A stretch of DNA of 64,000 nt from Subtercola boreus. Its GTDB lineage: Bacteria; Actinomycetota; Actinomycetes; Actinomycetales; Microbacteriaceae. The translations under genes were made by a program, and so were the position numbers. The notes below the pieces were generated by a model. The model ran no database searches, was not told the origin of the DNA, and saw only the letters and a list, made by a program, of their open reading frames with translations. Within the stretch, counting starts at the first letter, position 1. Every line of letters starts with the position of its first letter. This document shows positions 1 through 64,000 of the stretch, one piece after another. The DNA is taken from NCBI RefSeq assembly GCF_006716115.1, contig NZ_VFOO01000001.1:3534001-3598000 (forward strand). Direction: 5' to 3'.

Positions 1-2
1 AC

Positions 3-248
3 GCCGACGGGACCATGGGCAACCCGGGGCCGGTGGGCGTCCTGGCCGCGATCATCCTCTTCGTGTGGGTTCTCGCCACCATCGTGCCGACCATCGCGTT
101 GACCGTGCGGCGCCTCCACGACACCGACCGGTCGGGCTGGTGGGTGTTCATCGCCCTCGTTCCGCTCGTCGGCGGGATCGTGCTGCTGGTGTTCACGCTG
201 TCGGCGCCGGTGCCGGCTGGGGAGCGGTTCGACCTGAAGGCGGCCTGA
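3..248 (+). CDS. DUF805 family membrane protein, C-terminal part
   Basis: The reading frame is open to the left edge, so the true start lies outside the window. What remains is two hydrophobic segments around the sequence RRLHDTDRSGWW, which is the hallmark of DUF805 membrane proteins (known from the family; function unknown). The second membrane segment and a short hydrophilic tail ending in DLKAA close the protein. An internal ATG at 15 is probably not a start, because DUF805 proteins are normally about 110-150 residues and this would cut off the first helices. Confidence 0.75.
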   Translation, partial: ADGTMGNPGPVGVLAAIILFVWVLATIVPTIALTVRRLHDTDRSGWWVFIALVPLVGGIVLLVFTLSAPVPAGERFDLKAA

Positions 249-296
249 CGCGAGTCGGCGGCGGGCGTCGGGCGGCAGGCGTTAGGCGTCGGGCGC

Positions 297-1166
297 TCAG
301 CCCGCGAAGGGCCGGGCCTCCACGCCGCGCACACCGGCTTGTGCCGTGAAGAGCGAGCCCGCGGCGGGCTCGTCGCCGACAGCCAGGTTCTCCCGCGACG
401 TCGTGATGAACAGCGTGCTGCGGTCAGGGCCGCCGAGGCAGCACGAGGTCACCTTCGACACCGGCAGCTCGACGATGTCGGCGAGGATGCCGCGGCTGTC
501 GTAGTGGTGCACGGCCGAGCCGCCGTAGAGGGCGACCCACACGCCGTCGAGTTCGTCGACCCACAGTCCGTCGGGAAACCCGCGCCCCTCCTCGATCGAC
601 GCGAACGGGCGCCGGCCGGTGAGCGCCGAACCCGCGTCGGCCTCCGCATGCACGTCGACGTCGAACACGTCGATGCGCCTGGTCTCTGAGTCGATGTAGT
701 ACATCCGCTCGCCCGACGCGGTGAAACCGAGCCCGTTCGAGGTCGTCACGTCGCCCCAGAGCCGCTCGGTGCTGCCGTCCGTGTTCAGGCGGAACATCTC
801 TCCGCCGCCGGTGTCGCCGGCGTACGCGAGAGAGCCGCAGAGCATCCGCCCCTCCGGATCGCAGCCGCCTTCATTGAACCGGCGGGCGGAATCCGTCCAG
901 AGCGGTGGGGTCGCGAATTCCTGCACATCGCCCTGCCAGAGCGTGAACTCGCGCTCGGTCACCACGAGCATCCCGCCGTTCAGTCGTGGCCTGACGGCCG
1001 CTGCGACGGGGGAGCCCACGGGCATCCGGGAGACCTCACCGGTGTCCGGATGCAGCGACAGCACCGCCCCGGCGAGCATGTCGACCCACTTGAGTCCGCC
1101 CCACAGGTCGCTCCAGACGGCACCCTCACCGTGATGGGTCACGGGGTCGGTGAGCTGCTCTGCCAT
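297..1166 (-). CDS. SMP-30/gluconolactonase-like beta-propeller hydrolase
   Basis: Encodes 289 residues of the SMP-30/regucalcin family, six-bladed metal-dependent lactonases that act on sugar lactones. Visible family marks are HHGEGAVW near the N-terminus (metal-binding Glu), RFNEGGCDPEGRM in the middle, TTSNGLGF with the conserved Asn, and FPDGLWVD with the conserved Asp. The start is taken at ATG 1166 because GGAG lies 8 bases upstream; GTG 1190 and ATG 1172 are in frame but have no correctly spaced ribosome site. It is divergent from the secreted nuclease at 1420. The substrate cannot be told from the sequence; no sugar kinase or transporter is adjacent. Confidence 0.85.
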   Translation of the reverse strand: MAEQLTDPVTHHGEGAVWSDLWGGLKWVDMLAGAVLSLHPDTGEVSRMPVGSPVAAAVRPRLNGGMLVVTEREFTLWQGDVQEFATPPLWTDSARRFNEGGCDPEGRMLCGSLAYAGDTGGGEMFRLNTDGSTERLWGDVTTSNGLGFTASGERMYYIDSETRRIDVFDVDVHAEADAGSALTGRRPFASIEEGRGFPDGLWVDELDGVWVALYGGSAVHHYDSRGILADIVELPVSKVTSCCLGGPDRSTLFITTSRENLAVGDEPAAGSLFTAQAGVRGVEARPFAG

Positions 1167-1216
1167 CGCCATGTCTCCAGTGTGTTGCACAACGATCCGA
1201 TTCTGAGAAGAGACAC

Positions 1217-1235
1217 ATTCGTTATCGATTCGTTA
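1217..1235. promoter_or_regulatory. 11-base-period direct repeat in divergent intergenic region
   Basis: ATTCGTTA occurs at 1217-1224 and again at 1228-1235, spaced exactly 11 bases, in the 253-base gap between the SMP-30 gene and the secreted nuclease. Direct repeats with an 11-base period are typical of OmpR/PhoB-type response-regulator sites. It lies about 50-70 bases before the SMP-30 start and about 185 before the nuclease start, so either gene could be the target. The sequence does not closely match published actinobacterial PhoP boxes. Confidence 0.3.
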
Positions 1236-1419
1236 TTTTTCCAAGCTAACCCCCCGAATGGGGGTCTGATCAGCGTTTTGCCTGACCAGGGCTCAGAGAG
1301 CTCTGCCAGAAGAACGGCGGGTGTACGGATCGGTAATGCGGAGTTCACATGAACCACGCAGGATCCATCACAGGCGCATCGACTCTCTGCGCGCCAGTCG
1401 ACACAAGGAGACCACCCGA

Positions 1420-4400
1420 ATGCGCCACAGATTCACCAGGCGATCCCAGCTGGGCATCGCCGTTCTCGCCGCCCTCGGGCTGGCCGCAGCGCCGCTCGCG
1501 GCCACGCCCGCCCTGGCGAACACCGCCGGCACCGGCGTCATCATCACCGAGGCCTACCTCAACGGCGGCAGCGCCGGAGCGACCTACCTCAACAAGTTCG
1601 TCGAGCTCTACAACCCGACGAACGCACCGATCTCGCTGTCGTCGATGTCGCTGCAGTACCGGTCGGCAACGGGCACCGCGAACCCGACCGCGACCCTCCC
1701 GCTCACCGGGACGATCGCAGCGAAGGGCCACTACCTCATCGGCGGTTCGTCGAACGCGGCCAACGGTGCCGCGCTCCCGACTCCCGACCAGACCATCGGC
1801 GCCTCGTTCGCCGCGGGCGGCGGAACCCTGTTCCTCGCGAACCAGACCACCGCGCTGACCGCCCCGCCCACCGGCTCGGTGAAGGGCAACAGCGCCATCG
1901 TCGACCTGCTCGGCTACGGCACGTCGAACACGTTCGAGACCACGGCTGCCCCCGCGGCATCCGTCACCACCTCGCTCGCCCGCACCAGCAGCGGGACCGA
2001 CAGTGACAGCAACGCGGCCGACTTCACGGCAGGTGCGCCGACGCCGCAGAACGCGGCCTCCGACGCGGGCACGCCGACACCGACGGATCCGCCCACGCCG
2101 ACCGACCCGCCGACACCGACCGACCCGCCCAGCACGGGCACGCCGACGCCCGGCGACACGGTCACGATCGCCCAGATCCAGGGCACCACCGACACCTCCC
2201 CGCTGGCCGGCCAGACCGTGACCACCACCGGTGTCGTCACCGCGAGCTACCCCACGGGCGGCTTCAACGGCTACTTCATCCAGACCCCCGGCACGGGCGG
2301 CGCGCGCGACTTCAGCACGCAGAAGGCCTCCGACGGTCTCTACGTGTTCTCCTCCGCGACTGTCGGCCAGGCCACCATCGGCAGCCACGTGAAGGTCACC
2401 GGCGTCGTCTCCGAGTTCTCCGGCCTGACCGAGCTGACCGTCAACGCGGGCGGGCTCACGGTGCTGAACGACTCAGTCGCAGCCCCCCTCCCCGTGACGA
2501 ACGTGCTTCCGACGGCTGCCGCCGAGCGCGAAACGCTCGAGGGCATGCTGCTCGCCCCGGCCGGCGACTTCACCGTCACCGACAACTACGACACGAACTT
2601 CTACGCGTCGATCGTTCTCGCGCAGGGCACGAAGCCGCTGGACACACCCACCGCGGTGACCGAGCCCGGCAGCGCCGAGTACACGGCACTCGTGGCGGCG
2701 AACGCTGCCCGCAGCGTCACGCTCGACGACGGTTCGAGCCTGAACTTCAACACCGCAGCCAACAAGGCGATCCCGCTGCCGTTCTTGTCGACCACGAACC
2801 CGGTGCGGATCGGCGCAGCCGCGACGCTCACCAAGCCCGTCGTGCTCGACTACCGGTTCGGCACCTGGAACTTCCAGCCGACCCAGCAGCTCACCGCCGC
2901 GAACGCCGCCACGGTGCAGCCTGCGACGTTCGCGAACACGCGCACCGCGGCTCCGGCCAACGTGGGCGGCGACGTCACGCTCGCCTCGTTCAACGTGCTG
3001 AACTACTTCACCACCACTGGCGACTCGATCAGCGGATGCACCTACTACACAGACCGCGCCGGAAACCCGAACACGGTCAACACTGGCTGCGACGCCCGGG
3101 GTGCGGCGAACGCCGACGACCTCGAACGCCAGCAGGCGAAGATCGTCTCGGCGATCAACGCGCTCGACGCCGACGTGGTGTCGCTCGAGGAGATCGAGAA
3201 CTCTGCCCGCTTCGGCAAGCCCCGTGACACCGCCCTCTCCGCTCTGGTCAGCGCGCTCAACAGCGCAGCCGGTGCCGGCACCTGGGCGTTCGTGCCCTCC
3301 CCGGCCACCCTGCCGGCGTCGGAGGACGTCATCCGCACGGCGTTCATCTACAGGCCCGCCGTGGTCGAGACCGTCGGCGCGTCGAGCATCCTGGATGATC
3401 CCGCCTTCGTCAACGCCCGCCAGCCACTCGCCCAGGCGTTCAAGCTGAAGGGCGGGGCGGACACGACCTCGTTCCTCGCCATCGTGAACCACTTCAAGTC
3501 GAAGGGTTCCGGCTCGGGAGTCGACGCTGACACAGGCGACGGCCAGGGAGCGTCCAACGTCTCCCGCGTCAACCAGGCCAAGGCGCTCGTCGCCTTCGCC
3601 GACACGCTGAAGGCATCGTCGAAGATCGACCGCGTCCTGCTCGACGGCGACTTCAACGCCTACCTGAAGGAAGACCCGATCGACGTGCTCGTCGCGGCCG
3701 GCTACGTCGACCTCGGTTCGACCACGGGCAAGTCGACCTACGCCTTCGACGGCGCGGTCGGTTCCCTCGACCACCTGTTCGCCAACGCTGCAGCCAACAC
3801 GGCCGTCAACGCCGTGGACGTCTGGAACATCAACTCGGTCGAGTCGATCGCCCTGGAGTACAGCCGCAACAACTACAACGCGACCGACTTCTACCAGGCG
3901 AACCCGTACCGTTCGAGCGACCACGATCCGATCGTCGTCGGCCTGAACCTCGCCCCGAAGGCCGACGTCGTCGACCTCAACCTGCTGAACATCAACGACT
4001 TCCACGGTCGGATCGATGCCAACACGGTGAAGTTCGCCGGAACCATCGAGCAGCTGAAGGCCGAGAAGGGCGACGGCTCGAGCCTCCTGCTGAGCGACGG
4101 CGACAACATCGGCGCGAGCCTGTTCGCCTCCTCGTCGCAGCAGGACAAGCCCACGATCGACGTGCTGAACGCCCTCGGGCTCACGGCCTCGGCGGTCGGC
4201 AACCACGAGTTCGACCAGGGTCTTGCCGACCTGACCGGTCGGGTGACGGACGCCGCGAACTGGGACTACCTCGGTGCGAACGTCTACCTCAAGGGCACGA
4301 CCACGCCGGCGCTGCCGGAGTACAAGGTCGTCACTGTGAACGGCGTGCGCATCGCCATCATCGGTGCGGTCACCGTCGAGACGCCCACGCTGGTGTCGCC

Positions 4401-5949
4401 TGCCGGCATCGCCTCCCTCGACTTCGGTGACCCCGTCGCCGCCGTCAACCGGGTGGTCGCGAACCTCGAGGCCACGGACGCGGCCGATGTGTTCGTCGCC
4501 GAGTACCACGAGGGTGCAGGAGCGGGAACGCCCGACGGTGCCAGCCTCGAGCAGGAGGTCGGGATGACCGACAGCGCCTTCTCGAAGATCGTCACGCAGA
4601 CGAGCGCTGACGTCGACGCCATCTTCACCGGCCACACTCACAAGCAGTATTCGTGGGATGCCCCGATCCCGGGCCAGGCCGGCAAGACCCGTCCCGTTCT
4701 GCAGACCGGGAGCTACGGAGAGAACATCGGCCAGGTCGTGCTGAGCGTCGACCGCAACGCAGATGACGCCGTCGTGAAGTACACCGCCCGGAACGTCGCC
4801 CGCACCACAATCGCCGACACCACTCTGGTCGCCACCTACCCTCGGGTCGCAGCGGTCAAGACGATCGTCGACGCCGCCATCGCGAGCGCCGCGACCATCG
4901 GCAACAAGCCGGTCGCGACGATCACGAAGGACATCACCACCGCCTACACCGCTGCCGGAACGGTTCGGGATGACCGTGCGAGCGAATCGACGCTCGGAAA
5001 CCTCGTCGCCGACTCGCTCGTCTCCGCCCTCGCGCCGTCGAACCTCGGCGGTGCCGAGATCGGCGTCGTGAACCCGGGAGGGCTCCGCAGCGACCTGCTG
5101 TACAAGTCCTCCTCGCTCGGCGAAGGCGATGGTGTGGTCACCTACGCCGAAGCCAATGCCGTGCTGCCGTTCGTGAACAACCTGTACACGACGACGCTGA
5201 CCGGGGCGCAGTTCAAGACCGTGCTCGAGCAGCAGTGGCAGACGGATGCCTCAGGCACTGTGCCCTCGCGCCCCTACCTGGCACTCGGCCTGTCGAAGAA
5301 CGTGACCTACACGTACGACGCCAGCCGGGCATCCGGTGACCGCATCACCTCCATCACGGTGAACGGTGCGGCCCTGGATGTCGCGAAGGCCTACCGCATC
5401 GGTTCGTTCAGCTTCCTCGTGCAGGGCGGCGACAACTTCCGCGAGTTCCCCAAGGGAACGAACACCCGTGACTCGGGCCTGATCGACCGTGACGCGTGGA
5501 TCAGCTACCTCGCAGCGAAGAGCCCGGTCTCGCCGGCATTCGACCGCCGCGGGGTCTCGGTGACCGGTGCGCCGACGGCCGCGGTCGTCGCGGGCAGCAC
5601 GGTGACGCTGAACCTGTCGAAGCTCGACCTCAGCTCACTCGGCAGCCCGGTGAACACCCGGGTGACTACGACGCTCGCGGGCAACACCGCGGCCGGCACG
5701 GTCACCGCGGTGAGCGGCGGCGCGGCCACTGTGACCTACACGATCCCCGCGAACGCCTCCGGCGCGAGCACGATCGTGATCACGGCCAAGGAGTCGGGCA
5801 CCACGGTGCGGGTTCCGGTGACGGTCACGCCGAAGGTGGTCACGCCGCCTCCGGTCGACCCGTTCACCGCCTGGCTGCAGGCCGTTGCCAACGCGATCTA
5901 CGCCTACCTGGCGGCGCTGCTGAAGGCGCTGTTCCCGTGGCTCGCCTGA
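1420..5949 (+). CDS. secreted ExeM/NucH-type nuclease fused to UshA-type 5'-nucleotidase
   Basis: A 1509-residue exported protein likely to salvage phosphate or nucleosides from extracellular DNA. The start at 1420 has AAGGAG 9 bases upstream and gives a clean signal peptide ending near TPALA (about residue 33). In order: a lamin-tail-like domain (about 37-180), a TPTDPP-rich linker (about 212-245), an OB-like segment, an endonuclease/exonuclease/phosphatase domain starting with LASFNVLNYF (about 520) and carrying LEEIENS, DGDFNAY and SSDHDPI, then a metallophosphatase with NINDFHGR (about 857), NHEFDQG (928) and GHTH (1071), a 5'-nucleotidase C-terminal domain with NPGGLRSD (1218), an Ig-like region and a hydrophobic C-terminal helix. 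No LPXTG motif is present, so it is probably released or hydrophobically retained. An in-frame start at 1321 lacks a ribosome site. Confidence 0.9.
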   Translation: MRHRFTRRSQLGIAVLAALGLAAAPLAATPALANTAGTGVIITEAYLNGGSAGATYLNKFVELYNPTNAPISLSSMSLQYRSATGTANPTATLPLTGTIAAKGHYLIGGSSNAANGAALPTPDQTIGASFAAGGGTLFLANQTTALTAPPTGSVKGNSAIVDLLGYGTSNTFETTAAPAASVTTSLARTSSGTDSDSNAADFTAGAPTPQNAASDAGTPTPTDPPTPTDPPTPTDPPSTGTPTPGDTVTIAQIQGTTDTSPLAGQTVTTTGVVTASYPTGGFNGYFIQTPGTGGARDFSTQKASDGLYVFSSATVGQATIGSHVKVTGVVSEFSGLTELTVNAGGLTVLNDSVAAPLPVTNVLPTAAAERETLEGMLLAPAGDFTVTDNYDTNFYASIVLAQGTKPLDTPTAVTEPGSAEYTALVAANAARSVTLDDGSSLNFNTAANKAIPLPFLSTTNPVRIGAAATLTKPVVLDYRFGTWNFQPTQQLTAANAATVQPATFANTRTAAPANVGGDVTLASFNVLNYFTTTGDSISGCTYYTDRAGNPNTVNTGCDARGAANADDLERQQAKIVSAINALDADVVSLEEIENSARFGKPRDTALSALVSALNSAAGAGTWAFVPSPATLPASEDVIRTAFIYRPAVVETVGASSILDDPAFVNARQPLAQAFKLKGGADTTSFLAIVNHFKSKGSGSGVDADTGDGQGASNVSRVNQAKALVAFADTLKASSKIDRVLLDGDFNAYLKEDPIDVLVAAGYVDLGSTTGKSTYAFDGAVGSLDHLFANAAANTAVNAVDVWNINSVESIALEYSRNNYNATDFYQANPYRSSDHDPIVVGLNLAPKADVVDLNLLNINDFHGRIDANTVKFAGTIEQLKAEKGDGSSLLLSDGDNIGASLFASSSQQDKPTIDVLNALGLTASAVGNHEFDQGLADLTGRVTDAANWDYLGANVYLKGTTTPALPEYKVVTVNGVRIAIIGAVTVETPTLVSPAGIASLDFGDPVAAVNRVVANLEATDAADVFVAEYHEGAGAGTPDGASLEQEVGMTDSAFSKIVTQTSADVDAIFTGHTHKQYSWDAPIPGQAGKTRPVLQTGSYGENIGQVVLSVDRNADDAVVKYTARNVARTTIADTTLVATYPRVAAVKTIVDAAIASAATIGNKPVATITKDITTAYTAAGTVRDDRASESTLGNLVADSLVSALAPSNLGGAEIGVVNPGGLRSDLLYKSSSLGEGDGVVTYAEANAVLPFVNNLYTTTLTGAQFKTVLEQQWQTDASGTVPSRPYLALGLSKNVTYTYDASRASGDRITSITVNGAALDVAKAYRIGSFSFLVQGGDNFREFPKGTNTRDSGLIDRDAWISYLAAKSPVSPAFDRRGVSVTGAPTAAVVAGSTVTLNLSKLDLSSLGSPVNTRVTTTLAGNTAAGTVTAVSGGAATVTYTIPANASGASTIVITAKESGTTVRVPVTVTPKVVTPPPVDPFTAWLQAVANAIYAYLAALLKALFPWLA

Positions 5950-5978
5950 CCGATGCGCGGCTCGGGTAGCGCCTGAGT

Positions 5979-6027
5979 GAACGGCGGACGGCCGCTGGGA
6001 TCCCCTCCCGGTGGCCGTTCGTCGTTC
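5979..6027 (+). terminator. stem-loop after the secreted nuclease gene
   Basis: Bases 5979-5993 pair with 6013-6027 (13 of 15 positions) around a 19-base loop, beginning 29 bases after the nuclease stop codon. There is no T-run, as is common for actinobacterial terminators. The stem ends 9 bases before the -10 box of the next gene. Confidence 0.5.
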
Positions 6028-6048
6028 CGCGCGACTACGATCGCAGGC

Positions 6049-6897
6049 ATGGACGCAGAGCAGCTGACCGTCACGACCGACGATGGCACGCGAATCGCGG
6101 TGACCCGTCGGAATTCCGCCGGCGCCCCGTCGTCTGCGCGAGCGGTGGTCTTCCTCCACGCCGGTGTGGCTGACCGGCGAGCGTGGACCGGTGTCATGGA
6201 TGCGCTCCGCGATGACGGGCTCGACCTGGTCGCCTACGACCGGCGCGGGTACGGCGACACCGCCGCCGCTGCCGACCCTGCCTCGTTCACTCACGTGTCA
6301 GACCTTGTCGCCGTCCTCGACGAGCTCGGGCTCGACCGCGTGCTGCTCGTCGGAAACTCGATGGGCGGGGCGCTCGCCCTCGACACCGCACTGCTTCACC
6401 CCGGGCGGGTCGGTGCCGCACTGGTCATCGGAAGCGCCGTCTCGGGCATGACCGACGACGACACGCCGTTCGACTGGCAGCTCGACCCGGCGACAGCGCC
6501 CCTGCTGCAGCGAGCCGAAGACGCGGCGGCGCCGGTCGACGACAGGATCGCGGCTCTCGCTCACCTCTGGCTCGATGGTCCGGCCGCGCCCGAGGGTCGG
6601 GTGGCGGGTGCGCCACGAGAGTTGTTCGTCTCGATGAACCGGCGCATCCTCGAGGTCGCTGCGGCAGACGGTGCGGGTGACGCCGGTGTCGACGCCTGGA
6701 CCAGGCTCGGCGAGATCACCGTGCCTGTGCTCTGCAGCTGGGGCGATCTCGATGTGCCGGCCGACGTACCGTTCTACGTCGAGACCGCGCGCCGACTCGG
6801 TCAGGAGCCGGCGCGCGTGCTGGCGGGTGTCGCGCACCTTCCCGGGCTCGAGAAGCCCGGAGTCGTCGCCCAGCTGGTCAGGGACCAGCTGGGCTGA
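6049..6897 (+). CDS. alpha/beta hydrolase
   Basis: A 282-residue single-domain alpha/beta hydrolase. Visible family elements are the early strand VVFLHAGVADRRAW (oxyanion region), the nucleophile elbow VGNSMGG with Ser at about residue 104, the acidic residue in SWGDLDVPADV, and the catalytic His in GVAHLPGLEKP near the C-terminus. The start at ATG 6049 is favoured over GTG 5977 because TACGAT (6036-6041) stands 7 bases before the ATG, fitting a leaderless transcript. It converges tail-to-tail with the DUF4190-like gene with only 10 bases between stop codons. The substrate is unknown; esterase, haloperoxidase-like or lactonase activity are all possible. Confidence 0.85.
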   Translation: MDAEQLTVTTDDGTRIAVTRRNSAGAPSSARAVVFLHAGVADRRAWTGVMDALRDDGLDLVAYDRRGYGDTAAAADPASFTHVSDLVAVLDELGLDRVLLVGNSMGGALALDTALLHPGRVGAALVIGSAVSGMTDDDTPFDWQLDPATAPLLQRAEDAAAPVDDRIAALAHLWLDGPAAPEGRVAGAPRELFVSMNRRILEVAAADGAGDAGVDAWTRLGEITVPVLCSWGDLDVPADVPFYVETARRLGQEPARVLAGVAHLPGLEKPGVVAQLVRDQLG

Positions 6898-6907
6898 CCC
6901 ACCGCGG

Positions 6908-7168
6908 TCAGTAGCCGGCGCTCATCGCCGCGCCCGCCACGGCGCCGATGATGCCCACCAGCGCGTAGATGACGATCAGCGCGATGCCGACGATGATGCC
7001 CGCCAGGGCCAGGCCGTGCCCGCGCTCGCCGGTCTCCTTGATCTGGCGGAGCGCGAAGTAGCCCACGACGATGCCGACGAGCGGCACCAGGAACCCTCCG
7101 ATGATCGCGACGATCGAGAGGGTGTTGAGTTTGGCCGGCGCTGCACCGGTGTAGGGGGTCTGGGTCAT
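6908..7168 (-). CDS. small DUF4190-like membrane protein
   Basis: An 86-residue protein with two long hydrophobic segments separated by the short basic loop ALRQIKETGERGHGLALAGI, which is the typical DUF4190 layout (two-helix membrane proteins of unknown function common in Actinobacteria). A short Pro/Thr-containing N-terminus, MTQTPYTGAAPAK, precedes the first helix. ATG 7168 is chosen over 7207 because AAAGGA lies 6 bases upstream. It is divergent from the FAD oxidase gene, with about 100 bases between the two starts. Confidence 0.75.
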   Translation of the reverse strand: MTQTPYTGAAPAKLNTLSIVAIIGGFLVPLVGIVVGYFALRQIKETGERGHGLALAGIIVGIALIVIYALVGIIGAVAGAAMSAGY

Positions 7169-7272
7169 GGTCAATCCTTTTTCGTGAAGAAATGTCAGTT
7201 GTTCCAAGAATACGAGGATTCATCACAGAAGTACATTCGAATCGGCTGTGACCGCACCGCTACAGTTGCGGC

Positions 7273-8841
7273 ATGTCCGCTCTCTCCCGTCGCCGGTTCC
7301 TCCTTGCTGCGGGTGGGTCCGCCGCCACGGCCGCGCTGCTGGCCGCCTGCACCGGCCCGTCTCCCACGCCGACGGACGGCGCGTCGGGGAGTACGAGCCC
7401 GACGCCCGCCGGGCCGCCCGTCTGGAGCGAACTCGCCTCCGCGGTGACGGGCACCCTCCTGCTCCCCGCCGCCAGCGGGTACGCGGCCGCAGCACTCACC
7501 GAGAACCCGCGATTCGACGATGCGCAACCGCTCGCCGTGCTGGAGGCGTCCGGCCCGGCAGACGTGGCCGCGGGGCTCGCCTTCGCGGCGAAGTACGGTG
7601 TGCCGCTCGCGCTCCGCTCCGGCGGGCACAACTACATCGGCTCTTCGGCGGGCGGAGCATCCGGAACCGGCGTCGCCCCCTCCCTCGTGATCAGCACCGC
7701 GACGCTCACCGGCGTCACCCTCTCCGCCGACGGAACGACGGCCACCGTCGGCGCTGGCGCGAGCCTCGTCGCGGTCTACAGCACACTGGGTGAAGCGGGC
7801 CGCGCCTTTGCGGGCGGATCGTGCGCGACCGTCGGTGCCACCGGCCTCACCCTCGGCGGCGGGGTCGGCGTCCTGGTGCGCTCGTTCGGGCTCGCCTGCG
7901 ACCAGCTCACCGCCGTGGAGATCGTCACCGCCGACGGCACCGTGCACGAGGCCAGCCGCGACACGGATGCCGACCTGTTCTGGGCGTGCCAGGGCGGCGG
8001 CGGGGGCCAGTTCGGCGTGGTCACGAAGCTCACCTTCGCCACGCAGCCGGCTCCCGATGTGAACACCTGGTACGTCGAGTGGCCGTGGAGCAGTGCATCC
8101 GAAGTCGTCGACTCCTGGCAGGGCTGGGCTCCGGGAGCGGACAACCGGCTGTGGTCGACCCTCAAGCTCCTCGGCGGCGAGACGCACTCCGGCACCCCGA
8201 GCGTCTCGGCCTCGGGCACCTGGACCGGCGACCTCGGCGACCTCGCCGAGCAGCTGAAACCCCTGCTCGCGGGAGTCGACGCCCCGCCGACCGACAACCA
8301 GTCGTTCCGCCACACCTACCTCGAAGCGATGATGACGGAGGCGGGGTGCGAGAACACGCCGCTCGCCCAGTGCAAGACCGGCCCCGACGGGGCGTTGACG
8401 CGCGAGCCGTCGTCCGGCACATCCAACGTCGCCTACGCGGCACTCGACGCGTCGGGCATCTCCGACCTGGTCGCTGCCGTCGAGCAGGCGCAGACCGTGA
8501 CGGGCATGACGGAGGGCGGCATCTCGATGGATGCCCTCGGCGGCGTCGTCTCGTCGGTCGACCCGTCGGCGACCGCGTTCGTGCACCGCAAGGCGCTCAT
8601 GACGGTGCAGTACACAGCCACCTTCGCGGTCGGCGCCGACCCCGCGCCGTTCGACGCCTACGTGCGCGGATTCCGCACCACGATGACGGCCCACTGGCAG
8701 AACTGGGCGTACGTGAACTACTGCGACGCTACGATTCCGGATGCCCAGACCGCCTACTTCGGAGCGAACCTGCCGCGCCTGCAGCAGCTGAAGCAGCAGT
8801 ACGACCCGCGCGGCCTCTTCACCCAGCCCCAGTCGGTCTGA
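7273..8841 (+). CDS. exported FAD-linked oxidase (berberine-bridge-enzyme type)
   Basis: A 522-residue flavoprotein oxidase. The N-terminus SRRRFLLAAGGSAATAALLAAC combines a twin-arginine motif with a lipobox (LAAC), so it is probably exported folded by Tat and lipid-anchored. A Thr/Ser/Pro linker follows. The PCMH-type FAD domain includes LRSGGHNYIG, whose His is the usual site of covalent FAD attachment in this family, and GGGVGVLVRSFGLACD. The C-terminal BBE element is present as YVNYCDATIPDAQTAYFG and YDPRGLFTQPQS. TACAGT at 7261-7266 is 6 bases before the ATG, so the mRNA is probably leaderless. Relatives oxidise sugars or alcohols; the actual substrate is not evident. Confidence 0.88.
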   Translation: MSALSRRRFLLAAGGSAATAALLAACTGPSPTPTDGASGSTSPTPAGPPVWSELASAVTGTLLLPAASGYAAAALTENPRFDDAQPLAVLEASGPADVAAGLAFAAKYGVPLALRSGGHNYIGSSAGGASGTGVAPSLVISTATLTGVTLSADGTTATVGAGASLVAVYSTLGEAGRAFAGGSCATVGATGLTLGGGVGVLVRSFGLACDQLTAVEIVTADGTVHEASRDTDADLFWACQGGGGGQFGVVTKLTFATQPAPDVNTWYVEWPWSSASEVVDSWQGWAPGADNRLWSTLKLLGGETHSGTPSVSASGTWTGDLGDLAEQLKPLLAGVDAPPTDNQSFRHTYLEAMMTEAGCENTPLAQCKTGPDGALTREPSSGTSNVAYAALDASGISDLVAAVEQAQTVTGMTEGGISMDALGGVVSSVDPSATAFVHRKALMTVQYTATFAVGADPAPFDAYVRGFRTTMTAHWQNWAYVNYCDATIPDAQTAYFGANLPRLQQLKQQYDPRGLFTQPQSV

Positions 8842-8955
8842 CCCGCCCCCCGCCCGCCCACCCCCCGGGTGAGCGGGAGCTGATCGGCGGGCCGCGGCAG
8901 GGGGGCGCCGTCGGGGGAGGAAGGGAGGGGCAGGGCCGGGCAGTAGGCTGGCCGC

Positions 8956-9606
8956 ATGCTCCTCAGTGACCGAGACATCAGGGCCGAATTGGGCAGCGGG
9001 CGGGTCGGGCTCGAACCCTACGAGCCCCGCATGGTGCAGCCCTCGAGTGTGGATGTCCGCCTCGACCGCTTCTTTCGCCTCTTCGACAACCACAAGTACC
9101 CGTTCATCGACCCCGCCGAAGACCAGCCCGAGCTGACCCGGCTGATCGAAACGAAAGCGGATGAGCCGTTCATCCTGCACCCCGGCGAGTTCGTGCTCGG
9201 CTCGACCTTCGAGCGCGTGACCCTTCCCGACGACCTCGCGGCCCGCCTGGAGGGCAAGAGCTCGCTCGGCCGCCTGGGCCTCCTCACGCACTCGACGGCC
9301 GGGTTCATCGACCCGGGCTTCTCCGGACACGTCACCCTCGAACTGTCGAACGTCGCCACCCTGCCGATCAAGCTCTGGCCGGGGATGAAGATCGGCCAGC
9401 TCTGCTTCTTCCAGCTCAGCTCGCCGGCCGAGCATCCGTACGGCTCGGGCGAGTACGGCTCCCGCTACCAGGGGCAGCGCGGCCCGACCGCCTCCCGCTC
9501 GCACCTGAACTTCGTGCGCTCCGACGTGTCGGCGGGCACCGCGGGCGCGGCTCCGGATGCCCGCCCCTCCACCTCCGAGCCGACGACCCTCGGCGGCCAC
9601 GGCTGA
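8956..9606 (+). CDS. dcd: dCTP deaminase
   Basis: A 216-residue trimeric nucleotide hydrolase. It begins [12 protein letters not shown] and carries [24 protein letters not shown] and [20 protein letters not shown]; the Glu of TLELSN is the catalytic residue in the family. Actinobacterial relatives (the M. tuberculosis type) convert dCTP through to dUMP, and this may be the same, but mono- and bifunctional forms cannot be separated by eye. About 25 Ala/Ser/Thr/Pro-rich residues extend the C-terminus beyond the usual end. TAGGCT at 8944-8949 lies 6 bases before the ATG, a leaderless arrangement. It supplies dUMP for thymidylate synthesis. Confidence 0.93.
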
Positions 9607-9723
9607 CCCGCTCCTCTTCGTCGATCCCTGCTCGTCGTGACGGGCTGGCGTGGTGGGTCCGCGCGGGTGATGATGGGGTGAGCCGCGAGGGCGGCGAGGC
9701 GGGGCGAAGAGGGCGGAGCGACG

Positions 9724-10785
9724 ATGACCGGATGGCACGCCCGCTTCGAGCGCGACGCGCGCTTCCGGCAGGCCGTCGAGACGGAGTACGAGGGCCCGTA
9801 CGACGTCGGTGATGCCGTCTGGTGGCTCGATCATCCCTCGGACGACGCGCCCTCGGGGGAGCCGTCACCGCGCCGCGTGCTGTCCGCGCTGCAGCGTGAC
9901 GCATTCGCCCGCCCGGCCGGCGCGGGCGACGAGTCCAGGTCGCTGGAGGCCCTGGCCGAGCTCCAGTCGCTCACAGCCGCCCTCGACGCCGACCGCGACG
10001 AGACGCAGCGGGCGGTCGATGAGGCGCTGGCGGTTCTGGATGCCCGTCCCGCCCTCCGCCGCAGAACCACCGTGCTGCTCGCCGGGGCCTTCATCGCGGC
10101 CGGCTGCCTGGCGGGAGGGGCGGTCTTCGCGGCGACGAGCGTGATCGCGACGGGAGGTTTCGGGGGCGGCGCCGGAAGCAGCGCCGACGGCGGGAGCAGC
10201 AGCACGAACGGTCCGGGAGGCTCGGCCGGCGGCGGCCCGGGCACGAGCCAGGGCGACAACGGTGACAACGCTGCGGAGGCCGCCGCCGACGGCGCGGGCA
10301 CGGCGGCGGACGGCGGGTCGAGCTACAGCGCCACCGGCGGCGACGGTTCCGCCGCTCCGGCACCGCGGCTCACGGCGGCGCCGTACCCGAACTTCCCACC
10401 GGGCGTGGGGGCCGACTCGTACGCCGCGATCTTCTCCCACGGGCAGCTCGTCGCAGACCTTCCGCCCTCCGAACCCGCGGCAGAACTGCTGGTCGCGACC
10501 TTCCGCGCGCTGAACATCGGCCAGAACAGCCCGGGTGCGGTCTATGCGGCGGTGAACACGTCGAACCAGGTGTGCCTGGTGGTCTACGGAAACCCGGTGG
10601 ACTACGGCTACACCTGCGACGACGTCGACCGGGTGGCGACCAGCGGGCTGCAGGTGTCCCTCGCGACCCGGGACCACACGGATCCGGCCTCGGGCGTGGT
10701 GACGCCCGGCGTCGGGCTCTCGGCGCGCTGGCTGCCCGACGGCGCCCTCACCCTCGACTCGTCGCTGCCCTACGACCGCGACTGA
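9724..10785 (+). CDS. hypothetical single-pass membrane protein with Gly/Ser-rich linker
   Basis: 353 residues, family not recognised. An N-terminal cytoplasmic part of about 115 residues (WHARFERDARFRQAVETEYEG, then a helix-prone LEALAELQSLTAALDADRD stretch) is followed by one membrane segment at about 117-138. A long Gly/Ser/Ala/Asn linker (about 145-215) leads to an outside domain of about 135 residues containing SNQVCLVVYGNPVDYGYTCDD, whose two Cys could form a disulfide. The ribosome site GGAG is 5 bases before ATG. The layout resembles surface-exposed sensor or anti-sigma-like proteins, but no HTH or anti-sigma motif is visible and no sigma factor is next to it. Confidence 0.7.
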   Translation: MTGWHARFERDARFRQAVETEYEGPYDVGDAVWWLDHPSDDAPSGEPSPRRVLSALQRDAFARPAGAGDESRSLEALAELQSLTAALDADRDETQRAVDEALAVLDARPALRRRTTVLLAGAFIAAGCLAGGAVFAATSVIATGGFGGGAGSSADGGSSSTNGPGGSAGGGPGTSQGDNGDNAAEAAADGAGTAADGGSSYSATGGDGSAAPAPRLTAAPYPNFPPGVGADSYAAIFSHGQLVADLPPSEPAAELLVATFRALNIGQNSPGAVYAAVNTSNQVCLVVYGNPVDYGYTCDDVDRVATSGLQVSLATRDHTDPASGVVTPGVGLSARWLPDGALTLDSSLPYDRD

Positions 10786-10853
10786 CTCGCAGACCGGTCG
10801 GATCCCGCCATGACCTGGCGCGCGGGGCCGATACGCTGGAAACGGAGGCCCCG

Positions 10854-11588
10854 ATGACCCAGCAGCACCCCGAGCAGACCGCCCACCCGATCAGCCGGCA
10901 GGACGCAGATCCGAGCGACGCGGGGGCGGAGCGCACGGCGGCCCCGGGCATCCGTGACCGCGTGTTCGCGGCAGCCCTGTTCGACATGGACGGCACGCTC
11001 ATCGACTCGACTCCCGCCGTCGACCGCTCGTGGACGACGTGGGGGCAGGAGTACGGCCTCGACCCCGCATTCCGCGAGGGCATGCACGGCAAGCCGGCGA
11101 TCGGCCTGGTCAGCGCTGTCATCGCGCCGGAGCATGTGGAGGAGGCCTTCGCGCGCATCCTGCACCTCGAACTGGTCGACGTCGACGGCATCACTCCGCT
11201 CGGCGGCGCCGCAGAACTGCTCGGCAGCCTGCCCGAGGAACGCCGCGCGATCGTGACGTCGTGCACGCGCGACCTCGCCCGGGTGCGGATCGGAGCCGCG
11301 GGCATCCCGGCGCCGGCCACGGTCGTGACGATCGACGACACCCCCCGGGGCAAGCCGTTCCCCGAGCCGTTCCTCGAGGGCGCGCGCCGGTTGGGCGTCG
11401 ACCCGCGCGACTGTGTGGTCTTCGAGGATGCCCCCGCCGGGCTCGCCGCCGGCCGGGCTGCAGGATGCACGACCGTCGGCGTGGTCGGAACGCATTCCGC
11501 GGCGGAACTCGACGCCGACCTCGTGGTCGACAGTCTCGCCGACGTCCGTTTGGTCCCGTCCCCCGGCGGCTTCCGCCTGGCGTACTGA
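10854..11588 (+). CDS. HAD-family sugar-phosphatase-like hydrolase
   Basis: A 244-residue HAD subfamily IA phosphatase. Motif I is LFDMDGTLIDST, motif II TSCTRD, and the Lys/motif IV region is GKPFPEPFLEGARRLGVDPRDCVVFEDAPAG written across residues; this matches sugar-phosphatase and 2-deoxyglucose-6-phosphatase relatives. About 40 disordered polar residues (QQHPEQTAHPISRQDAD) precede the domain. ATG 10854 is chosen because GGAGG sits at 10844-10848; the open frame reaches back to 10572 without a better start. TACGCT at 10832 may be its -10 box. It is convergent with idi across a long palindrome. Confidence 0.85.
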   Translation: MTQQHPEQTAHPISRQDADPSDAGAERTAAPGIRDRVFAAALFDMDGTLIDSTPAVDRSWTTWGQEYGLDPAFREGMHGKPAIGLVSAVIAPEHVEEAFARILHLELVDVDGITPLGGAAELLGSLPEERRAIVTSCTRDLARVRIGAAGIPAPATVVTIDDTPRGKPFPEPFLEGARRLGVDPRDCVVFEDAPAGLAAGRAAGCTTVGVVGTHSAAELDADLVVDSLADVRLVPSPGGFRLAY

Positions 11589-11614
11589 CCCTCCCCGCCC
11601 CCCGCCCTTTCCAT

Positions 11615-11670
11615 CGAGTGGGCAGTTTGGGCCCCAAAACTCCGCGTTTGGGGCCCAAACTGCCCACTCG
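11615..11670. terminator. 24-bp perfect palindrome between convergent genes (palindrome family copy 1)
   Basis: Bases 11615-11638 and 11647-11670 are a perfect 24-base inverted repeat with an 8-base loop, placed between the 3' ends of the HAD gene and idi. The flanks CTTTCC and GGAAAG can extend the stem. It contains the core GCAGTTTGGGCCCCA (11622-11636), found again at 29892 and, with one change, at 33143. A two-way transcription terminator is the simplest reading, although no T-run follows the stem. Confidence 0.65.
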
Positions 11671-11703
11671 AGAAGGAAAGGGAAGGGGGAGGGGGAGGGG
11701 GGG

Positions 11704-12270
11704 TCAGGCCGCGAGGGTGGCGCGGGCCGCCATCAGGGCGGGGAGTTGCAGGGTGAGCCAGGGGCTGAACGCCCAGGGCGTCGCCTCGATCGAGGCCAGC
11801 AGGGCATCCGGTTCGGCCCACTGCCACTCGGCGACCTCGTCGGGGCTGGGCTGCAGGGCATCCGGGAGCCCGGCGACATCTGTCAGCACCGCTGTGTAGA
11901 CGGGGCAGATCTCGTTCTCGACGATCCCGCTCGCGTCGACCGCGCGGTACCGGAAGTCGGGCAGAGCCACGCGGATCGAGGTGAGGCCGCTCCCGATGCC
12001 GAGTTCGTCGTGGGCACGACGCGCCAGGGCGGCATCGAAGCTCTCTCCGGGCGCCGGATGCCCGCAGAACGAATTCGTCCAGACGCCGGGCCACGTGCGT
12101 TTCGCCAGCGCGCGCCGCGTGACGAGGATGCGCCCGGCCTCGTCGAAGACGTGGCAGGAGAAAGCGAGGTGCAGCGGGGTGTCGGTTGTGTGCACCGTCG
12201 CCTTGTCGGCGACACCGATGGGTTCTCCGCCGTCGGACAGTAGCACGACCTGCTCATCGGAGGCAGCCAT
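11704..12270 (-). CDS. idi: isopentenyl-diphosphate delta-isomerase, type 1
   Basis: 188 residues. It interconverts isopentenyl and dimethylallyl diphosphate, the starter for prenyl chains. NSFCGHP contains the catalytic Cys, GESFDAALARRAHDELGI is the Nudix-type helix, and ENEICPVYTA carries the second acidic catalytic site. ATG 12270 is preceded by AGAGGG; the longer frame to 12354 is not needed. It is divergent from crtE with about 36 bases between the starts, so isomerase and carotenoid synthesis are probably co-controlled. It converges with the HAD gene across a palindrome. Confidence 0.95.
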   Translation of the reverse strand: MAASDEQVVLLSDGGEPIGVADKATVHTTDTPLHLAFSCHVFDEAGRILVTRRALAKRTWPGVWTNSFCGHPAPGESFDAALARRAHDELGIGSGLTSIRVALPDFRYRAVDASGIVENEICPVYTAVLTDVAGLPDALQPSPDEVAEWQWAEPDALLASIEATPWAFSPWLTLQLPALMAARATLAA

Positions 12271-12306
12271 AACGCCCTCTCTCACTCGGTGGGTTACGCT
12301 CAAATG

Positions 12307-13377
12307 GTGGACCCACAGGATCTCGTGGTGGCAAGCTCGCGGCGACAGAAACATGTCGACGACGTACTTGACCGCTTCTTCAGCCTAGCCAAGAACCGCG
12401 CTGCGGCGATCGGGCCACGATACGTGACGCTCTGGCAGACCCTCGAACGGAACACTTCGGGCGGCAAGCGTTTCCGGCCGGGCATGGTCATGGGGGCATA
12501 TGAGTCCCTCGGCGGCACCGACAGCGAGGCCGCGGCCCACATCGGGGCGGCATTCGAACTGCTGCACACGGCCCTCATCGTGCACGACGACGTGATCGAT
12601 CGGGACTTCATCCGCCGCGGCGGGGTGAACGTCTCCGGGGTCTACCGGGACTTCGCTCAGACCGCGGGCATCCCGGTCCCGGCGGCCGAGCACCGGGGCC
12701 TCTCCGTCGCCGTCATCGCCGGCGACCTGGCGCTCTCGAACGCGTTCCGGATGATCGACAAGGCCGGTGTCGGAGACGAGATGCGCCGTCGCCTCCACGA
12801 CATCTTCGACGAGGCTCTGTTCGCCTCGGCCGCCGGTGAGCTCTTCGACGTGGACTTCTCCCAGCTGAAGTCGATGCCGACGGTGGACGAGGTCGTCGAC
12901 ATGGAACGCCTGAAGACCGCCGTCTACTCGTTCGAGAGCCCCTGTGAGGCCGGCGCCGTGCTGGCCGGTGCGAGCGACGAAGCAGTGCGCGCCCTCGCCT
13001 CCTTCGGTCGCAACATCGGCATCGCCTACCAGATCGTGGACGACGTGCTCGGCGTCTTCGGTGACGAAGCCGCCACGGGCAAGACCACCATCGGCGACCT
13101 GCGGGAGGGCAAGCGCACAGTTCTCATCGCCTACGCCTCGGGCTGCCCGGAGTGGCTGGAGATCTCGCAGTGGCTCGGCCTCCCCGACCTCACGCGCGAG
13201 CAGGCCGGCGTGGTGCGACGCTCCCTCGAGGCGTGCGGCGCCCGCCAGTACGCGGAGGATCTCGCCCGCGAGTTCGCTGACCGCGCCATCGAGGAGCTGG
13301 CTTCGGATGCTCTCCCCGACGCCACGCGCGACGAGTTCCAGCCCGTGATCGACGCCGTGCTGCGGCGGGTGCGGTGA
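12307..13377 (+). CDS. crtE: geranylgeranyl diphosphate synthase
   Basis: A 356-residue trans-prenyltransferase supplying GGPP for phytoene. The first Asp-rich motif is HDDVIDRD (DDxxD type) and the second is YQIVDDVLGVFGDE; GGKRFRPGM is the conserved basic region. GTG 12307 is preferred because TACGCT at 12295-12300 lies 6 bases before it, the spacing seen at other leaderless starts in this window; ATG 12304 would add one residue and has no ribosome site either. The stop overlaps the crtB start by four bases. It is the first gene of the carotenoid operon. Confidence 0.93.
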   Translation: MDPQDLVVASSRRQKHVDDVLDRFFSLAKNRAAAIGPRYVTLWQTLERNTSGGKRFRPGMVMGAYESLGGTDSEAAAHIGAAFELLHTALIVHDDVIDRDFIRRGGVNVSGVYRDFAQTAGIPVPAAEHRGLSVAVIAGDLALSNAFRMIDKAGVGDEMRRRLHDIFDEALFASAAGELFDVDFSQLKSMPTVDEVVDMERLKTAVYSFESPCEAGAVLAGASDEAVRALASFGRNIGIAYQIVDDVLGVFGDEAATGKTTIGDLREGKRTVLIAYASGCPEWLEISQWLGLPDLTREQAGVVRRSLEACGARQYAEDLAREFADRAIEELASDALPDATRDEFQPVIDAVLRRVR

Positions 13378-14312
13378 GCGGCGAGACCGCCGATCTCGCC
13401 CGGGCGCGGTCGCTCTACGACAGGGTCGCCGTCGAGACGGCGGGCATCGTCATCCATCGATATTCCACATCGTTCGGCCTCGCGTCGAGGTTGCTCTCGC
13501 CGTCGGTGCGCCGTCACGTCGACAACATCTACGCCCTGGTGCGGCTCGCCGACGAGGTCGTCGACGGTGTCGCGGCCTCCGCGTCGCTCCAGGCGCCCGA
13601 GATCGCCCGCCTCCTCGACACTCTCGAGAAGGAGACGCTCGACGCGATCGCCGTCGGCTACAGCACCAACCTCGTCGTGCACGCCTTCGCGCTGACCGCC
13701 CGGGAGGTCTCGTTCGGGGCCGAGCTCGTCTCGCCGTTCTACGCCTCGATGCGGGCCGACCTCACCGAGACGGAGCACACGCCCGAGTCGTTCACGGAAT
13801 ATGTCTACGGCTCCGCGGAGGTCGTCGGGCTGATGTGCCTGTGTGCATTCCTCGAGGGGCATACAATTCCGGATGACCGGCGAACCACCCTCGTCGACGG
13901 TGCCCGGCATCTGGGCGCCGCGTTCCAGAAGATCAACTTCCTGCGCGACCTCTCCGCCGATTTCGCGGGGCTCGGGCGGAGCTACTTCCCCGGCGTCAAC
14001 GTGTCGACCTTCGGGGAGACGGCGAAGCGCGACATCCTCGACGACATCGACAACGACCTCCGGATTGCGCGCGCCAGCCTTCCGCTGCTGCCCGCGTCTT
14101 CGCGGCGGGCGGTGGCGCTCGCACAGGGTCTGTTCGGCGAACTGACCCGTCGGCTCCGCCAGACCCCTGCTGCCGTGCTCGCCGAGACGCGCATCCGGGT
14201 GCCGAACCCGGTGAAGCTGCGCATCGCCGCCTCCGCTGCCGCCGGCCGCCTGCCGCGCGAATTCCCGCCCGCTTCCCCCCTTTCACCACGCACTGCCGAG
14301 GAGACCCGTTGA
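13374..14312 (+). CDS. crtB: phytoene synthase
   Basis: A 312-residue squalene/phytoene synthase joining two GGPP to phytoene. The two Asp-rich sites are visible as VRLADEVVDG (about residues 56-65) and NFLRDLSADFAGLGR with the following SYFPG; YVYGSAEVVGLM is also typical. The GTG start lies inside GTGA overlapping the crtE stop, and the stop overlaps the crtI TTG, indicating translational coupling. Length is normal for the family. Confidence 0.95.
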   Translation: MSGETADLARARSLYDRVAVETAGIVIHRYSTSFGLASRLLSPSVRRHVDNIYALVRLADEVVDGVAASASLQAPEIARLLDTLEKETLDAIAVGYSTNLVVHAFALTAREVSFGAELVSPFYASMRADLTETEHTPESFTEYVYGSAEVVGLMCLCAFLEGHTIPDDRRTTLVDGARHLGAAFQKINFLRDLSADFAGLGRSYFPGVNVSTFGETAKRDILDDIDNDLRIARASLPLLPASSRRAVALAQGLFGELTRRLRQTPAAVLAETRIRVPNPVKLRIAASAAAGRLPREFPPASPLSPRTAEETR

Positions 14313-16324
14313 CCCGCGAGCACGACGATCCCCGGCCACAGGATGACGAACCGGGCAACTCCTTCGACGACATCGTCGACGGTGAGACAGAGGTGATCGA
14401 GCGCCTGCCCGACGACTACGTGCTCGATGCCTACGCCGCCCGCCCCACAGCGGCAGCCGAGCGCGCCGCCGCGGCCCTCCGTCCGGGTGCGGGCAAGACA
14501 GCGGTCGTCATCGGTGCGGGGATCAGCGGCCTCGCGACCGCCGGACTCCTCGCCCGCGACGGCTACAGCGTCACGGTCGTCGAGAAGCAGCAGGCGGTCG
14601 GCGGTCGGGCAGGGCTCTGGGAGAAGGACGGCTTCCGCTTCGACGCCGGCCCCTCCTGGTACCTGATGCCCGAGGTCTTCGACCACTGGTACAAGCTCAT
14701 GGGCTCCTCGGCTGCCGCGGAACTCGACCTCTCGAAGCTCGACCCGGGCTACCGCGTGCTGTTCCAGGACGAGTTCCACCCGGTCGACATTGCGGCGAAC
14801 CGGGAGGACAATCTCGAGCTCTTCGAATCGCTCGAACCCGGATCCGGCGTGCGCATGGCCGGGTACCTCGACTCCGCCGCCGAGACGTACGAGCTGGCGA
14901 AGGAGTACTTCCTCTACTCGACGTTCGAGGACTTCCGACCGCTGCTGAAGGGCCCGGTGCTGAAACGTTCACCCAGGCTGGTGCGGCTGCTGCTGGAGTC
15001 GCTCGACAGTTTCGCGGGACGTACGGTGCGCGACCCGCGCCTGCAGCAGATCCTCGGCTACCCCGCGGTGTTCCTCGGCTCGTCACCGTATTCCACTCCG
15101 AGCATGTATCACCTGATGAGCCACCTCGACCTCGACGACGGGGTGCTCTACCCGCAGGGCGGGCTCGCGCGAGTCATCGAGAGCATCGAGCAGCTTGCCG
15201 TGTCTGCCGGAGTCACGGTCGTCACGGGTGCCACCGTCAGCCGCATCGTGACCACCGACGACCACGTCGACCCAGCCGCGCTGGCGGCACCCGAGCCCGG
15301 GCCCTACGACTACCCGACGAATGAGTTCGACACGAACGTGATCGACCGCGACGAGCTCCGGCGCGTGCTGGAGGGGGAGGCGGAGCCGACAGAGGATGCA
15401 CCCGCGGCACCCGCGGCACCCGCGGCACCTGCGGCCCCAGCAGCTGCCGCCAACACCGGCGTGAGCGCCGCTGCCGCACCCTCGCCGACGCCCGTGCGCG
15501 TCGCGGGCATCCAGTACCTCGACGCCACCGGTGCCGCCCACACCCTCGAAGCGGACATCGTCGTGGCCGCAACAGACCTCAAGCACGTCGAGACCACCAT
15601 GCTCCTCCCGGAGCTGCAGACCTACCCCGAGAGCTACTGGGCGAAGAAGACGGCCGGGCCGAGCGCCGTGCTCATCTACCTCGGTGTCTCCGGCGAGATC
15701 CCCGAGCTCCTTCACCACACCCTCTTCTTCACCAAGACCTGGAAGACCGACTTCGAGCAGATCTTCGGCAAGGGCGGCGTCGCCGCCGGCCTGCTGAAGG
15801 GTGTCGGTATCGGCCGTCCGGTGACCACGAGCGTGCCCAGCCCGGCCTCGATCTACGTCTGCCGGCCGAGCGCCACGGATGCCTCGGTCGCGCCCGAGGG
15901 CTCGGAGAACCTGTTCGTGCTGGTGCCGATCCCCGCCGACCCGGGCATCGGGTCGGGCGGCGAAGACGGATCGGGTTCCGCCCAGGTCGAGGCCATCGCC
16001 GACGCCGCCATCGCACAGATCGCCGAGTGGGCGGGCGTGCCCGACCTCGCCGAGCGCATCACGGTGCGCCGGACGGTCGGCCCGGCCGACTTCGCGAACG
16101 ACCTGAACACGTGGAACGGTACGGCTCTCGGCCCCGCGCACACCCTCGGGCAGAGCGCGTTCTTCCGTGCGGGCAACGTGAGCAAGAAGGTGGGCGGTCT
16201 CTACTACGCGGGCGGATCGACGATCCCCGGCATCGGTCTGCCGATGTGCCTGATCAGCGCCGAACTGGTGATCAAGCGGCTGCGCGGCGACATCTCGACG
16301 ACTGCCCTGCCGGAGCCGCTGTGA
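14309..16324 (+). CDS. crtI: phytoene desaturase with internal insertion
   Basis: 671 residues, well above the usual 490-550. The dinucleotide fold VVIGAGISGLATAGLLARDG (about 66-85) and the C-terminal GGLYYAGGSTIPGIGLPMCL are typical of CrtI, which desaturates phytoene to lycopene. Two additions explain the length: an acidic N-terminal extension of about 60 residues, and an insertion at about 315-398 ending in a run of Ala-Pro-Ala repeats encoded by GCACCCGCG units (about 15398-15446). The start is TTG, overlapping the crtB stop as TTGA, with GAGGAG just upstream. It should feed lycopene to the elongase and cyclase encoded downstream. Confidence 0.93.
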   Translation: MTREHDDPRPQDDEPGNSFDDIVDGETEVIERLPDDYVLDAYAARPTAAAERAAAALRPGAGKTAVVIGAGISGLATAGLLARDGYSVTVVEKQQAVGGRAGLWEKDGFRFDAGPSWYLMPEVFDHWYKLMGSSAAAELDLSKLDPGYRVLFQDEFHPVDIAANREDNLELFESLEPGSGVRMAGYLDSAAETYELAKEYFLYSTFEDFRPLLKGPVLKRSPRLVRLLLESLDSFAGRTVRDPRLQQILGYPAVFLGSSPYSTPSMYHLMSHLDLDDGVLYPQGGLARVIESIEQLAVSAGVTVVTGATVSRIVTTDDHVDPAALAAPEPGPYDYPTNEFDTNVIDRDELRRVLEGEAEPTEDAPAAPAAPAAPAAPAAAANTGVSAAAAPSPTPVRVAGIQYLDATGAAHTLEADIVVAATDLKHVETTMLLPELQTYPESYWAKKTAGPSAVLIYLGVSGEIPELLHHTLFFTKTWKTDFEQIFGKGGVAAGLLKGVGIGRPVTTSVPSPASIYVCRPSATDASVAPEGSENLFVLVPIPADPGIGSGGEDGSGSAQVEAIADAAIAQIAEWAGVPDLAERITVRRTVGPADFANDLNTWNGTALGPAHTLGQSAFFRAGNVSKKVGGLYYAGGSTIPGIGLPMCLISAELVIKRLRGDISTTALPEPL

Positions 16325-16336
16325 GCCCGGTCGGAG

Positions 16337-16375
16337 CTGGTCTGCCCGGCGGCGGGTCGGGCAGCGCCGGACCAG
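16337..16375 (+). promoter_or_regulatory. interrupted stem-loop between crtI and crtYe
   Basis: CTGGTC (16337-16342) pairs with GACCAG (16370-16375), and CTGCCCG (16342-16348) with CGGGCAG (16358-16364), inside the 82-base gap after crtI. This is the only gap in an operon whose other junctions overlap by four bases. It could be an attenuator or an mRNA processing/stability site separating desaturase from cyclase genes; there is no T-run. Confidence 0.4.
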
Positions 16376-16406
16376 GCCGCGGCAGGGATGCCCGGGGGCG
16401 GCGCTG

Positions 16407-16763
16407 ATGGGCATCCTGTACCTGCTCGCCCTGCTGGTCGCGCTGACCGGGATGGTGATGCTCGACCGGCGGTTCCGCCTGTTCTTCTGGCAGGACGCCC
16501 GCCGCGCCGCCATCGTGCTGGTCGTGGGCGTGCTGTTCTTCCTGGCCTGGGATCTCTCCGGCATCACCGCGGGCATCTTCTTCCGCGGGGAGACCTCGTT
16601 CATGACGGGGGTGCTCGTCGGACCGGAGCTGCCTCTCGAGGAGGTCTTCTTCCTGACGATGCTCTGCTACCTGACGATGAACCTGTTCGAGGCGGTCAGC
16701 CGGATGCTCGCCCGCACCAGCCTCACCGCGCGAACCCGCTCGATGGAAGGGAGGCGCCCGTGA
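16407..16763 (+). CDS. crtYe: C50 carotenoid epsilon-cyclase subunit (CrtYe)
   Basis: 118 residues with three hydrophobic helices. It is one half of the heterodimeric lycopene/C50 cyclase of Actinobacteria. PELPLEEVFFLTMLCY carries the conserved PxEE-type acidic motif of CrtYc/CrtYe proteins. ATG 16407 has only a weak GGGGGCG ribosome site. It overlaps crtYf by four bases (GTGA), as expected for subunits made in equal amounts. Epsilon rather than beta ring specificity is inferred from the companion crtEb and cannot be proved from sequence here. Confidence 0.88.
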   Translation: MGILYLLALLVALTGMVMLDRRFRLFFWQDARRAAIVLVVGVLFFLAWDLSGITAGIFFRGETSFMTGVLVGPELPLEEVFFLTMLCYLTMNLFEAVSRMLARTSLTARTRSMEGRRP

Positions 16764-17092
16764 CCTACTGGACACTCAACGCGATCTTCCTCGTGGTCAC
16801 CGTCGCGCTGGCCATCGCCGCGCGCCTCGTCCGCCGGCGCCCGCGACTCCTGCCCCTCGCCGTCACGGTGCTGGTGCTCTTCGTGATCAGCGTCGTCTTC
16901 GACAACGTGATGATCGGTGTCGGCCTGGTCGGCTACAACCGCGATCTCATCTCGGGCGCCTTCCTCGGCATCGCCCCCCTCGAGGACTTCGCCTATGTCT
17001 TCGGCGCCGTGCTTCTCCTGCCGGCCCTCTGGTATCTGCTCCCGACAGCCCGGCGCCGCTCGGCCGACCGCCGATCGGAGTCGAACTCATGA
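16760..17092 (+). CDS. crtYf: C50 carotenoid epsilon-cyclase subunit (CrtYf)
   Basis: 110 residues with three membrane helices, the partner of CrtYe. GIAPLEDFAYVFG holds the conserved PLEDF acidic motif of this subunit family, and DNVMIGVGLVGYN the loop before it. The GTG start has GGGAGG upstream and lies in the four-base overlap with crtYe; its own stop overlaps the crtEb ATG (ATGA). The basic, Ser-rich tail [13 protein letters not shown] is cytoplasmic. Confidence 0.88.
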   Translation: MTYWTLNAIFLVVTVALAIAARLVRRRPRLLPLAVTVLVLFVISVVFDNVMIGVGLVGYNRDLISGAFLGIAPLEDFAYVFGAVLLLPALWYLLPTARRRSADRRSESNS

Positions 17093-17955
17093 GTAAGCTC
17101 GGCCAGGTCATCCTGTCCTCACGGCCGCTGTCGTGGGTGAACACTGCATTCCCGTTCGCGGCGGGCTATCTGCTCACCACGCGCGAGATCGACCTGACGT
17201 TCGTGCTCGGAACCCTCTACTTCCTCGTTCCGTACAACCTCGCGATGTACGGCATCAACGACGTGTTCGACTACGAGTCCGACATGCGGAACCCGCGGAA
17301 GGGCGGCGTCGAGGGCGCGGTGCTCAGCCGCTCGATGCACCGCATCACGCTCGTCAGCGCGGCAGTGACGAATATTCCGTTCCTGGTATATCTCGTGATC
17401 GTCGGTTCTCCGCTGTCGTGGCTCGTGCTCGCCGTGAGCGTCTTCGCCGTCATCGCGTACAGCGCACCGAAACTGCGCTTCAAAGAGCGCCCCTTCGTCG
17501 ACTCGCTCACCTCGAGCACGCACTTCGTCAGCCCGGCGGTCTACGGCCTGGTGCTCGCGGGCGCGGTCTTCACACCGGGACTGTGGGCCATTCTGGCTGC
17601 CTTCTTCCTCTGGGGCATCGCCAGCCACGCCTTCGGTGCGGTGCAGGACATCGTGGCCGACCGCGAGGGTGGCATCGCCTCCATCGCCACCGTCATCGGC
17701 GGACGCCAGACCGTTCGCTTCGCTTTCTTCGCCTATGTGCTGGGGGGCATCCTGATGCTCTTCACCGGCTGGCCCGGCCCGCTCGCGGCCCTGCTCGCCC
17801 TGCCCTATGCCTTCAGCGTGCTGCCGTTCTGGTCGATCAGCGACGCGGATGCCGAACGCGCCAACGCAGGCTGGAAGAGGTTCCTCTACCTGAACTTCGC
17901 CACCGGCTTCCTGGTGACGATGCTGCTGATCTGGTACGTGCTGATCAGCGCCTGA
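17089..17955 (+). CDS. crtEb: lycopene elongase, UbiA-type prenyltransferase
   Basis: 288 residues, about eight membrane helices. UbiA-family enzymes of this branch add C5 units to lycopene, giving C45 and C50 flavuxanthin-type products that CrtYe/CrtYf cyclise to decaprenoxanthin. The first Asp-rich loop is YGINDVFDYESDMRNPRKGG and the second is QDIVADREGGIAS. It overlaps crtYf by four bases and is the last gene of the operon. Its 3' end, with the stop codon, lies inside an 11-base tandem repeat that continues into the end of the convergent MarR gene. Confidence 0.92.
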   Translation: MSKLGQVILSSRPLSWVNTAFPFAAGYLLTTREIDLTFVLGTLYFLVPYNLAMYGINDVFDYESDMRNPRKGGVEGAVLSRSMHRITLVSAAVTNIPFLVYLVIVGSPLSWLVLAVSVFAVIAYSAPKLRFKERPFVDSLTSSTHFVSPAVYGLVLAGAVFTPGLWAILAAFFLWGIASHAFGAVQDIVADREGGIASIATVIGGRQTVRFAFFAYVLGGILMLFTGWPGPLAALLALPYAFSVLPFWSISDADAERANAGWKRFLYLNFATGFLVTMLLIWYVLISA

Positions 17956-17984
17956 TCAGCACCTGATCAGCGCCTGATCAGCCC
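17941..17984. repeat. four tandem 11-base repeats spanning two convergent gene ends
   Basis: The unit CTGATCAGCGC (or CAC, CCC at the end) occurs four times in a row at 17941, 17952, 17963 and 17974. It contains the palindrome GCTGATCAGC. The crtEb stop (17953-17955) falls in the second copy and the MarR stop (17978-17980) in the fourth. Unit-length changes here would alter the spacing and, if early, the tails of either protein. Confidence 0.75.
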
Positions 17985-18475
17985 AGCTCGACCGGCAGGT
18001 CGTACGGCGGGTGCCTCAGCTGGGCATCCTGTGCCCGCAGGCGAGCGAGGAACGCCCCCACCGGGCCGAGCTCGGACTCCCCGAGGTGCACGGCGAACTC
18101 CCGCTGCACCACTTCGAGCACGAGCCTCGTCGACAAGGTGAAGGTCGTTTCGCCGTGCTCTGTCGGTGTGATCAGGATGCTCCGCCGGTCATCCGGCGAC
18201 GGTCGGCGCTCGACGAGCCCGGCTTTCACCATGCTCGACACGAGGTTGCTCGCCGATCCACTGCTGTAGAGCAGGGTGCGGGAGACGGCGCTCACGCTCA
18301 GCGTGTGTGCGGGCGCCGTGCCCAGGTTGTAGAGAAGGTCGTACTGCGCCCAGCTGATCGCCAGTTCGGACTTGAGGGCCTTCTCCACCGTGCGCATGAC
18401 CCGTGTGTAGGCGAGTACGAAGTCCGCCCAGACAGCGAAGTGGGCGGCATCCGGGGCGGGCGACTGGTCGGTCAT
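17978..18475 (-). CDS. MarR-family transcriptional regulator
   Basis: 165 residues with a winged helix: LSVSAVSRTLLYSSGSASNLVSSMVKAGLVERRPSPDDRRSILI includes the recognition helix and the DDRR wing typical of MarR proteins. ATG 18475 (MTDQSPAPD) is preferred; TATCCT at 18490-18485 lies 9 bases before it, giving an almost leaderless mRNA. It is divergent from the SDR gene and probably controls it through the palindromes at 18540-18563. C. glutamicum CrtR is also a MarR protein, but there it is divergent from crtE, so a role in carotenoid control is only a possibility here. Confidence 0.88.
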   Translation of the reverse strand: MTDQSPAPDAAHFAVWADFVLAYTRVMRTVEKALKSELAISWAQYDLLYNLGTAPAHTLSVSAVSRTLLYSSGSASNLVSSMVKAGLVERRPSPDDRRSILITPTEHGETTFTLSTRLVLEVVQREFAVHLGESELGPVGAFLARLRAQDAQLRHPPYDLPVELG

Positions 18476-18539
18476 CGTGTTCCGAGGATAACCCCACGAC
18501 CCGAGGGGTCCCGGGTCGCGAAGCAGGCGTAGAGTGATA

Positions 18540-18563
18540 CCTGTAACTACAGGCAAATGCCTG
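18540..18563. promoter_or_regulatory. two overlapping perfect palindromes, probable MarR operator
   Basis: CCTGTAACTACAGG (18540-18553) and CAGGCAAATGCCTG (18550-18563) are both perfect 6-2-6 inverted repeats that share four bases, with centres 10 bases apart. A -10-like TAGAGT (18530-18535) for the SDR gene is directly upstream, so a bound repressor would cover the SDR transcription start. Confidence 0.65.
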
Positions 18564-18594
18564 CAAGTGTTTTGAGAAGTGGAAGAAGGAACAG

Positions 18595-19356
18595 ATGTCA
18601 GCCCAGCGGTTCGACGACAAGGTCGTTTTCGTCACGGGAGGAGCCTCGGGGCTCGGTGCGGCGGCCGCCGGCAAGTTCGCGGCCGAGGGTGCCAAGGTGG
18701 TCATCGCCGACCTCAACATCGACGGCGCCACAGCGTTCGCGGCGACGCTGCCCGACGGTTTCGCGGTGAAGGTCGACGTCTCCGACCCCGCTAGCGTCGA
18801 GGCCGGCTTCGCGAGCGCGATCGAGCACTACGGCCACGTCGACGTGATCTTCAACAACGCGGGCATCGATGGCAAGCAGCAGAAGCTGCACGAGATGGAC
18901 CTCGCGAACTGGGAGAAGGTGCGGAACATCAACGGAGACGGCGTCTTCTTTGTGCTGAAGTACGGAATCGCCGCACTGCTCGCGTCCGGTGGCGGCAGCA
19001 TCGTCAACACCTCGTCCACGGCCGGCCTGACCGCACAGGACAACATCTCGCCCTACACGTTCGCCAAAGCCGGCATCGTCGGGCTCACGCGATCGGCTGC
19101 CGTCGAATACGCGAAGTCGAACATCCGTGTCAATGCGGTCGCGCCCACCGTGGTTCTGACGCCGCTGGTGCAGAACTTCATCGACACCGCACCCGACCCG
19201 AAGGCCATGGCGGAGCGGATGGCGAACTTCAACCCGATCCCCGGGATGCCGACGGCAGACGACGTCGCGAACGCGGTGCTGTTCCTCGCCTCCTCCGACG
19301 CGGCCTGGATCACCGGCCACACGCTGCCGATCGACGGCGGCTACGTGGCGGTCTGA
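18595..19356 (+). CDS. short-chain dehydrogenase/reductase
   Basis: 253 residues, classical SDR. The cofactor loop is TGGASGLG, the structural motif NNAG, the catalytic Ser is in NTSSTAG and the YxxxK pair in YTFAKAG. IADLN after the second strand, with an Asp, favours NAD(H) over NADP(H). The ribosome site AAGAAGGA is close before ATG. A strong stem-loop follows the stop. It is divergent from the MarR regulator, a common layout for an inducible detoxification or catabolic enzyme, but no substrate is evident. Confidence 0.88.
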   Translation: MSAQRFDDKVVFVTGGASGLGAAAAGKFAAEGAKVVIADLNIDGATAFAATLPDGFAVKVDVSDPASVEAGFASAIEHYGHVDVIFNNAGIDGKQQKLHEMDLANWEKVRNINGDGVFFVLKYGIAALLASGGGSIVNTSSTAGLTAQDNISPYTFAKAGIVGLTRSAAVEYAKSNIRVNAVAPTVVLTPLVQNFIDTAPDPKAMAERMANFNPIPGMPTADDVANAVLFLASSDAAWITGHTLPIDGGYVAV

Positions 19357-19361
19357 CGACC

Positions 19362-19403
19362 GGACTGGCCCGGGCCCGTCACCCCAGGGGCCCAGGCCAG
19401 TCC
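19362..19403. terminator. GC-rich terminator after SDR gene
   Basis: Bases 19362-19377 pair with 19388-19403 at 15 of 16 positions with a 10-base loop, followed by TCTTTGT. It lies between the convergent SDR and transporter genes and could stop transcription from both sides. Confidence 0.75.
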
Positions 19404-19441
19404 TCTTTGTCATCAGCGCGGCGCAGCGGCCCGCCGGCGGC

Positions 19442-20785
19442 TCAGTCGCTGAGCTGTTTCTGCTTCGCCGAAACCGGCAGCAGCACCAGGAGGCCGACGA
19501 GCAGCACCAGCACGATTCCGAGGATGCCCCAGTACTGGGCGCCTCCGAGGGTCACGAAGAGAGCGAAGGCGGCCGGCGCGAGGAACGTCGCCGCCTTGCC
19601 CGTCGTCGCGTACAGGCCGAAGATCTCGCCCTCGCGGCCGGCCGGGATGACGCGGCCGAGGAACGAGCGGCTGGCCGACTGGGCCGGACCGACGAACAGG
19701 CAGAGCGCGAGCCCGAAGACCCAGAACGCGCCCTTGCCCGCGTCGTGCAGGAAGAAGACGGCCGAGCCGCAGATCACCAGGCCGATGAGCGCGACGACGA
19801 TGACGGGCTTCGGGCCGACCCGGTCATCCAGTCGCCCGACGATCACGGTGGAGACGCCGGCCGTGACGTTCGCAGCGATCGCGAAGATGATGACCTCGCT
19901 GGCCGAGAAGCCGAACGTGCCGGCGGCCAGCACCCCGCCGAACGTGAACACGCCGGTCAGGCCGTCGCGGAAGACGGCGGAGGCGATCAGGAAGTACACG
20001 GTGTGGCGGTTCGTGCGCCAGAGGCCAGCGATGTCCCGACCGAGTCGGGCGTACGAGGCGAAGAAGCTGACCCTGGGGCGCGCGGCCGAGCCGTGCGGCT
20101 CCAGTTCCGGAACCGAGATCAGCACCGGCAGAGCGAAGATCGCGAACCAGACCGCCGCGATGAGCATCGAGACGCGCACCGAGAGCCCGTTCTCGCTCGT
20201 CACGCCGAAGAGCCCGACATCCGGGTGGATGAAACCGAAGTACACGATCAGCAGCAGAACGATGCCGCCGAAGTACCCCATCGACCAGCCGAAGCCGCTG
20301 ACCTTGCCGATGGTGCGCCGGTTCGACACGCTCGAGAGCATCGCGTTGTAGTTCACCTCGGCGAACTGGAAGAACACCGACCCCGCCGCCAGCAGCAGCA
20401 GCCCGAGCCAGAGGTATTCGGGAGCGGCCTGCACGAAGAACAGGCCCGCGATGATCGCCACCACGATGTAGGTGTTCACACCGAGCCAGAGCTTGCGGTT
20501 TCCGGAGGTGTCGCTCCGCTGGCCTGTCACCGGGGCGAGCAGGGCGACGATCAGGCCGGCAACGCCGAGCGTCCAGCCGAGCTGGGCGGAGACGAAGGCC
20601 TCGTCGCCGAACGGGTGGTTCACCGCATTGCCAGTCAGATAGACCGTGAAGACGAAGGTCGTGACGACAGCGTTGAACGAGGCTCCGCCCCAGTCCCAGA
20701 GCGCCCACGCGATGATGCGCCGCCGGGGTACGACGCGGTCGTCGGCTCCGGATGATCGTGCCGGTGTCGGGGAGGGTGCTGTCAT
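19442..20785 (-). CDS. MFS transporter, Atg22/UMF1-like
   Basis: 447 residues with about twelve hydrophobic segments. The N-terminal sequence IAWALWDWGGASFNAVVTTFVF matches the WALYDWGNSAF-type signature of UMF1/Atg22-like MFS permeases, which in fungi export amino acids from the vacuole; bacterial substrates are unknown. ATG 20785 is chosen because TACTGT (20797-20792) is 6 bases upstream, a leaderless pattern; a longer frame to 20842 exists. It is divergent from dnaK, and the first HAIR-like element lies about 50 bases upstream of its start, so weak heat-shock control is conceivable. Confidence 0.83.
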   Translation of the reverse strand: MTAPSPTPARSSGADDRVVPRRRIIAWALWDWGGASFNAVVTTFVFTVYLTGNAVNHPFGDEAFVSAQLGWTLGVAGLIVALLAPVTGQRSDTSGNRKLWLGVNTYIVVAIIAGLFFVQAAPEYLWLGLLLLAAGSVFFQFAEVNYNAMLSSVSNRRTIGKVSGFGWSMGYFGGIVLLLIVYFGFIHPDVGLFGVTSENGLSVRVSMLIAAVWFAIFALPVLISVPELEPHGSAARPRVSFFASYARLGRDIAGLWRTNRHTVYFLIASAVFRDGLTGVFTFGGVLAAGTFGFSASEVIIFAIAANVTAGVSTVIVGRLDDRVGPKPVIVVALIGLVICGSAVFFLHDAGKGAFWVFGLALCLFVGPAQSASRSFLGRVIPAGREGEIFGLYATTGKAATFLAPAAFALFVTLGGAQYWGILGIVLVLLVGLLVLLPVSAKQKQLSD

Positions 20786-20832
20786 GACTGAACAGTACAT
20801 TCCTCGCGTAAACAGCAGTGAAACTCCTGAGA

Positions 20833-20853
20833 GTTGAGCCACTGTGACTCAAG
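20833..20853. promoter_or_regulatory. HAIR-like HspR operator 1 (dnaK)
   Basis: GTTGAGC, seven bases, ACTCAAG. The HspR site consensus (HAIR) is CTTGAGT-N7-ACTCAAG, so 12 of 14 half-site bases fit and the spacing is exact. It lies just upstream of the dnaK -35 box. Confidence 0.8.
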
Positions 20854-20868
20854 TTCTGCGATCCGGGC

Positions 20869-20896
20869 TTGACACCAGGGAGCCTCCCGGTAAACT
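20869..20896 (+). promoter_or_regulatory. dnaK promoter
   Basis: TTGACA at 20869-20874 and TAAACT at 20891-20896 with a 16-base spacer form a strong vegetative-type promoter. It is bracketed by two HAIR elements, the second overlapping the -10 box. Confidence 0.8.
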
Positions 20897-20915
20897 TGAT
20901 GCCATGGGACTCAAC
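20895..20915. promoter_or_regulatory. HAIR-like HspR operator 2 (dnaK)
   Basis: CTTGATG, seven bases, ACTCAAC: 11 of 14 half-site bases match the HAIR consensus with exact spacing. It overlaps the last two bases of the -10 box and the likely transcription start, a good position for repression. Confidence 0.75.
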
Positions 20916-20974
20916 TTCAGGGTTGGCCCACAGGACTTGAAAACCGGCCGTGAGGCCAAGAAGGAGAATCGCAC

Positions 20975-22849
<1,875 letters not shown>

Positions 22850-22851
22850 CC

Positions 22852-23499
22852 GTGGCCGCCGACAAGTCGAACCGCGACGGCGAGAGCCCGAACGATGACG
22901 AGTCCGGTCGGTTCCCCGAGGCCGGGTCCGAGGCATTCTCCTCGGACCCGGCGACGGGCGAGCCAGTGGAGGATGGAGCCTTCGTCGAGGCCGAAGGGCC
23001 CGACGTCGAGACTCCGAGCAATGGTTCGTTGAACGACGACGACCTGAGCTTTCTCGACGCCGTGAGCTCCGGGCAGGCCGACGATCTCGCTGCGGAGCGG
23101 CTCGGCGACCTGCAACGGGTCACCGCCGAATACGCCAACTACCGCAAGCGCACCGAAGCCAACCGTGAGGTTGAGCGGGAGCGCACCGTGGGTGACGTGG
23201 TGAAGATCCTGCTTCCCGTTCTCGACGACCTCGACCGTGCCGAGAAGCACGGCGATCTCGCGGACGGGCCGTTCGCCTCCATCGCGGGCAAACTCCGCAC
23301 CGGTGTCGAGCGCCTCGGCCTGAAGCCCTTCGGGGCGGCCGGTGAGGTCTTCGACCCGAAGGAGCACGAAGCGATCTTCCAGCAGCCGACCGCGGGCGTC
23401 GAGGTGGCCACCATCGCCGACGTCGTCGAGACGGGGTACTACCTCGGTTCGACCCTGCTGCGGGCGGCCAAGGTTGTCGTCGCGGTGCCGAATGGCTAG
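22852..23499 (+). CDS. grpE: nucleotide exchange factor GrpE
   Basis: 215 residues. A long acidic, low-complexity N-terminus of about 75 residues is followed by the coiled-coil AERLGDLQRVTAEYANYRKR and the GrpE head KILLPVLDDLDRAEKHGD. It ends with TLLRAAKVVVAVPNG, which is typical. GTG 22852 starts two bases after the dnaK stop, so it depends on translational coupling. The stop overlaps the dnaJ start by eight bases. It releases ADP from DnaK. Confidence 0.95.
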   Translation: MAADKSNRDGESPNDDESGRFPEAGSEAFSSDPATGEPVEDGAFVEAEGPDVETPSNGSLNDDDLSFLDAVSSGQADDLAAERLGDLQRVTAEYANYRKRTEANREVERERTVGDVVKILLPVLDDLDRAEKHGDLADGPFASIAGKLRTGVERLGLKPFGAAGEVFDPKEHEAIFQQPTAGVEVATIADVVETGYYLGSTLLRAAKVVVAVPNG

Positions 23500-24505
23500 C
23501 CAGGACTGGTTCGACAAAGACTTCTACAAGGTACTCGGTGTATCCAAAGACGTCTCTGCGGCCGACCTGAAGAAGCAGTACCGCAAACTCGCCCGGCAGT
23601 ACCACCCGGACTCCAACCCGGGCGATGCTGCCGCCGAGGCGAAGTTCAAGGAGATCAGCGAGGCCAACTCGGTGCTCGCCGACGCTGAACAGCGCAAGGA
23701 GTACGACCAGATCCGTGCGATGGGTTCCGGTGCCCGCTTCACGGCGGGTGGCCAGGGCCAGTCGGGCGGTTTCGAAGACGTCTTCGGCGGAATGTTCGGC
23801 GGCGGCGCCGGCCGTGGGGGCAGTGCGGGCGGCAGTGCCGGTTCGAACTACAGCTTCCAGCAGGCCGGCTACGACGATCTGCTCGGTGGCATGTTCGGTG
23901 GCAACCGCGGCTTCGGCCAGCCGAGCGGCGGTTTCCGCGGCTACGGCGGACCGACCCGCGGCCGCGACGTCACGGCCCGCACCACGGTCGACTTCGTCAC
24001 GGCGACCAAGGGTGACACGATCAAGCTGCAGACCGCCGAGGGAACCACCATCACGGTGAAGATCCCGGCGGGTGTCTCCGACGGGCAGAAGATCAAGCTG
24101 CGCGGCAAGGGTGAGAAGAGCCAGGACGGCGGCGAACCCGGAGACATCGTGCTCACGGTGGCTGTACGCAAGCACCCTGTCTTCGACCGCGACGGGCTGA
24201 ACCTCCGGGTGAACGTCCCCGTGACGTTCGTCGAGGCGACGCTCGGCGCCACGATCGAGGTGCCGACTCTCGGGGGAGACCCCGTGAAGTTGCGTGTCGG
24301 TCCCGGAACGCCGAGCGGCCGGGTGCTCCGCGTCAAGGGCCGGGGCGTCGAGACGCCGAAGGGCACGGGCGACCTGCTCGCCGTCGTGCAGGTCGCCGTT
24401 CCGTCGCACCTGTCCGACGAGGCGCGCGAGGCGCTGTTGGCCTTCCATGCGCTCGAACCGAACGAGAACCCGCGAGCGGAACTGCTCGCGAAAGCACGGG
24501 AGTGA
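23492..24505 (+). CDS. dnaJ: DnaJ co-chaperone lacking the zinc-finger domain
   Basis: 337 residues. The J domain (DFYKVLGVSKDVSAADLKKQ, with YHPDSNPGD containing HPD) is followed by a Gly/Phe/Ser-rich region with repeated GGMFGG, then directly by the two beta-rich C-terminal substrate domains (TRGRDVTARTTVDF, PAGVSDGQKIKLRGKGE). No Cys-rich CxxCxGxG repeats are present, so this is a type II (CbpA/DnaJ2-like) protein, although it sits in the dnaK operon. ATG 23492 overlaps the grpE end by eight bases. A conventional four-zinc-motif DnaJ may be encoded elsewhere. Confidence 0.93.
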   Translation: MASQDWFDKDFYKVLGVSKDVSAADLKKQYRKLARQYHPDSNPGDAAAEAKFKEISEANSVLADAEQRKEYDQIRAMGSGARFTAGGQGQSGGFEDVFGGMFGGGAGRGGSAGGSAGSNYSFQQAGYDDLLGGMFGGNRGFGQPSGGFRGYGGPTRGRDVTARTTVDFVTATKGDTIKLQTAEGTTITVKIPAGVSDGQKIKLRGKGEKSQDGGEPGDIVLTVAVRKHPVFDRDGLNLRVNVPVTFVEATLGATIEVPTLGGDPVKLRVGPGTPSGRVLRVKGRGVETPKGTGDLLAVVQVAVPSHLSDEAREALLAFHALEPNENPRAELLAKARE

Positions 24506-24512
24506 GCGCCAC

Positions 24513-24546
24513 GTTCCGGATGATCGTGCCCCCGATCATCCGGAAC
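24513..24546 (+). promoter_or_regulatory. 14-bp perfect stem-loop between dnaJ and hspR
   Basis: Bases 24513-24526 pair perfectly with 24533-24546 around a 6-base loop, five bases after the dnaJ stop and 43 before the hspR start. No T-run follows. It may reduce read-through so that less HspR is made than DnaK, or protect the upstream mRNA. Confidence 0.55.
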
Positions 24547-24589
24547 CCTCACCCGCGCCCAGACTCACCACGACGACGAAGGAATACCC

Positions 24590-25006
24590 GTGCCACAGCC
24601 CGTCGATGAGAACGCGCCTCTCTTCGCCATCGCCGTCGCTGCCGAGCTCGCCGAGATGCACCCGCAGACACTCCGGCAGTACGACCGGCTGGGGCTCGTC
24701 AATCCGAGCCGAACGGCCGGCAAGTCGCGACGCTACTCGCTCCGCGACGTGATGCAACTGCGCGAGATCGCGCGGCTCGGCTCCGAGGGCATCACGCTCG
24801 AAGGGATCCGGCGCATCCTGGAGCTCGAGAACCTCAACCAGGAGCTCGCGCGTCGCGTACGCGAGCTCGAGTCGGCGCTCGCCGACGAACTGCTGAACCG
24901 CCCCGGGCGCCGCGTCTTCGCGGCCGGAGCCGAGGGCGAGATCGTGTCGTTGAAGAACGGCACGCGCAGCCAGCGCCGCACGGAGGTCGTGGTCTGGCGC
25001 CCCTGA
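24590..25006 (+). CDS. hspR: heat-shock repressor HspR (MerR family)
   Basis: 138 residues. The MerR winged helix is seen as LFAIAVAAELAEMHPQTLRQYDRLGLVNPSRTAGKSRRYS, followed by the coiled segment ELENLNQELARRVRELESAL. GTG 24590 is preceded by GAAGGAA. HspR binds HAIR sites and uses DnaK as co-repressor in other Actinobacteria. HAIR-like sites are seen here upstream of dnaK (and therefore of its own operon) and of clpB, so this one protein probably controls both. Confidence 0.93.
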   Translation: MPQPVDENAPLFAIAVAAELAEMHPQTLRQYDRLGLVNPSRTAGKSRRYSLRDVMQLREIARLGSEGITLEGIRRILELENLNQELARRVRELESALADELLNRPGRRVFAAGAEGEIVSLKNGTRSQRRTEVVVWRP

Positions 25007-25058
25007 CAACCCGGGGGACGTGAACGGGCGTGCTGTCGAACCTTGCAAGAATGGGGGC

Positions 25059-25940
25059 ATGACGAACACCCCCGCGCTCGGTCTGCTGCTCGACATCGAC
25101 GGACCGATCGCGTCGCCCGTCTCCCGGTCGATCGCCATCCCGAGCATCCTTGCCGATCTCGTGACGCTGGCGGCGGCGGGTGTCCCGATCGCGTTCATCA
25201 CCGGCCGCTCGGCGGACTTCGTGCTCGACGAGGTCGTGGCGCCGCTCCGGGCCGCGGGACTCGACGACGCGCTCGCCGGAGGGGGACGGATGTTCGTGGT
25301 CTGCGAGAAGGGTGCCGTCTGGTTCGCGATGGCTCCCACCGGCCCGCAGCCCGTCGAGATCGATGCAACGGTGGCGTTGCCGGGCGAGTTCCGCTCGCAC
25401 ATCCGCTCGCTCGTCGAGGCGCGCTTCAGCGACTCGATGTTCTTCGACGAAGGCAAGCGCGCGATGGTCTCGGTCGAGCAGAGGACGGAGCTGAGTGCGG
25501 AGGAGTACCGCCCGCTGCAGCTGGAGTACAACGAGGTCGCCTATGCGGCGCTCGTCGAGCGGGGGCTCGGAGCACGCTACGGCGACCGGGAGGCCCCGAA
25601 TGCGGCCGGCGACATCCCGTTCCGGCTCGACCCCACGATCATCTCGACCGACGTGGAATCGGTCACCCTCGACAAGGACAGGGGTGCCGAGCGTGCGGTC
25701 GGCTTCTTCGAGGAGCAGGGTGACCTGCCCCTCGTCTGGCGTACCGTCGGCGACTCGCGGAGCGACTACAAGATGGCCGACTACCTGCACGGTGCCGGAT
25801 ACGAGGTGGCGCACGTGGACGTGCGGCCGGCCGACGGCATCCTCCAGAAGCCGTACCAGGTGATCGTCGAGGGTGACCTCATCCACGATGAGGCTGGAGC
25901 GGCGTTCCTGTCGTACTGGGTGCAGAAGCTCGGCCTGTAG
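25059..25940 (+). CDS. HAD-superfamily hydrolase
   Basis: 293 residues. HAD motif I is LLLDIDGPIASP, motif II FITGRSADFV, and motif IV GDSRSDYKMADYLH; the insert between motifs II and III (roughly 80-200) places it with Cof/trehalose-phosphatase-type class IIB caps. The substrate is unknown. ATG 25059 is chosen over 25020; an imperfect -10-like AAGAAT lies 6 bases before it. It converges with the mannosyltransferase gene, with one base between the two stop codons, leaving no room for a separate terminator. Confidence 0.75.
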   Translation: MTNTPALGLLLDIDGPIASPVSRSIAIPSILADLVTLAAAGVPIAFITGRSADFVLDEVVAPLRAAGLDDALAGGGRMFVVCEKGAVWFAMAPTGPQPVEIDATVALPGEFRSHIRSLVEARFSDSMFFDEGKRAMVSVEQRTELSAEEYRPLQLEYNEVAYAALVERGLGARYGDREAPNAAGDIPFRLDPTIISTDVESVTLDKDRGAERAVGFFEEQGDLPLVWRTVGDSRSDYKMADYLHGAGYEVAHVDVRPADGILQKPYQVIVEGDLIHDEAGAAFLSYWVQKLGL

Positions 25941-25941
25941 G

Positions 25942-27489
25942 TCAGACCGAGGTGCGGGTGTTCCCGGCCCCCGCAGCGGCGCGGTGCAGCTTCGCGACCG
26001 CGCGTCGCTCCCGGTAGGTTCGGATCCGCCGCACGATCAGCCCCACGGAGAGCTCCTCGTGGATGCAGTACGCGATGATCAGCGCCACACCGCCGCCCGT
26101 AATGAACACCGTGCGGATCACGTAGCCCAGGATGTCGCCCTGCACCGCATCCGAGATGTCCATGCCCTCGGCGATGCTCACACACGCGAAGAAGATCGAT
26201 GCAGAGACCGCCAGATGCGTCGCCAGCCCCTCGCGGATGCCGACGACCGCGAACAGGATGATGCACCACGCCGCATACCAGGGGTGGATGACCGGCGAAA
26301 GGATGACCGTGGCGGTGAACGCCAGGGCGAGGCGCATCAGCGGGTCGAGGTTACGTTTCGTGAGCATCACCCACGCCACGACGATGACCATGACCCCGAT
26401 GGCGGCGAACTTGATGATGTCGGCGGGCAGTTCGCCGTCGAGGCCGAAGGCGCCGAACGCTCCGCCGACCGCAATGGCGAGGATGTTGACGGGGGCGTAC
26501 CAGTGCGAGACGGATCCGGGGGTCGCGAGGGTCAGCACCCAGCCGAAGCCGATCCCCATGAGGAGGCCGAGGGCGCCGAGCACTGCGCCGGAGAGGGCGA
26601 CCGTGACCACCCAGTACTTGATCGTGCTGCGGAGCGTGCGGTTCTGGCCGGCCCAGATGATGCCCACGATCGGCAGCGCGAGCACCGCGATAGGTTTCAC
26701 CCCGACCGAGGCGGTGATGAGCAGTATGCCGAGGATCGGATGCTTGCGGAGGGCCGCGTAGACCCCGGCGAGCAGCAGCGCGAGCATCAGCGCATCGTTG
26801 TGCCCGGCGACGACGAAGTTGAACATCACCACGGGGCTCGCAAGCACGAGCCAGAGCATCTTGTCGGGCGGGACCTGCCGCAGGACGGCGATCCGGTAGG
26901 CGAAGTAGGCGATGCCGAGGGCACTGACGATCGCGATCAACCGGAAGAGAGCAACCGCGACGATCGGGGACGTGCCTGCGACGGTGACCGTGGCCTCCTC
27001 GATGGCGAGGTAGACCGGCCCGTAGGGCGTCTTCGCGTTCGCCCACATGGGGTCGACACCGATGTTGAACCAGCCCTGGATGGCGGAGATGCCGTCGACG
27101 TAGGGGTTGAACCCCCCCGCCATGAGTCGCCCCTGGCCGACGTACGCGAACAGGTCACGCGAGTAGAGCGGCACGGCGACGGCGAGGGGAAGGGCCCAGG
27201 CGACACTCGTCACGATGACGCGCTTGAGGGCATCCGCGGGGTTCTTGCGCATGGCCGAGCCAAGCTTCAGCCAGGCGATGACGAGCAGCAGGCCCGCTCC
27301 GATGACCACGAACGTCGAGAGGTGGACGAGCAGATCGTTGCCCCGCAGGGTCTCGATGATCGGCCAGCCCCGCACGTTCGACCCCGGCCCGAGCCAGCCG
27401 ACGGCCAGGGAACCGAGCGCGATGAAGACGGACCCCACCAGTCCGAGGAGGAGGGGGGAACCCAGCTCACGCCTCAAAATACTCTTCAC
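25942..27489 (-). CDS. GT-C (GT87/MptA-MptB-like) polyprenol-phosphate mannosyltransferase
   Basis: 515 residues, about 12-13 membrane helices. The first outer loop has YSRDLFAYVGQGRLMAGGFN and AKTPYGPVY, which are characteristic of actinobacterial MptA/MptB enzymes that add alpha-1,6-mannose to lipomannan from polyprenyl-phosphate mannose. A role in lipoglycan synthesis is therefore inferred. GTG 27489 is preferred to TTG 27495 because TAGAGT (27502-27497) lies 7 bases before it. It is divergent from clpB. The C-terminal tail is basic (RERRAVAKLHRAA). Confidence 0.82.
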   Translation of the reverse strand: MKSILRRELGSPLLLGLVGSVFIALGSLAVGWLGPGSNVRGWPIIETLRGNDLLVHLSTFVVIGAGLLLVIAWLKLGSAMRKNPADALKRVIVTSVAWALPLAVAVPLYSRDLFAYVGQGRLMAGGFNPYVDGISAIQGWFNIGVDPMWANAKTPYGPVYLAIEEATVTVAGTSPIVAVALFRLIAIVSALGIAYFAYRIAVLRQVPPDKMLWLVLASPVVMFNFVVAGHNDALMLALLLAGVYAALRKHPILGILLITASVGVKPIAVLALPIVGIIWAGQNRTLRSTIKYWVVTVALSGAVLGALGLLMGIGFGWVLTLATPGSVSHWYAPVNILAIAVGGAFGAFGLDGELPADIIKFAAIGVMVIVVAWVMLTKRNLDPLMRLALAFTATVILSPVIHPWYAAWCIILFAVVGIREGLATHLAVSASIFFACVSIAEGMDISDAVQGDILGYVIRTVFITGGGVALIIAYCIHEELSVGLIVRRIRTYRERRAVAKLHRAAAGAGNTRTSV

Positions 27490-27566
27490 TGTCAATACTC
27501 TAGGTCGATCCGGCTGGGAACGGGATGATCCGGGATGAACTGGTGGCGCTCAGCAGTCTTCTTCGC

Positions 27567-27591
27567 TAAAATTGAGCTAGGTCGACTCAAG
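27567..27591 (+). promoter_or_regulatory. clpB promoter region with HAIR-like HspR operator
   Basis: TAAAAT at 27567-27572 is a -10 candidate; no clear -35 is seen. ATTGAGC-N7-ACTCAAG at 27571-27591 matches 11 of 14 half-site bases of the HAIR consensus and overlaps the -10 box, as at dnaK. This places clpB in the HspR regulon. Confidence 0.75.
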
Positions 27592-27636
27592 TCTCACGGC
27601 CTCGATGAACAACACGATGGAAAGGTCAACCCTCCC

Positions 27637-29802
27637 ATGCAGCCGCAGAGCGGTCAGCAGAACGTCGACGAGCAGAGCGCTCTCGAGAAGTACGGCGTCA
27701 ACCTCACGAAGATCGCCGCCAGCGGCAAACTCGATCCCGTCATCGGGCGGGACGCAGAGATCCGCCGCGTCAGCCAGGTGCTGACCCGTCGCACCAAGAA
27801 CAACCCCGTGCTCATCGGCGAGCCCGGGGTCGGCAAGACCGCCGTGGTCGAGGGACTGGCCCAGCGCATCATCGCCGGCGATGTCGCCGACTCGCTGAAG
27901 GGCAAACAGCTGGTCTCGCTCGACCTCGCGGCGCTCGTCGCGGGCGCGAAGTACCGCGGCGAGTTCGAGGAGCGCCTGAAGGCCGTGCTGAAGGAGATCA
28001 ACGACGCCGACGGCCAGATCATCACGTTCGTCGACGAGCTCCACACGCTGATGGGCGCCGGCGGCGGCGAAGGCTCGGTGGCGGCATCCAACATGCTGAA
28101 GCCGATGCTCGCCCGCGGTGAGCTGCGGCTCATCGGCGCGACCACCCTGAACGAATACCGCGAGTTCATCGAGAAGGATGCGGCGCTCGAGCGCCGGTTC
28201 CAGCAGGTGTTCGTGGGCGAACCCAGCGTCGAAGACACAATCGCCATCCTGCGCGGGCTGAAGGAGCGCTACGAGGCGCACCACAAGGTCGCGATCGCCG
28301 ACGCCGCTCTCGTGGCGGCGGCATCCCTCTCGAACCGGTACATCTCCGGTCGCCAGCTGCCCGACAAGGCCATCGACCTGATCGACGAGGCAGCGTCACG
28401 CCTCCGCATGGAGATCGACTCCGCACCCGTCGCGATCGACGAACTGCGACGGAGCGTCGACCGGCTGAAGCTGGAGGAGTTGGCGCTGAAGAAGGAGAAG
28501 GACGACGCGTCGAAGCTGCGACTCGAGAAGCTGCGCGCCGATCTCGCGACTCGCAGCGCCGACCTCGGCGTGCTGCAGGAACGCTGGGACCGGGAACGTG
28601 CAGTGCTGAACCGCGTCGGTGAGCTCAAGACGCAGCTCGATGCCGCCCGGATGTCGGCGGAGAAGGCCCAGCGTGAGGGCAACCTCGAGCGGGCATCCAA
28701 ACTCCTCTACGGCGAGATTCCCGTGCTCGAACGGCAGCTGCGCGAGGCGGAGAGCGCCGAGAAGTTCCCCGACGGTGAGCGCATGGTGAGCGACCAGGTC
28801 ACCGAGGCGGAGATCGCGGCCGTGATCGCGGCCTGGACGGGCATCCCCGTCGACCGCCTCACCCAGGGGGAGACGCAGAAGCTCCTGAACCTCGAGGCCG
28901 AGCTCGGCAAACGGCTGATCGGGCAGCGGCCTGCCGTTCGTGCGGTCGCCGACGCGGTTCGACGCACCCGTGCGGGCATCTCCGATCCGAACCGGCCCAC
29001 CGGCTCGTTCCTGTTCCTCGGGCCGACCGGTGTGGGCAAGACCGAGTTGGCCAAGGCTCTCGCCGAGTTCCTCTTCGACGACGAGCGGGCGATGATCCGC
29101 ATCGACATGAGCGAGTACGGCGAGAAGCACTCGGTCGCCCGGCTGCTCGGAGCCCCTCCCGGGTACATCGGGTATGAGCAGGGCGGGCAGCTCACCGAGG
29201 CGGTGCGGCGGCGGCCCTACTCGGTCGTGCTGATGGACGAGGTCGAGAAGGCCCACCCCGAGGTGTTCGACGTGCTGCTGCAGGTGCTCGACGACGGTCG
29301 GCTGACCGACGGGCAGGGGCGCACGGTCGACTTCCGCAACACGATCCTGATCCTCACCTCGAACCTCGGGTCGCAGTTCCTCGTCGACCCGTCCCTCAGT
29401 GACGGCGCGCGCGAGCAGGCGGTGCTGCAGGTCGTGCGGCAGACCTTCAAGCCCGAGTTCGTGAACCGGCTCGACGACATCGTGGTGTTCACGGCGCTCA
29501 CCCACGACGACCTCGCGCAGATCGTGTCGCTGTACGTCGACCGGCTAGCGCGGCGTGTCTCCGAGCGCGGGCTGTCGCTGGCGGTGACCCCGGATGCTCG
29601 CAGCTGGCTCGCCGAGGCGGGCTACGATCCCGCGTACGGCGCCCGGCCGCTGAGGCGGCTGATGCAGCGCGAGATCGACGACCGGCTCTCGATGGCGCTG
29701 CTCTCCGGCGCGATCACCGACGGGGACACGGTCTACGTGGGCCTCGCCCCCGACGGCACCGCCCTCACGGTCGGCCCCGTCGTCCGCGTCCCCTCCCCCT
29801 GA
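27637..29802 (+). CDS. clpB: ClpB-type disaggregase lacking the N-terminal domain
   Basis: 721 residues, about 140 shorter than textbook ClpB. After about 15 linker residues it goes straight into [20 protein letters not shown] and the first AAA+ module (Walker [12 protein letters not shown], then [18 protein letters not shown]). A helical middle domain follows (about 280-420), then the second module ([37 protein letters not shown]). The repeated Clp-N domain is absent, and the upstream frame holds only 34 more residues with no such sequence. AAAGG is 11 bases before ATG 27637. It works with DnaK to rescue aggregates and has an HspR-type operator. Confidence 0.93.
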
Positions 29803-29884
29803 CCCCGCGTCCCCGCCCCTCCCACCCCCCTCGTTCCTCCCCTCTCCCCTCGTCTCGCGTCGTCCCACCGTCCGACGTTTCCAT

Positions 29885-29940
29885 CGAGTGGGCAGTTTGG
29901 GCCCCAAAACGTTCGTCTTAGGGCCCAAACTGCCCACTCG
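29885..29940. terminator. 20-bp palindrome between convergent genes (palindrome family copy 2)
   Basis: Bases 29885-29904 and 29921-29940 are a perfect 20-base inverted repeat with a 16-base loop between clpB and the reductase gene. The 33 bases at 29878-29910 are identical to those at 11608-11640, 18 kb away, while the loops differ. Confidence 0.65.
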
Positions 29941-29966
29941 ATTGATGCGGAGGGGGGGACTGCAGG

Positions 29967-31139
29967 TCAGGGGAGGGGGAGGGCGGCTACGACGACCTTG
30001 CCGCGGGTGTGGCCTGAGGCTACGAGGGCGTGGGCTCGGCGGAGGGTCGCGGCATCCAGTGGCGACAGGATGTCGGAAGCCGTCGATCGCAGGCGACCCT
30101 CGTCGACCAGGTCGGCGATTCGGTCGAGCAGTTCGTGCTGCGCGAGCGGGTTCGTGAGACTGTCGTCGTCGAGGTGCTGGCTCACGGTGAACATCGACTC
30201 CCAGTGCCAGGCGATGCTCTTCGATTTGAGTGGGAACAGATCCTGGTGCTCGTCGTCGATCACGACGATGTGCCCGAACGGTTTGACGATGTCGGCGTAG
30301 AGCTCGATCTGGCCGGCCGACTTCGACGTGAAGAGGTAGTCGACCCCGTGCGGGGCCAAGGTGAGCACCTGCGCACGGAGGTCGCCGTGGTGGTCGACCC
30401 AGCCCTCGGCTCCGAGTTCGCGTACGTGCCGCTCGGCATCCGTGCCGTGGGCCGTGGCGATGACCGTGAGCCCGGGCAGCAGCGCTTCCGCGAGCTGCAG
30501 GATGACCAGGCCCACGCCGCCCGTCGCGCCGACCACGAGCAGGCAGCCGTCGCTGCCGTCGATGCCGGATCCGGTGCGCGGGGTGAGGGCGCCCGGGTCT
30601 GTGCCGCCCGCCCCGCCGCCCGCGCCGCCGCCCGGCGCGCCACCCGCGTGCGCGGGTACCAGCGCGAAGCGGTCGAACAACGACTCCCAGGCCGTGATGC
30701 TGGTCAGCGGCAGGGCCGCGGCCTCGGCGAAGCGCAGGGTGGCGGGCTTCCGACCGACGAGCCGTTCATCCACCGCCTGGAACGCCGCGTTCGAGCCGGC
30801 CCGGTCGACCGCCCCCGCGTAGAACACCTCGTCGCCGACGCCGAACAGCGTGACCTCGGAACCGACCGCGCGCACCACCCCGGCAGCGTCGAACCCGAGC
30901 ACGCGCGGCTCACCCGACGCCGGTAGCGAGGCGCGCACTTTCACGTCGACGGGGTTCACCGACACCGCCCGCACCTCGACGAGCAGGTCGCGGAGGCCGG
31001 GCGTCGGCACCGGGAGCTCCACGTGCTGCAGGCTCCCGGGGTCGTCGACCGGCAGGCCGCCGAACGCCGCGACGGCGGACATGGTGGTGGGCAGGGCTGG
31101 TGTCACGGCATCGGATTCGCTCACCGGTCCAGCGTGCAT
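29967..31139 (-). CDS. medium-chain reductase, quinone/zinc-type alcohol dehydrogenase-like
   Basis: 390 residues. The N-terminal GroES-like domain has VSVNPVDVKVRASLP and VLGFDAAGVVRAVGSEV, and the Rossmann part LLVVGATGGVGLVILQLAE. No zinc-binding Cys cluster is present, so it belongs with zinc-free quinone-reductase relatives (YhdH/SA1988-like). Just before the Rossmann fold lies an unusual Gly-rich insertion of about 35 residues (GGAPGGGAGGGAGGTDPG). ATG 31139 follows a GGGGG run, and GTG 31124 is an alternative. It converges with clpB across a palindrome. Confidence 0.82.
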   Translation of the reverse strand: MHAGPVSESDAVTPALPTTMSAVAAFGGLPVDDPGSLQHVELPVPTPGLRDLLVEVRAVSVNPVDVKVRASLPASGEPRVLGFDAAGVVRAVGSEVTLFGVGDEVFYAGAVDRAGSNAAFQAVDERLVGRKPATLRFAEAAALPLTSITAWESLFDRFALVPAHAGGAPGGGAGGGAGGTDPGALTPRTGSGIDGSDGCLLVVGATGGVGLVILQLAEALLPGLTVIATAHGTDAERHVRELGAEGWVDHHGDLRAQVLTLAPHGVDYLFTSKSAGQIELYADIVKPFGHIVVIDDEHQDLFPLKSKSIAWHWESMFTVSQHLDDDSLTNPLAQHELLDRIADLVDEGRLRSTASDILSPLDAATLRRAHALVASGHTRGKVVVAALPLP

Positions 31140-31267
31140 CCAGAGCCCCCTGCCCTGTCAAGATGTGGCCGCCCGGAGTGACCCGCATATTTCGATTGTG
31201 TGAAACTTCACAGAAAACCGGCCCGATTCCGTTACGTTCGGATGACTGTCAACAGCGTCAGGAGAAC

Positions 31268-33022
31268 ATGGTGCACAGAACGCTCCGCAATGTCATCGCC
31301 TCATCGATCGGAGTGGGGGTGCTGGTCGTCGGAGCCGGTGCCTTCGGGTCCAGCGCGGCAGCCGCCGTCGACCCTGTCGACCTGAAGAACCGCGTCACCG
31401 TCGATGGCATCATGACGCATCTCGCGGCCCTGCAGGCCATCGCCGACGAGAACGACGGCAACCGCGCCATCGGCACGCCGGGCTATGAGGCGAGCGCCGA
31501 GTACATCGAGGGCGTTCTGGCCGCCGCGGGCTACGAGACCACCCGCCAGCCGTTCCAGACGTCGGTGCAGACGATCTTCGACTACTCCCTCGCCGTCACG
31601 GCCGACGGTGACGCCCTGCCGGTCGTCGGCATCCCGATGGAGTTCACCGGCTCGACCCCCGCCGAGGGGCTCACCGACCTCCCCGCGATTGCTCCGGCCG
31701 CAGTCAATGGATGCTCGGCCGACGACTGGGCGGGCATCGACGCCAGCGGGTCCGTCGCCATCGTGAGCCGGGGCGTCTGCCCCTTCGCCGACAAGGCCAT
31801 CGCGGCCGGTGCCGCCGGTGCCTCAGCGATCCTGATCTACAACAACACCGAGGGCGACCTCAGCGGAACGCTCGGCGCGACGACCGTCGGCGCGGTGCCC
31901 TCGGTCGGCGTGACCGCGGCGGAGGGTGCATCGATCCTCACCGCGCTGGCCGCCGGCCCCGTCACCGTGTCACTGCAGCTCGACCAGGAGACGAAGACGG
32001 TCGACACGTTCAATGTTCTGGCCGAGACATCCACCGGCCGGGACGACAACACGGTCATGGTGGGGGCGCACCTCGACTCGGTGCCCGCGGGCCCGGGCAT
32101 CAACGACAACGGGAGCGGATCGGCGACGATCCTCGAGACGGCTGTGCAGCTGGCCGCCTCGGGACCTCTGAACAACCAGGTGCGGTTCGCGTGGTGGGGT
32201 GCCGAGGAGGTCGGACTCGTCGGATCGACGTTCTACGTCGACGACCTCGTCGAGAACAACCCGGATGAGCTCGACGAGATCGCCACCTACCTGAACTTCG
32301 ACATGGTGGCGTCGCCGAACTACGTGATCAGCGTGTACGACGCCGACCAGTCCACGTTCGAGGCCCCGGTCGAGGTGCCGGAGGGGTCGATCGCGACCGA
32401 GGCCGCGTTCACCGACTACTTCGACGCCTCGTCGCAGCCGTGGATCGACACCGCCTTCGACGGGCGGAGCGACTACGAGGCGTTCATCGCCAACGACATC
32501 CCGGCGTCGGGCCTGTTCACCGGGGCGGACGAGATCAAGACCCCGGAGCAGGTCGCCCTGTTCGGCGGGATCGCCGGCGAAGCGCAGGACCAGAACTACC
32601 ACCAGGCAGGCGACAACCTCGAGAACATCAACACGGAGGCGCTAGGCATCATGGCGGGCGCGATCGGGTCGGTGGTCGGTTCGCTGGCGAACGACACGTC
32701 GGCGATCAACGGGGTGGTGCCGCCGGTGGAGCCGACGCCGGTGCCGACTCCGACGCCGACGTCGACTCCGGTGCCGACCGGGGCGCCGGTGCCGACCGCT
32801 TCGCCGACTGCGGTGCCCGCACCGACCTCCTCGGCGACGGCTGCTCCGGTTCCGCCAGCCGACCCGGGCTCCGGATCCGGTGGCTCGCTGGCGAACACGG
32901 GCTCTGCCGACGTGATCGCGGCGGCACTCCCGTTCGGCGTGCTGCTGTTCAGCGTCGGCCTGGCGGTCGCCCTGCTCGCGTCCCGGCGCCGCGCCCGCCC
33001 CACCGGCGGCTCCGGGGACTGA
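31268..33022 (+). CDS. secreted M28 aminopeptidase with PA domain and LAXTG wall anchor
   Basis: 584 residues. A signal peptide (about 1-36) is followed by an M28 zinc peptidase domain split by a PA domain (SRGVCPFADKAIAAGAAGAS). Zinc and catalytic residues are visible in VGAHLDSVPAG (His about 268), NDNGSGSAT, WWGAEEVGLVG, NFDMVASP and YHQAGDN. A Pro/Thr-rich stalk (about 480-530) leads to LANTG (541-545), a hydrophobic helix and RRR, which is a class-E-type sortase signal. It probably trims peptides at the cell surface. AGGAG sits just upstream; GTG 31271 is also possible. Confidence 0.9.
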   Translation: MVHRTLRNVIASSIGVGVLVVGAGAFGSSAAAAVDPVDLKNRVTVDGIMTHLAALQAIADENDGNRAIGTPGYEASAEYIEGVLAAAGYETTRQPFQTSVQTIFDYSLAVTADGDALPVVGIPMEFTGSTPAEGLTDLPAIAPAAVNGCSADDWAGIDASGSVAIVSRGVCPFADKAIAAGAAGASAILIYNNTEGDLSGTLGATTVGAVPSVGVTAAEGASILTALAAGPVTVSLQLDQETKTVDTFNVLAETSTGRDDNTVMVGAHLDSVPAGPGINDNGSGSATILETAVQLAASGPLNNQVRFAWWGAEEVGLVGSTFYVDDLVENNPDELDEIATYLNFDMVASPNYVISVYDADQSTFEAPVEVPEGSIATEAAFTDYFDASSQPWIDTAFDGRSDYEAFIANDIPASGLFTGADEIKTPEQVALFGGIAGEAQDQNYHQAGDNLENINTEALGIMAGAIGSVVGSLANDTSAINGVVPPVEPTPVPTPTPTSTPVPTGAPVPTASPTAVPAPTSSATAAPVPPADPGSGSGGSLANTGSADVIAAALPFGVLLFSVGLAVALLASRRRARPTGGSGD

Positions 33023-33095
33023 CGCCCCGCCCCGCGCGCCCGCTCGCACCTACGCACGCGAATCCACCGCGCGTCGCGTACCCCGCGGGCGGCCC

Positions 33096-33169
33096 GAATC
33101 GATTCGATGGGGCGCCAACTGCGCCAATGCGACGCGATGCGAGCAGTTAGGGCCCCATCGAATCGATTC
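33096..33169. terminator. 18-bp palindrome between convergent genes (palindrome family copy 3)
   Basis: Bases 33096-33113 and 33152-33169 pair perfectly, and an inner arm adds a further seven of eight pairs. The outer stem (GAATCGATTCGATGGGGC) differs from copies 1 and 2, but the right arm holds GCAGTTAGGGCCCCA (33143-33157), the same core with one change. It lies between the M28 peptidase and acs genes. Confidence 0.6.
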
Positions 33170-33246
33170 ACGGCGGAAGGGTGCGTGGCAGGCCCCGTGC
33201 GCGCGAGAGCGGGGAGGGAGAAGAGGCGGGCGGCGGGGGAGGGGCG

Positions 33247-35376
33247 TCAGACGCGCGCGGCCAGGATGGCCGCGATGCGGGCGGGCACGGATTCGTCCTG
33301 CAGCGAGGTGGTGTCGCCGAGGGTGCGGCCGTCGACGAGGTCCCCGAGCAGACGGCGCATGATCTTGCCCGAGCGGGTCTTCGGGAGGTCCGGCACGACC
33401 ACGAGGTCGCGCGGCTTCGCGATGGGGCCGATCTCATGGGCAACATGGGATCGGAGCACCGACCCCAGCTCGCGTTCGACGCCCGCCCAGAAAGCGGGGT
33501 CCGCGGCATCCTGAACCGAGACGTCCCGCGACGGGATCACGAACGCCGCGATCGCCTCGCCCGTCACCGGGTCGGTGACTCCCACCACGCCGGCCTCTCC
33601 GACCGCCGGATGCGACACCAGCGCCGACTCGATCTCGATGGTGGAGAGGCGGTGGCCGGACACGTTGATGACGTCGTCGACACGTCCGAGCAGCCAGATG
33701 TAGCCGTCTGCATCGTATTTCGCGCCGTCGCCCGCGAAGAAGTAGCCCTGGGCGGCGTACTTCTTCCAGTACGAATCACGGAAGCGTCCGGGGTTGCCCC
33801 AGACGCCGCGTGCCATCGAGGGCCAGGTGCCGTCGATCACGAGGTACCCGCCCGACGCGTTCGGCACCTGAACGCCCTCCTCGTCGACGATCAGCGCGCG
33901 GAGCCCCGGCAGCGCGAACGTCGCCGACCCCGGCTTCAGCACGGTGACGCCGGGCAGCGGTGCGATGACGGCGGATCCGGTCTCCGACTGCCACCAGGTG
34001 TCGACGATCGGCGCGCGGCCCCCGCCGACGTTCTCGTGGAACCACACCCAAGCCTCAGGGTTGATCGCCTCACCGACCGTGCCCAGCAGGCGCAGCGTCG
34101 ACAGATCGAAGGAGGCAGGCAGGCCATCCGGGAACCACGTCATGAACGTGCGGATCAGCGTCGGCGCCGTGTAGTAGGTGGTCACGCCGTAGCGTTCGAC
34201 GATCTCGAAGTGCCGCCCGGTGTGCGGGGTGTTCGGCGTGCCCTCGTAGATGACGCTGGTGGCGCCGTTCGAGAACGGTCCGTAGAGCACATAGGTGTGC
34301 GCGGTGACCCAGGCGAGGTCGGCGGTGCACCAGTAGACGTCGGTCGGTTTGGCGTCGAAGATGGCGGCGTGGCTCCAGCTGGCCTGGGTGAGGTAGCCGC
34401 CGCTGGTGTGCACGACGCCCTTCGGTTTGCCGGTGGTTCCGCTCGTGTAGATGATGAACAGTGGATGCTCGGAGTCGAAGTACTGCGCCTCGTGCGTGTC
34501 GGGCACCGACGCGATCGCGTCGTGGAACCACACGTCACGCCCCTCCTGCCACGGGATGTCGGGGGTGAGGTCGCCCGTCCGGCGTACCACGAGCACGTGC
34601 TCGATGGTGTTCACGCCGCCGGGTTCGCGCGGGCCGCTGACCGCCTCGTCGGCGTTGGCCTTGACCGCGACGGCTGTGCCGCGCCGGAACTGTCCGTCGC
34701 TGGTGACCAGCAGTTTCGCCCCCGTGTCCTCGACGCGGAACTTCAGCGCCTCGGCCGAGAACCCGCCGAAGACGAGGGAGTGGATCGCGCCGATCCGGGC
34801 GATCGCCAGCGTGATCACGATGGTCTCGGGGATGACCGGCAGGTAGACGACCAAGCGATCGCCGGCAACGATGCCGAGCGCTTCGAGCGCGTTCGCGGCC
34901 TGCGCGACACGGCGCTGCAGCTCGGCGTAGGTGATCTGCTCCCGGTCGCCCGGTTCGCCCTCGAAATTGATGGCGATCGTGTCGCCGCGACCGGCGTCGA
35001 CGTGCCGGTCGACGCAGTTGACGGCGACGTTCAGGCGGCCGCCGACGAACCACTGGGCCTCGGGGATGCTGAGCAGCGGATTCCCGTCGTCGTCGAGCCC
35101 GGTGAAGGTGGAGCCGGCGGCATCCGCCGCGGCGGGGTCGACGCCCTCCTGCGTGGCAGCCTCTGCACGGGTGAGGGGGCGGGCCGGCTTCCACGTGTGG
35201 GCGGTGTGCCAGCGCTCGGCCCAGTCGAGCCGGTCGGCCTGCCGCTCCCAGTACGCCACGGGGTCGGCGGCGGCGCGGTCGTACTCGTCGGCCGAGACGT
35301 TCGCCGCGGCGGCGAAGGCCGGTGACGGCGGGTAGAGGCGGTTCTCGCTGAGCAGGTTCTCGATGGTGGCAGACAC
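33247..35376 (-). CDS. acs: acetyl-CoA synthetase
   Basis: 709 residues, AMP-forming. It makes acetyl-CoA from acetate, ATP and CoA. YTSGTTGKPKGVVHTSGGY is the AMP-binding loop, TWWQSETGSAVIAPLPG the substrate region, GDGAKYDADGYIWLLGRVDD the hinge, and PKTRSGKIMRR holds the Lys that is acetylated in relatives to switch the enzyme off. The start is GTG 35376 (MSATIENLLSENRLYPP), because TAGCGT (35389-35384) is 7 bases upstream; the open frame to 35634 reads through low-complexity sequence. It converges with the M28 peptidase. Confidence 0.95.
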   Translation of the reverse strand: MSATIENLLSENRLYPPSPAFAAAANVSADEYDRAAADPVAYWERQADRLDWAERWHTAHTWKPARPLTRAEAATQEGVDPAAADAAGSTFTGLDDDGNPLLSIPEAQWFVGGRLNVAVNCVDRHVDAGRGDTIAINFEGEPGDREQITYAELQRRVAQAANALEALGIVAGDRLVVYLPVIPETIVITLAIARIGAIHSLVFGGFSAEALKFRVEDTGAKLLVTSDGQFRRGTAVAVKANADEAVSGPREPGGVNTIEHVLVVRRTGDLTPDIPWQEGRDVWFHDAIASVPDTHEAQYFDSEHPLFIIYTSGTTGKPKGVVHTSGGYLTQASWSHAAIFDAKPTDVYWCTADLAWVTAHTYVLYGPFSNGATSVIYEGTPNTPHTGRHFEIVERYGVTTYYTAPTLIRTFMTWFPDGLPASFDLSTLRLLGTVGEAINPEAWVWFHENVGGGRAPIVDTWWQSETGSAVIAPLPGVTVLKPGSATFALPGLRALIVDEEGVQVPNASGGYLVIDGTWPSMARGVWGNPGRFRDSYWKKYAAQGYFFAGDGAKYDADGYIWLLGRVDDVINVSGHRLSTIEIESALVSHPAVGEAGVVGVTDPVTGEAIAAFVIPSRDVSVQDAADPAFWAGVERELGSVLRSHVAHEIGPIAKPRDLVVVPDLPKTRSGKIMRRLLGDLVDGRTLGDTTSLQDESVPARIAAILAARV

Positions 35377-35820
35377 CCGTCTCACGCTACCGGTCGCCGC
35401 GCGGGCTGCCATGCAGTGCCGTAACCGCCGGTAACGCACTGGTTCGCGTGGGCATCCGGTGCCGCGGGGGATCCGGCGCCGCCGCGTCCTCTCGTCGTGA
35501 CGGGAGCGCCGTCGCCGGGTATCCCGTGCCGCCAGCGGACCATCCGGGAGGAGGTGAGCCGATCCAACGCCGTATGTGCGTCGAGTTGGCCCAGGTCCTC
35601 CCGGGTGGGTGTGCGTTGGTGGATGTCGCCCCATCCGGCCTCGGCCGCGTCGGCGAACCGTCGGCAGCGCGCAAACGGACGAGCCTCGCCCCCGACGACG
35701 CGCCCTGCGACACCGTGGTTGCTGAGCCTCGTCCGTTTGGGTGGCTGGTCGACCGTAAGTGGGGGGCGGACGCCGGCGGAGACGCGGGGCGGGACTGGAC
35801 GGGCCGCGCCGCGGGGCGGG
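35377..35820. other. 444-base intergenic stretch without a convincing gene
   Basis: This lies between the nitroreductase stop and the acs start. Open frames exist on both strands but none has a ribosome site or known family. On the minus strand roughly 35480-35700 reads like ordinary protein (AEAGWGDIHQRTPTREDLGQ, then LDAHTALDRLTSSRMVRWRH), without a clear start, and could be a gene remnant or a small unannotated gene. A 12-base inverted repeat, CAAACGGACGAG at 35672-35683 and its complement at 35728-35739, sits inside it. Confidence 0.4.
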
Positions 35821-36414
35821 CTAGGCCGTCGCGACGATCTCGGCGAGCGGCTTGCGCACGCGGGGCGCGACCTCGCGGGCGCGGGTCTTCTCGTCGGCGA
35901 GGCGGTCGGCGGGCGCGACGACACCGAGCGCGGTCACGGTCACGGGCTCCCAGCGCTCGCCGAGGTCGAAGGCCGCGCGGAGCCCCTCCACCTCGATGCC
36001 GCCCATCTGGTGAACGTGCAGTCCGTCGGCGTGCGCCTGGACGGTGAGGTTGGCGACCGCCTGGCCGAGGTCGTAGGTTCCCCAGCGGCGCGGCTTGCCG
36101 TCTTCGTCGACGACCTCGGCGATGTTGACGATCAGCACGCTGGCGTTCGGGGTCCAGACCTGGTTGAAGCCCATCAGGTTCTCGTTGATCAGGTCGAACG
36201 TGGGGGTTCCACGGCGGCCGACGATGAACTTCCAGGGCTGCGTGTTGGAGGCCGAGGCCGACCAGCGAGCGGCTTCGAGGGCGCTGGTCAGGGCGGTCTC
36301 GCTGACCTCGGCGGTCTGGTCGAAGGAGCGGGGGCTCCAGCGTTCGGCGAGCACGTCGAGGATCGGAGCGCTCGTCTCGGCTGTACGCGTGGGGGTGTTG
36401 TCTGTGAGGGTCAT
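35821..36414 (-). CDS. nitroreductase-family FMN oxidoreductase
   Basis: 197 residues. RWSPRSFD near the start and AARWSASASNTQPWKFIV are the FMN-binding signatures of the nitroreductase family; GQAVANLTVQAHADGLHVHQMGG forms the second flavin-contact helix. ATG 36414 has AGGAGC 5 bases upstream. The enzyme should reduce nitro compounds or quinones with NAD(P)H, physiological substrate unknown. It lies 135 bases downstream of the threonine aldolase stop on the same strand and is probably separately expressed. Confidence 0.9.
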   Translation of the reverse strand: MTLTDNTPTRTAETSAPILDVLAERWSPRSFDQTAEVSETALTSALEAARWSASASNTQPWKFIVGRRGTPTFDLINENLMGFNQVWTPNASVLIVNIAEVVDEDGKPRRWGTYDLGQAVANLTVQAHADGLHVHQMGGIEVEGLRAAFDLGERWEPVTVTALGVVAPADRLADEKTRAREVAPRVRKPLAEIVATA

Positions 36415-36549
36415 GGTGGCTCCTGGATGATCGGATGATCGGACGGTCGGATCTCGGTCAGGGCGCCATTGTCCTTCGGGTGGTGCAACCAACCGTACCG
36501 CGCCTTCATTCCATGCGTTCGCATGACGCGTGGAGGGACAGCCGCCAGC

Positions 36550-37620
36550 TCAGCCCTGCGCGGCCAGCAGCCCCTCCAGTGCCGCCGCGAACGCATCCAC
36601 GTCGGACTCCGTCGTGTCGAACGCGCACATCCAGCGCACCTCCCCGGTCGCGTTGTCCCAGTCGTAGAAACGGAACACCTCGCGAAGCCGATCGGCCACC
36701 CCGGGCGGCAGGATGGCGAACACCGCGTTCGCCTGCGTCGGCCGCGTGAGCGTCACCCCGGGCATCCGTTCGACCGCTGCTCGCAGCCGGGCGGCCATCG
36801 CGTTCGCGTGCGTGGCGGATTCGAGCCACAGCCCCGACTCGAGGAGGGCGATGAGCTGCGCCGAGACGAACCGCATCTTGCTCGAGAGCTGCATGTCCAT
36901 CTTGCGGAGGTAGCTGAGGCCTTCGGATGCCGCGGGCGAGAGCACCACGACGGCCTCGCCGTAGAGCAGGCCGTTCTTGGTGCCACCGTAGGAGAGCATG
37001 TCGACGCCGGCATCCGTCGTGAACGCCCGGAGCGGAACGCCGAGGGACGCGGCCGCGTTGGACAGGCGCGCGCCGTCCATGTGGAGCGCCATGCCGTGCC
37101 CATGGGCATGGTCGGCGATCGCCTGCACCTCGTCGACGGTGTAGAGCGTGCCGAGTTCGGTGGTCTGCGTGATCGAGACGGCGAGCGGCTGGGCGCGGTG
37201 CTCGTCACCCCAGCCCCAGGCCTCGCGGTCGACCAGCTCGGGGGTGAGCTTGCCGTCGGGGGTCTCGACGGTGAGGAGCTTGAGTCCGCCGATGCGCTCG
37301 GGCGCCGCGTTCTCATCGGTGTTGATGTGGGCGGTCGCCGCGCAGACGACGGCACCCCACCGCGGCAGCATCGACTGCAGGCTGAGCACGTTCGCACCGG
37401 TGCCGTTGAAGACCGGGAACGCCTCGGCGGTGTCGCCGAAGTGCGCTTTCATGACCTGCTGCAGGCGCGCCGTGTAGACGTCTTCACCGTAGGCGATCTG
37501 GTGCCCCTCGTTCGCAGCAGCGATCGCCTCGATCATGAGCGGGTGCACGCCCGCGTAGTTGTCGGAGGCGAAGCCGCGGAGGGCCGGGTCGTGCAGGCGG
37601 AGGGCCGGGTCGAAGTTCAT
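36550..37620 (-). CDS. threonine aldolase / beta-eliminating lyase
   Basis: 356 residues, PLP fold type I. FASDNYAGVHPLM is the conserved N-terminus, HMDGARLSNAA holds the Asp that contacts the pyridine ring, and LSYGGTKNGLLYGEAVV the Schiff-base Lys. It should cleave low-specificity threonine to glycine and acetaldehyde. ATG 37620 has GGAG 5 bases upstream, better than 37641. It is divergent from a small membrane-protein gene. Confidence 0.9.
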   Translation of the reverse strand: MNFDPALRLHDPALRGFASDNYAGVHPLMIEAIAAANEGHQIAYGEDVYTARLQQVMKAHFGDTAEAFPVFNGTGANVLSLQSMLPRWGAVVCAATAHINTDENAAPERIGGLKLLTVETPDGKLTPELVDREAWGWGDEHRAQPLAVSITQTTELGTLYTVDEVQAIADHAHGHGMALHMDGARLSNAAASLGVPLRAFTTDAGVDMLSYGGTKNGLLYGEAVVVLSPAASEGLSYLRKMDMQLSSKMRFVSAQLIALLESGLWLESATHANAMAARLRAAVERMPGVTLTRPTQANAVFAILPPGVADRLREVFRFYDWDNATGEVRWMCAFDTTESDVDAFAAALEGLLAAQG

Positions 37621-37725
37621 CACGTCTCCAGTTTCGCGCACTGCGGCTGCGCGGGTGGTCGGTCGGGGGGAAGATGCGGCATAGTTCGTGGGGATGATGC
37701 CGAGTGGTGTCGGGGTGGTGGGAGC

Positions 37726-37896
37726 GTGCAGAGTTTCAGGACGGTGCTTTTCATCGCGGTGTCGGTGGTCGTGCTTGCGGCGATCGCTCTGGTGATCTCC
37801 CTGGTGGTGATGCAGGTGATTCCCGGGGCGCCGTTCAGCTCGGATGCCCCGCCCCGCGACATCCCCGCGCAGCAGGTGCCGCTGTCGGGAACGTAG
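37726..37896 (+). CDS. small single-pass membrane protein
   Basis: 56 residues: a short SFRT head, one long hydrophobic helix (VLFIAVSVVVLAAIALVISL) and a polar tail (SSDAPPRDIPAQQVPLSGT). GTG 37726 is the only start in frame for some distance; GGGAG is almost adjacent, which is closer than ideal. The tight helix followed by a Pro-rich tail suggests a real protein, but function is unknown. It is convergent with the DUF6421 gene. Confidence 0.5.
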   Translation: MQSFRTVLFIAVSVVVLAAIALVISLVVMQVIPGAPFSSDAPPRDIPAQQVPLSGT

Positions 37897-37906
37897 CGGG
37901 ACGGGA

Positions 37907-37973
37907 GCTGGACGGCGGGGCCGCCCAGGCTCAGGCGACCGCTGGACGGCGAGGCCGGCCGGCTCAGGCGAGC
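37907..37973. repeat. imperfect 34-base tandem duplication at a gene end
   Basis: The segment at 37907-37940 is repeated with a few changes at 37941-37973; both begin GCTGGACGGC. The second copy contains the DUF6421 stop codon. It appears to be a recent local duplication in the gap between convergent genes. Confidence 0.6.
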
Positions 37974-39412
37974 GCCGTCGTTCCGGTGATGCCCCGCGTC
38001 GAGTCGATCACGCCGGTCATCTTCTTCGCGAGCGCCTCGTAGAACATCGACAGCGGGAACTCGTCGGCCAGCACCGCATCGGTGAGACCCCGCGGCGGCC
38101 CGTCGAGGGGGAGGGCATCCGGCCCCTTCGCCCACACCGAGGCGGGGTTCGGGGTGAGCGTCGTCGACACCAGGGCGTAGGCCGCGAGCCAGTGCGCGGT
38201 CTTCGGCCGGTCGATCGAGCGCCAGTACAGGTCGTCGATCGACTCGCCGAGCGCGATCACCGCGTCGGCGACGTGGGCCCAGTCGATGGTGAGGCGGGTG
38301 TCGGTCCAGTGCAGCACCCGGCGCTGGTGGAGCCACGCGAACAGTAGTTGCCCGCCGAGCCCGTCGTAGTTGCGCACCCGGCTGCCCGTGATGGCGAAGC
38401 GGAAGATGCGGTCGAAGATGATCGCGTACTGCACGCGCTTCGCCGTTTCGACCGTCTGCGGCGAGTACAGGTTCTCGCGCTCGATGCGCACGGCCTCGCG
38501 GAACGCCGTCAGGTCGCAGCGCAGCTCTTCGAGCGAGTAGAGGAAGAACGGCATGCGCTGCTTGATCATGAACGGGTCGAACGGCAGGTCGCCGCGCATG
38601 TGGGTGCGGTCGTGGATGAGGTCCCACATCACGAAAGTCTCTTCGGCCAGGTGCTGGTCGCTGAGCAGGGTCCGGGCGTCGGCCGGCAGTTCGAGGCGGG
38701 TCGTCTCCGCCGCAGCCTTCACGACGAGCCGGAAACGCGCGGCCTCCCGGTCGGCGAAGATCGCGCCCCAGGTGAACGTCGGGACGGTGCGCATCGCGAT
38801 CGTCTCCGGGAAGAGCACGGCCGAGTTCGTGTCGTAGCCGGCCGTGAAGTCGAGGAACCGGATGGGGACGAACAACGCATTCGAGTAGTCGGTCGCCTCG
38901 AGCTCGGCCACGAACTCGGGCCAGACGACCTCGACCGCGACCGCCTCGAACAGGCGCTCGGTGCTGCCGTTCTGCGTGTACATCGGGAAAACGACGACGT
39001 GCTGGAGCCCGTCGACGCGGTGCTGCTGCGGCTGGAAGGCGTTCAGCGAGTCGAGGAAGTCGGGCACACCGAAGTCGCCCACGGCCCAGCGTTCGAAGTC
39101 GACCGCCGCGGCGGCGAGGTAGGCGGCGTCGTGCGGGAACTCGGGCACGAGCATCCGGAGCGCAGCGGTGACGGTGTCGACGAGGGCGTGCAGTTCGCCG
39201 CGGTCGGCTGCCGGTTCGGCCGCACCGTCGGCCAGCTGCAGGCTCTGGATGCCCGTGACCGCCGTTCGGAGGGCGACCCAGTGGGGGCGTGCGGAGGCCG
39301 GCAGGCTCGCGGGGCGTGTTGTCGCGTCGTGGGTGCGGAGGTCTTCGACGACCTCCGGCTCGCCGATGACGGCGTCACGGGCCGCGGTGCTGAGGAGCGC
39401 TGGCTTGGACAT
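37964..39412 (-). CDS. DUF6421 family protein
   Basis: 482 residues, no signal peptide or membrane helix. The whole length resembles a conserved actinobacterial family (DUF6421) of unknown function. A striking conserved-looking core is FVMWDLIHDRTHMRGDLPFD followed by PFMIKQRMPFFLYSLEELRC; the HxxxH arrangement could bind a metal. A second His-rich stretch, WLHQRRVLHWTD, lies further on. ATG 39412 has GGAGG 5 bases upstream. No neighbour suggests a pathway. Family assignment is from memory of the sequence pattern. Confidence 0.7.
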   Translation of the reverse strand: MSKPALLSTAARDAVIGEPEVVEDLRTHDATTRPASLPASARPHWVALRTAVTGIQSLQLADGAAEPAADRGELHALVDTVTAALRMLVPEFPHDAAYLAAAAVDFERWAVGDFGVPDFLDSLNAFQPQQHRVDGLQHVVVFPMYTQNGSTERLFEAVAVEVVWPEFVAELEATDYSNALFVPIRFLDFTAGYDTNSAVLFPETIAMRTVPTFTWGAIFADREAARFRLVVKAAAETTRLELPADARTLLSDQHLAEETFVMWDLIHDRTHMRGDLPFDPFMIKQRMPFFLYSLEELRCDLTAFREAVRIERENLYSPQTVETAKRVQYAIIFDRIFRFAITGSRVRNYDGLGGQLLFAWLHQRRVLHWTDTRLTIDWAHVADAVIALGESIDDLYWRSIDRPKTAHWLAAYALVSTTLTPNPASVWAKGPDALPLDGPPRGLTDAVLADEFPLSMFYEALAKKMTGVIDSTRGITGTTALA

Positions 39413-39609
39413 GAGAACCTCCGTTCGCTGGTGAAGAGTGTGGAGCGGTTCCGCTCAGCAGCGAGCCTAAGCAGATTCACACCGCGGTATCCGCAGGGCG
39501 CAGCGACTATCGCGCGCAGAACGGGGGCTCGCGCAGGATCATTGCGTGCCTTCCGGGCGCGCACGCAGATGTGCTGGCCAGCCCGCCCGTGGTCCGACTC
39601 TTCGGTGCG

Positions 39610-40029
39610 TCAGCGGGTCTGGCCGAGCAGCAGGTCGACGCGGAGCCCCGCGCGGGACTTCACGATGGCGGCGGGAATGCGGGGCGACCGACCGGCAGCC
39701 TCCAGCCGTGAGAGTGTGTCGAGCGCCACGGCCTCGAGCCCGCGCGGAACGAAACCGACGACCGGAGTCATGCGCGAGTCGACGAAGAAACGCACGGCGA
39801 CGGGCGCATCCGTTCGTTCCTCCTCGGCCGAACGCCGGGGGATGAACACCTGCAGTTCGTCGACACCTTTCGCCAGCACGTCGGCGATGGTCTGCTGGAA
39901 GGGGTCGCTGCCGGCCAGTTGCAGGGTCACCCGGGCGTTCTTCGGGCGCATGTCGTACCCGTAGTCGCCGAGTTTGCCCGAGCCCCGGTCCTTGCGGCCG
40001 AAGACCGGCTCGCCGACCTCGTCTGTCAT
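39610..40029 (-). CDS. hypothetical protein with HIRAN-like C-terminal half
   Basis: 139 residues. The first 45 residues are polar (GEPVFGRKDRGSGKLGDYGY). The second half, AVRFFVDSRMTPVVGFVPRG then a helix and IPAAIVKSRAGLRVDLLLG, resembles the strand-helix pattern of HIRAN-type DNA-binding domains, but the match is weak. The ATG overlaps the stop of the SnoaL-like gene (ATGA), so it is the last gene of a three-gene operon. Confidence 0.55.
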   Translation of the reverse strand: MTDEVGEPVFGRKDRGSGKLGDYGYDMRPKNARVTLQLAGSDPFQQTIADVLAKGVDELQVFIPRRSAEEERTDAPVAVRFFVDSRMTPVVGFVPRGLEAVALDTLSRLEAAGRSPRIPAAIVKSRAGLRVDLLLGQTR

Positions 40030-40439
40030 TCGGGGCTCCCCTGCGGTGCCGCGTCGGGCTGCTCCATCCACCACTCCGTGAACTCGGTGGCGCGGTCATC
40101 CGGTGCCAGCCTGACCAGCCACAGGTTGCTGTAGGCCGGGCCGTCGACGTACACCGTCGTCGCCTGCACGAGCGCGATGTCGTCGGGAACATAGGCGTCG
40201 GGAGCGCGGAGGATCTGCCAGCTGAAGGTCGTCGAGCCGGGCGCGTCTTCGGCGGCGAGCCAGCCGTCGACGATCTCGTCGTAGCCGTGCCAGGCCGGGC
40301 TGTACGGCTCGGTGCGGTAGTCCGCATCCGGGGTGAAGAGGGCGCGGATGTCGTCGGGGTCGTTGGATTCCCAGGCGGTGCGGTAGCGCGCGATCCAGCC
40401 GGTGATTCCGGATGACCGGGGTTCGCTGTTGTCGGACAT
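40026..40439 (-). CDS. SnoaL-like/NTF2-fold protein
   Basis: 137 residues. ITGWIARYRTAWESNDPDDIRALFTPDADYRTEPY is the typical opening of SnoaL-like polyketide-cyclase-fold proteins, followed by a WHGYDEIVDGWLA helix and beta strands ending in FTEWWMEQP. Many such proteins are small-ligand binders or isomerases of unknown substrate. It starts 7 bases after the DUF1905 gene stop, without an evident ribosome site, so it is probably translationally coupled. Confidence 0.8.
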   Translation of the reverse strand: MSDNSEPRSSGITGWIARYRTAWESNDPDDIRALFTPDADYRTEPYSPAWHGYDEIVDGWLAAEDAPGSTTFSWQILRAPDAYVPDDIALVQATTVYVDGPAYSNLWLVRLAPDDRATEFTEWWMEQPDAAPQGSPE

Positions 40440-40446
40440 CGGGGGG

Positions 40447-40893
40447 TTAGAGCTTTCCGTTCGAGAGGTTCTCGATGGCCTTGTCGAGGCGACGCTGGCG
40501 CGTCTCGGGGGTCTTCGCCTCCTCGAGGGGAACGGTGAAGCGGCGTTTGTTGCTGTAGGAGAGGGTCTCGAAGAACGCGGCCGCTGCCGGGGCGCTGGCG
40601 AGGGCGACCTGGAGGTCGCCGGGCACGTCGACTTCACGGGGCTGGTCGTCGAGCACGATGTCGACCTCGAACTCGTCGCCGGGCGCGATCCCGGCACCCT
40701 TCCGCACGGCCGCGCTCACCGGGAGCATGATCTCGCCGCGGTAGGGGGTCACCGTGCTGCGGTAGGTGAAGTCGTTGATCGTCACGGCGACGGCGTGCTT
40801 CTTGGCGCTGCCGAGCGATTCGTAGACGTCGACGGGGACGACGATCCCGGTCGCGGACTTTCCACTCTCGAAGAGGGTCGTGCGGAATCTCAT
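40447..40893 (-). CDS. DUF1905/YdeI-type protein
   Basis: 148 residues. The beta-barrel part MRFRTTLFESGKSATGIVVP through YRGEIMLPVSAAVRKGAGIA matches DUF1905, and the C-terminal helix FFETLSYSNKRRFTVPLEEAKTPETRQRRLDKAIENL written in parts (FFETLSYSNKRRF, RRLDKAIENL) is the YdeI/OmpD-associated bacteriocin-protection element. It is the first gene of a three-gene operon. The imperfect -10 CATACT lies 7 bases before ATG. Confidence 0.82.
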   Translation of the reverse strand: MRFRTTLFESGKSATGIVVPVDVYESLGSAKKHAVAVTINDFTYRSTVTPYRGEIMLPVSAAVRKGAGIAPGDEFEVDIVLDDQPREVDVPGDLQVALASAPAAAAFFETLSYSNKRRFTVPLEEAKTPETRQRRLDKAIENLSNGKL

Positions 40894-41005
40894 ATCAAGG
40901 AGTATGCAGGGTCTTCTCCTCCACAGCCATCTCGTTCCGCAAGTTCTCCACCGCTCCGGGCGGGTGGAGGTTCCGCCCAGAGGCCGCAAAGTAGCATGGG
41001 GCCAT

Positions 41006-43300
41006 ATGAACGAGGCGCACACCAGCAGCACGGCTGCCCGAGAAGCAGGCGTCTCCGCGCACTTCCTCCCGCACATCCAGGGGCTCCGTGCCATCGCCGT
41101 GCTGCTCGTGGTCATCTACCATTTCTGGCCCGGCCGGCTCACGGGCGGGTACATCGGCGTCGACGTCTTCTTCGTCATCTCGGGCTTCCTGATCACCCAG
41201 CAGCTCTCGCGCGAGCTCGAACGCACCGACCGGATCCGGCTGCCCACGTTCTGGGCGAAACGGGTACGGCGGCTGCTGCCGGCCGCGCTGCTCGTGCTGC
41301 TGTTCAGCGCCGTGATGACGCTGACGATCATGCCGCTGAGCGCGCTGGCCGAGAACGTTCGCGAGATCCTGGCGAGCACGTTCTACGTCGAGAACTGGGC
41401 GCTCGCGGCGAACTCGGTGGACTACCTCGCGGCCTCGAACGATGCCTCGCTCGTGCAGCACTACTGGTCGCTCTCGCTCGAGGAGCAGTTCTACCTCGTC
41501 TGGCCGATCCTGCTGCTGGCTGCGTCGGCGTTCGGTGTGCGGCGTTTCGCGAAGAGGCGGTCTGCGGGCGGGCTGGTCGACGGCATCGCTGCGGGCGGCC
41601 CAGCCGTCAGTACCTCCGCGGGCGGCCCGGCCGCAGGGCGCGACCGCTGGAACGCGATGATCGCGCTGGTGGTGCTGGCCACCGTCGCCTCGTTCGTGCT
41701 CTCGATCGTCTTCACGAAGAACGACCCGGCCTCGGCCTACTTCGTCACCTACACCCGGGTGTGGGAGTTCGGTGTCGGTGCCCTGCTCGCGCTCCTGCCG
41801 AGGTTCCGCCCGACACGCGTCTGGCAGAGCAACCTCCTGGGCTACGCCGGAATCGTCGCCGTCATCGGCGCGGGGTTCGTCTACGACCGCAACACGCCGT
41901 TCCCGGGTTACGCGGCCCTGGTCCCGGTTCTCGGCACGGCGGCCATCATCGTCTCGCACCGGACCACCCGCCGCCTCGACGCCGCGAGTGTGCTGGGCAG
42001 CCGGGTGCCGCGCTTCATCGGTGACATCTCCTACTCGCTCTACCTCTGGCACTGGCCGCTGATCGTCGTGGCACCCTTCGTTCCCGGCTGGGGCCTGTCG
42101 ATCTACAACCGCATCGCGCTCCTCGCGATCTGCTTCCTGCTCGCCTGGCTGACCAAGAAGTTCGTCGAAGATCCCACCCGCCGGTGGACCTTCTGGACGA
42201 AGCGCAAGCCGCGGGTCAGCTTCGCCTTCATGATCGCGGGCATGGCTGTGGCGAGCCTGGCGATCGGCGGCGTCTCCGTCGTCCAGCAGCCCAAGTACGA
42301 CGCTGCGGCGAGCGAACTGGCGAGCGCGGTGGCGAACCTGCCCGACTGCTTCGGTGCGGCATCCGGTCCCACACCGGTGATCACCGGTGCGCTCTCCGGT
42401 TCTGCGGCGTCGGGCGCCGCCGGGGGCGCGGCAGGCACGGATGCTGCGGCGAGCGTGGATCCGCTCGTGCAACTCAGCGGAACGAACCCGGGCTGCACCG
42501 ATCCGGCACTGGCCGACACGATCATCCCGTCGCCCGGCTTCGGCAACGCCGACCGGCCCGCCCACCCCGAGTGCCTCGTGACGCTGAACGACTCGAACCT
42601 GTACGCCTGTCACTTCGGTGCGGCCGACGGCACGGCCGGGGCGCCGAGGGTGGCCCTCATCGGCGACTCGCACGCGTACCAGCTCCTCGGTCCGTTCATC
42701 CAGCTCGCCGAACAGAACGGCTGGGCGCTGACCACCTACATCAAGGGCGGCTGCACCTGGAACACCGAGGCGATGACCGGTGCCGACGCCTTCTCGGTCT
42801 CGTGCAACACCTGGCGTTCGAACCTCACCGCCGAGCTGGCGACCGTGCAGCCGTTCGACGCCGTCTTCACCGCTTCGCTCGCCGAAGAGGGCGTGCCCGG
42901 AACCTCGGCCGACGGCCAGGCGCTCGCCGCCGGCTTCAGTGCGGCGTGGAACCAGGTCACCACGCTCGGCACGCCGGTGATCACGATGGTCGACAATCCG
43001 TCCTGGTCCGACGACCCGAACAAGTGCCTCCGCACCGGGAGTGCCGCGGACTGCGTCGAGCCCCGCGCCGATGGGCTGGTCGCCGACCCGCCTGTCGCGC
43101 TCGCGGCGGCCGCCTCCGCGGCAGCCGGGCAGAACGTCACGCTGCTCGACTTCACGAACACGTTCTGCACGGCGGAGGACTGCCTCGCCGTTGTCGGCGG
43201 CGCCAACGTCTACCGCGACCAGGACCACCTCACCAATACGTTCGCGATGACGCTGGCGCCGTACTTCAAAGCCGTGGTCCTCGCGGCTCTCGCGCACTGA
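41006..43300 (+). CDS. OafA/YrhL-type acyltransferase with SGNH domain
   Basis: 764 residues. An acyltransferase-3 membrane domain (about ten helices, 1-400; HFLPHIQGLRAIAVLLVVIY, then YIGVDVFFVISGFLIT, and YSLYLWHWPLIV) is joined by an Ala/Gly/Ser-rich linker to an outer SGNH hydrolase-like domain with VALIGDSHAYQL and the closing Asp-His YRDQDHLTN. Such proteins O-acetylate cell-wall or exported polysaccharides. A membrane-loop low-complexity insert (AAGGPAVSTSAGGPAAGRD) is present. TAGCAT lies 8 bases before ATG 41006, close to the leaderless pattern. The gene is monocistronic. Confidence 0.92.
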   Translation: MNEAHTSSTAAREAGVSAHFLPHIQGLRAIAVLLVVIYHFWPGRLTGGYIGVDVFFVISGFLITQQLSRELERTDRIRLPTFWAKRVRRLLPAALLVLLFSAVMTLTIMPLSALAENVREILASTFYVENWALAANSVDYLAASNDASLVQHYWSLSLEEQFYLVWPILLLAASAFGVRRFAKRRSAGGLVDGIAAGGPAVSTSAGGPAAGRDRWNAMIALVVLATVASFVLSIVFTKNDPASAYFVTYTRVWEFGVGALLALLPRFRPTRVWQSNLLGYAGIVAVIGAGFVYDRNTPFPGYAALVPVLGTAAIIVSHRTTRRLDAASVLGSRVPRFIGDISYSLYLWHWPLIVVAPFVPGWGLSIYNRIALLAICFLLAWLTKKFVEDPTRRWTFWTKRKPRVSFAFMIAGMAVASLAIGGVSVVQQPKYDAAASELASAVANLPDCFGAASGPTPVITGALSGSAASGAAGGAAGTDAAASVDPLVQLSGTNPGCTDPALADTIIPSPGFGNADRPAHPECLVTLNDSNLYACHFGAADGTAGAPRVALIGDSHAYQLLGPFIQLAEQNGWALTTYIKGGCTWNTEAMTGADAFSVSCNTWRSNLTAELATVQPFDAVFTASLAEEGVPGTSADGQALAAGFSAAWNQVTTLGTPVITMVDNPSWSDDPNKCLRTGSAADCVEPRADGLVADPPVALAAAASAAAGQNVTLLDFTNTFCTAEDCLAVVGGANVYRDQDHLTNTFAMTLAPYFKAVVLAALAH

Positions 43301-43332
43301 GCGACCGCGGCCGGGGCGGGGAGGACTGACGT

Positions 43333-44262
43333 TTGGTGGGAGTACTCGTCGGTTTCGCGATCATCGGTTTCATCATCCTGGTCGGCTATGTCGTGCAGCG
43401 GGCGAAGATCCTGCCGGCCAACGCACCGACCTCGCTGAACCGTTTCGTCTTCTTCGTGGCGAGCCCGGCCCTGCTGTTCACCGTGATCGCCCGGGCCGAC
43501 CTGAGCGTGATCTTCTCGTCGTTCCTCGTGGTCACGATCATCTGCGCGGCGGTGTCGGCCGGGATCTACCTGGTCGTGTCGAAGATCTTCTTCCGGAGGC
43601 CTCTCGCCGAGACGGTGATTGGCGCGGCCGGCTCCTCGTATGTGAACGCCAACAACATCGGGCTGCCCGTCGCCGTCTACGTGCTCGGCAGCGCGCAGTT
43701 CGTGGCACCGCTTCTGCTGTTCCAGCTGATCGTGCTCGCGCCCATCACGCTCACCCTGCTCGACGTCTCCACGCGCGGCCAGGTCTCGCTGAAGACGATC
43801 CTGTTGCAGCCCGTGCGCAACCCGATCATCCTCGGCTCCCTCGCCGGTCTCGCGCTCGCGCTCAGCGGCTGGCACGCTCCGGATGCCCTGCTCGCGCCCT
43901 TCGTGCTGATCGGTGGCGCGGCTGTCCCCGTCGTGCTGATCACGTTCGGTATGTCGCTGTCGGGCCAGCGCCCCCTCGCGGCCGGTTCCGCCCGCCGCGA
44001 GATCGTGGTCGCGATACTGCTGAAGGCCGTCGTGATGCCGGTCATCGCCTACTTGTTCGGGCATTTCGTGTTCCAGCTCGACGCCTTCCACCTGTTCGGC
44101 GTCGTCGTGCTCGCCGCCCTGCCGACCGCGCAGAACATCTTCAACTATGCGCACCGCTACGACGTGGGCGTCGCCCTCGCGCGGGACATCGTGCTGCTCA
44201 CCACGATCGCGTCGATCCCTGTGCTGCTCATGACCGCCGCCCTGTTGGCGCCCGCCTCTTGA
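43333..44262 (+). CDS. AEC-family transporter
   Basis: 309 residues with about ten hydrophobic helices in two inverted halves, as in auxin-efflux-carrier family permeases. SSYVNANNIGLPVAVYVLGS contains the conserved Asn-rich crossing of helix 4, and LAALPTAQNIFNYAHRYDVG the matching element in the second half. Bacterial members carry malonate, malate or amino-acid-like anions. TTG 43333 is chosen because GGGGAGG ends 8 bases upstream; GTG 43336 is the alternative. Confidence 0.88.
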   Translation: MVGVLVGFAIIGFIILVGYVVQRAKILPANAPTSLNRFVFFVASPALLFTVIARADLSVIFSSFLVVTIICAAVSAGIYLVVSKIFFRRPLAETVIGAAGSSYVNANNIGLPVAVYVLGSAQFVAPLLLFQLIVLAPITLTLLDVSTRGQVSLKTILLQPVRNPIILGSLAGLALALSGWHAPDALLAPFVLIGGAAVPVVLITFGMSLSGQRPLAAGSARREIVVAILLKAVVMPVIAYLFGHFVFQLDAFHLFGVVVLAALPTAQNIFNYAHRYDVGVALARDIVLLTTIASIPVLLMTAALLAPAS

Positions 44263-44382
44263 CTGAGTATATCTCAATAGAGCGTCTGTGCGCAGATGAG
44301 AGTGGCGGCTCGGGCACGGTCCGAATCGGCTCGCTCGCAGCCCGGACCGGCCCGTCCAGAGGGGGCGCGCTAGATTGTGAGG

Positions 44383-44922
44383 GTGCCCGACGCCTCCCGC
44401 CCACGCCTGCCGAGCTATCTGCGCAGCTCTGTCGAGCTGCCTCTGCCGCGCATCCGGAGCCGTGTCTCGGCCTACCTCTACGGCAACATCCTCGTGCTCG
44501 CTGCGGTCATCGGGGCTGCAGAGGGAACGAGCACCCATTGGAGCGCCCTGCTCATCGTCGCCGCGACGACCGTCACAACGTTCCTCGCGCACGTCGTCTC
44601 GCACGGCATCGGCCAGCAGATCGGCCGGTCGGGTGAGGATGCCCGGCTGCACATCGGGCAGGAGCTGCGGGATGCCGTTCCGATCCTGAGCTCGGGGCTC
44701 GTGCCCCTGGTCGTGCTGGCCCTCGGAGCGCTCGGCGTGCTGTCGGTGCTCTGGGTCGAGATCATCGCCGGTGGTGTGCTCGTGCTGCGGATCGCTCTGA
44801 CGGGCATCCAGGTCGAGCGCGTCTCCGACAACCGTTCGCCGGCGGGGGTGCTGTGGGCGGGCTTCGCACTGGCCGCCGTGAGTCTCGTGATCGTGGCGCT
44901 GAAGGTGCTGTTCACGCACTGA
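44383..44922 (+). CDS. hypothetical four-helix membrane protein
   Basis: 179 residues. A polar N-terminus (PDASRPRLPSYLRSSVELPL) precedes two helices containing YLYGNILVLAAVIGAAEGTS and HVVSHGIGQQIG, a cytoplasmic segment, and two or three more helices. Conserved-looking Glu and His residues within the membrane (AAEGTS, THWS, AHVVSHG) could bind a cation, but no family was recognised. GTG 44383 is chosen because TAGATT (44371-44376) is 6 bases before it, the leaderless pattern; GTG 44377 directly abuts the box. Confidence 0.72.
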   Translation: MPDASRPRLPSYLRSSVELPLPRIRSRVSAYLYGNILVLAAVIGAAEGTSTHWSALLIVAATTVTTFLAHVVSHGIGQQIGRSGEDARLHIGQELRDAVPILSSGLVPLVVLALGALGVLSVLWVEIIAGGVLVLRIALTGIQVERVSDNRSPAGVLWAGFALAAVSLVIVALKVLFTH

Positions 44923-44962
44923 GGGCGCTGCGCGGCTCAACGAGTACGCTGCTGAGTGGTTC

Positions 44963-45010
44963 GGCTGCGGGCGGTTGCGGGTGGACTGGCTGCGGGCGGT
45001 TGCGGGGTGG
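44963..45010. repeat. 25-base tandem duplication before the GNAT gene
   Basis: GGCTGCGGGCGGTTGCGGG begins at 44963 and again at 44988, a period of 25 bases, in the gap upstream of the tandem-GNAT gene. It probably arose by slippage. Confidence 0.65.
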
Positions 45011-45051
45011 GCCGGCTCGCCGCGAGGTGGGTCACAATCAGGAGGAATGTC

Positions 45052-46134
45052 GTGGGCGGGTTCTCGATCGAGCAGGCGACGATTCCCGCGTCGCTCGACG
45101 TCGATGCGGACGGCGCTGGCGACTTCCGCGCATCCGTCGCCGTGCAGAACGCCAGCGAGACCCGCGCCTACGGAACGACCGATGTGTCGTACACGGCGGA
45201 GGAGCTGTTTCCGAACTGGAACGATCCGCACCAGCCCAAGACACTCTGGCACGCCCGTGTCGACGGCCGCATCGTGGCGCGGGCGGTGCACGAGTCGCAA
45301 CTCGGCACCGAGCGCGAGGTCGGTTGGCTCGACATCGACGTACACCCGGACTTCGAGCGCCACGGCATCGGCCGCGCCCTGGCCGACACTGTCGAGGCGC
45401 ATTCCCGGGCGCTCGGCCAGGCGAAGCTGCTCACCTACGCGGTCTCGCCGGTCCCGCACGGCGGGCGACGGATGCTCGCTCCGCCGACCGGATTCGGCGC
45501 GGTGTCCGCAACCAACAGGGAGGTGCGCTTCCTCCTGGCCCGGGGCTGGCGGCTCGAGCAGGTCGAACGTGCCAGCCGCCTCGCGCTGCCGGCCGCCTCC
45601 GGCGTGCTGGCGCAGGCGGCGGTGGATGCCCGAGCCTCTGCCGGAGCCGACTACGACGTGGTCACGTGGCGTGGCACCACACCCGAGCCATGGCTCGCCG
45701 ACCTCGCCGTGCTGCTCACGCGCATGTCGACCGACGCGCCGACAGCCGGTCTCGAGGAGCCGGAAGATCCCTGGACGCCTGACCGCGTCGCCGAACACGA
45801 CCTGCGCGTCGTGGGGAGCTCCCGCGAGACGCTGACCGCCGCCGCGCTCCATGTCCGAAGCGGGCGGCTGGTGGCGTTCAACCAGCTCGCGGTTCCGGAG
45901 GATCCGGCGCGACCCGTCAGCCAGCAGGACACGTTGGTGCTCCGCGAGCACCGCGGCCACCGGCTCGGGATGCTCGTGAAGGTCGCGAATCTCGACCAAC
46001 TGCAGCGGGTCGCCCCGGGGCATCCGTCTTTGCTGACCTGGAACGCCGAAGAGAACCGGCACATGCTGGGCATCAACGAGGCGCTCGGCTTTGTTCCGAT
46101 CGGCTACGAGGGGGCCTGGCGGCTCGACCTCTGA
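45052..46134 (+). CDS. tandem-domain GNAT acetyltransferase
   Basis: 360 residues with two GNAT folds. The N-terminal one has WLDIDVHPDFERHGIGRALADTV written around the acetyl-CoA loop HGIGRALA; the C-terminal one has LREHRGHRLGMLVKVANL and NAEENRHMLGINEALGFVP. This resembles other two-domain actinobacterial GNATs such as the mycothiol synthase type, but the sequence is not specific enough to claim that. GTG 45052 has AGGAGG 6 bases upstream and is preferred to the frame opening at 44956, which would read through a tandem duplication. It is convergent with xth. Confidence 0.85.
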   Translation: MGGFSIEQATIPASLDVDADGAGDFRASVAVQNASETRAYGTTDVSYTAEELFPNWNDPHQPKTLWHARVDGRIVARAVHESQLGTEREVGWLDIDVHPDFERHGIGRALADTVEAHSRALGQAKLLTYAVSPVPHGGRRMLAPPTGFGAVSATNREVRFLLARGWRLEQVERASRLALPAASGVLAQAAVDARASAGADYDVVTWRGTTPEPWLADLAVLLTRMSTDAPTAGLEEPEDPWTPDRVAEHDLRVVGSSRETLTAAALHVRSGRLVAFNQLAVPEDPARPVSQQDTLVLREHRGHRLGMLVKVANLDQLQRVAPGHPSLLTWNAEENRHMLGINEALGFVPIGYEGAWRLDL

Positions 46135-46172
46135 CCATCCGGCCGGCTCCCGCGCAGCCGAGCGGCGGCGAC

Positions 46173-46229
46173 CGACTGGGGAGTTTCTGTCGCTCCGGGT
46201 TGCAGAATCCGACAGTTCTTCCCGACTCG
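46173..46229. terminator. imperfect palindrome between GNAT gene and xth
   Basis: Bases 46173-46192 pair with 46210-46229 at 14 of 20 positions, with a solid CTGTCG/CGACAG inner stem. It lies between convergent genes and is likely a two-way terminator. Its sequence is unlike the three GCAGTTNGGGCCCCA palindromes. Confidence 0.45.
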
Positions 46230-46261
46230 ACTGGCGGGCGGGGCGGGGCGGGCGGTCAGGG

Positions 46262-47101
46262 TCAGCCGAAGATCATCGGGCGATCGTCGTCGTCTTCCGG
46301 TTCGAGGGCGAGGTCGACCACCACGGGGACGTGGTCGCTCGGGGCGTCGCCCTTCCGTTCGTTGCGGTCGATCCGGGCATCCTGAACCAGCGACGCGAAC
46401 GCGGGCGAGCCCATGATGAAGTCGATGCGCATGCCCTCATTGCGCGGAAAACGCAGCTGCTTGTAGTCCCAGTAGGTGTAGCCGGTCGGCGCCAGCGGTC
46501 GCACGACATCGCTGAGCCCCAGCTGCTCGAACTCGGCGAACGCTGCGCGCTCGGGAACCGAGACATGGGTCGAACCCTCGAACGCCGCCAGGTCCCACAC
46601 GTCGGTGTCGAGGGGCGCGATGTTCCAGTCGCCCATCAGGGCGAGGGGGGTCGTCGGATGCTCGGCCATCCATGCCCGAGTGTCAGCAGCCAGCTGCTTC
46701 AGCCAGGCGAGCTTGTAGTCGTAATGCGGATTGTCGAGCTCCCTGCCGTTCGGAACGTAGAGGCTCCACAGTCGCACGCCATCGACCGTCACGCCCAGCG
46801 CGCGGGCCTCGGTCGGCAGCGTCCCGTTCTCGTCGGGCTTGCCGAAGCCGGGCACACCCTCGAAGCCGACGGTGAGGTCCTCCATCGGGAGGCGGCTGGC
46901 GAAGGCGACACCGTTCCACTGGTTGAGGCCGTGCAGTTCGACGTCGTAACCGGCCGCGGTGAAGGGCTCGAACGGGAACTGGGACTCCCGGCACTTGATC
47001 TCCTGCATGGCGAGCACGTCGATGTCCTCGCGCACCAGCCAGTCGGTGACGCGGCCGACGCGGGCCCTGATCGAGTTCACATTCCAGGTGGCAACACGCA
47101 T
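46262..47101 (-). CDS. xth: exodeoxyribonuclease III
   Basis: 279 residues. It repairs abasic sites and trims 3' ends. MRVATWNVNSIRARVGRV, LAMQEIKC (metal-binding Glu), LMGDWNIAP and the final DAPSDHVPVVVDL are all intact. TAGGCT (47113-47108) sits 6 bases before the ATG, so the mRNA is probably leaderless. The acidic tail EPEDDDDRPMIFG is an ordinary extension. It converges with the GNAT gene and is divergent from the alcohol dehydrogenase. Confidence 0.95.
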   Translation of the reverse strand: MRVATWNVNSIRARVGRVTDWLVREDIDVLAMQEIKCRESQFPFEPFTAAGYDVELHGLNQWNGVAFASRLPMEDLTVGFEGVPGFGKPDENGTLPTEARALGVTVDGVRLWSLYVPNGRELDNPHYDYKLAWLKQLAADTRAWMAEHPTTPLALMGDWNIAPLDTDVWDLAAFEGSTHVSVPERAAFAEFEQLGLSDVVRPLAPTGYTYWDYKQLRFPRNEGMRIDFIMGSPAFASLVQDARIDRNERKGDAPSDHVPVVVDLALEPEDDDDRPMIFG

Positions 47102-47304
47102 TGCCCCAGCCTATTCGGTGCCGCCGACACCCCCTGCCGCGTCTGCCGCCGCCCCCCCGCGCCGCCCCTCGCTCATCGTCTGCCTCGTAGCTTTGCGCCT
47201 GGCATCACATCACCTCGGTCCCTGGCGGGACGTTTTCGGGATGCGGTGCCACAATTAAAAGGACGGGCACATTGGCCCGCCTCGAAGTAGAGGAGCACCG
47301 CACC

Positions 47305-48348
47305 GTGAAAGCCATTCAGTTCGTTCGGATCGGAACCGTCGAACAGGTCGAGGTCGACAAGCCGGTCATCGGTGCTGGAGAGGTTCTGATCAAGGTGACC
47401 GCCGCGGGCGTGTGTCAGACCGACGTCCACTTCCAGCACGCCACTGAGCAGATGATCGCCGACCACACGACCCTCGGTCACGAGATCGTCGGTGACATTG
47501 TGGAGACGGCTCCCGATGTCACGCATCTGACCGTTGGTGAACAAGTGATCGTGATGCCGTGCTTCGGTTGCGGCGTATGCGTCATGTGCATCGCAGGCAA
47601 GCAGAACGCGTGCCGGAACACGGGCGGGCGACTCTTCCCCGCTCCGACGCCGGGAGTGAGCGTCAACGGCGGGATGGCCGAGTACGTCGCCGTCCGGGCA
47701 TCCGCCGTCGTTCCCGCGGCCGGGCTGGACCCGAAACTCGCCGCAGCTCTGACGGATGCGGGGCTGGTGCCCTTCCATTCGATCAACGCCACTAAGGACA
47801 TCCTGCGACCGGGCTCGACCGCGGTCGTCATCGGCGTCGGCGGTCTCGGACAATTCGCCGTCGAGATCCTCCGGGCCGTCACCGGTGCCAGCATCATCGC
47901 CATCGATCTCAAGGACTCCTCGCTCGATGCCGTGCGCGACAAGGTCGCGCACACGTTCCGCTCTGACGACCCCGAGCTCGTGTCGAAGATCCTGGACACG
48001 ACGGGCGGATACGGCGCCGACGTCGTCCTCGACTTCGTCGGAAACGACACCACGTTGGCCCTGGACGGCCACATCATCGCACCGTACGGAGCGATCCGGG
48101 TGCCCGGCCTCTCCGACGGCACCTTTGCGTTCGAGACGTCACAGACCCAGACATCCCTGCCCTGGGGCGCTTCGATCACACGCCCCTACAGCGGCACCTA
48201 TCAGGATCTGTACGACCTGGTCGCCCTGGCCCGTACGGGCAAACTCGACGTGGACATCACGGAATACGCGTTCGACGACGCCCTGACGGCTCTGGACGAC
48301 TTGCACGCCGGCCGCGTCGTGGGCCGAGCCGTCCTGGTGATGCCCTGA
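47305..48348 (+). CDS. zinc-dependent alcohol dehydrogenase
   Basis: 347 residues. VCQTDVHF has the first catalytic zinc Cys, LGHEIVGDIV the second zinc ligand, and the structural zinc lobe is seen as CFGCGVCVMCIAGKQNAC with four Cys. The Rossmann motif is VIGVGGLGQFAVEIL and the Asp in IAIDLK suggests NAD(H). GTG 47305 (MKAIQFVRIG) has GAGGAG 10 bases upstream. The gene stands alone in a 200-base upstream gap; aldehyde/alcohol substrate unknown. Confidence 0.9.
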   Translation: MKAIQFVRIGTVEQVEVDKPVIGAGEVLIKVTAAGVCQTDVHFQHATEQMIADHTTLGHEIVGDIVETAPDVTHLTVGEQVIVMPCFGCGVCVMCIAGKQNACRNTGGRLFPAPTPGVSVNGGMAEYVAVRASAVVPAAGLDPKLAAALTDAGLVPFHSINATKDILRPGSTAVVIGVGGLGQFAVEILRAVTGASIIAIDLKDSSLDAVRDKVAHTFRSDDPELVSKILDTTGGYGADVVLDFVGNDTTLALDGHIIAPYGAIRVPGLSDGTFAFETSQTQTSLPWGASITRPYSGTYQDLYDLVALARTGKLDVDITEYAFDDALTALDDLHAGRVVGRAVLVMP

Positions 48349-48546
48349 CGGGAGGTGACGTCACACTGAGCCTGCGTAGCGTCCAACGTGCGGCCCTGGT
48401 GTTCGGCGGTGCGATGGGGTGCGGTGTGGTGCGGCCCGCGGCGACCGCGCTCGCCGCGTTCCGCGGTTCCCGGCGCCGGGCCGTTGGTCCGCGCCCGCGC
48501 TGCCAGCCGTTCGCCGCAGGGGCGGCGGTGAACATAAACTAACACC

Positions 48547-49095
48547 GTGACCGACGCCCGCGACCAGCTCATCAAGTTCATCTCCGACGAAGCCGTGTTC
48601 CACGGCGACTTCACGCTGACCAGCGGGAAGAAGGCGACCTATTATGTCGACCTTCGGAAGGTCAGCCTCGATCACCGCGTCGCACCGCTGATCGGCCAGG
48701 TCATGCTCGACGTGATCGCGGGCATCCCCGACGTGTTCGCCGTGGGCGGCCTGACGATGGGCGCCGACCCGGTCGCTGCAGCCATCCTCCACCAGGGTGC
48801 AGCCCGCGGAGCCACGTACGACGCGTTCGTGGTGCGCAAGGAGGCGAAGGACCACGGCCGCGGCAAGCAGGTCGAGGGTCCTGACCTCGAAGGCAAGCGG
48901 GTGGTCGTCATCGAGGACACGTCGACCACCGGCGGTTCGCCCCTGAAGGCCATCGAGGCGCTCGAGAAGGTGGGCGCGATCGTCGTCGGCGTCGCCGTGG
49001 TCGTCGACCGCAACACCGAGGCGCGTGCGCGGATCGAGTCCGCCGGGTACCCCTACTTCTACGCCATCGGTCTCGACGACCTCGGCCTGAGCTGA
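48547..49095 (+). CDS. pyrE: orotate phosphoribosyltransferase
   Basis: 182 residues. It converts orotate and PRPP to OMP in pyrimidine synthesis. FTLTSGKKATYYVDLRKV binds orotate, and VVVIEDTSTTGGSPLKAIEAL is the PRPP loop. TAAACT at 48535-48540 is 6 bases before the GTG, the leaderless pattern. The 198 bases upstream are very GC-rich and contain the palindrome GTGACGTCAC at 48355; no attenuator was clear. The other pyr genes are not in the window. Confidence 0.93.
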   Translation: MTDARDQLIKFISDEAVFHGDFTLTSGKKATYYVDLRKVSLDHRVAPLIGQVMLDVIAGIPDVFAVGGLTMGADPVAAAILHQGAARGATYDAFVVRKEAKDHGRGKQVEGPDLEGKRVVVIEDTSTTGGSPLKAIEALEKVGAIVVGVAVVVDRNTEARARIESAGYPYFYAIGLDDLGLS

Positions 49096-49133
49096 CCCGT
49101 CCGGGCTGACGGAGGCGTCGTGGGGCTGCCGGC

Positions 49134-49829
49134 ATGAGTGAGGCACCGGATGCCCGGCGGCACGATCCCGTCACGCCGGCCGTGCCTGCCGCGCCTGCGG
49201 GTGCGGCACCGGATGCCCTCCGCCACCGTCACGCCCCGCGGGCCCCGCGCCGCCGCGCACCCTGGCGGCCCGTGGCTGCGGGTGCGCTGGCCCTGATCGT
49301 GCTGGCGGGCCTGTTCTTCGCCGGGACGCGTCTGCCGGGCATCCTGAACCCCGGTGCGGCGGCACCGACGGCCGCACCGAGCGTCACCCCGACGCCCACC
49401 CCCACACCCACGCCCGTGCCGACGTCGACGTCGGGCCCACAGCTCGCCGGAACCTTCGAGTGGTTCGACCTCCGCGGCGGCGAGTGCATCGCCCCCTACA
49501 CGTCGGCCTGGCAGCAGCGCTTCACGGTCGTGGACTGCGCGGCCCCGCACGGCGCCCAGGTGGTCGGCACGGGAACGCTCGGCGTCGACCCCGCTCTCGC
49601 CTTCCCGGGGCAGGCCGCGATCGCCCTGGACCTCAATCTGCTCTGCCAGCAGGGCGGAACCTTCTCGGCTGCACTGTTGGGGGCGTATCCGGATGTCGTC
49701 TGGCAGGCGAGCTACCCGGTGAGCGAGACCCAGTGGCAGGCCGGGCAGCGCAGTTGGTACTGCTTCGCGAGCCGGTCGAGTTCGCTGCCACTGGTCGGCA
49801 GCTTTGCCCCGCCCGCGCTGACCGGGTAG
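49134..49829 (+). CDS. septum-formation-family membrane protein
   Basis: 231 residues. A basic N-terminal cytoplasmic part with Ala/Pro/Arg, one membrane helix (about 46-66), a TPTPTP linker, then an outer domain whose FDLRGGECIAPYTSAWQQRF and VVDCAAPHGAQVVGTG match the Cys-pair pattern of septum-formation-type proteins. The four outer Cys probably form two disulfides. It starts 38 bases after pyrE. Its TAG stop is also the beginning of a -10 box (TAGGTT) for the next transcript. Confidence 0.75.
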   Translation: MSEAPDARRHDPVTPAVPAAPAGAAPDALRHRHAPRAPRRRAPWRPVAAGALALIVLAGLFFAGTRLPGILNPGAAAPTAAPSVTPTPTPTPTPVPTSTSGPQLAGTFEWFDLRGGECIAPYTSAWQQRFTVVDCAAPHGAQVVGTGTLGVDPALAFPGQAAIALDLNLLCQQGGTFSAALLGAYPDVVWQASYPVSETQWQAGQRSWYCFASRSSSLPLVGSFAPPALTG

Positions 49830-49838
49830 GTTCGGATG

Positions 49839-49886
49839 GTGAGCATCGAACGCGACAGAAGCTCAGGATGCGAGGCTGCGGCGTGA
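49839..49886 (+). CDS. possible leaderless upstream ORF, 15 codons
   Basis: TAGGTT (49827-49832) stands exactly 6 bases before GTG 49839, which opens MSIERDRSSGCEAAA and stops at 49884-49886. The stop overlaps the GTG 49883 of the DUF2207 gene as GTGA. This is the same box-to-start spacing seen at many annotated genes here, so the peptide may be translated to couple expression of the next gene. Its coding status is an inference. Confidence 0.35.
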   Translation: MSIERDRSSGCEAAA

Positions 49887-51835
49887 CCAGGCGACAGGCG
49901 TTCCGGCGGGGGCCCCTCCGGATGCTCGGGGGGCTCGTGCTCCGGGGGCTTGTGTTCGGGGCGCTCGTCGGTTCGCCCGCACTCCTGGGCGCGGCCGGTG
50001 GGGCGGTGGCGGCTGAAGTGAGGGCCGCACCGGCGGCACTGGCATCGACTGCCGTGGCGCCCGCGGCAGCGGCATCCGGCCCCCGCGGCGAGGTGCTCGC
50101 CGCGGATGGCGACCTCGACGACTTCACTTTCAACAGCTTCAACGGCGACTACACGCTCGGTCGTGATGGCGAAGGGCACTCCACCCTGACGACCGTCGAG
50201 ACCTTCGATGCCCAGTTCCCCGATTTCGACCGCAACCGCGGGTTCATCAGGGCGATCCCGGAGAAGTACGACGGGCATCCCACCGACCTCACTCTCGTCT
50301 CCGTCACCGACGGCAGTGGCGCGTCGCGGCCCTACTCGATCGACTCGGAGGACGGGCTCCTTCTCGTCACCCTGGCCGGCGACGCCTTCGTGCGCGGCCA
50401 GCAGACCTACGTGCTCACCTTCACCCAGAAGTACGTGACCGACTTCTTCGCCGACACGAACGACGACGAGTTCTACTGGGACACGATCGGCACTGCGGCG
50501 AAGCAGCCCGTGCTGAGCGCCACGGCGTCGGTGCACGTGCCGGCGGATCTCGTGCCGAGTCTCACCGGCTCGACCGCCTGCTACTACGGGCCGGCGGGCT
50601 CGACGAACCGGTGCGAGCTGGCCACCGCGCCGGGCGCGAGCGGCACGGATTTCCAGGTCGCACCGCGCGCGCTCGCCGCGGGGGAGAACGTCTCGGTCGT
50701 GGTCGGGTTCGCACCGGGCACCTTCACCGCGAGAGACGGTTCGTTCTTCGCCTCGGGCGCCGCGATCGCCTCCCTTGTGCTGGCTGTCATCGCGCTGCTG
50801 ATCGTCGCGCTCGCCATCGTCAACCGGGTGACCCGGCTCCGCGATGCCCCCGGGCGACCGACGATCATCGCCGAGTACACCCCGCCGCGGGGGGTCAACC
50901 TGCTGCTTGCGTCGATCATCGCCAAGAAGACCCCGCGTGGTGCCGCGGCGGTGTTCGTCGATCTCGCCGTGCGACGCAACATCCAGATCGTGGAACAACC
51001 GCCGACCGGCCGGGGGGCGTCGACCTACTGGCTGCGACTGCTGACCGCCCAGGGGCTGGATGCGGCTGAGCGGGAACTGGCCACGCTCCTGTTCGGCGAC
51101 ACGCTCGTCTCGGGCGCCTGGAAGCAGCTCGAGAAGCGTGACGTGGCCCTCGCGAAGGGCATCAGTGCTCTGCAGGCCTCCGTGCGCAAGAGCTCCGAGG
51201 CCGACGGTTACTACCGCACCGCGGGCACGCACGCGCTGAGCTTCCTCTGCCTCGGGGGTGTGCTCGTGGCCGCGGTCGGCATCTTCCTCACCGGCGGCGT
51301 CGCGGTGAACGGAGACTACGGCGGCGGCTGGCCGTATGTGCTGTTCGCCGTCGCTGTGCTGTCGGTCATCGTCGTGTTCGCGGTCAGTTTCCGGAGGCCC
51401 CTCACGGCGAAGGGTGCGGAGCTCCGCGATCACATCGAAGGCCTCGAGCTGTACATCCGTCTCGCAGAGCAGGACCGTTTCGCCATGCTCCAGAGCCCGG
51501 AGGGTGCGCTGAAGACCCAGGTCTCCGCGCCCGACCGGGGGCAGGTGGTGCGCATCTACGAGAAACTCCTGCCCTACGCGGTGCTGCTGAACCTCGAGAA
51601 GGAGTGGTCCCAGGTGCTCGGCACCTACTACGAGAGCCTCGGCTCCCAGCCGGACTGGTACGGCGGCAACGTCGGCATGTTCAATGCCGCGCTCTTCGCG
51701 TCGAGCATCGGTTCCCTGTCGAGTTCGGTGAGCACGTCCCTGGCGTCGAGTACCGCGAGCAGTTCGTCGGGTGGATCGGGCGGCGGCGGGTTCTCGGGCG
51801 GGGGCGGTGGGGGCGGCGGTACCTCGGGGGTGTGA
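49883..51835 (+). CDS. DUF2207 family membrane protein
   Basis: 650 residues. A signal or anchor helix is followed by an outer beta-rich domain (DDFTFNSFNGDYTLGRDGEG to about 270) typical of DUF2207, then a membrane helix (SFFASGAAIASLVLAVIALL), a cytoplasmic region with TIIAEYTPPRGVNLLLASII, two further helices (about 450-515), a cytoplasmic domain with VLLNLEKEWSQVLGTYY and a Gly/Ser-rich tail. GTG 49883 has GAGG 7 bases upstream; ATG 49868 is possible. Function in the family is unknown; it follows a septum-type protein and perhaps acts in the envelope. Confidence 0.82.
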   Translation: MTRRQAFRRGPLRMLGGLVLRGLVFGALVGSPALLGAAGGAVAAEVRAAPAALASTAVAPAAAASGPRGEVLAADGDLDDFTFNSFNGDYTLGRDGEGHSTLTTVETFDAQFPDFDRNRGFIRAIPEKYDGHPTDLTLVSVTDGSGASRPYSIDSEDGLLLVTLAGDAFVRGQQTYVLTFTQKYVTDFFADTNDDEFYWDTIGTAAKQPVLSATASVHVPADLVPSLTGSTACYYGPAGSTNRCELATAPGASGTDFQVAPRALAAGENVSVVVGFAPGTFTARDGSFFASGAAIASLVLAVIALLIVALAIVNRVTRLRDAPGRPTIIAEYTPPRGVNLLLASIIAKKTPRGAAAVFVDLAVRRNIQIVEQPPTGRGASTYWLRLLTAQGLDAAERELATLLFGDTLVSGAWKQLEKRDVALAKGISALQASVRKSSEADGYYRTAGTHALSFLCLGGVLVAAVGIFLTGGVAVNGDYGGGWPYVLFAVAVLSVIVVFAVSFRRPLTAKGAELRDHIEGLELYIRLAEQDRFAMLQSPEGALKTQVSAPDRGQVVRIYEKLLPYAVLLNLEKEWSQVLGTYYESLGSQPDWYGGNVGMFNAALFASSIGSLSSSVSTSLASSTASSSSGGSGGGGFSGGGGGGGGTSGV

Positions 51836-51872
51836 CCCGGTGCGGTCGATGTGAGATCCGCTCAGTTCGCTC

Positions 51873-51901
51873 TTGTGGATGCCCGGTGTGGACTCTAAGC
51901 T
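51873..51901 (+). promoter_or_regulatory. candidate promoter of the leucine-rich-repeat gene
   Basis: TTGTGG (51873-51878) and TAAGCT (51896-51901) are 17 bases apart. TAAGCT also pairs with AGCTTA just downstream (about 51918), giving a small leader hairpin before the GGGGGG ribosome site. Confidence 0.45.
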
Positions 51902-51934
51902 GAGGATGATTCAGCAGAGCTTACGGGGGGTTCC

Positions 51935-53701
51935 ATGTCCATCAGGTCCAGGGTTTTCAGCAGGTCGGCACGTTTCGGCCGGCCGGCCATCGTCGCCATC
52001 AGCGTGCTCGCGATGTTCGGCGGGGTATTCAGCACAGCGGGAGCGGCGCAGGCGGCAGGCCCGAATGTCCCATTCCCCGACGCGGGCCTCAAGGCGTGCG
52101 TGCTCGAGGCGCTGGGCGCACCCGGCCCGGAGGTGGCGCTCGCCGACCTCCAGACTCTGACGAACCTGCAGTGCCGGGAGCGCGGGATCGCCTCGCTGGA
52201 CGGTCTCGGCCGCGCCTCGGCGCTGTCGGTCCTCGACCTCGAGAGCAACGAGCTCACCGACCCCGGCCCCCTGGCGGGCCTCTCCGAACTGAAGTCGCTC
52301 GACGTCTCCTACAACAGGCTGCAGGGAGTCTCCGTTCTCCGCGGGCTCCCCGGCCTGGTCGTGGTCGACGCGTCCTACAACTCGATCGGCACCCTCGGCG
52401 ACCTGTCGGCGCTCGCCCATCTCGACCGGATCTCGCTCGCGCACAACTCCCTCTCCTCAGCGGCATCGTTCGCCGGCGGCGCGGTGCTGCGAGAGGTCGA
52501 TCTGTCGTACAACCTGCTCGCCGACGCCTCGTTCGCGTCGCGCCTGACCCAGGTGCGCCTGCTGAGCGTCGCGGGCAACCGGCTGACGAGCGCCGTCGCC
52601 TTCGGCGGGCTGTCAGCCGACGTCGACCTTCAGAACCAGGTCGTGACGCTTACGTCCGTCGCCGTCGACACCCTCCAGACCCTGCCGGTGGTGCGAGCGG
52701 TGAACCTCGATGCCATCCAGACGAAACTGGCCGGGGACTCCCAGGCGTACGGCTACCAGACATCCGGCGGCTTCACCTGGCGGTCGAACGGAACCGGGCA
52801 GCTGGCCTGGCTCGACACCCGCACCCTGCCGGCAGGCAACGCCGTCACTTTCAGTGGGCGGCTCGTGCAGCCCGTCTCCCGCGGCACCCTGACCACCGGC
52901 ACGCCCACGATCACGGGCTCGGCGGTGCGGGGCCAGGTACTGAAGGCGGTACCGGGATCGTGGGGCCCTGCGCCCGTGGCGCTCAGCTACCAGTGGCGAC
53001 GTGACGGAGTCGACGTCGCCGGGGCGACGGCCGCGACCTACACGGCCGTTCTCGGAGACATGGGCACAAAACTGAGTGTCGCCGTCACCGGTACGAAGTC
53101 GTCGTACAGCACGGTCACGACAGAGAGCGCTCCGACCGCGGCAGTCCTGCCGAAGAGCCTGACCGCTACGCCGAAGCCGACCGTCGGCGGCACGGCGGCA
53201 GTCGGGCAGACGCTCGGGGCGACGGCGGGAACGTGGACACCCGCACCCGTCACCCTCACCTACCAGTGGAGTCGCGGTGGTGCGCCCGTAGCCGGAGCGA
53301 CGTCGCCCACCTATGCCCTGACGAATGCCGACGCGGGTTCGACCATGTCCGTCACGGTGGAGGGCTCGAAGAGCGGCTATACCTCCGTCGGAATGACGAG
53401 CGCGGCCACCGGGCAGGTGAAGGGGGGTCGCATCGAGGGCCCTGACCCGGTCATCCAGGGCACCCCGGGTGTCGGCAAGACGCTCAGCGTGGCGACCGGC
53501 AGCTGGACGCCCGCCCCGGTGACGTTCACCTACCAGTGGAGCCGCGGCGGCACGGCGATCGCCGGAGCGACCGGTGCGACGTATGTGCCGGTGACGACGG
53601 ATGCCGGGAAGGTCCTCACCGTGCGGGTGACGGGCAGCAGGAGCGGCTACGCCGCGGTGGACAAGACCAGCGCGGGAGTGACGGTGGCGATACCGAAGTA
53701 G
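51935..53701 (+). CDS. secreted leucine-rich-repeat protein with three Ig-like repeats
   Basis: 588 residues. A signal peptide (1-41, ending AAQAAG) is followed by an internalin-like LRR block (about 70-230, for example LSVLDLESNELTDPGPLAGL and LKSLDVSYNRLQG). Then three tandem copies of an actinobacterial surface-protein repeat start at about 321, 412 and 502; each has a GTW/GSW-PAPV-TYQW core, a G-AGAT turn and a SGY strand. There is no LPXTG or membrane helix at the end, so it is probably released. It may bind polysaccharide or another cell. A GGGGGG ribosome site precedes ATG. Confidence 0.83.
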   Translation: MSIRSRVFSRSARFGRPAIVAISVLAMFGGVFSTAGAAQAAGPNVPFPDAGLKACVLEALGAPGPEVALADLQTLTNLQCRERGIASLDGLGRASALSVLDLESNELTDPGPLAGLSELKSLDVSYNRLQGVSVLRGLPGLVVVDASYNSIGTLGDLSALAHLDRISLAHNSLSSAASFAGGAVLREVDLSYNLLADASFASRLTQVRLLSVAGNRLTSAVAFGGLSADVDLQNQVVTLTSVAVDTLQTLPVVRAVNLDAIQTKLAGDSQAYGYQTSGGFTWRSNGTGQLAWLDTRTLPAGNAVTFSGRLVQPVSRGTLTTGTPTITGSAVRGQVLKAVPGSWGPAPVALSYQWRRDGVDVAGATAATYTAVLGDMGTKLSVAVTGTKSSYSTVTTESAPTAAVLPKSLTATPKPTVGGTAAVGQTLGATAGTWTPAPVTLTYQWSRGGAPVAGATSPTYALTNADAGSTMSVTVEGSKSGYTSVGMTSAATGQVKGGRIEGPDPVIQGTPGVGKTLSVATGSWTPAPVTFTYQWSRGGTAIAGATGATYVPVTTDAGKVLTVRVTGSRSGYAAVDKTSAGVTVAIPK

Positions 53702-53755
53702 GCGAGGCGTCGTGCGAGGCGGGTGCACATGCGCCGCACGCAGAGTGCCGTGCCG

Positions 53756-54556
53756 CTACTCCTCGTCGGACTCGACGGGCTCGGGGGAGAGGAGCTCGTA
53801 GACGCCCTTCAGGATCTCGTCGGGCCGGAACGGGTACTTCGCGATCTCGGCCTGGTCGCTGATGCCGGTCAGCACGAGGATCGTGTGGAGGCCTGCCTCG
53901 ATGCCGGCCACGACGTCGGTGTCCATCCGGTCGCCGATCATGCCCGTGTTCTCCGAGTGCGCACCGATCTTGTTCAGCGCCGACCGGAACATCATCGGGT
54001 TCGGCTTGCCCACGACGTACGGCTCCTTGCCGCAGGCCTTGGTGATGAGCGCCGCGACCGCGCCGGTGGCGGGCAGCGGTCCCTCGGCGCTCGGGCCAGT
54101 GGCGTCGGGGTTCGTCACGATGAAGCGCGCACCGGCCTGGATCAGGCGGATGGCCCGGGTGATCGCCTCGAACGAGTAGTTGCGCGTCTCGCCGACGACC
54201 ACGTAGTCGGGGTTCGTGTCGGTGAGGATGAAGCCCGCTTCGTGCAGCGCCGTCGTGATTCCGGCCTCGCCGATCACGAAGGCCGACCCGCCCGGCTGCT
54301 GTGACTTCAGGAAGGCCGCGGTCGCCAGAGCCGACGTCCAGATCGCCTCCTCGGGCACGGTCAGGCCGGAAGCGAGCAGTCGTGCACTCAGGTCTCGCGG
54401 AGTGAACATCGAGTTGTTCGTCAGCACCAGGTACGGCTTGCCCTCGTCGCGCCACTGCTGCAGCAGTTCGGCGGCGCCCGGGAGCGCCTGGTTCTCATGG
54501 ACGAGCACGCCGTCCATGTCGGTCAGCCAGCATTCGATTTCATCACGGCGTGTCAT
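53756..54556 (-). CDS. NagD-like HAD-IIA phosphatase
   Basis: 266 residues. Motif I CWLTDMDGVLVHEN, motif II TNNSMFTPRDLSARL (a longer form of the NagD TNN motif), Lys in VVGKPNPMMF and motif IV GDRMDTDVVAGIEAG are all present, with the class IIA cap between. Relatives dephosphorylate nucleotides or sugar phosphates. AAGGAG precedes ATG 54556. The acidic tail PEPVESDEE is unremarkable. It lies downstream of the zinc peptidase on the same strand direction but is separately spaced. Confidence 0.9.
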   Translation of the reverse strand: MTRRDEIECWLTDMDGVLVHENQALPGAAELLQQWRDEGKPYLVLTNNSMFTPRDLSARLLASGLTVPEEAIWTSALATAAFLKSQQPGGSAFVIGEAGITTALHEAGFILTDTNPDYVVVGETRNYSFEAITRAIRLIQAGARFIVTNPDATGPSAEGPLPATGAVAALITKACGKEPYVVGKPNPMMFRSALNKIGAHSENTGMIGDRMDTDVVAGIEAGLHTILVLTGISDQAEIAKYPFRPDEILKGVYELLSPEPVESDEE

Positions 54557-54651
54557 GGTCGGCGCTCCTTCTGGTGCTCGCCTCTACAGTACTGCGAGTC
54601 GCCCCGGAGTCCGCTGGATGGCCGCCCTGCGCCAGCAGTGCGGGGCCGCCC

Positions 54652-55524
54652 TCACAACTCGCTCGCTCCGAACGTGTCGCAGTTGCCCGCCCCGCCGCTG
54701 AACCCGTTCGTGAACCAGCGCTGCCGCTGCTCGCTCGAGCCGTGCGTGAAGCTCTCCGGGTTCACGGTGCCGGAGGACTGCTGCTGGATGCGGTCGTCCC
54801 CGATCGCAGCGGCGGCGTTCAGGGCATCCGCGATCTGCGCCTCGCTGACCGGTTGCAGGAACGCCGTGCCGGTCGCATCGGTCGTCGACGATGCGGCTGC
54901 CGTCCAGGCCCCGGCGTAGCAGTCGGCCTGTAGCTCGGTGCGCACCGAGTCCGACGATGCCCCGGTGCCGCTCTGGTCGATGTCGGCGAACGTTCCCTCG
55001 AGCTGCTGGATATGGTGCCCCCACTCGTGCGCGACGACGTACATCTCGCTGAGAGTGCCGCCGGTGGCTCCGAACTGGGAGCGCAGCTCGTCGAAGAACG
55101 ACGTGTCGACGTAGATCTTCTGGTCGGCGGGGCAGTAGAACGGGCCTGTCGCGCTCGACGCCTGACCGCAGCCGGTGCCGACGCCTCCCTCGAACAGCAC
55201 GAACTGCGCCGGGGACTCGTAGCTGACGCCGAGCGCGGGAGCCTCGGTCTTCCAGTAGGCGTCGAGGGAGTTGGATGCGCCCACCATCAGGCAGTCGACG
55301 CGCGCATTCGCGTCGGCGCCGGTCTGGCAGTCGAGCGCTTCCTCGCTCGAGGAGCCCTGTGTGTCGGTGCCGCCGGCCAGTCCGGTCAGGTCGACTCCGA
55401 GCACCTGCGAGAGCAGGAAGAGGCCGATCACGACGACCGCTCCTCCGCCGCCGAGGGCGATCCCGGTCTTCCCGCGCTTGGAGACCCGGCTGGTGTCGAG
55501 CCGCGAGTTGTCGTTGAACGTCAT
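54652..55524 (-). CDS. neutral zinc metallopeptidase, YpfJ-type
   Basis: 290 residues with one N-terminal membrane helix (about 19-41) and an outer domain. VVAHEWGHHIQQLEG contains the HExxH zinc motif, and RTELQADCYAG gives the third ligand region, as in the YpfJ/KPN_02809 family. RLDTSRVSKRG near the start and SFTHGSSEQRQRWFTNGF near the end are also characteristic. Two Cys pairs (DCQTG/DCLM, GCGQ/YCPAD) likely form disulfides. TAGCGT (55536-55531) is 6 bases before ATG. Confidence 0.9.
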   Translation of the reverse strand: MTFNDNSRLDTSRVSKRGKTGIALGGGGAVVVIGLFLLSQVLGVDLTGLAGGTDTQGSSSEEALDCQTGADANARVDCLMVGASNSLDAYWKTEAPALGVSYESPAQFVLFEGGVGTGCGQASSATGPFYCPADQKIYVDTSFFDELRSQFGATGGTLSEMYVVAHEWGHHIQQLEGTFADIDQSGTGASSDSVRTELQADCYAGAWTAAASSTTDATGTAFLQPVSEAQIADALNAAAAIGDDRIQQQSSGTVNPESFTHGSSEQRQRWFTNGFSGGAGNCDTFGASEL

Positions 55525-55579
55525 GCCTCGACGCTAGTTCAGTCGGGCATCCGGATGCACGCCCTTGCGTACCGCGGAC

Positions 55580-55891
55580 TCACAGTACTTTCGGGCGACC
55601 GACTTCGATGGTCACGACGGCGAAGACCGTCTTCGGCGATACCAGCAACAGTTCGACGCCGCGGCTGTGGAGCAGGGGAATGAGCTCCGTCTCGCGCCGT
55701 TCCACGATGCGCTCGGCCTGCGACCGGAAGATCTCTGCCATCTCTGCGGTGGCAAAGTATCGGTTTCCGTTGTGGTGCACGGTGCGGGTGTAGTCGCGGC
55801 TCGGGTGAGCGCTGTTCTGAGGCTTGGTGCTGGAGGGGAGAGGGAAGGAAGGGTGGCCGTCGTTGGCGTGGTCTGACTCTGTCTGTGACAC
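55580..55891 (-). CDS. hypothetical protein divergent from DtxR-family gene
   Basis: 103 residues, family not recognised. A polar N-terminus (QTESDHANDGHPSFPLPSS) leads to a folded-looking part: YTRTVHHNGNRYFATAEMAE, a charged helix FRSQAERIVERRETELIPLL, and a beta segment VELLLVSPKTVFAVVTIEVG. GTG 55891 is chosen because TAAACT (55904-55899) lies 7 bases upstream; the frame runs to 56008 but would then overlap the divergent promoter. Between it and the regulator, TTTAGTTTTGCTAAC resembles a degenerate DtxR-type half-site pair. Confidence 0.55.
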   Translation of the reverse strand: MSQTESDHANDGHPSFPLPSSTKPQNSAHPSRDYTRTVHHNGNRYFATAEMAEIFRSQAERIVERRETELIPLLHSRGVELLLVSPKTVFAVVTIEVGRPKVL

Positions 55892-55985
55892 AGGAATAAG
55901 TTTAGTTTTGCTAACTATCTGCCCGGGGGGACTTGATTTCCCGGTCGAGATATGGGTCCCCGGGGTCGCTCGGTAGAATCGGGGC

Positions 55986-56666
55986 ATGGCCCTACCCCCG
56001 CTCACCAACGCCGCCCAGGACTATCTGAAGGTCATCTGGGCCGCCTCCGAGTGGGAGCCCGAGCCGGTGACGGTGAAGCAGCTCGCCGAGCGCACGGGTG
56101 TGAGTGCGGCAACCGTCTCCGATGGCATCCGTAAGCTCGCGGGCCTCGGAATGGTGGCACACGAGCCCTATGGCAGCATCGAGCTCACCGAGGCCGGGCG
56201 CTCCGTCGCCATCGGCATGGTGCGCCGGCACCGCCTCGTCGAGACCTTCCTGGTCGAGATGCTCGGCTACTCCTGGGACGAGGTGCACGACGAGGCGGAG
56301 GTGCTCGAGCACGCCGTCTCCGACACCCTCATCGACAGGATCGACCGTACGCTCGGCTTTCCCGACCGCGACCCGCACGGCGACCCGATCCCCACAGCGG
56401 ACGGCCACCCCCGCCGTCCCGACGCGGTTCGGTTGAGCGACGCCGAGCCCGGGCATTCACTCATCGTCTCGCGCATCTCCGACGCCGACCCGGCGCTGCT
56501 CCGCTATGTCGCGGAGAAAGGCGTGCTTCTGGATGTCGCACTCACCGTCGACGAACATCGCACGTTCGCGGGTGATGTCGCGGTGCGGCTCGGCGTGGAG
56601 GGCGCCACGGTGGAACTCGGGCAGCGGGCATCCGACGCGGTCTGGGTCACGCGGGTGGGCGACTGA
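55986..56666 (+). CDS. DtxR/MntR-family metal-dependent regulator
   Basis: 226 residues. The winged helix is seen in AQDYLKVIWAASEWEPEPVT and TVKQLAERTGVSAATVSDGIRKLAGLGMVAHEP, the metal-binding and dimer domain in RRHRLVETFLVEMLGYSWDEVHDEAEVLEHAVSD (read in parts; HxxxE and ExxH patterns), and a C-terminal FeoA/SH3-like domain after a Pro-rich linker. An MntR role is inferred from the nearby NRAMP manganese transporter and its palindromic operator. TAGAAT (55974-55979) is 6 bases before ATG, a leaderless start. Confidence 0.9.
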   Translation: MALPPLTNAAQDYLKVIWAASEWEPEPVTVKQLAERTGVSAATVSDGIRKLAGLGMVAHEPYGSIELTEAGRSVAIGMVRRHRLVETFLVEMLGYSWDEVHDEAEVLEHAVSDTLIDRIDRTLGFPDRDPHGDPIPTADGHPRRPDAVRLSDAEPGHSLIVSRISDADPALLRYVAEKGVLLDVALTVDEHRTFAGDVAVRLGVEGATVELGQRASDAVWVTRVGD

Positions 56667-56748
56667 TGCGCGCGAGTGCAGTGCCCTCGCGCGACGTTTG
56701 CAGAGCGATTTGGTCCAAGATCGCCGCTGGAAGTGGTTCACTGGAACG

Positions 56749-57102
56749 ATGAGGGAACTCCACTACGGCTCCGGCGTCGTGACGGTGAGCTTCGATGTCT
56801 GCTCGGCGGTCTTCGACTACACGGTCGCGCTCGCGAACGCCGGCCGCACCGACCGGATCACGGTGCCGGTTCTCGCCGACGGCCAGCGGGGTTTTTCGAA
56901 CCTCCTGCTCGGGCCGACGACGCAGTTGTACTGCACGGCGATCCCGGGAGTCGACGACGAAACCGTGGACGAGGTCAACATCGAGGACTTCGCGCTCGTC
57001 GAGTCGCTCAAGCAGAAGATCGCCGGGTTGCACGCCGAGCCGCCGATCCGGTCTTCGAACCGTTACCTGGAACCGCTCGAGCACGACACCGAACTCGACT
57101 GA
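56749..57102 (+). CDS. hypothetical protein, 117 residues
   Basis: Not recognised. MRELHYGSGVVTVSFDVCSA opens with a beta hairpin, then FDYTVALANAGRTDRITVPVL, a second strand region SNLLLGPTTQLYCTAIPG and an acidic helix (DEVNIEDFALVESLKQKIAGL). It has no signal or membrane helix. ATG 56749 is preceded by a weak GGAACG; the frame continues upstream to 56506 inside the regulator gene. The small size and position beside the DUF7882-like gene suggest a housekeeping small protein of the family's genomes. Confidence 0.6.
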   Translation: MRELHYGSGVVTVSFDVCSAVFDYTVALANAGRTDRITVPVLADGQRGFSNLLLGPTTQLYCTAIPGVDDETVDEVNIEDFALVESLKQKIAGLHAEPPIRSSNRYLEPLEHDTELD

Positions 57103-57185
57103 CAGGGCGCCGGACAGCGCTGACACGGCGTCAGAGCTGACCCGGCTTCAGGGTCGACCCGTCGCGGGCCGGCGCTCGGCCAGTG

Positions 57186-57494
57186 TCAGCGCACGGCCGC
57201 GATCTCGGGCAGCAGTTCCAGCCCGCCCGCGCTGTTCGCCCTGTTCATCAGCCGTTCGATCCACTCCCGGTTCAGGGGGATGCGCTTCGAGCCGTAATAG
57301 GTGAATTCGATGTGCATCTGGGGGTGCAACCAGAGGGTGGTGTGCCCGCTGCCGGACTCGTTCGACTTCTCCCAGCTGAACGAGAAGCTCTCACCGCGCC
57401 GGAGTTTCGCCAGGATGACGGCCTGGAGGTGCGCCAGGTCGCGGTCCTCGATGGTGATCGGCCTGGCGGCCGGCCCATAGATCAGTGTGCCCAA
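57186..57494 (-). CDS. DUF7882-like small protein
   Basis: 102 residues. MGTLIYGPAARPITIEDRDL, LAHLQAVILAKLRRGESFSF, and GSGHTTLWLHPQMHIEFTYY follow the pattern of short proteins abundant in Microbacteriaceae (DUF7882 type, unknown function, often several copies per genome); the assignment is from memory. The start is TTG 57494, with AGGGA 6 bases upstream. It converges with the 117-residue hypothetical and lies downstream of mntH on the same strand. Confidence 0.72.
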   Translation of the reverse strand: MGTLIYGPAARPITIEDRDLAHLQAVILAKLRRGESFSFSWEKSNESGSGHTTLWLHPQMHIEFTYYGSKRIPLNREWIERLMNRANSAGGLELLPEIAAVR

Positions 57495-57587
57495 TGCGAT
57501 TCCCTAACCCGTGAAGTGTGGCGCCCACGTTTTCGGGTGTGCTCCGTGGAGTCGGGGCGAAGATACGTGACCGAGGCCCAGAATACC

Positions 57588-58976
57588 TCAGCCTGCGCCG
57601 GTGATGGTCAGAACGATGAGCGCAACGTTGAGTATCACGATCAGCGACGCGACGACCCAGCAGAGGATGCGGAGCGGGATCCGGTCGGCGAACGGCCCCA
57701 TGAGCATCCGGTCGCCGGTGAGACGGAAGAGCGGCACCAGGGCGAACGGGATGCCGAGGCTGAGGAAGACCTGCGACAACACGAGCGCCCAGGTCGGGTT
57801 GACCCCGATGCCGAGGATGATCAGGGCCGGGATCATCGTGATGACCCGCCGCAGCAGCAGCGGGATGCGGATGTGCAGCAGGCCCGACATGATCGTCGCG
57901 CCGGCGTAGGAGCCGACCGAGGTCGAGGCGAGGCCCGAGGCGAGCAGTCCGATCGCGAAGATCACCCCGATCACGGGTCCGAGGGCTGCCGTGATGGCGG
58001 CGTGTGCGCCCTCGATGGTGTCGGTGCCCTCGACCCCGCCGAGATTGGCGGCCGCGATCAGCAGCATCGAGATGTTGACGGCTCCCGCCAGCAGGAGGGC
58101 GACGACCACGTCCCACCGGGTGGCGAGCAGCAGGCGCCGGATGCCCGCGGTGTGCCCGGGCGTCGGCACGAACTCCGTGCGGAGGAGCCCGTCGCGGCCG
58201 AGGCGCCCCGAGGCCGCGCGGGGCGCGCCACGGACAGGCTCGACGATCGCCGGCCGTGCCGTGTCGTGCGCGGCGAGCGACGCCCCGTGCCGGTCGCGCG
58301 CGAGGGAGGAGTGCAGGTAGATCGCGTGCGGCATGACCGTGGCTCCGAGCATCCCGGCCGCCAGCAGCACGGTCTCTCCTCCGTCGAACTGCGGCACGAG
58401 ACCGCCCGCAAGGCCGCCGAGCGAGACGGGGCTCACGACGAGACCGGCGAGGAAACCGACCGCGATGACGGCGAGCAGCGTCACGATGACCGTCTCGAAC
58501 GACCTTTGGCCGCGCCGGGACTGCACGCTCAGGATGATCATGGAGATCACTCCCACGATCACTCCGCCGAGCAGCAGGGGCAGGCCGAAGAGCAGGTGCA
58601 GGGCGATCGCCCCGCCGATCACCTCGGCCAGGTCGGTCGCGGCCGCGACGAGCTCCGCCTGCACCCAGAAGGCGCGCCGGCTGCGGGTGCGCATCCGTTC
58701 GCCGAGCAGTTCGGGCAGGCTCCGGCCGGTGACGATGCCGAGCTTCGCGGACTGGTACTGGATGAGCATGGCCATGCCGTTCGCCACGACGAGCACCCAC
58801 ACCAGCAGGTAGCCGTAGCGCGCGCCGGCCGTGAGGTTGGCGGCGACGTTGCCGGGGTCGACGTAGGCGATCGCTGCGACGAACGCCGGGCCGAGCAGGA
58901 ACACGAGCCGGGGCGCTCGGCTTCGGGAGGCGGATGCCGGGGCGGACAGACCGCTGCGCGCCTTCGTCGAAGTCAT
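57588..58976 (-). CDS. mntH: NRAMP divalent metal transporter, manganese type
   Basis: 462 residues, about eleven helices. AIAYVDPGNVAANL holds the DPGN metal site of helix 1 and GATVMPHAIYLHSSLARDR the MPH site of helix 6, so it is a proton-driven Mn2+/Fe2+ importer. A cytoplasmic insert of about 40 residues (HDTARPAIVEPVRGAPRAAS) lies after helix 6. TAACAT (58988-58983) is 6 bases before ATG, and a palindromic operator covers the -35 zone, so it is probably repressed by the DtxR/MntR protein encoded nearby. It is divergent from the TrmH gene. Confidence 0.93.
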   Translation of the reverse strand: MTSTKARSGLSAPASASRSRAPRLVFLLGPAFVAAIAYVDPGNVAANLTAGARYGYLLVWVLVVANGMAMLIQYQSAKLGIVTGRSLPELLGERMRTRSRRAFWVQAELVAAATDLAEVIGGAIALHLLFGLPLLLGGVIVGVISMIILSVQSRRGQRSFETVIVTLLAVIAVGFLAGLVVSPVSLGGLAGGLVPQFDGGETVLLAAGMLGATVMPHAIYLHSSLARDRHGASLAAHDTARPAIVEPVRGAPRAASGRLGRDGLLRTEFVPTPGHTAGIRRLLLATRWDVVVALLLAGAVNISMLLIAAANLGGVEGTDTIEGAHAAITAALGPVIGVIFAIGLLASGLASTSVGSYAGATIMSGLLHIRIPLLLRRVITMIPALIILGIGVNPTWALVLSQVFLSLGIPFALVPLFRLTGDRMLMGPFADRIPLRILCWVVASLIVILNVALIVLTITGAG

Positions 58977-58999
58977 TCCGCCATGTTAGCGCAGTTCTT

Positions 59000-59023
59000 C
59001 CTAATTGTTAGGTGCGTCTAACA
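59000..59023. promoter_or_regulatory. palindromic MntR/DtxR-type operator at mntH
   Basis: TGTTAGGTGCGTCTAACA (59006-59023) is a perfect 6-6-6 inverted repeat, overlapped by a second one, CCTAATTGTTAGG (59000-59012). TTAGG and CCTAA/CTAAC half-sites are those of actinobacterial DtxR-family boxes. It sits where the mntH -35 box would be, and close to the divergent TrmH promoter. Confidence 0.7.
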
Positions 59024-59057
59024 TTTCTTCCGTGCAGCGGCGCGGTAGCGTTGTCGG

Positions 59058-59696
59058 GTGTCAGACGCAGCCAGCAACCCCTCGGTCGAACTCACGACGA
59101 ACGGTGTGGGTCCGTGGCGGGGCGAATGGCCCACCGAGAGCCACTACGACCCCGAGCTGCTCGAACGCGGAGACTCCCGCAACGTGATCGATCGCTACCG
59201 CTACTGGTCGATGGCCGCAATCGTCGTCGATCTCGACGAGCACCGGCACCCCTTCCACGTCGCCATCGAGAACTGGCAGCACGACATGAACATCGGCTCG
59301 ATCGTGCGGAGCGCCAACGCCTTCGGGGCCGACACGGTGCATGTGATCGGCCGCAAGCGCTGGAATCGGCGCGGTGCAATGGTCACCGACCGCTACCAGC
59401 ACATCCTGCACCACGAGACGGTGGCCGACTTCACCGCGTGGGCGGCGACGGATGCCCTGCCGATCGTCGCGATCGACAATGTTCCCGGCAGCGTCATCAT
59501 CGAGACGTTCGCCTTCCCCGAGCGCTGTGTGCTGCTCTTCGGGCAGGAGGGGCCGGGGCTCTCCGCCGAGGCCGTCGCATCCGCGGCATCCATCGTCGAG
59601 ATCAGCCAGTTCGGCTCGACCCGCTCGATGAACGCCTCGGCGGCGGCCGCCGTCGCCATGCACGCGTGGGTTCTGCAGCACGTCAGCTTCGGTTGA
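59058..59696 (+). CDS. TrmH/SpoU-family RNA 2'-O-methyltransferase
   Basis: 212 residues. The SPOUT knot motifs are visible: ENWQHDMNIGSIVRSANAFG (motif 1 with the catalytic Arg), RCVLLFGQEGPGLSAE (motif 2) and ISQFGSTRSMNASAAAAVAM (motif 3). It should methylate tRNA or rRNA ribose using S-adenosylmethionine; the target is not given by the sequence. TAGCGT (59046-59051) is 6 bases before GTG 59058. It is divergent from mntH. Confidence 0.9.
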   Translation: MSDAASNPSVELTTNGVGPWRGEWPTESHYDPELLERGDSRNVIDRYRYWSMAAIVVDLDEHRHPFHVAIENWQHDMNIGSIVRSANAFGADTVHVIGRKRWNRRGAMVTDRYQHILHHETVADFTAWAATDALPIVAIDNVPGSVIIETFAFPERCVLLFGQEGPGLSAEAVASAASIVEISQFGSTRSMNASAAAAVAMHAWVLQHVSFG

Positions 59697-59741
59697 GCAT
59701 CCACGCCGTTCCGCAGGCGTAGCCGCTGTCGCCGGCGTCGC

Positions 59742-61217
59742 TCAGGGATTCGCGCCGGTACGCGCGCTGATGTCATCGAGGAAGGCCCTCAGGTAGGGCA
59801 GCAGCTCGACCGCACCCTGCTCCGTTCCCCGCGCACCGACGGTGATGATCGCAGAGTCGGTGATGAGGGTCAGTGTCGCCGTCACCGGATCGCGTCCGAG
59901 CTTCTCGTCGAAGAGCGTGCCGTTGCCGAGCGGAATCTCCGCGGTGCCCAGCAGTCTCTCCTGCTCCTCTGCTCGTGCACGGCCGCCGGGTGCCGAGTCG
60001 ACGGTTCCGACGATGATCGTCAGGAGACGGCCGGTGTCGTTCGAACCGTAGCTGCAGCGCACGCCGTGTTCGTCGGTGCCGGGCACGGAGTATCCGGCGT
60101 CTGAATCAGGCCCGCCGCCGCCGAGGAGGGTGGCGTCGCCGAAGCGGGGTGACCACTCCGGCAGGATGTTCGAGCCGACCGTCTCGGCGCAGGTGCGGGG
60201 CAGCGTGAACTCCGCCGGGCCGGTCGTCGCCGGAGGACTGCTTGCCGCAGAGGCAGAGGCAGAGGCAGAGGTCAGGGAGGGTGTCGGGTTCGGGCTGCCG
60301 TCTGCAGGAACCTCCAACCGAGCCGTGAGGCGGGGCAGCCAGTCGGTCAGAAGTGGTACGAGTCCGGGCCCGTCGGAGGCCGAGACGCCGCCGACGAAGA
60401 GGGAGATGTCGGCGTCGTCGCTCAGGAGATGCACCCGCGCAGCCGCACCACTGGCGTCGGCTGTGTCGCTCGTGTAGAGGACGGTTCCGTCTGGTCGGTC
60501 CGAGGCCACCAGTCCCTGGCCCCGGAGATCCGCCTCCCGGGCGGAGCGCAGGTTGTCGGGGGTGAACACGTCGACGGCGATCGTGAGCGACGGGAACCCC
60601 GTGTCGGTCGAACCGTAGGAGCAGGAGCGGCCGGGCGGCCGTGTCGGGCTGTCGAGCGGAGCGCCCATCTCTCCGATGAGGGGAGCATCGCCGTACCGTG
60701 CGGACCACTCGGCGATGATGCTCGGGTCGACCAGTGACGCGCAGGAATCGGGCAGGGTGAAGACGAGCGGTGGGGACGCGGTCGCGGTGGGGGAGGAGGC
60801 GATGCTGTCCCGGTTCCAGGTGCCGATGCCGAGCGCGTCGGTGAGCAGGAGTGTCACCACGACGGCCGCAGCCGCGATCCCGCCGAGCGCGACGAATGCG
60901 CGGCGCGGGGTGGTCTGACGACGGGAGCGACGGAGACGGCTTCGGCGCTGGGGTGCACGGTGCTGAGGGGCGGAGGCAGTGTCGAAGTCGGTGGCGGAGG
61001 CGGCGCCCGGGGTGGCGCCCAGGGCTTCGTCATCCGCCCCGGTGCGCGGGCCTCCGGTGAGCCGGCTGCCTGCCACCTCGCGGGCGGCGTCGGTGCGGGC
61101 ATCCGGAACCGCGTCGGCGATGTGTGCCGCGAGCAGCGCCCGGCCGCGGGCGAGGGCGGCATCGGTCGGCTCCGGCACGGCCCGGCCGAGGGCACGGAGG
61201 GCGGTCAGCTGGTCCAT
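59742..61217 (-). CDS. membrane partner of ECF sigma factor with duplicated outer domain
   Basis: 491 residues. A cytoplasmic part of about 105 residues (MDQLTALRALGRAVPEPTDA, then a disordered Arg/Gln-rich stretch), one membrane helix (107-126), then two related outer domains. Domain A (152-300) and domain B (336-485) share FTLPxxCA, EWSxRxGDAxL, CSYGSxDTG and LTI, each with two Cys (159/199 and 343/388). The linker is Ser/Ala-rich, encoded by a six-base repeat. ATG 61217 overlaps the sigma gene end by 13 bases, so it is probably its anti-sigma factor, although no ZAS His-Cys motif is present. Confidence 0.75.
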   Translation of the reverse strand: MDQLTALRALGRAVPEPTDAALARGRALLAAHIADAVPDARTDAAREVAGSRLTGGPRTGADDEALGATPGAASATDFDTASAPQHRAPQRRSRLRRSRRQTTPRRAFVALGGIAAAAVVVTLLLTDALGIGTWNRDSIASSPTATASPPLVFTLPDSCASLVDPSIIAEWSARYGDAPLIGEMGAPLDSPTRPPGRSCSYGSTDTGFPSLTIAVDVFTPDNLRSAREADLRGQGLVASDRPDGTVLYTSDTADASGAAARVHLLSDDADISLFVGGVSASDGPGLVPLLTDWLPRLTARLEVPADGSPNPTPSLTSASASASAASSPPATTGPAEFTLPRTCAETVGSNILPEWSPRFGDATLLGGGGPDSDAGYSVPGTDEHGVRCSYGSNDTGRLLTIIVGTVDSAPGGRARAEEQERLLGTAEIPLGNGTLFDEKLGRDPVTATLTLITDSAIITVGARGTEQGAVELLPYLRAFLDDISARTGANP

Positions 61218-61804
61218 GAGGTCGATCCTGTTCGCGGGGTGGGGCGGGGGTGTTCGAGGGTGGCCGCGTTCTGCAGCTGGCGACGCGCACGGTTCAGTCG
61301 GGAGCGCACGGTGCCGACGGGGATTCCGAGGGCGACGGCGATGCCTGCGTAGTCGAGATCGGCCCAGGCGTGCAGCAGCAGGGTGTCCCGATCGTCGTCG
61401 CTCAGCTTCGCGAGGGCGGGGGCGAGGGAGCGCACGGCGAGCTGGGCATCCATCAGGCTGTTCGAACGGTCGGCCGGATGCTCGGCAGAGCTTTCGGCCG
61501 CCACCTCGCTCATTCCGGCGGAGAGGAGCGCCTGCCACGAGCGGGCCTCGACGCGGCGATGGGCTTTGAGGAGGTTCGTGGCTATTCCGAACAGCCACGG
61601 CAGGGCATCCGGCCAGGCGGGATCGAAGCGTTCGCGCCGGTTGAAGGCCACCAGGAAGGTCTCGGACATGATGTCGTCGGCCACCTGCGCGCCCGCGCGC
61701 CGGGCCGCATACCGGTGGATGGCGCGGGCGTGCCGCTCGTAGAGCTGGCCGAAGAGCGCCGGGCTCGCCCGGGAGGCCAGGATGATGTCGCTGTCGGTGC
61801 TCAC
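61205..61804 (-). CDS. ECF-type RNA polymerase sigma factor
   Basis: 199 residues. Region 2 is FGQLYERHARAIHRYAARRA through IMSETFLVAFNRRERFDPAW and WLFGIATNLLKAHRR; region 4 is LSDDDRDTLLLHAWADLDYA then GIPVGTVRSRLNRARRQL. GTG 61804 (MSTDSDIILASR) is the natural start; the frame to 61882 overlaps the upstream transporter gene. It starts 31 bases after the MFS gene stop and overlaps the membrane-partner gene, suggesting an exporter-sigma-partner transcription unit. Confidence 0.9.
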   Translation of the reverse strand: MSTDSDIILASRASPALFGQLYERHARAIHRYAARRAGAQVADDIMSETFLVAFNRRERFDPAWPDALPWLFGIATNLLKAHRRVEARSWQALLSAGMSEVAAESSAEHPADRSNSLMDAQLAVRSLAPALAKLSDDDRDTLLLHAWADLDYAGIAVALGIPVGTVRSRLNRARRQLQNAATLEHPRPTPRTGSTSWTS

Positions 61805-61835
61805 AACAGGTCTTGCACGGTGGAGGCCGTGCGGT

Positions 61836-63206
61836 TCACGATCGGTCTGCGGTGGGCCCGGCCGGCGGTGTGGCGTGCGCACCCCGGCCGGGGTCGGCGC
61901 TGCGTAGGCCGGGGTCGGCGCTGCGTAGGCCGGGGTCGGCGCCGCGCAGGCCGGGGTCGGCGCCGCGCAGGCCGGCGGCGGCGAGTGCGGCGGCGACGAG
62001 CGCGAGCACCCCGATCAGGCTCGCCGTCGCCGACCAGCCGGCCGCATCGAAGAACAGGCCGCCCAGCCAGCCGAAGAGGCTGGAGCCGGCGTAGTAGAAG
62101 AGGTTGTAGAGCGACGAGGCCTGGGCCCGGCCGACCGTGGCCTCGGCGGCGGTCCAGCCCGAGGCGGTGGAGTGCGCCCCGAAGAAGCCGGCGGTCGCCA
62201 CCACGAGCCCGGTGAGCACCAGCACGAGCAGCGACGACAGGGTGAGGGCCACGCCCGCGATCATGAGAGCGATGGAGCAGAGGAGCACCGGGCGGCGCCC
62301 GATCCTGCTCGCGAGAGCACCGGCCTGGGCCGACGACCAGGTTCCCGCGAGGTAGGCGATGAAGACCAGGCTGACGAGCGCGGGCGGGAGCCAGAACGGC
62401 GAGGCCGCGAGCCGGAATCCGAGGTAGTTGTAGAGGGCCACGAAGCCGCCCATCAGCAGGAACGCCTGGGCGTACAGCACGAGCTGGCGCGGCGAACGGA
62501 GGTTCACCGCCAGTCGCTTTGCGAGCGGGAGGTCGGTGCCGGGCATCCGGTCGCGCCGCGGCACGAACCCCTGGGGCTGGGGTGCCAGCCGGATGAAGAC
62601 CACCGCGGCGACGGTGCAGAGCACGGCGACGGTGAACACGCCGATGCGCCAGGTCGTCAGTTCGGCGACGGGGCCGGCCACGAGCCGGCCGAGGAGCCCG
62701 CCGATCGTCGTGCCGGCGACGTAGGTCCCGGCGGCCCTCGCGGCGTGGCCCGCGATCACCTCCTCGCTGAGGTAGGCGATCGCGATCGACGGCACGCCGC
62801 CGACCATCACCCCCTCCAGGAACCGGCCGGCCAGCAGCACCTCGAAGGTCGGCGCGAAGGGAACGAGCAACCCGAGGGCGGAGGCCGCGATCACGGCGAT
62901 CGACATCGAACGGAGGCGCCCGATCCGGTCGGCCACCACCGACCACGGGATCACCCCGACCGCGAGCCCGATCGTCGACGCCGACACCACGAGGGCGGCA
63001 GAGGCGGCTCCCACGCGCAGGTCGGTGGCGATCTCGGGCAGGGCGGCCTGCGGGGAGTAGAGCTGGGCGAAGGTGGCGATGCCGGCGAAGAACAGGGCGA
63101 CCAGCAGGCGGCGGTAGGCGGGGCTGCCCTTCTCGTGGCCACGCCAGGCGGGGGTGGGGCGCGGGTGCGCGGCCCTCCCGTTCGCTGCCCGCTCGTCACT
63201 CACCAC
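61836..63206 (-). CDS. MFS exporter with repeated C-terminal tail
   Basis: 456 residues, twelve helices. FAQLYSPQAALPEIATDLRV and PWSVVADRIGRLRSM (motif A) place it among drug-exporter-like MFS proteins. The cytoplasmic tail holds four copies of a seven-residue unit, GLR(G/S)ADP. GTG 63206 is chosen because TAGGCT (63218-63213) is 6 bases upstream; GTG 63203 is next to it. It is divergent from an SMR exporter with a shared -10 box and lies immediately upstream of the ECF sigma gene on the same strand. Confidence 0.87.
   Translation of the reverse strand: MVSDERAANGRAAHPRPTPAWRGHEKGSPAYRRLLVALFFAGIATFAQLYSPQAALPEIATDLRVGAASAALVVSASTIGLAVGVIPWSVVADRIGRLRSMSIAVIAASALGLLVPFAPTFEVLLAGRFLEGVMVGGVPSIAIAYLSEEVIAGHAARAAGTYVAGTTIGGLLGRLVAGPVAELTTWRIGVFTVAVLCTVAAVVFIRLAPQPQGFVPRRDRMPGTDLPLAKRLAVNLRSPRQLVLYAQAFLLMGGFVALYNYLGFRLAASPFWLPPALVSLVFIAYLAGTWSSAQAGALASRIGRRPVLLCSIALMIAGVALTLSSLLVLVLTGLVVATAGFFGAHSTASGWTAAEATVGRAQASSLYNLFYYAGSSLFGWLGGLFFDAAGWSATASLIGVLALVAAALAAAGLRGADPGLRGADPGLRSADPGLRSADPGRGAHATPPAGPTADRS
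61886..61969. repeat. four tandem 21-base repeats inside the MFS gene
   Basis: Units start at 61886, 61907, 61928 and 61949. The first two units share GGGTCGGCGCTGCGTA and the last two the variant GCGCCGCGCA. Each encodes GLR(S/G)ADP, so copy changes keep the reading frame. There are no spacers, so it is not a CRISPR array. Confidence 0.85.
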
Positions 63207-63212
63207 CCCTTC

Positions 63213-63222
63213 AGCCTAGGCT
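63213..63222. promoter_or_regulatory. symmetric -10 box shared by two divergent genes
   Basis: AGCCTAGGCT is a perfect 10-base palindrome that reads TAGGCT on both strands. The plus-strand box is 7 bases before GTG 63230 (SMR exporter) and the minus-strand box 6 bases before GTG 63206 (MFS exporter). Confidence 0.6.
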
Positions 63223-63229
63223 GGCGCGT

Positions 63230-63568
63230 GTGGGGTACCTCTTTCTCGCGTTGGCCATCGCCAGCGAAGTCGTCGCGACGACCTTCCTGAAGTTCACGTC
63301 GGGCGAAGGCGTCACGTTCGCGAACCGCTGGTGGGCGTATCTGGTCGTGGTGGTCGGCTACATCCTGTCGTTCGTGATGCTCAGCTTCACTCTGACGCGC
63401 GGTGTGCCGCTCGGCATCGCCTACGCGGTCTGGGGCGGTGTCGGCATCGTGGTCGTGACCGTGATCAGTTGGGTGGTCTTCAAGGAGTTCCTGACCCTCG
63501 TGCAGCTCATCGGTATCGTGCTCGTGATCGGCGGGGTGCTGCTGCTCGAACTCGGCGGGCGTCGCTGA
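63230..63568 (+). CDS. small multidrug resistance (EmrE/SugE-type) exporter
   Basis: 112 residues with four helices. The essential membrane Glu is seen in LALAIASEVVATTFLKFTSG, and AYAVWGGVGIVVVTVISWVVF is the signature of helices 3-4. It exports cationic or quaternary-amine compounds with proton exchange. GTG 63230 follows TAGGCT by 7 bases. Two unrelated exporters (SMR and MFS) thus start back-to-back. Confidence 0.92.
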   Translation: MGYLFLALAIASEVVATTFLKFTSGEGVTFANRWWAYLVVVVGYILSFVMLSFTLTRGVPLGIAYAVWGGVGIVVVTVISWVVFKEFLTLVQLIGIVLVIGGVLLLELGGRR

Positions 63569-63628
63569 CGCCGGACCCGCAGCTGCCGCGGTAATCGCGT
63601 CGTAACACGGGGGATCTAGAGTCAGCGG

Positions 63629-64000
63629 ATGATCGAAGCCGCCAGCGCCGCCGCGCCCGACCCCGCTGCGTCCGAGCCCGCCGCGCCCGACCCGGCTGCG
63701 TCCGACCCCGCTGCGTCCTACCCCGCCGCGGCCGACCCGTCGGCCGCCCTGCTCGCGGCGCTCGCGCGCCATCTCGGCACCCCGCTCGAGCCGCGGCTCG
63801 TCACCCTGCCCGACGGGGTCAGAGTCGAGATCGACGGCATCGATTCATCCGGTCGCCTGCTCGTGCAGTGCATCTCGGCGGGCGGGGCGGTGAAGTCCGG
63901 GCAGCGCAACAAGGCGATGTCGGATGCCCTGAAACTCGTCTGGCTGCGATCGACCCTGTTCGTGGGTGCCCGCATCGCGCTCTGCGTGAGTGAACCGGTG
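63629..64000 (+). CDS. hypothetical protein, N-terminal part, cut by window end
   Basis: The frame is open to the right edge (124 residues visible). The first 45 residues are repeats of Ala-Pro-Asp/Glu type (PDPAASEPAAPDPAASDPAA), followed by a folded-looking part: LLAALARHLGTPLEPRLVTL, VEIDGIDSSGRLLVQCISAG, and KSGQRNKAMSDALKLVWLRS. The beta-then-Lys/Arg-rich helix pattern could be a nuclease-like fold, but this is speculation. TAGAGT (63617-63622) lies 6 bases before ATG 63629, supporting the start. Confidence 0.7.
   Translation, partial: MIEAASAAAPDPAASEPAAPDPAASDPAASYPAAADPSAALLAALARHLGTPLEPRLVTLPDGVRVEIDGIDSSGRLLVQCISAGGAVKSGQRNKAMSDALKLVWLRSTLFVGARIALCVSEPV

Follow-up and report, generated by a model that had tools for sequence, protein, structure and literature searches.

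A palindromic -10 element as the probable common promoter of two divergent transporter genes in Subtercola boreus

Can a single palindromic -10 element serve two divergent genes at once, each of them transcribed without a leader? The question arises within a stretch of 64,000 nucleotides of Subtercola boreus DNA (the window), where a gene of the small multidrug resistance (SMR) family and a gene of the major facilitator superfamily (MFS) diverge from a palindrome. The original prediction had taken this palindrome for a -10 box which drives two leaderless exporter genes in a mutually exclusive manner. From the sequence it appears probable that the two transporter genes indeed share one bidirectional promoter of the sigma-A type with a single -10 element, both mRNAs being leaderless. 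The proposed mutual exclusion found no support in the comparison with related genomes and published promoters.

Anatomy of the site and leaderless spacing

The site and its surroundings comprise the following features, given in window coordinates.

61205-61882, minus strand: gene of an ECF-type sigma factor, the next one downstream of MFS and in the same orientation
61836-63206, minus strand: MFS transporter gene (open reading frame of 456 aa, GTG start; PF07690, 5.4e-37)
63206, minus strand: predicted MFS transcription start, placed from the box position; leaderless, at the G of GTG
63213-63218, minus strand (read 63218-63213): predicted -10 box TAGGCT of the MFS gene, 6 nt from the GTG at 63206
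63213-63222, no strand: palindromic decamer AGCCTAGGCT, read directly from the sequence; two overlapping TAGGCT -10 boxes
63217-63222, plus strand: predicted -10 box TAGGCT of the SMR gene, 7 nt from the GTG at 63230
63229-63230, plus strand: predicted SMR transcription start, placed from the box position; leaderless or with a one-base leader
63230-63568, plus strand: SMR transporter gene (open reading frame of 112 aa, GTG start; PF00893, 7.2e-24)

As had been predicted, the decamer AGCCTAGGCT reads TAGGCT on both strands. The plus and minus boxes overlap by the central TA, the base pairs of which are thus common to the -10 elements of both strands, and the symmetry of the site reaches 12 bp (CAGCCTAGGCTG) in the window and 14 bp in Subtercola sp. 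Z020. The GTG start codons of the SMR gene (63230, plus strand) and of the MFS gene (63206, minus strand) are 24 bases apart. A second in-frame GTG directly follows that of the MFS gene at 63203. The MFS protein varies over about 20 N-terminal residues, which makes its start codon harder to place with confidence than the SMR start codon. A simple scan of 62900-63650 returned neither a two-box promoter of the sigma-70 type nor a terminator, and on neither side of the shared box is a -35 box recognisable.

Both gene products match their family profile above the cut-off, the SMR protein over residues 1 to 99 of PF00893 and the MFS protein in PF07690. Hence, of the two divergent exporters that had been proposed, two divergent transporters stand, while an export role or a substrate of the MFS protein does not follow, as no NCBIfam model exceeded its cut-off among all 23 matches for the SMR protein or the best 25 of 36 for the MFS protein. 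Apart from the ECF-type sigma factor gene, which we count against a plain sigma-A type shared promoter, no gene of a DNA-binding regulator was recognised in the window surroundings of the pair. In the same neighbourhood, the C-terminal tail of the MFS protein (61836-61950) consists of GLRGADPGLRGADPGLRSADP-type repeats, and the open reading frame following the SMR gene opens with PDPAASEPAAPDPAASDPAAS-type repeats (63629-63740).

The palindrome is not over-represented. A single exact copy of AGCCTAGGCT is present in the 4.2 Mb genome, compared to about four expected from base composition and to nine matches of the reversed pattern used as control, so that over-representation was rejected as an explanation; with at most one mismatch, two matches occur in the window against 0.77 expected. 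The unlikely part is not the sequence itself but its position, a single box being at the preferred leaderless distance from both divergent start codons. This spacing was derived from 20 stretches of 20 kb plus the window, together 464 kb of the 4.2 Mb genome, in which 320 genes were predicted from open frames and third-position GC with ATG and GTG as candidate starts, whereby one gene may give more than one candidate start. TANNNT precedes these candidate starts at a gap of 6 nt in 54 cases and of 7 nt in 15 cases, compared to 0 to 9 cases for each other gap between 0 and 29 nt. Both boxes of the MFS/SMR site lie at this fixed distance (6 nt and 7 nt), in agreement with the predicted leaderless arrangement, and the commonest hexamer at 6 to 7 nt is TAGGCT itself (9 of 69, both boxes of the site included). 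An A at position -16, the base which makes such a box readable in both directions, is found in 11 of these 69 leaderless boxes, which corresponds to the base rate; since there is no enrichment, such symmetry may simply be permitted, without being under selection. As a separate observation, a 400 kb sample (L092-L111) contains 132 CTAG sites where 1185 are expected, about nine times fewer, and 54 ANNNTANNNT sites where 263 are expected, about five times fewer.

Taken together with the comparison of relatives given below, this arrangement suggests that RNA polymerase may melt the central TA whichever way it faces. A polymerase facing rightward would use TAGGCT at 63217-63222 and begin the SMR mRNA at its GTG or one base before, while one facing leftward would use the mirror TAGGCT at 63218-63213 and begin the MFS mRNA at the GTG, both mRNAs thus being leaderless. 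The start sites and the use of both directions are what we infer from box positions and start codons, which place the predicted divergent starts 23 to 24 bp apart. At this distance, by our reckoning, the two -12T/-11A pairs fall on top of each other. The most likely outcome would be a low and largely independent expression of both transporters.

Warman et al. (2021) are said to have described bidirectional promoters in which a pseudo-symmetric -10 element is shared. That such promoters exist in other bacteria, as the original prediction had stated, is in print: according to Warman et al. 2026 (PMC12825309), 18 bp is the commonest distance between divergent starts, 10 and 23 bp being common as well. 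The MFS/SMR site, with one -10 region for both strands, two putative divergent mRNAs and predicted starts 23 to 24 bp apart, resembles these promoters and fits a further example of this known kind, namely of its class of about 23 bp. In contrast to the five E. coli promoters scored there for -35 hexamers on both sides, it has no recognisable -35 element and is predicted to yield two leaderless mRNAs. A further difference is that some of those promoters (acrR/acrA, soxR/soxS) lie between a regulator gene and its target.

Within Actinobacteria, leaderless genes are reported to carry TANNNT about 12 bp ahead of their start codon (PMC3160421), and for M. tuberculosis no -35 consensus was found (PMC3898074). 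Hexamer class, spacing and the missing -35 box of the MFS/SMR site are alike, yet here a single box would serve two genes. The closest parallels in M. tuberculosis are two. Rv1129c and Rv1130 (prpD) are divergent and, in a figure legend of PMC3898074, which calls closely juxtaposed divergent promoters common, both reported leaderless, as predicted here; unlike MFS/SMR, that pair includes a regulator. The promoters of lysG and lysE, the latter an exporter gene, likewise diverge and overlap; they differ in their 108 bp intergenic region, in the inverted repeat of the LysG-bound region and in that only lysE has a described leaderless start, from a second promoter, as far as the consulted part of PMC5648196 goes. 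At the level of titles and abstracts, the literature yielded no description of a dual-leaderless shared box.

Shared, split and separated boxes in Subtercola

The site was compared among 12 Subtercola genomes including that of the window (G000). An SMR orthologue is present in all 12 of them. Six genomes carry a close MFS orthologue (E below 1e-190), which is divergent from the SMR gene in five of them, namely in the window genome, in Subtercola sp. Z020 (G090) and in S. boreus P27444 (G200), P27979 (G199) and P27479 (G153); in G201 it sits elsewhere in the genome. The set further contains S. vilae (G007), S. lobariae (G203) and the MAG RYN_58 (G206). Ten genomes have a box 6 to 7 nt upstream of the SMR start codon (TAGGCT in eight, TAGGGT in two), with or without an adjoining MFS gene; before the SMR genes of the remaining two genomes, G202 and G204, no such box is seen. 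The MFS box, TAGGCT-N6-GTG, is present in each of the five genomes with a divergent pair, the window included, and is missing before the distant MFS orthologue of G201. Because it is retained even where the two boxes came apart, each half-box appears to serve its own gene.

One common palindrome is observed only in the window genome and in G090, i.e. in two of the five genomes with a divergent pair. The A at -16 occurs in exactly these two of the ten SMR boxes, those for which the MFS start lies 6 nt beyond. In G199 the site is split into AGCCTA, 15 bp and TAGGCT, and in G200 into AGCCTA, 13 bp and TAGGCT. The G200 site, which reads AGCCTAGGCG...GCCCTAGGCT, contains two copies of CCTAGG, each without the -7T of the direction that it does not serve; judged from its sequence, it looks as if the palindrome had received an insertion of 15 bp, the end of which is the second CCTAGG. 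The site of G153 resembles that of G200 and carries in addition an insert of about 1.5 kb, by which the start codons are moved 1548 bp apart. An 18 bp stretch of promoter sequence is directly repeated at the two ends of this insert, and each gene thereby retains its box.

The G153 insert itself (L071 1999-3525), located between the MFS and SMR promoters, contains two long frames, and the second seems to be broken close to a 29 bp tandem repeat. A Pfam search with its three reading-frame pieces returned no family; by eye, the frames are perhaps an abortive-infection pair of the nucleotidyltransferase type. As in the window, a frame similar to an ECF-type sigma factor gene comes after the MFS gene of G153.

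An unrooted codon tree of SMR, thiL and DUF3515 (12 genomes, 1590 columns) groups G200 with G153 at a support of 100, to which G000 (98), G090 (76) and G199 (100) are added successively. As to the order of the shared and the split form, every history that we could draw requires two changes, whichever form is placed first. Directly before the SMR gene and on its strand, G007, G202 and G204 carry the same gene, presumably that of an RNA methyltransferase. In G200, G199 and G090 the MFS gene lies between this putative methyltransferase gene and the SMR gene, for which reason the MFS gene is probably the later arrival. We infer that the shared promoter probably originated when the MFS gene landed beside an older leaderless SMR promoter.

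Alternative readings of the palindrome

The SMR gene alone might use the box, its symmetry being incidental and the MFS gene having another start, e.g. within the SMR gene, or being scarcely transcribed. The base-rate frequency of the -16 A among leaderless boxes is in line with this, and so is the wider distribution of the SMR box (ten of the 12 genomes). We nevertheless regard it as unlikely, since TAGGCT stands exactly 6 nt before the MFS GTG in all five divergent pairs, even with the boxes apart or a 1.5 kb insert between them, and since the -16 A is missing from the SMR box wherever the MFS gene is lacking or comes with a separate box.

Competition of polymerases at the shared box could, as had been proposed, act as a switch which renders MFS and SMR expression mutually exclusive within a cell. 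To our knowledge there is no activator of the MFS/SMR site, which we count against such a switch. Two polymerases cannot occupy one box together, so that steric exclusion as such is unavoidable, and we would still expect them to clash with the boxes 13 and 15 bp apart, as in G200 and G199. In E. coli, strong activation of one direction can repress the other, such repression appearing upon substantial activation; however, the basal activity of the five bidirectional promoters tested there was too low for competition (both PMC12825309). Moreover, the shared form exists in two of the five genomes with a divergent pair, and in G153 the two starts are about 1.5 kb apart. With basal firing that low in the E. 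coli examples, and with the varied states of the relatives giving no sign of selection for it, mutual exclusion is not implied by the geometry and appears very improbable.

That the palindrome is the operator of a dimeric regulator acting on both genes, with promoters elsewhere or overlapping, was rejected as hardly credible: its extended symmetry, an operator-like GGTAC-N4-GTACC upstream of SMR in other genera of the family (7 of 19 loci) and a TetR gene overlapping the SMR 3' end in the one locus checked (L016) speak for it, but the symmetry is not kept as a unit, the halves being apart in G199, G200 and G153 and each staying with its own gene at the fixed leaderless distance, which an operator would not need, the exact sequence is single-copy in the genome, and beside the pair in the window no regulator gene except that of the ECF-type sigma factor was recognised. 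The GGTAC-N4-GTACC motif was seen in L009, L011, L015, L016, L020, L021 and L024; beside the SMR gene of the window, reading of the sequence revealed neither this motif nor an overlapping TetR gene.

A shared bidirectional promoter thus remains our preferred reading. Bidirectional promoters are reported to be widespread, and from maps of start sites alone it is hard to tell a selected second direction from a by-product of symmetry. Close relatives in which one promoter is shared, split or separated, together with a thiL/DUF3515 box kept two-way across much of the family (see below), offer natural comparisons in this respect, and this series of states and the conserved thiL/DUF3515 box are the more interesting by-product of the analysis. 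In addition, the minimal geometry of two predicted leaderless genes with 24 bp between their start codons and no recognisable -35 box is of help in annotating start codons in high-GC actinobacteria.

Shared boxes at other loci

The pattern of a start codon, N6-7, ANNNTANNNT, N6-7 and a divergent start codon occurs nine times in the window genome, compared to three times for reversed patterns. Coding frames begin on both sides in three of these nine sites, which are MFS/SMR, thiL/DUF3515 and a pair of an RpiR-type and a PanE/ApbA-type gene. Summed over the 12 Subtercola genomes, the form with 6/6 nt spacing gives 37 matches versus 14 of the reversed control and the 6/7 form 43 versus 39. General selection for symmetric boxes was considered and not found, given the latter figures and the base-rate frequency of the -16 A.

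A widely conserved case is a predicted leaderless -10 box ACGGTARCCT shared by a thiL-like gene and a DUF3515 lipoprotein gene (L084 1501-1529; G000:C1:2074940-2074968). Pfam assigns the two products to an AIRS-domain protein and to PF12028; the AIRS-domain gene divergent from DUF3515 we take to be thiL. The shared box is present in all 12 Subtercola genomes. DUF3515 was found in 117 of 120 genomes searched across the family, and the best-scoring 30 of these 117 loci, representing 24 genera, were read. Among these best 30, a right-hand TANNNT box stands at 6 to 9 nt in all 30, and 27 combine the -16 A and a divergent start codon 6 to 8 nt beyond it, or 26 by a stricter pattern; the loci being related rows, a Fisher value across them is not readable as a probability. 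The middle bases of the box (CGG, GCC) are likewise conserved, which may reflect an additional constraint, e.g. a bound protein. Outside the family, DUF3515 matched in 49 of 60 genomes sampled at class level, and none of the 30 loci read from these has the shared box. In 23 of the 30, a thiL motif lies on the strand divergent from DUF3515, and one of the other seven (L240) offered only 53 bp of upstream sequence. A literature search found no paper dealing with both thiL and DUF3515.

It is conceivable, though we lean somewhat towards the contrary, that promoters in which one TA is common to two leaderless genes, with ANNNTANNNT between start codons about 24 bp apart, are a real and selected promoter type of Microbacteriaceae. 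Selection would then maintain both directions of the thiL/DUF3515 box throughout the family, while the MFS/SMR box of Subtercola would have been made and afterwards taken apart by duplication, its copies losing the direction they do not serve.

Some further sites were noted by the way. The genes of the RpiR-type regulator and the PanE/ApbA-type reductase start 7 nt to either side of one box (L091 1501-1530; G000:C1:3449505-3449534). In the MAG RYN_58, genes of an HTH-cupin regulator and of a 2OG-Fe(II) oxygenase start on either side of a shared box (L138 1501-1529), and a nearly identical sequence is present in G201 (G201:C1:4079549-4079577). Finally, a box ACTAGAG or ACTAGGG with an adjoining run of T precedes a DUF3000 gene, assigned by Pfam for the G000 copy only, in eight of the 12 Subtercola genomes as judged by eye (L088 1501-1528 and its counterparts).
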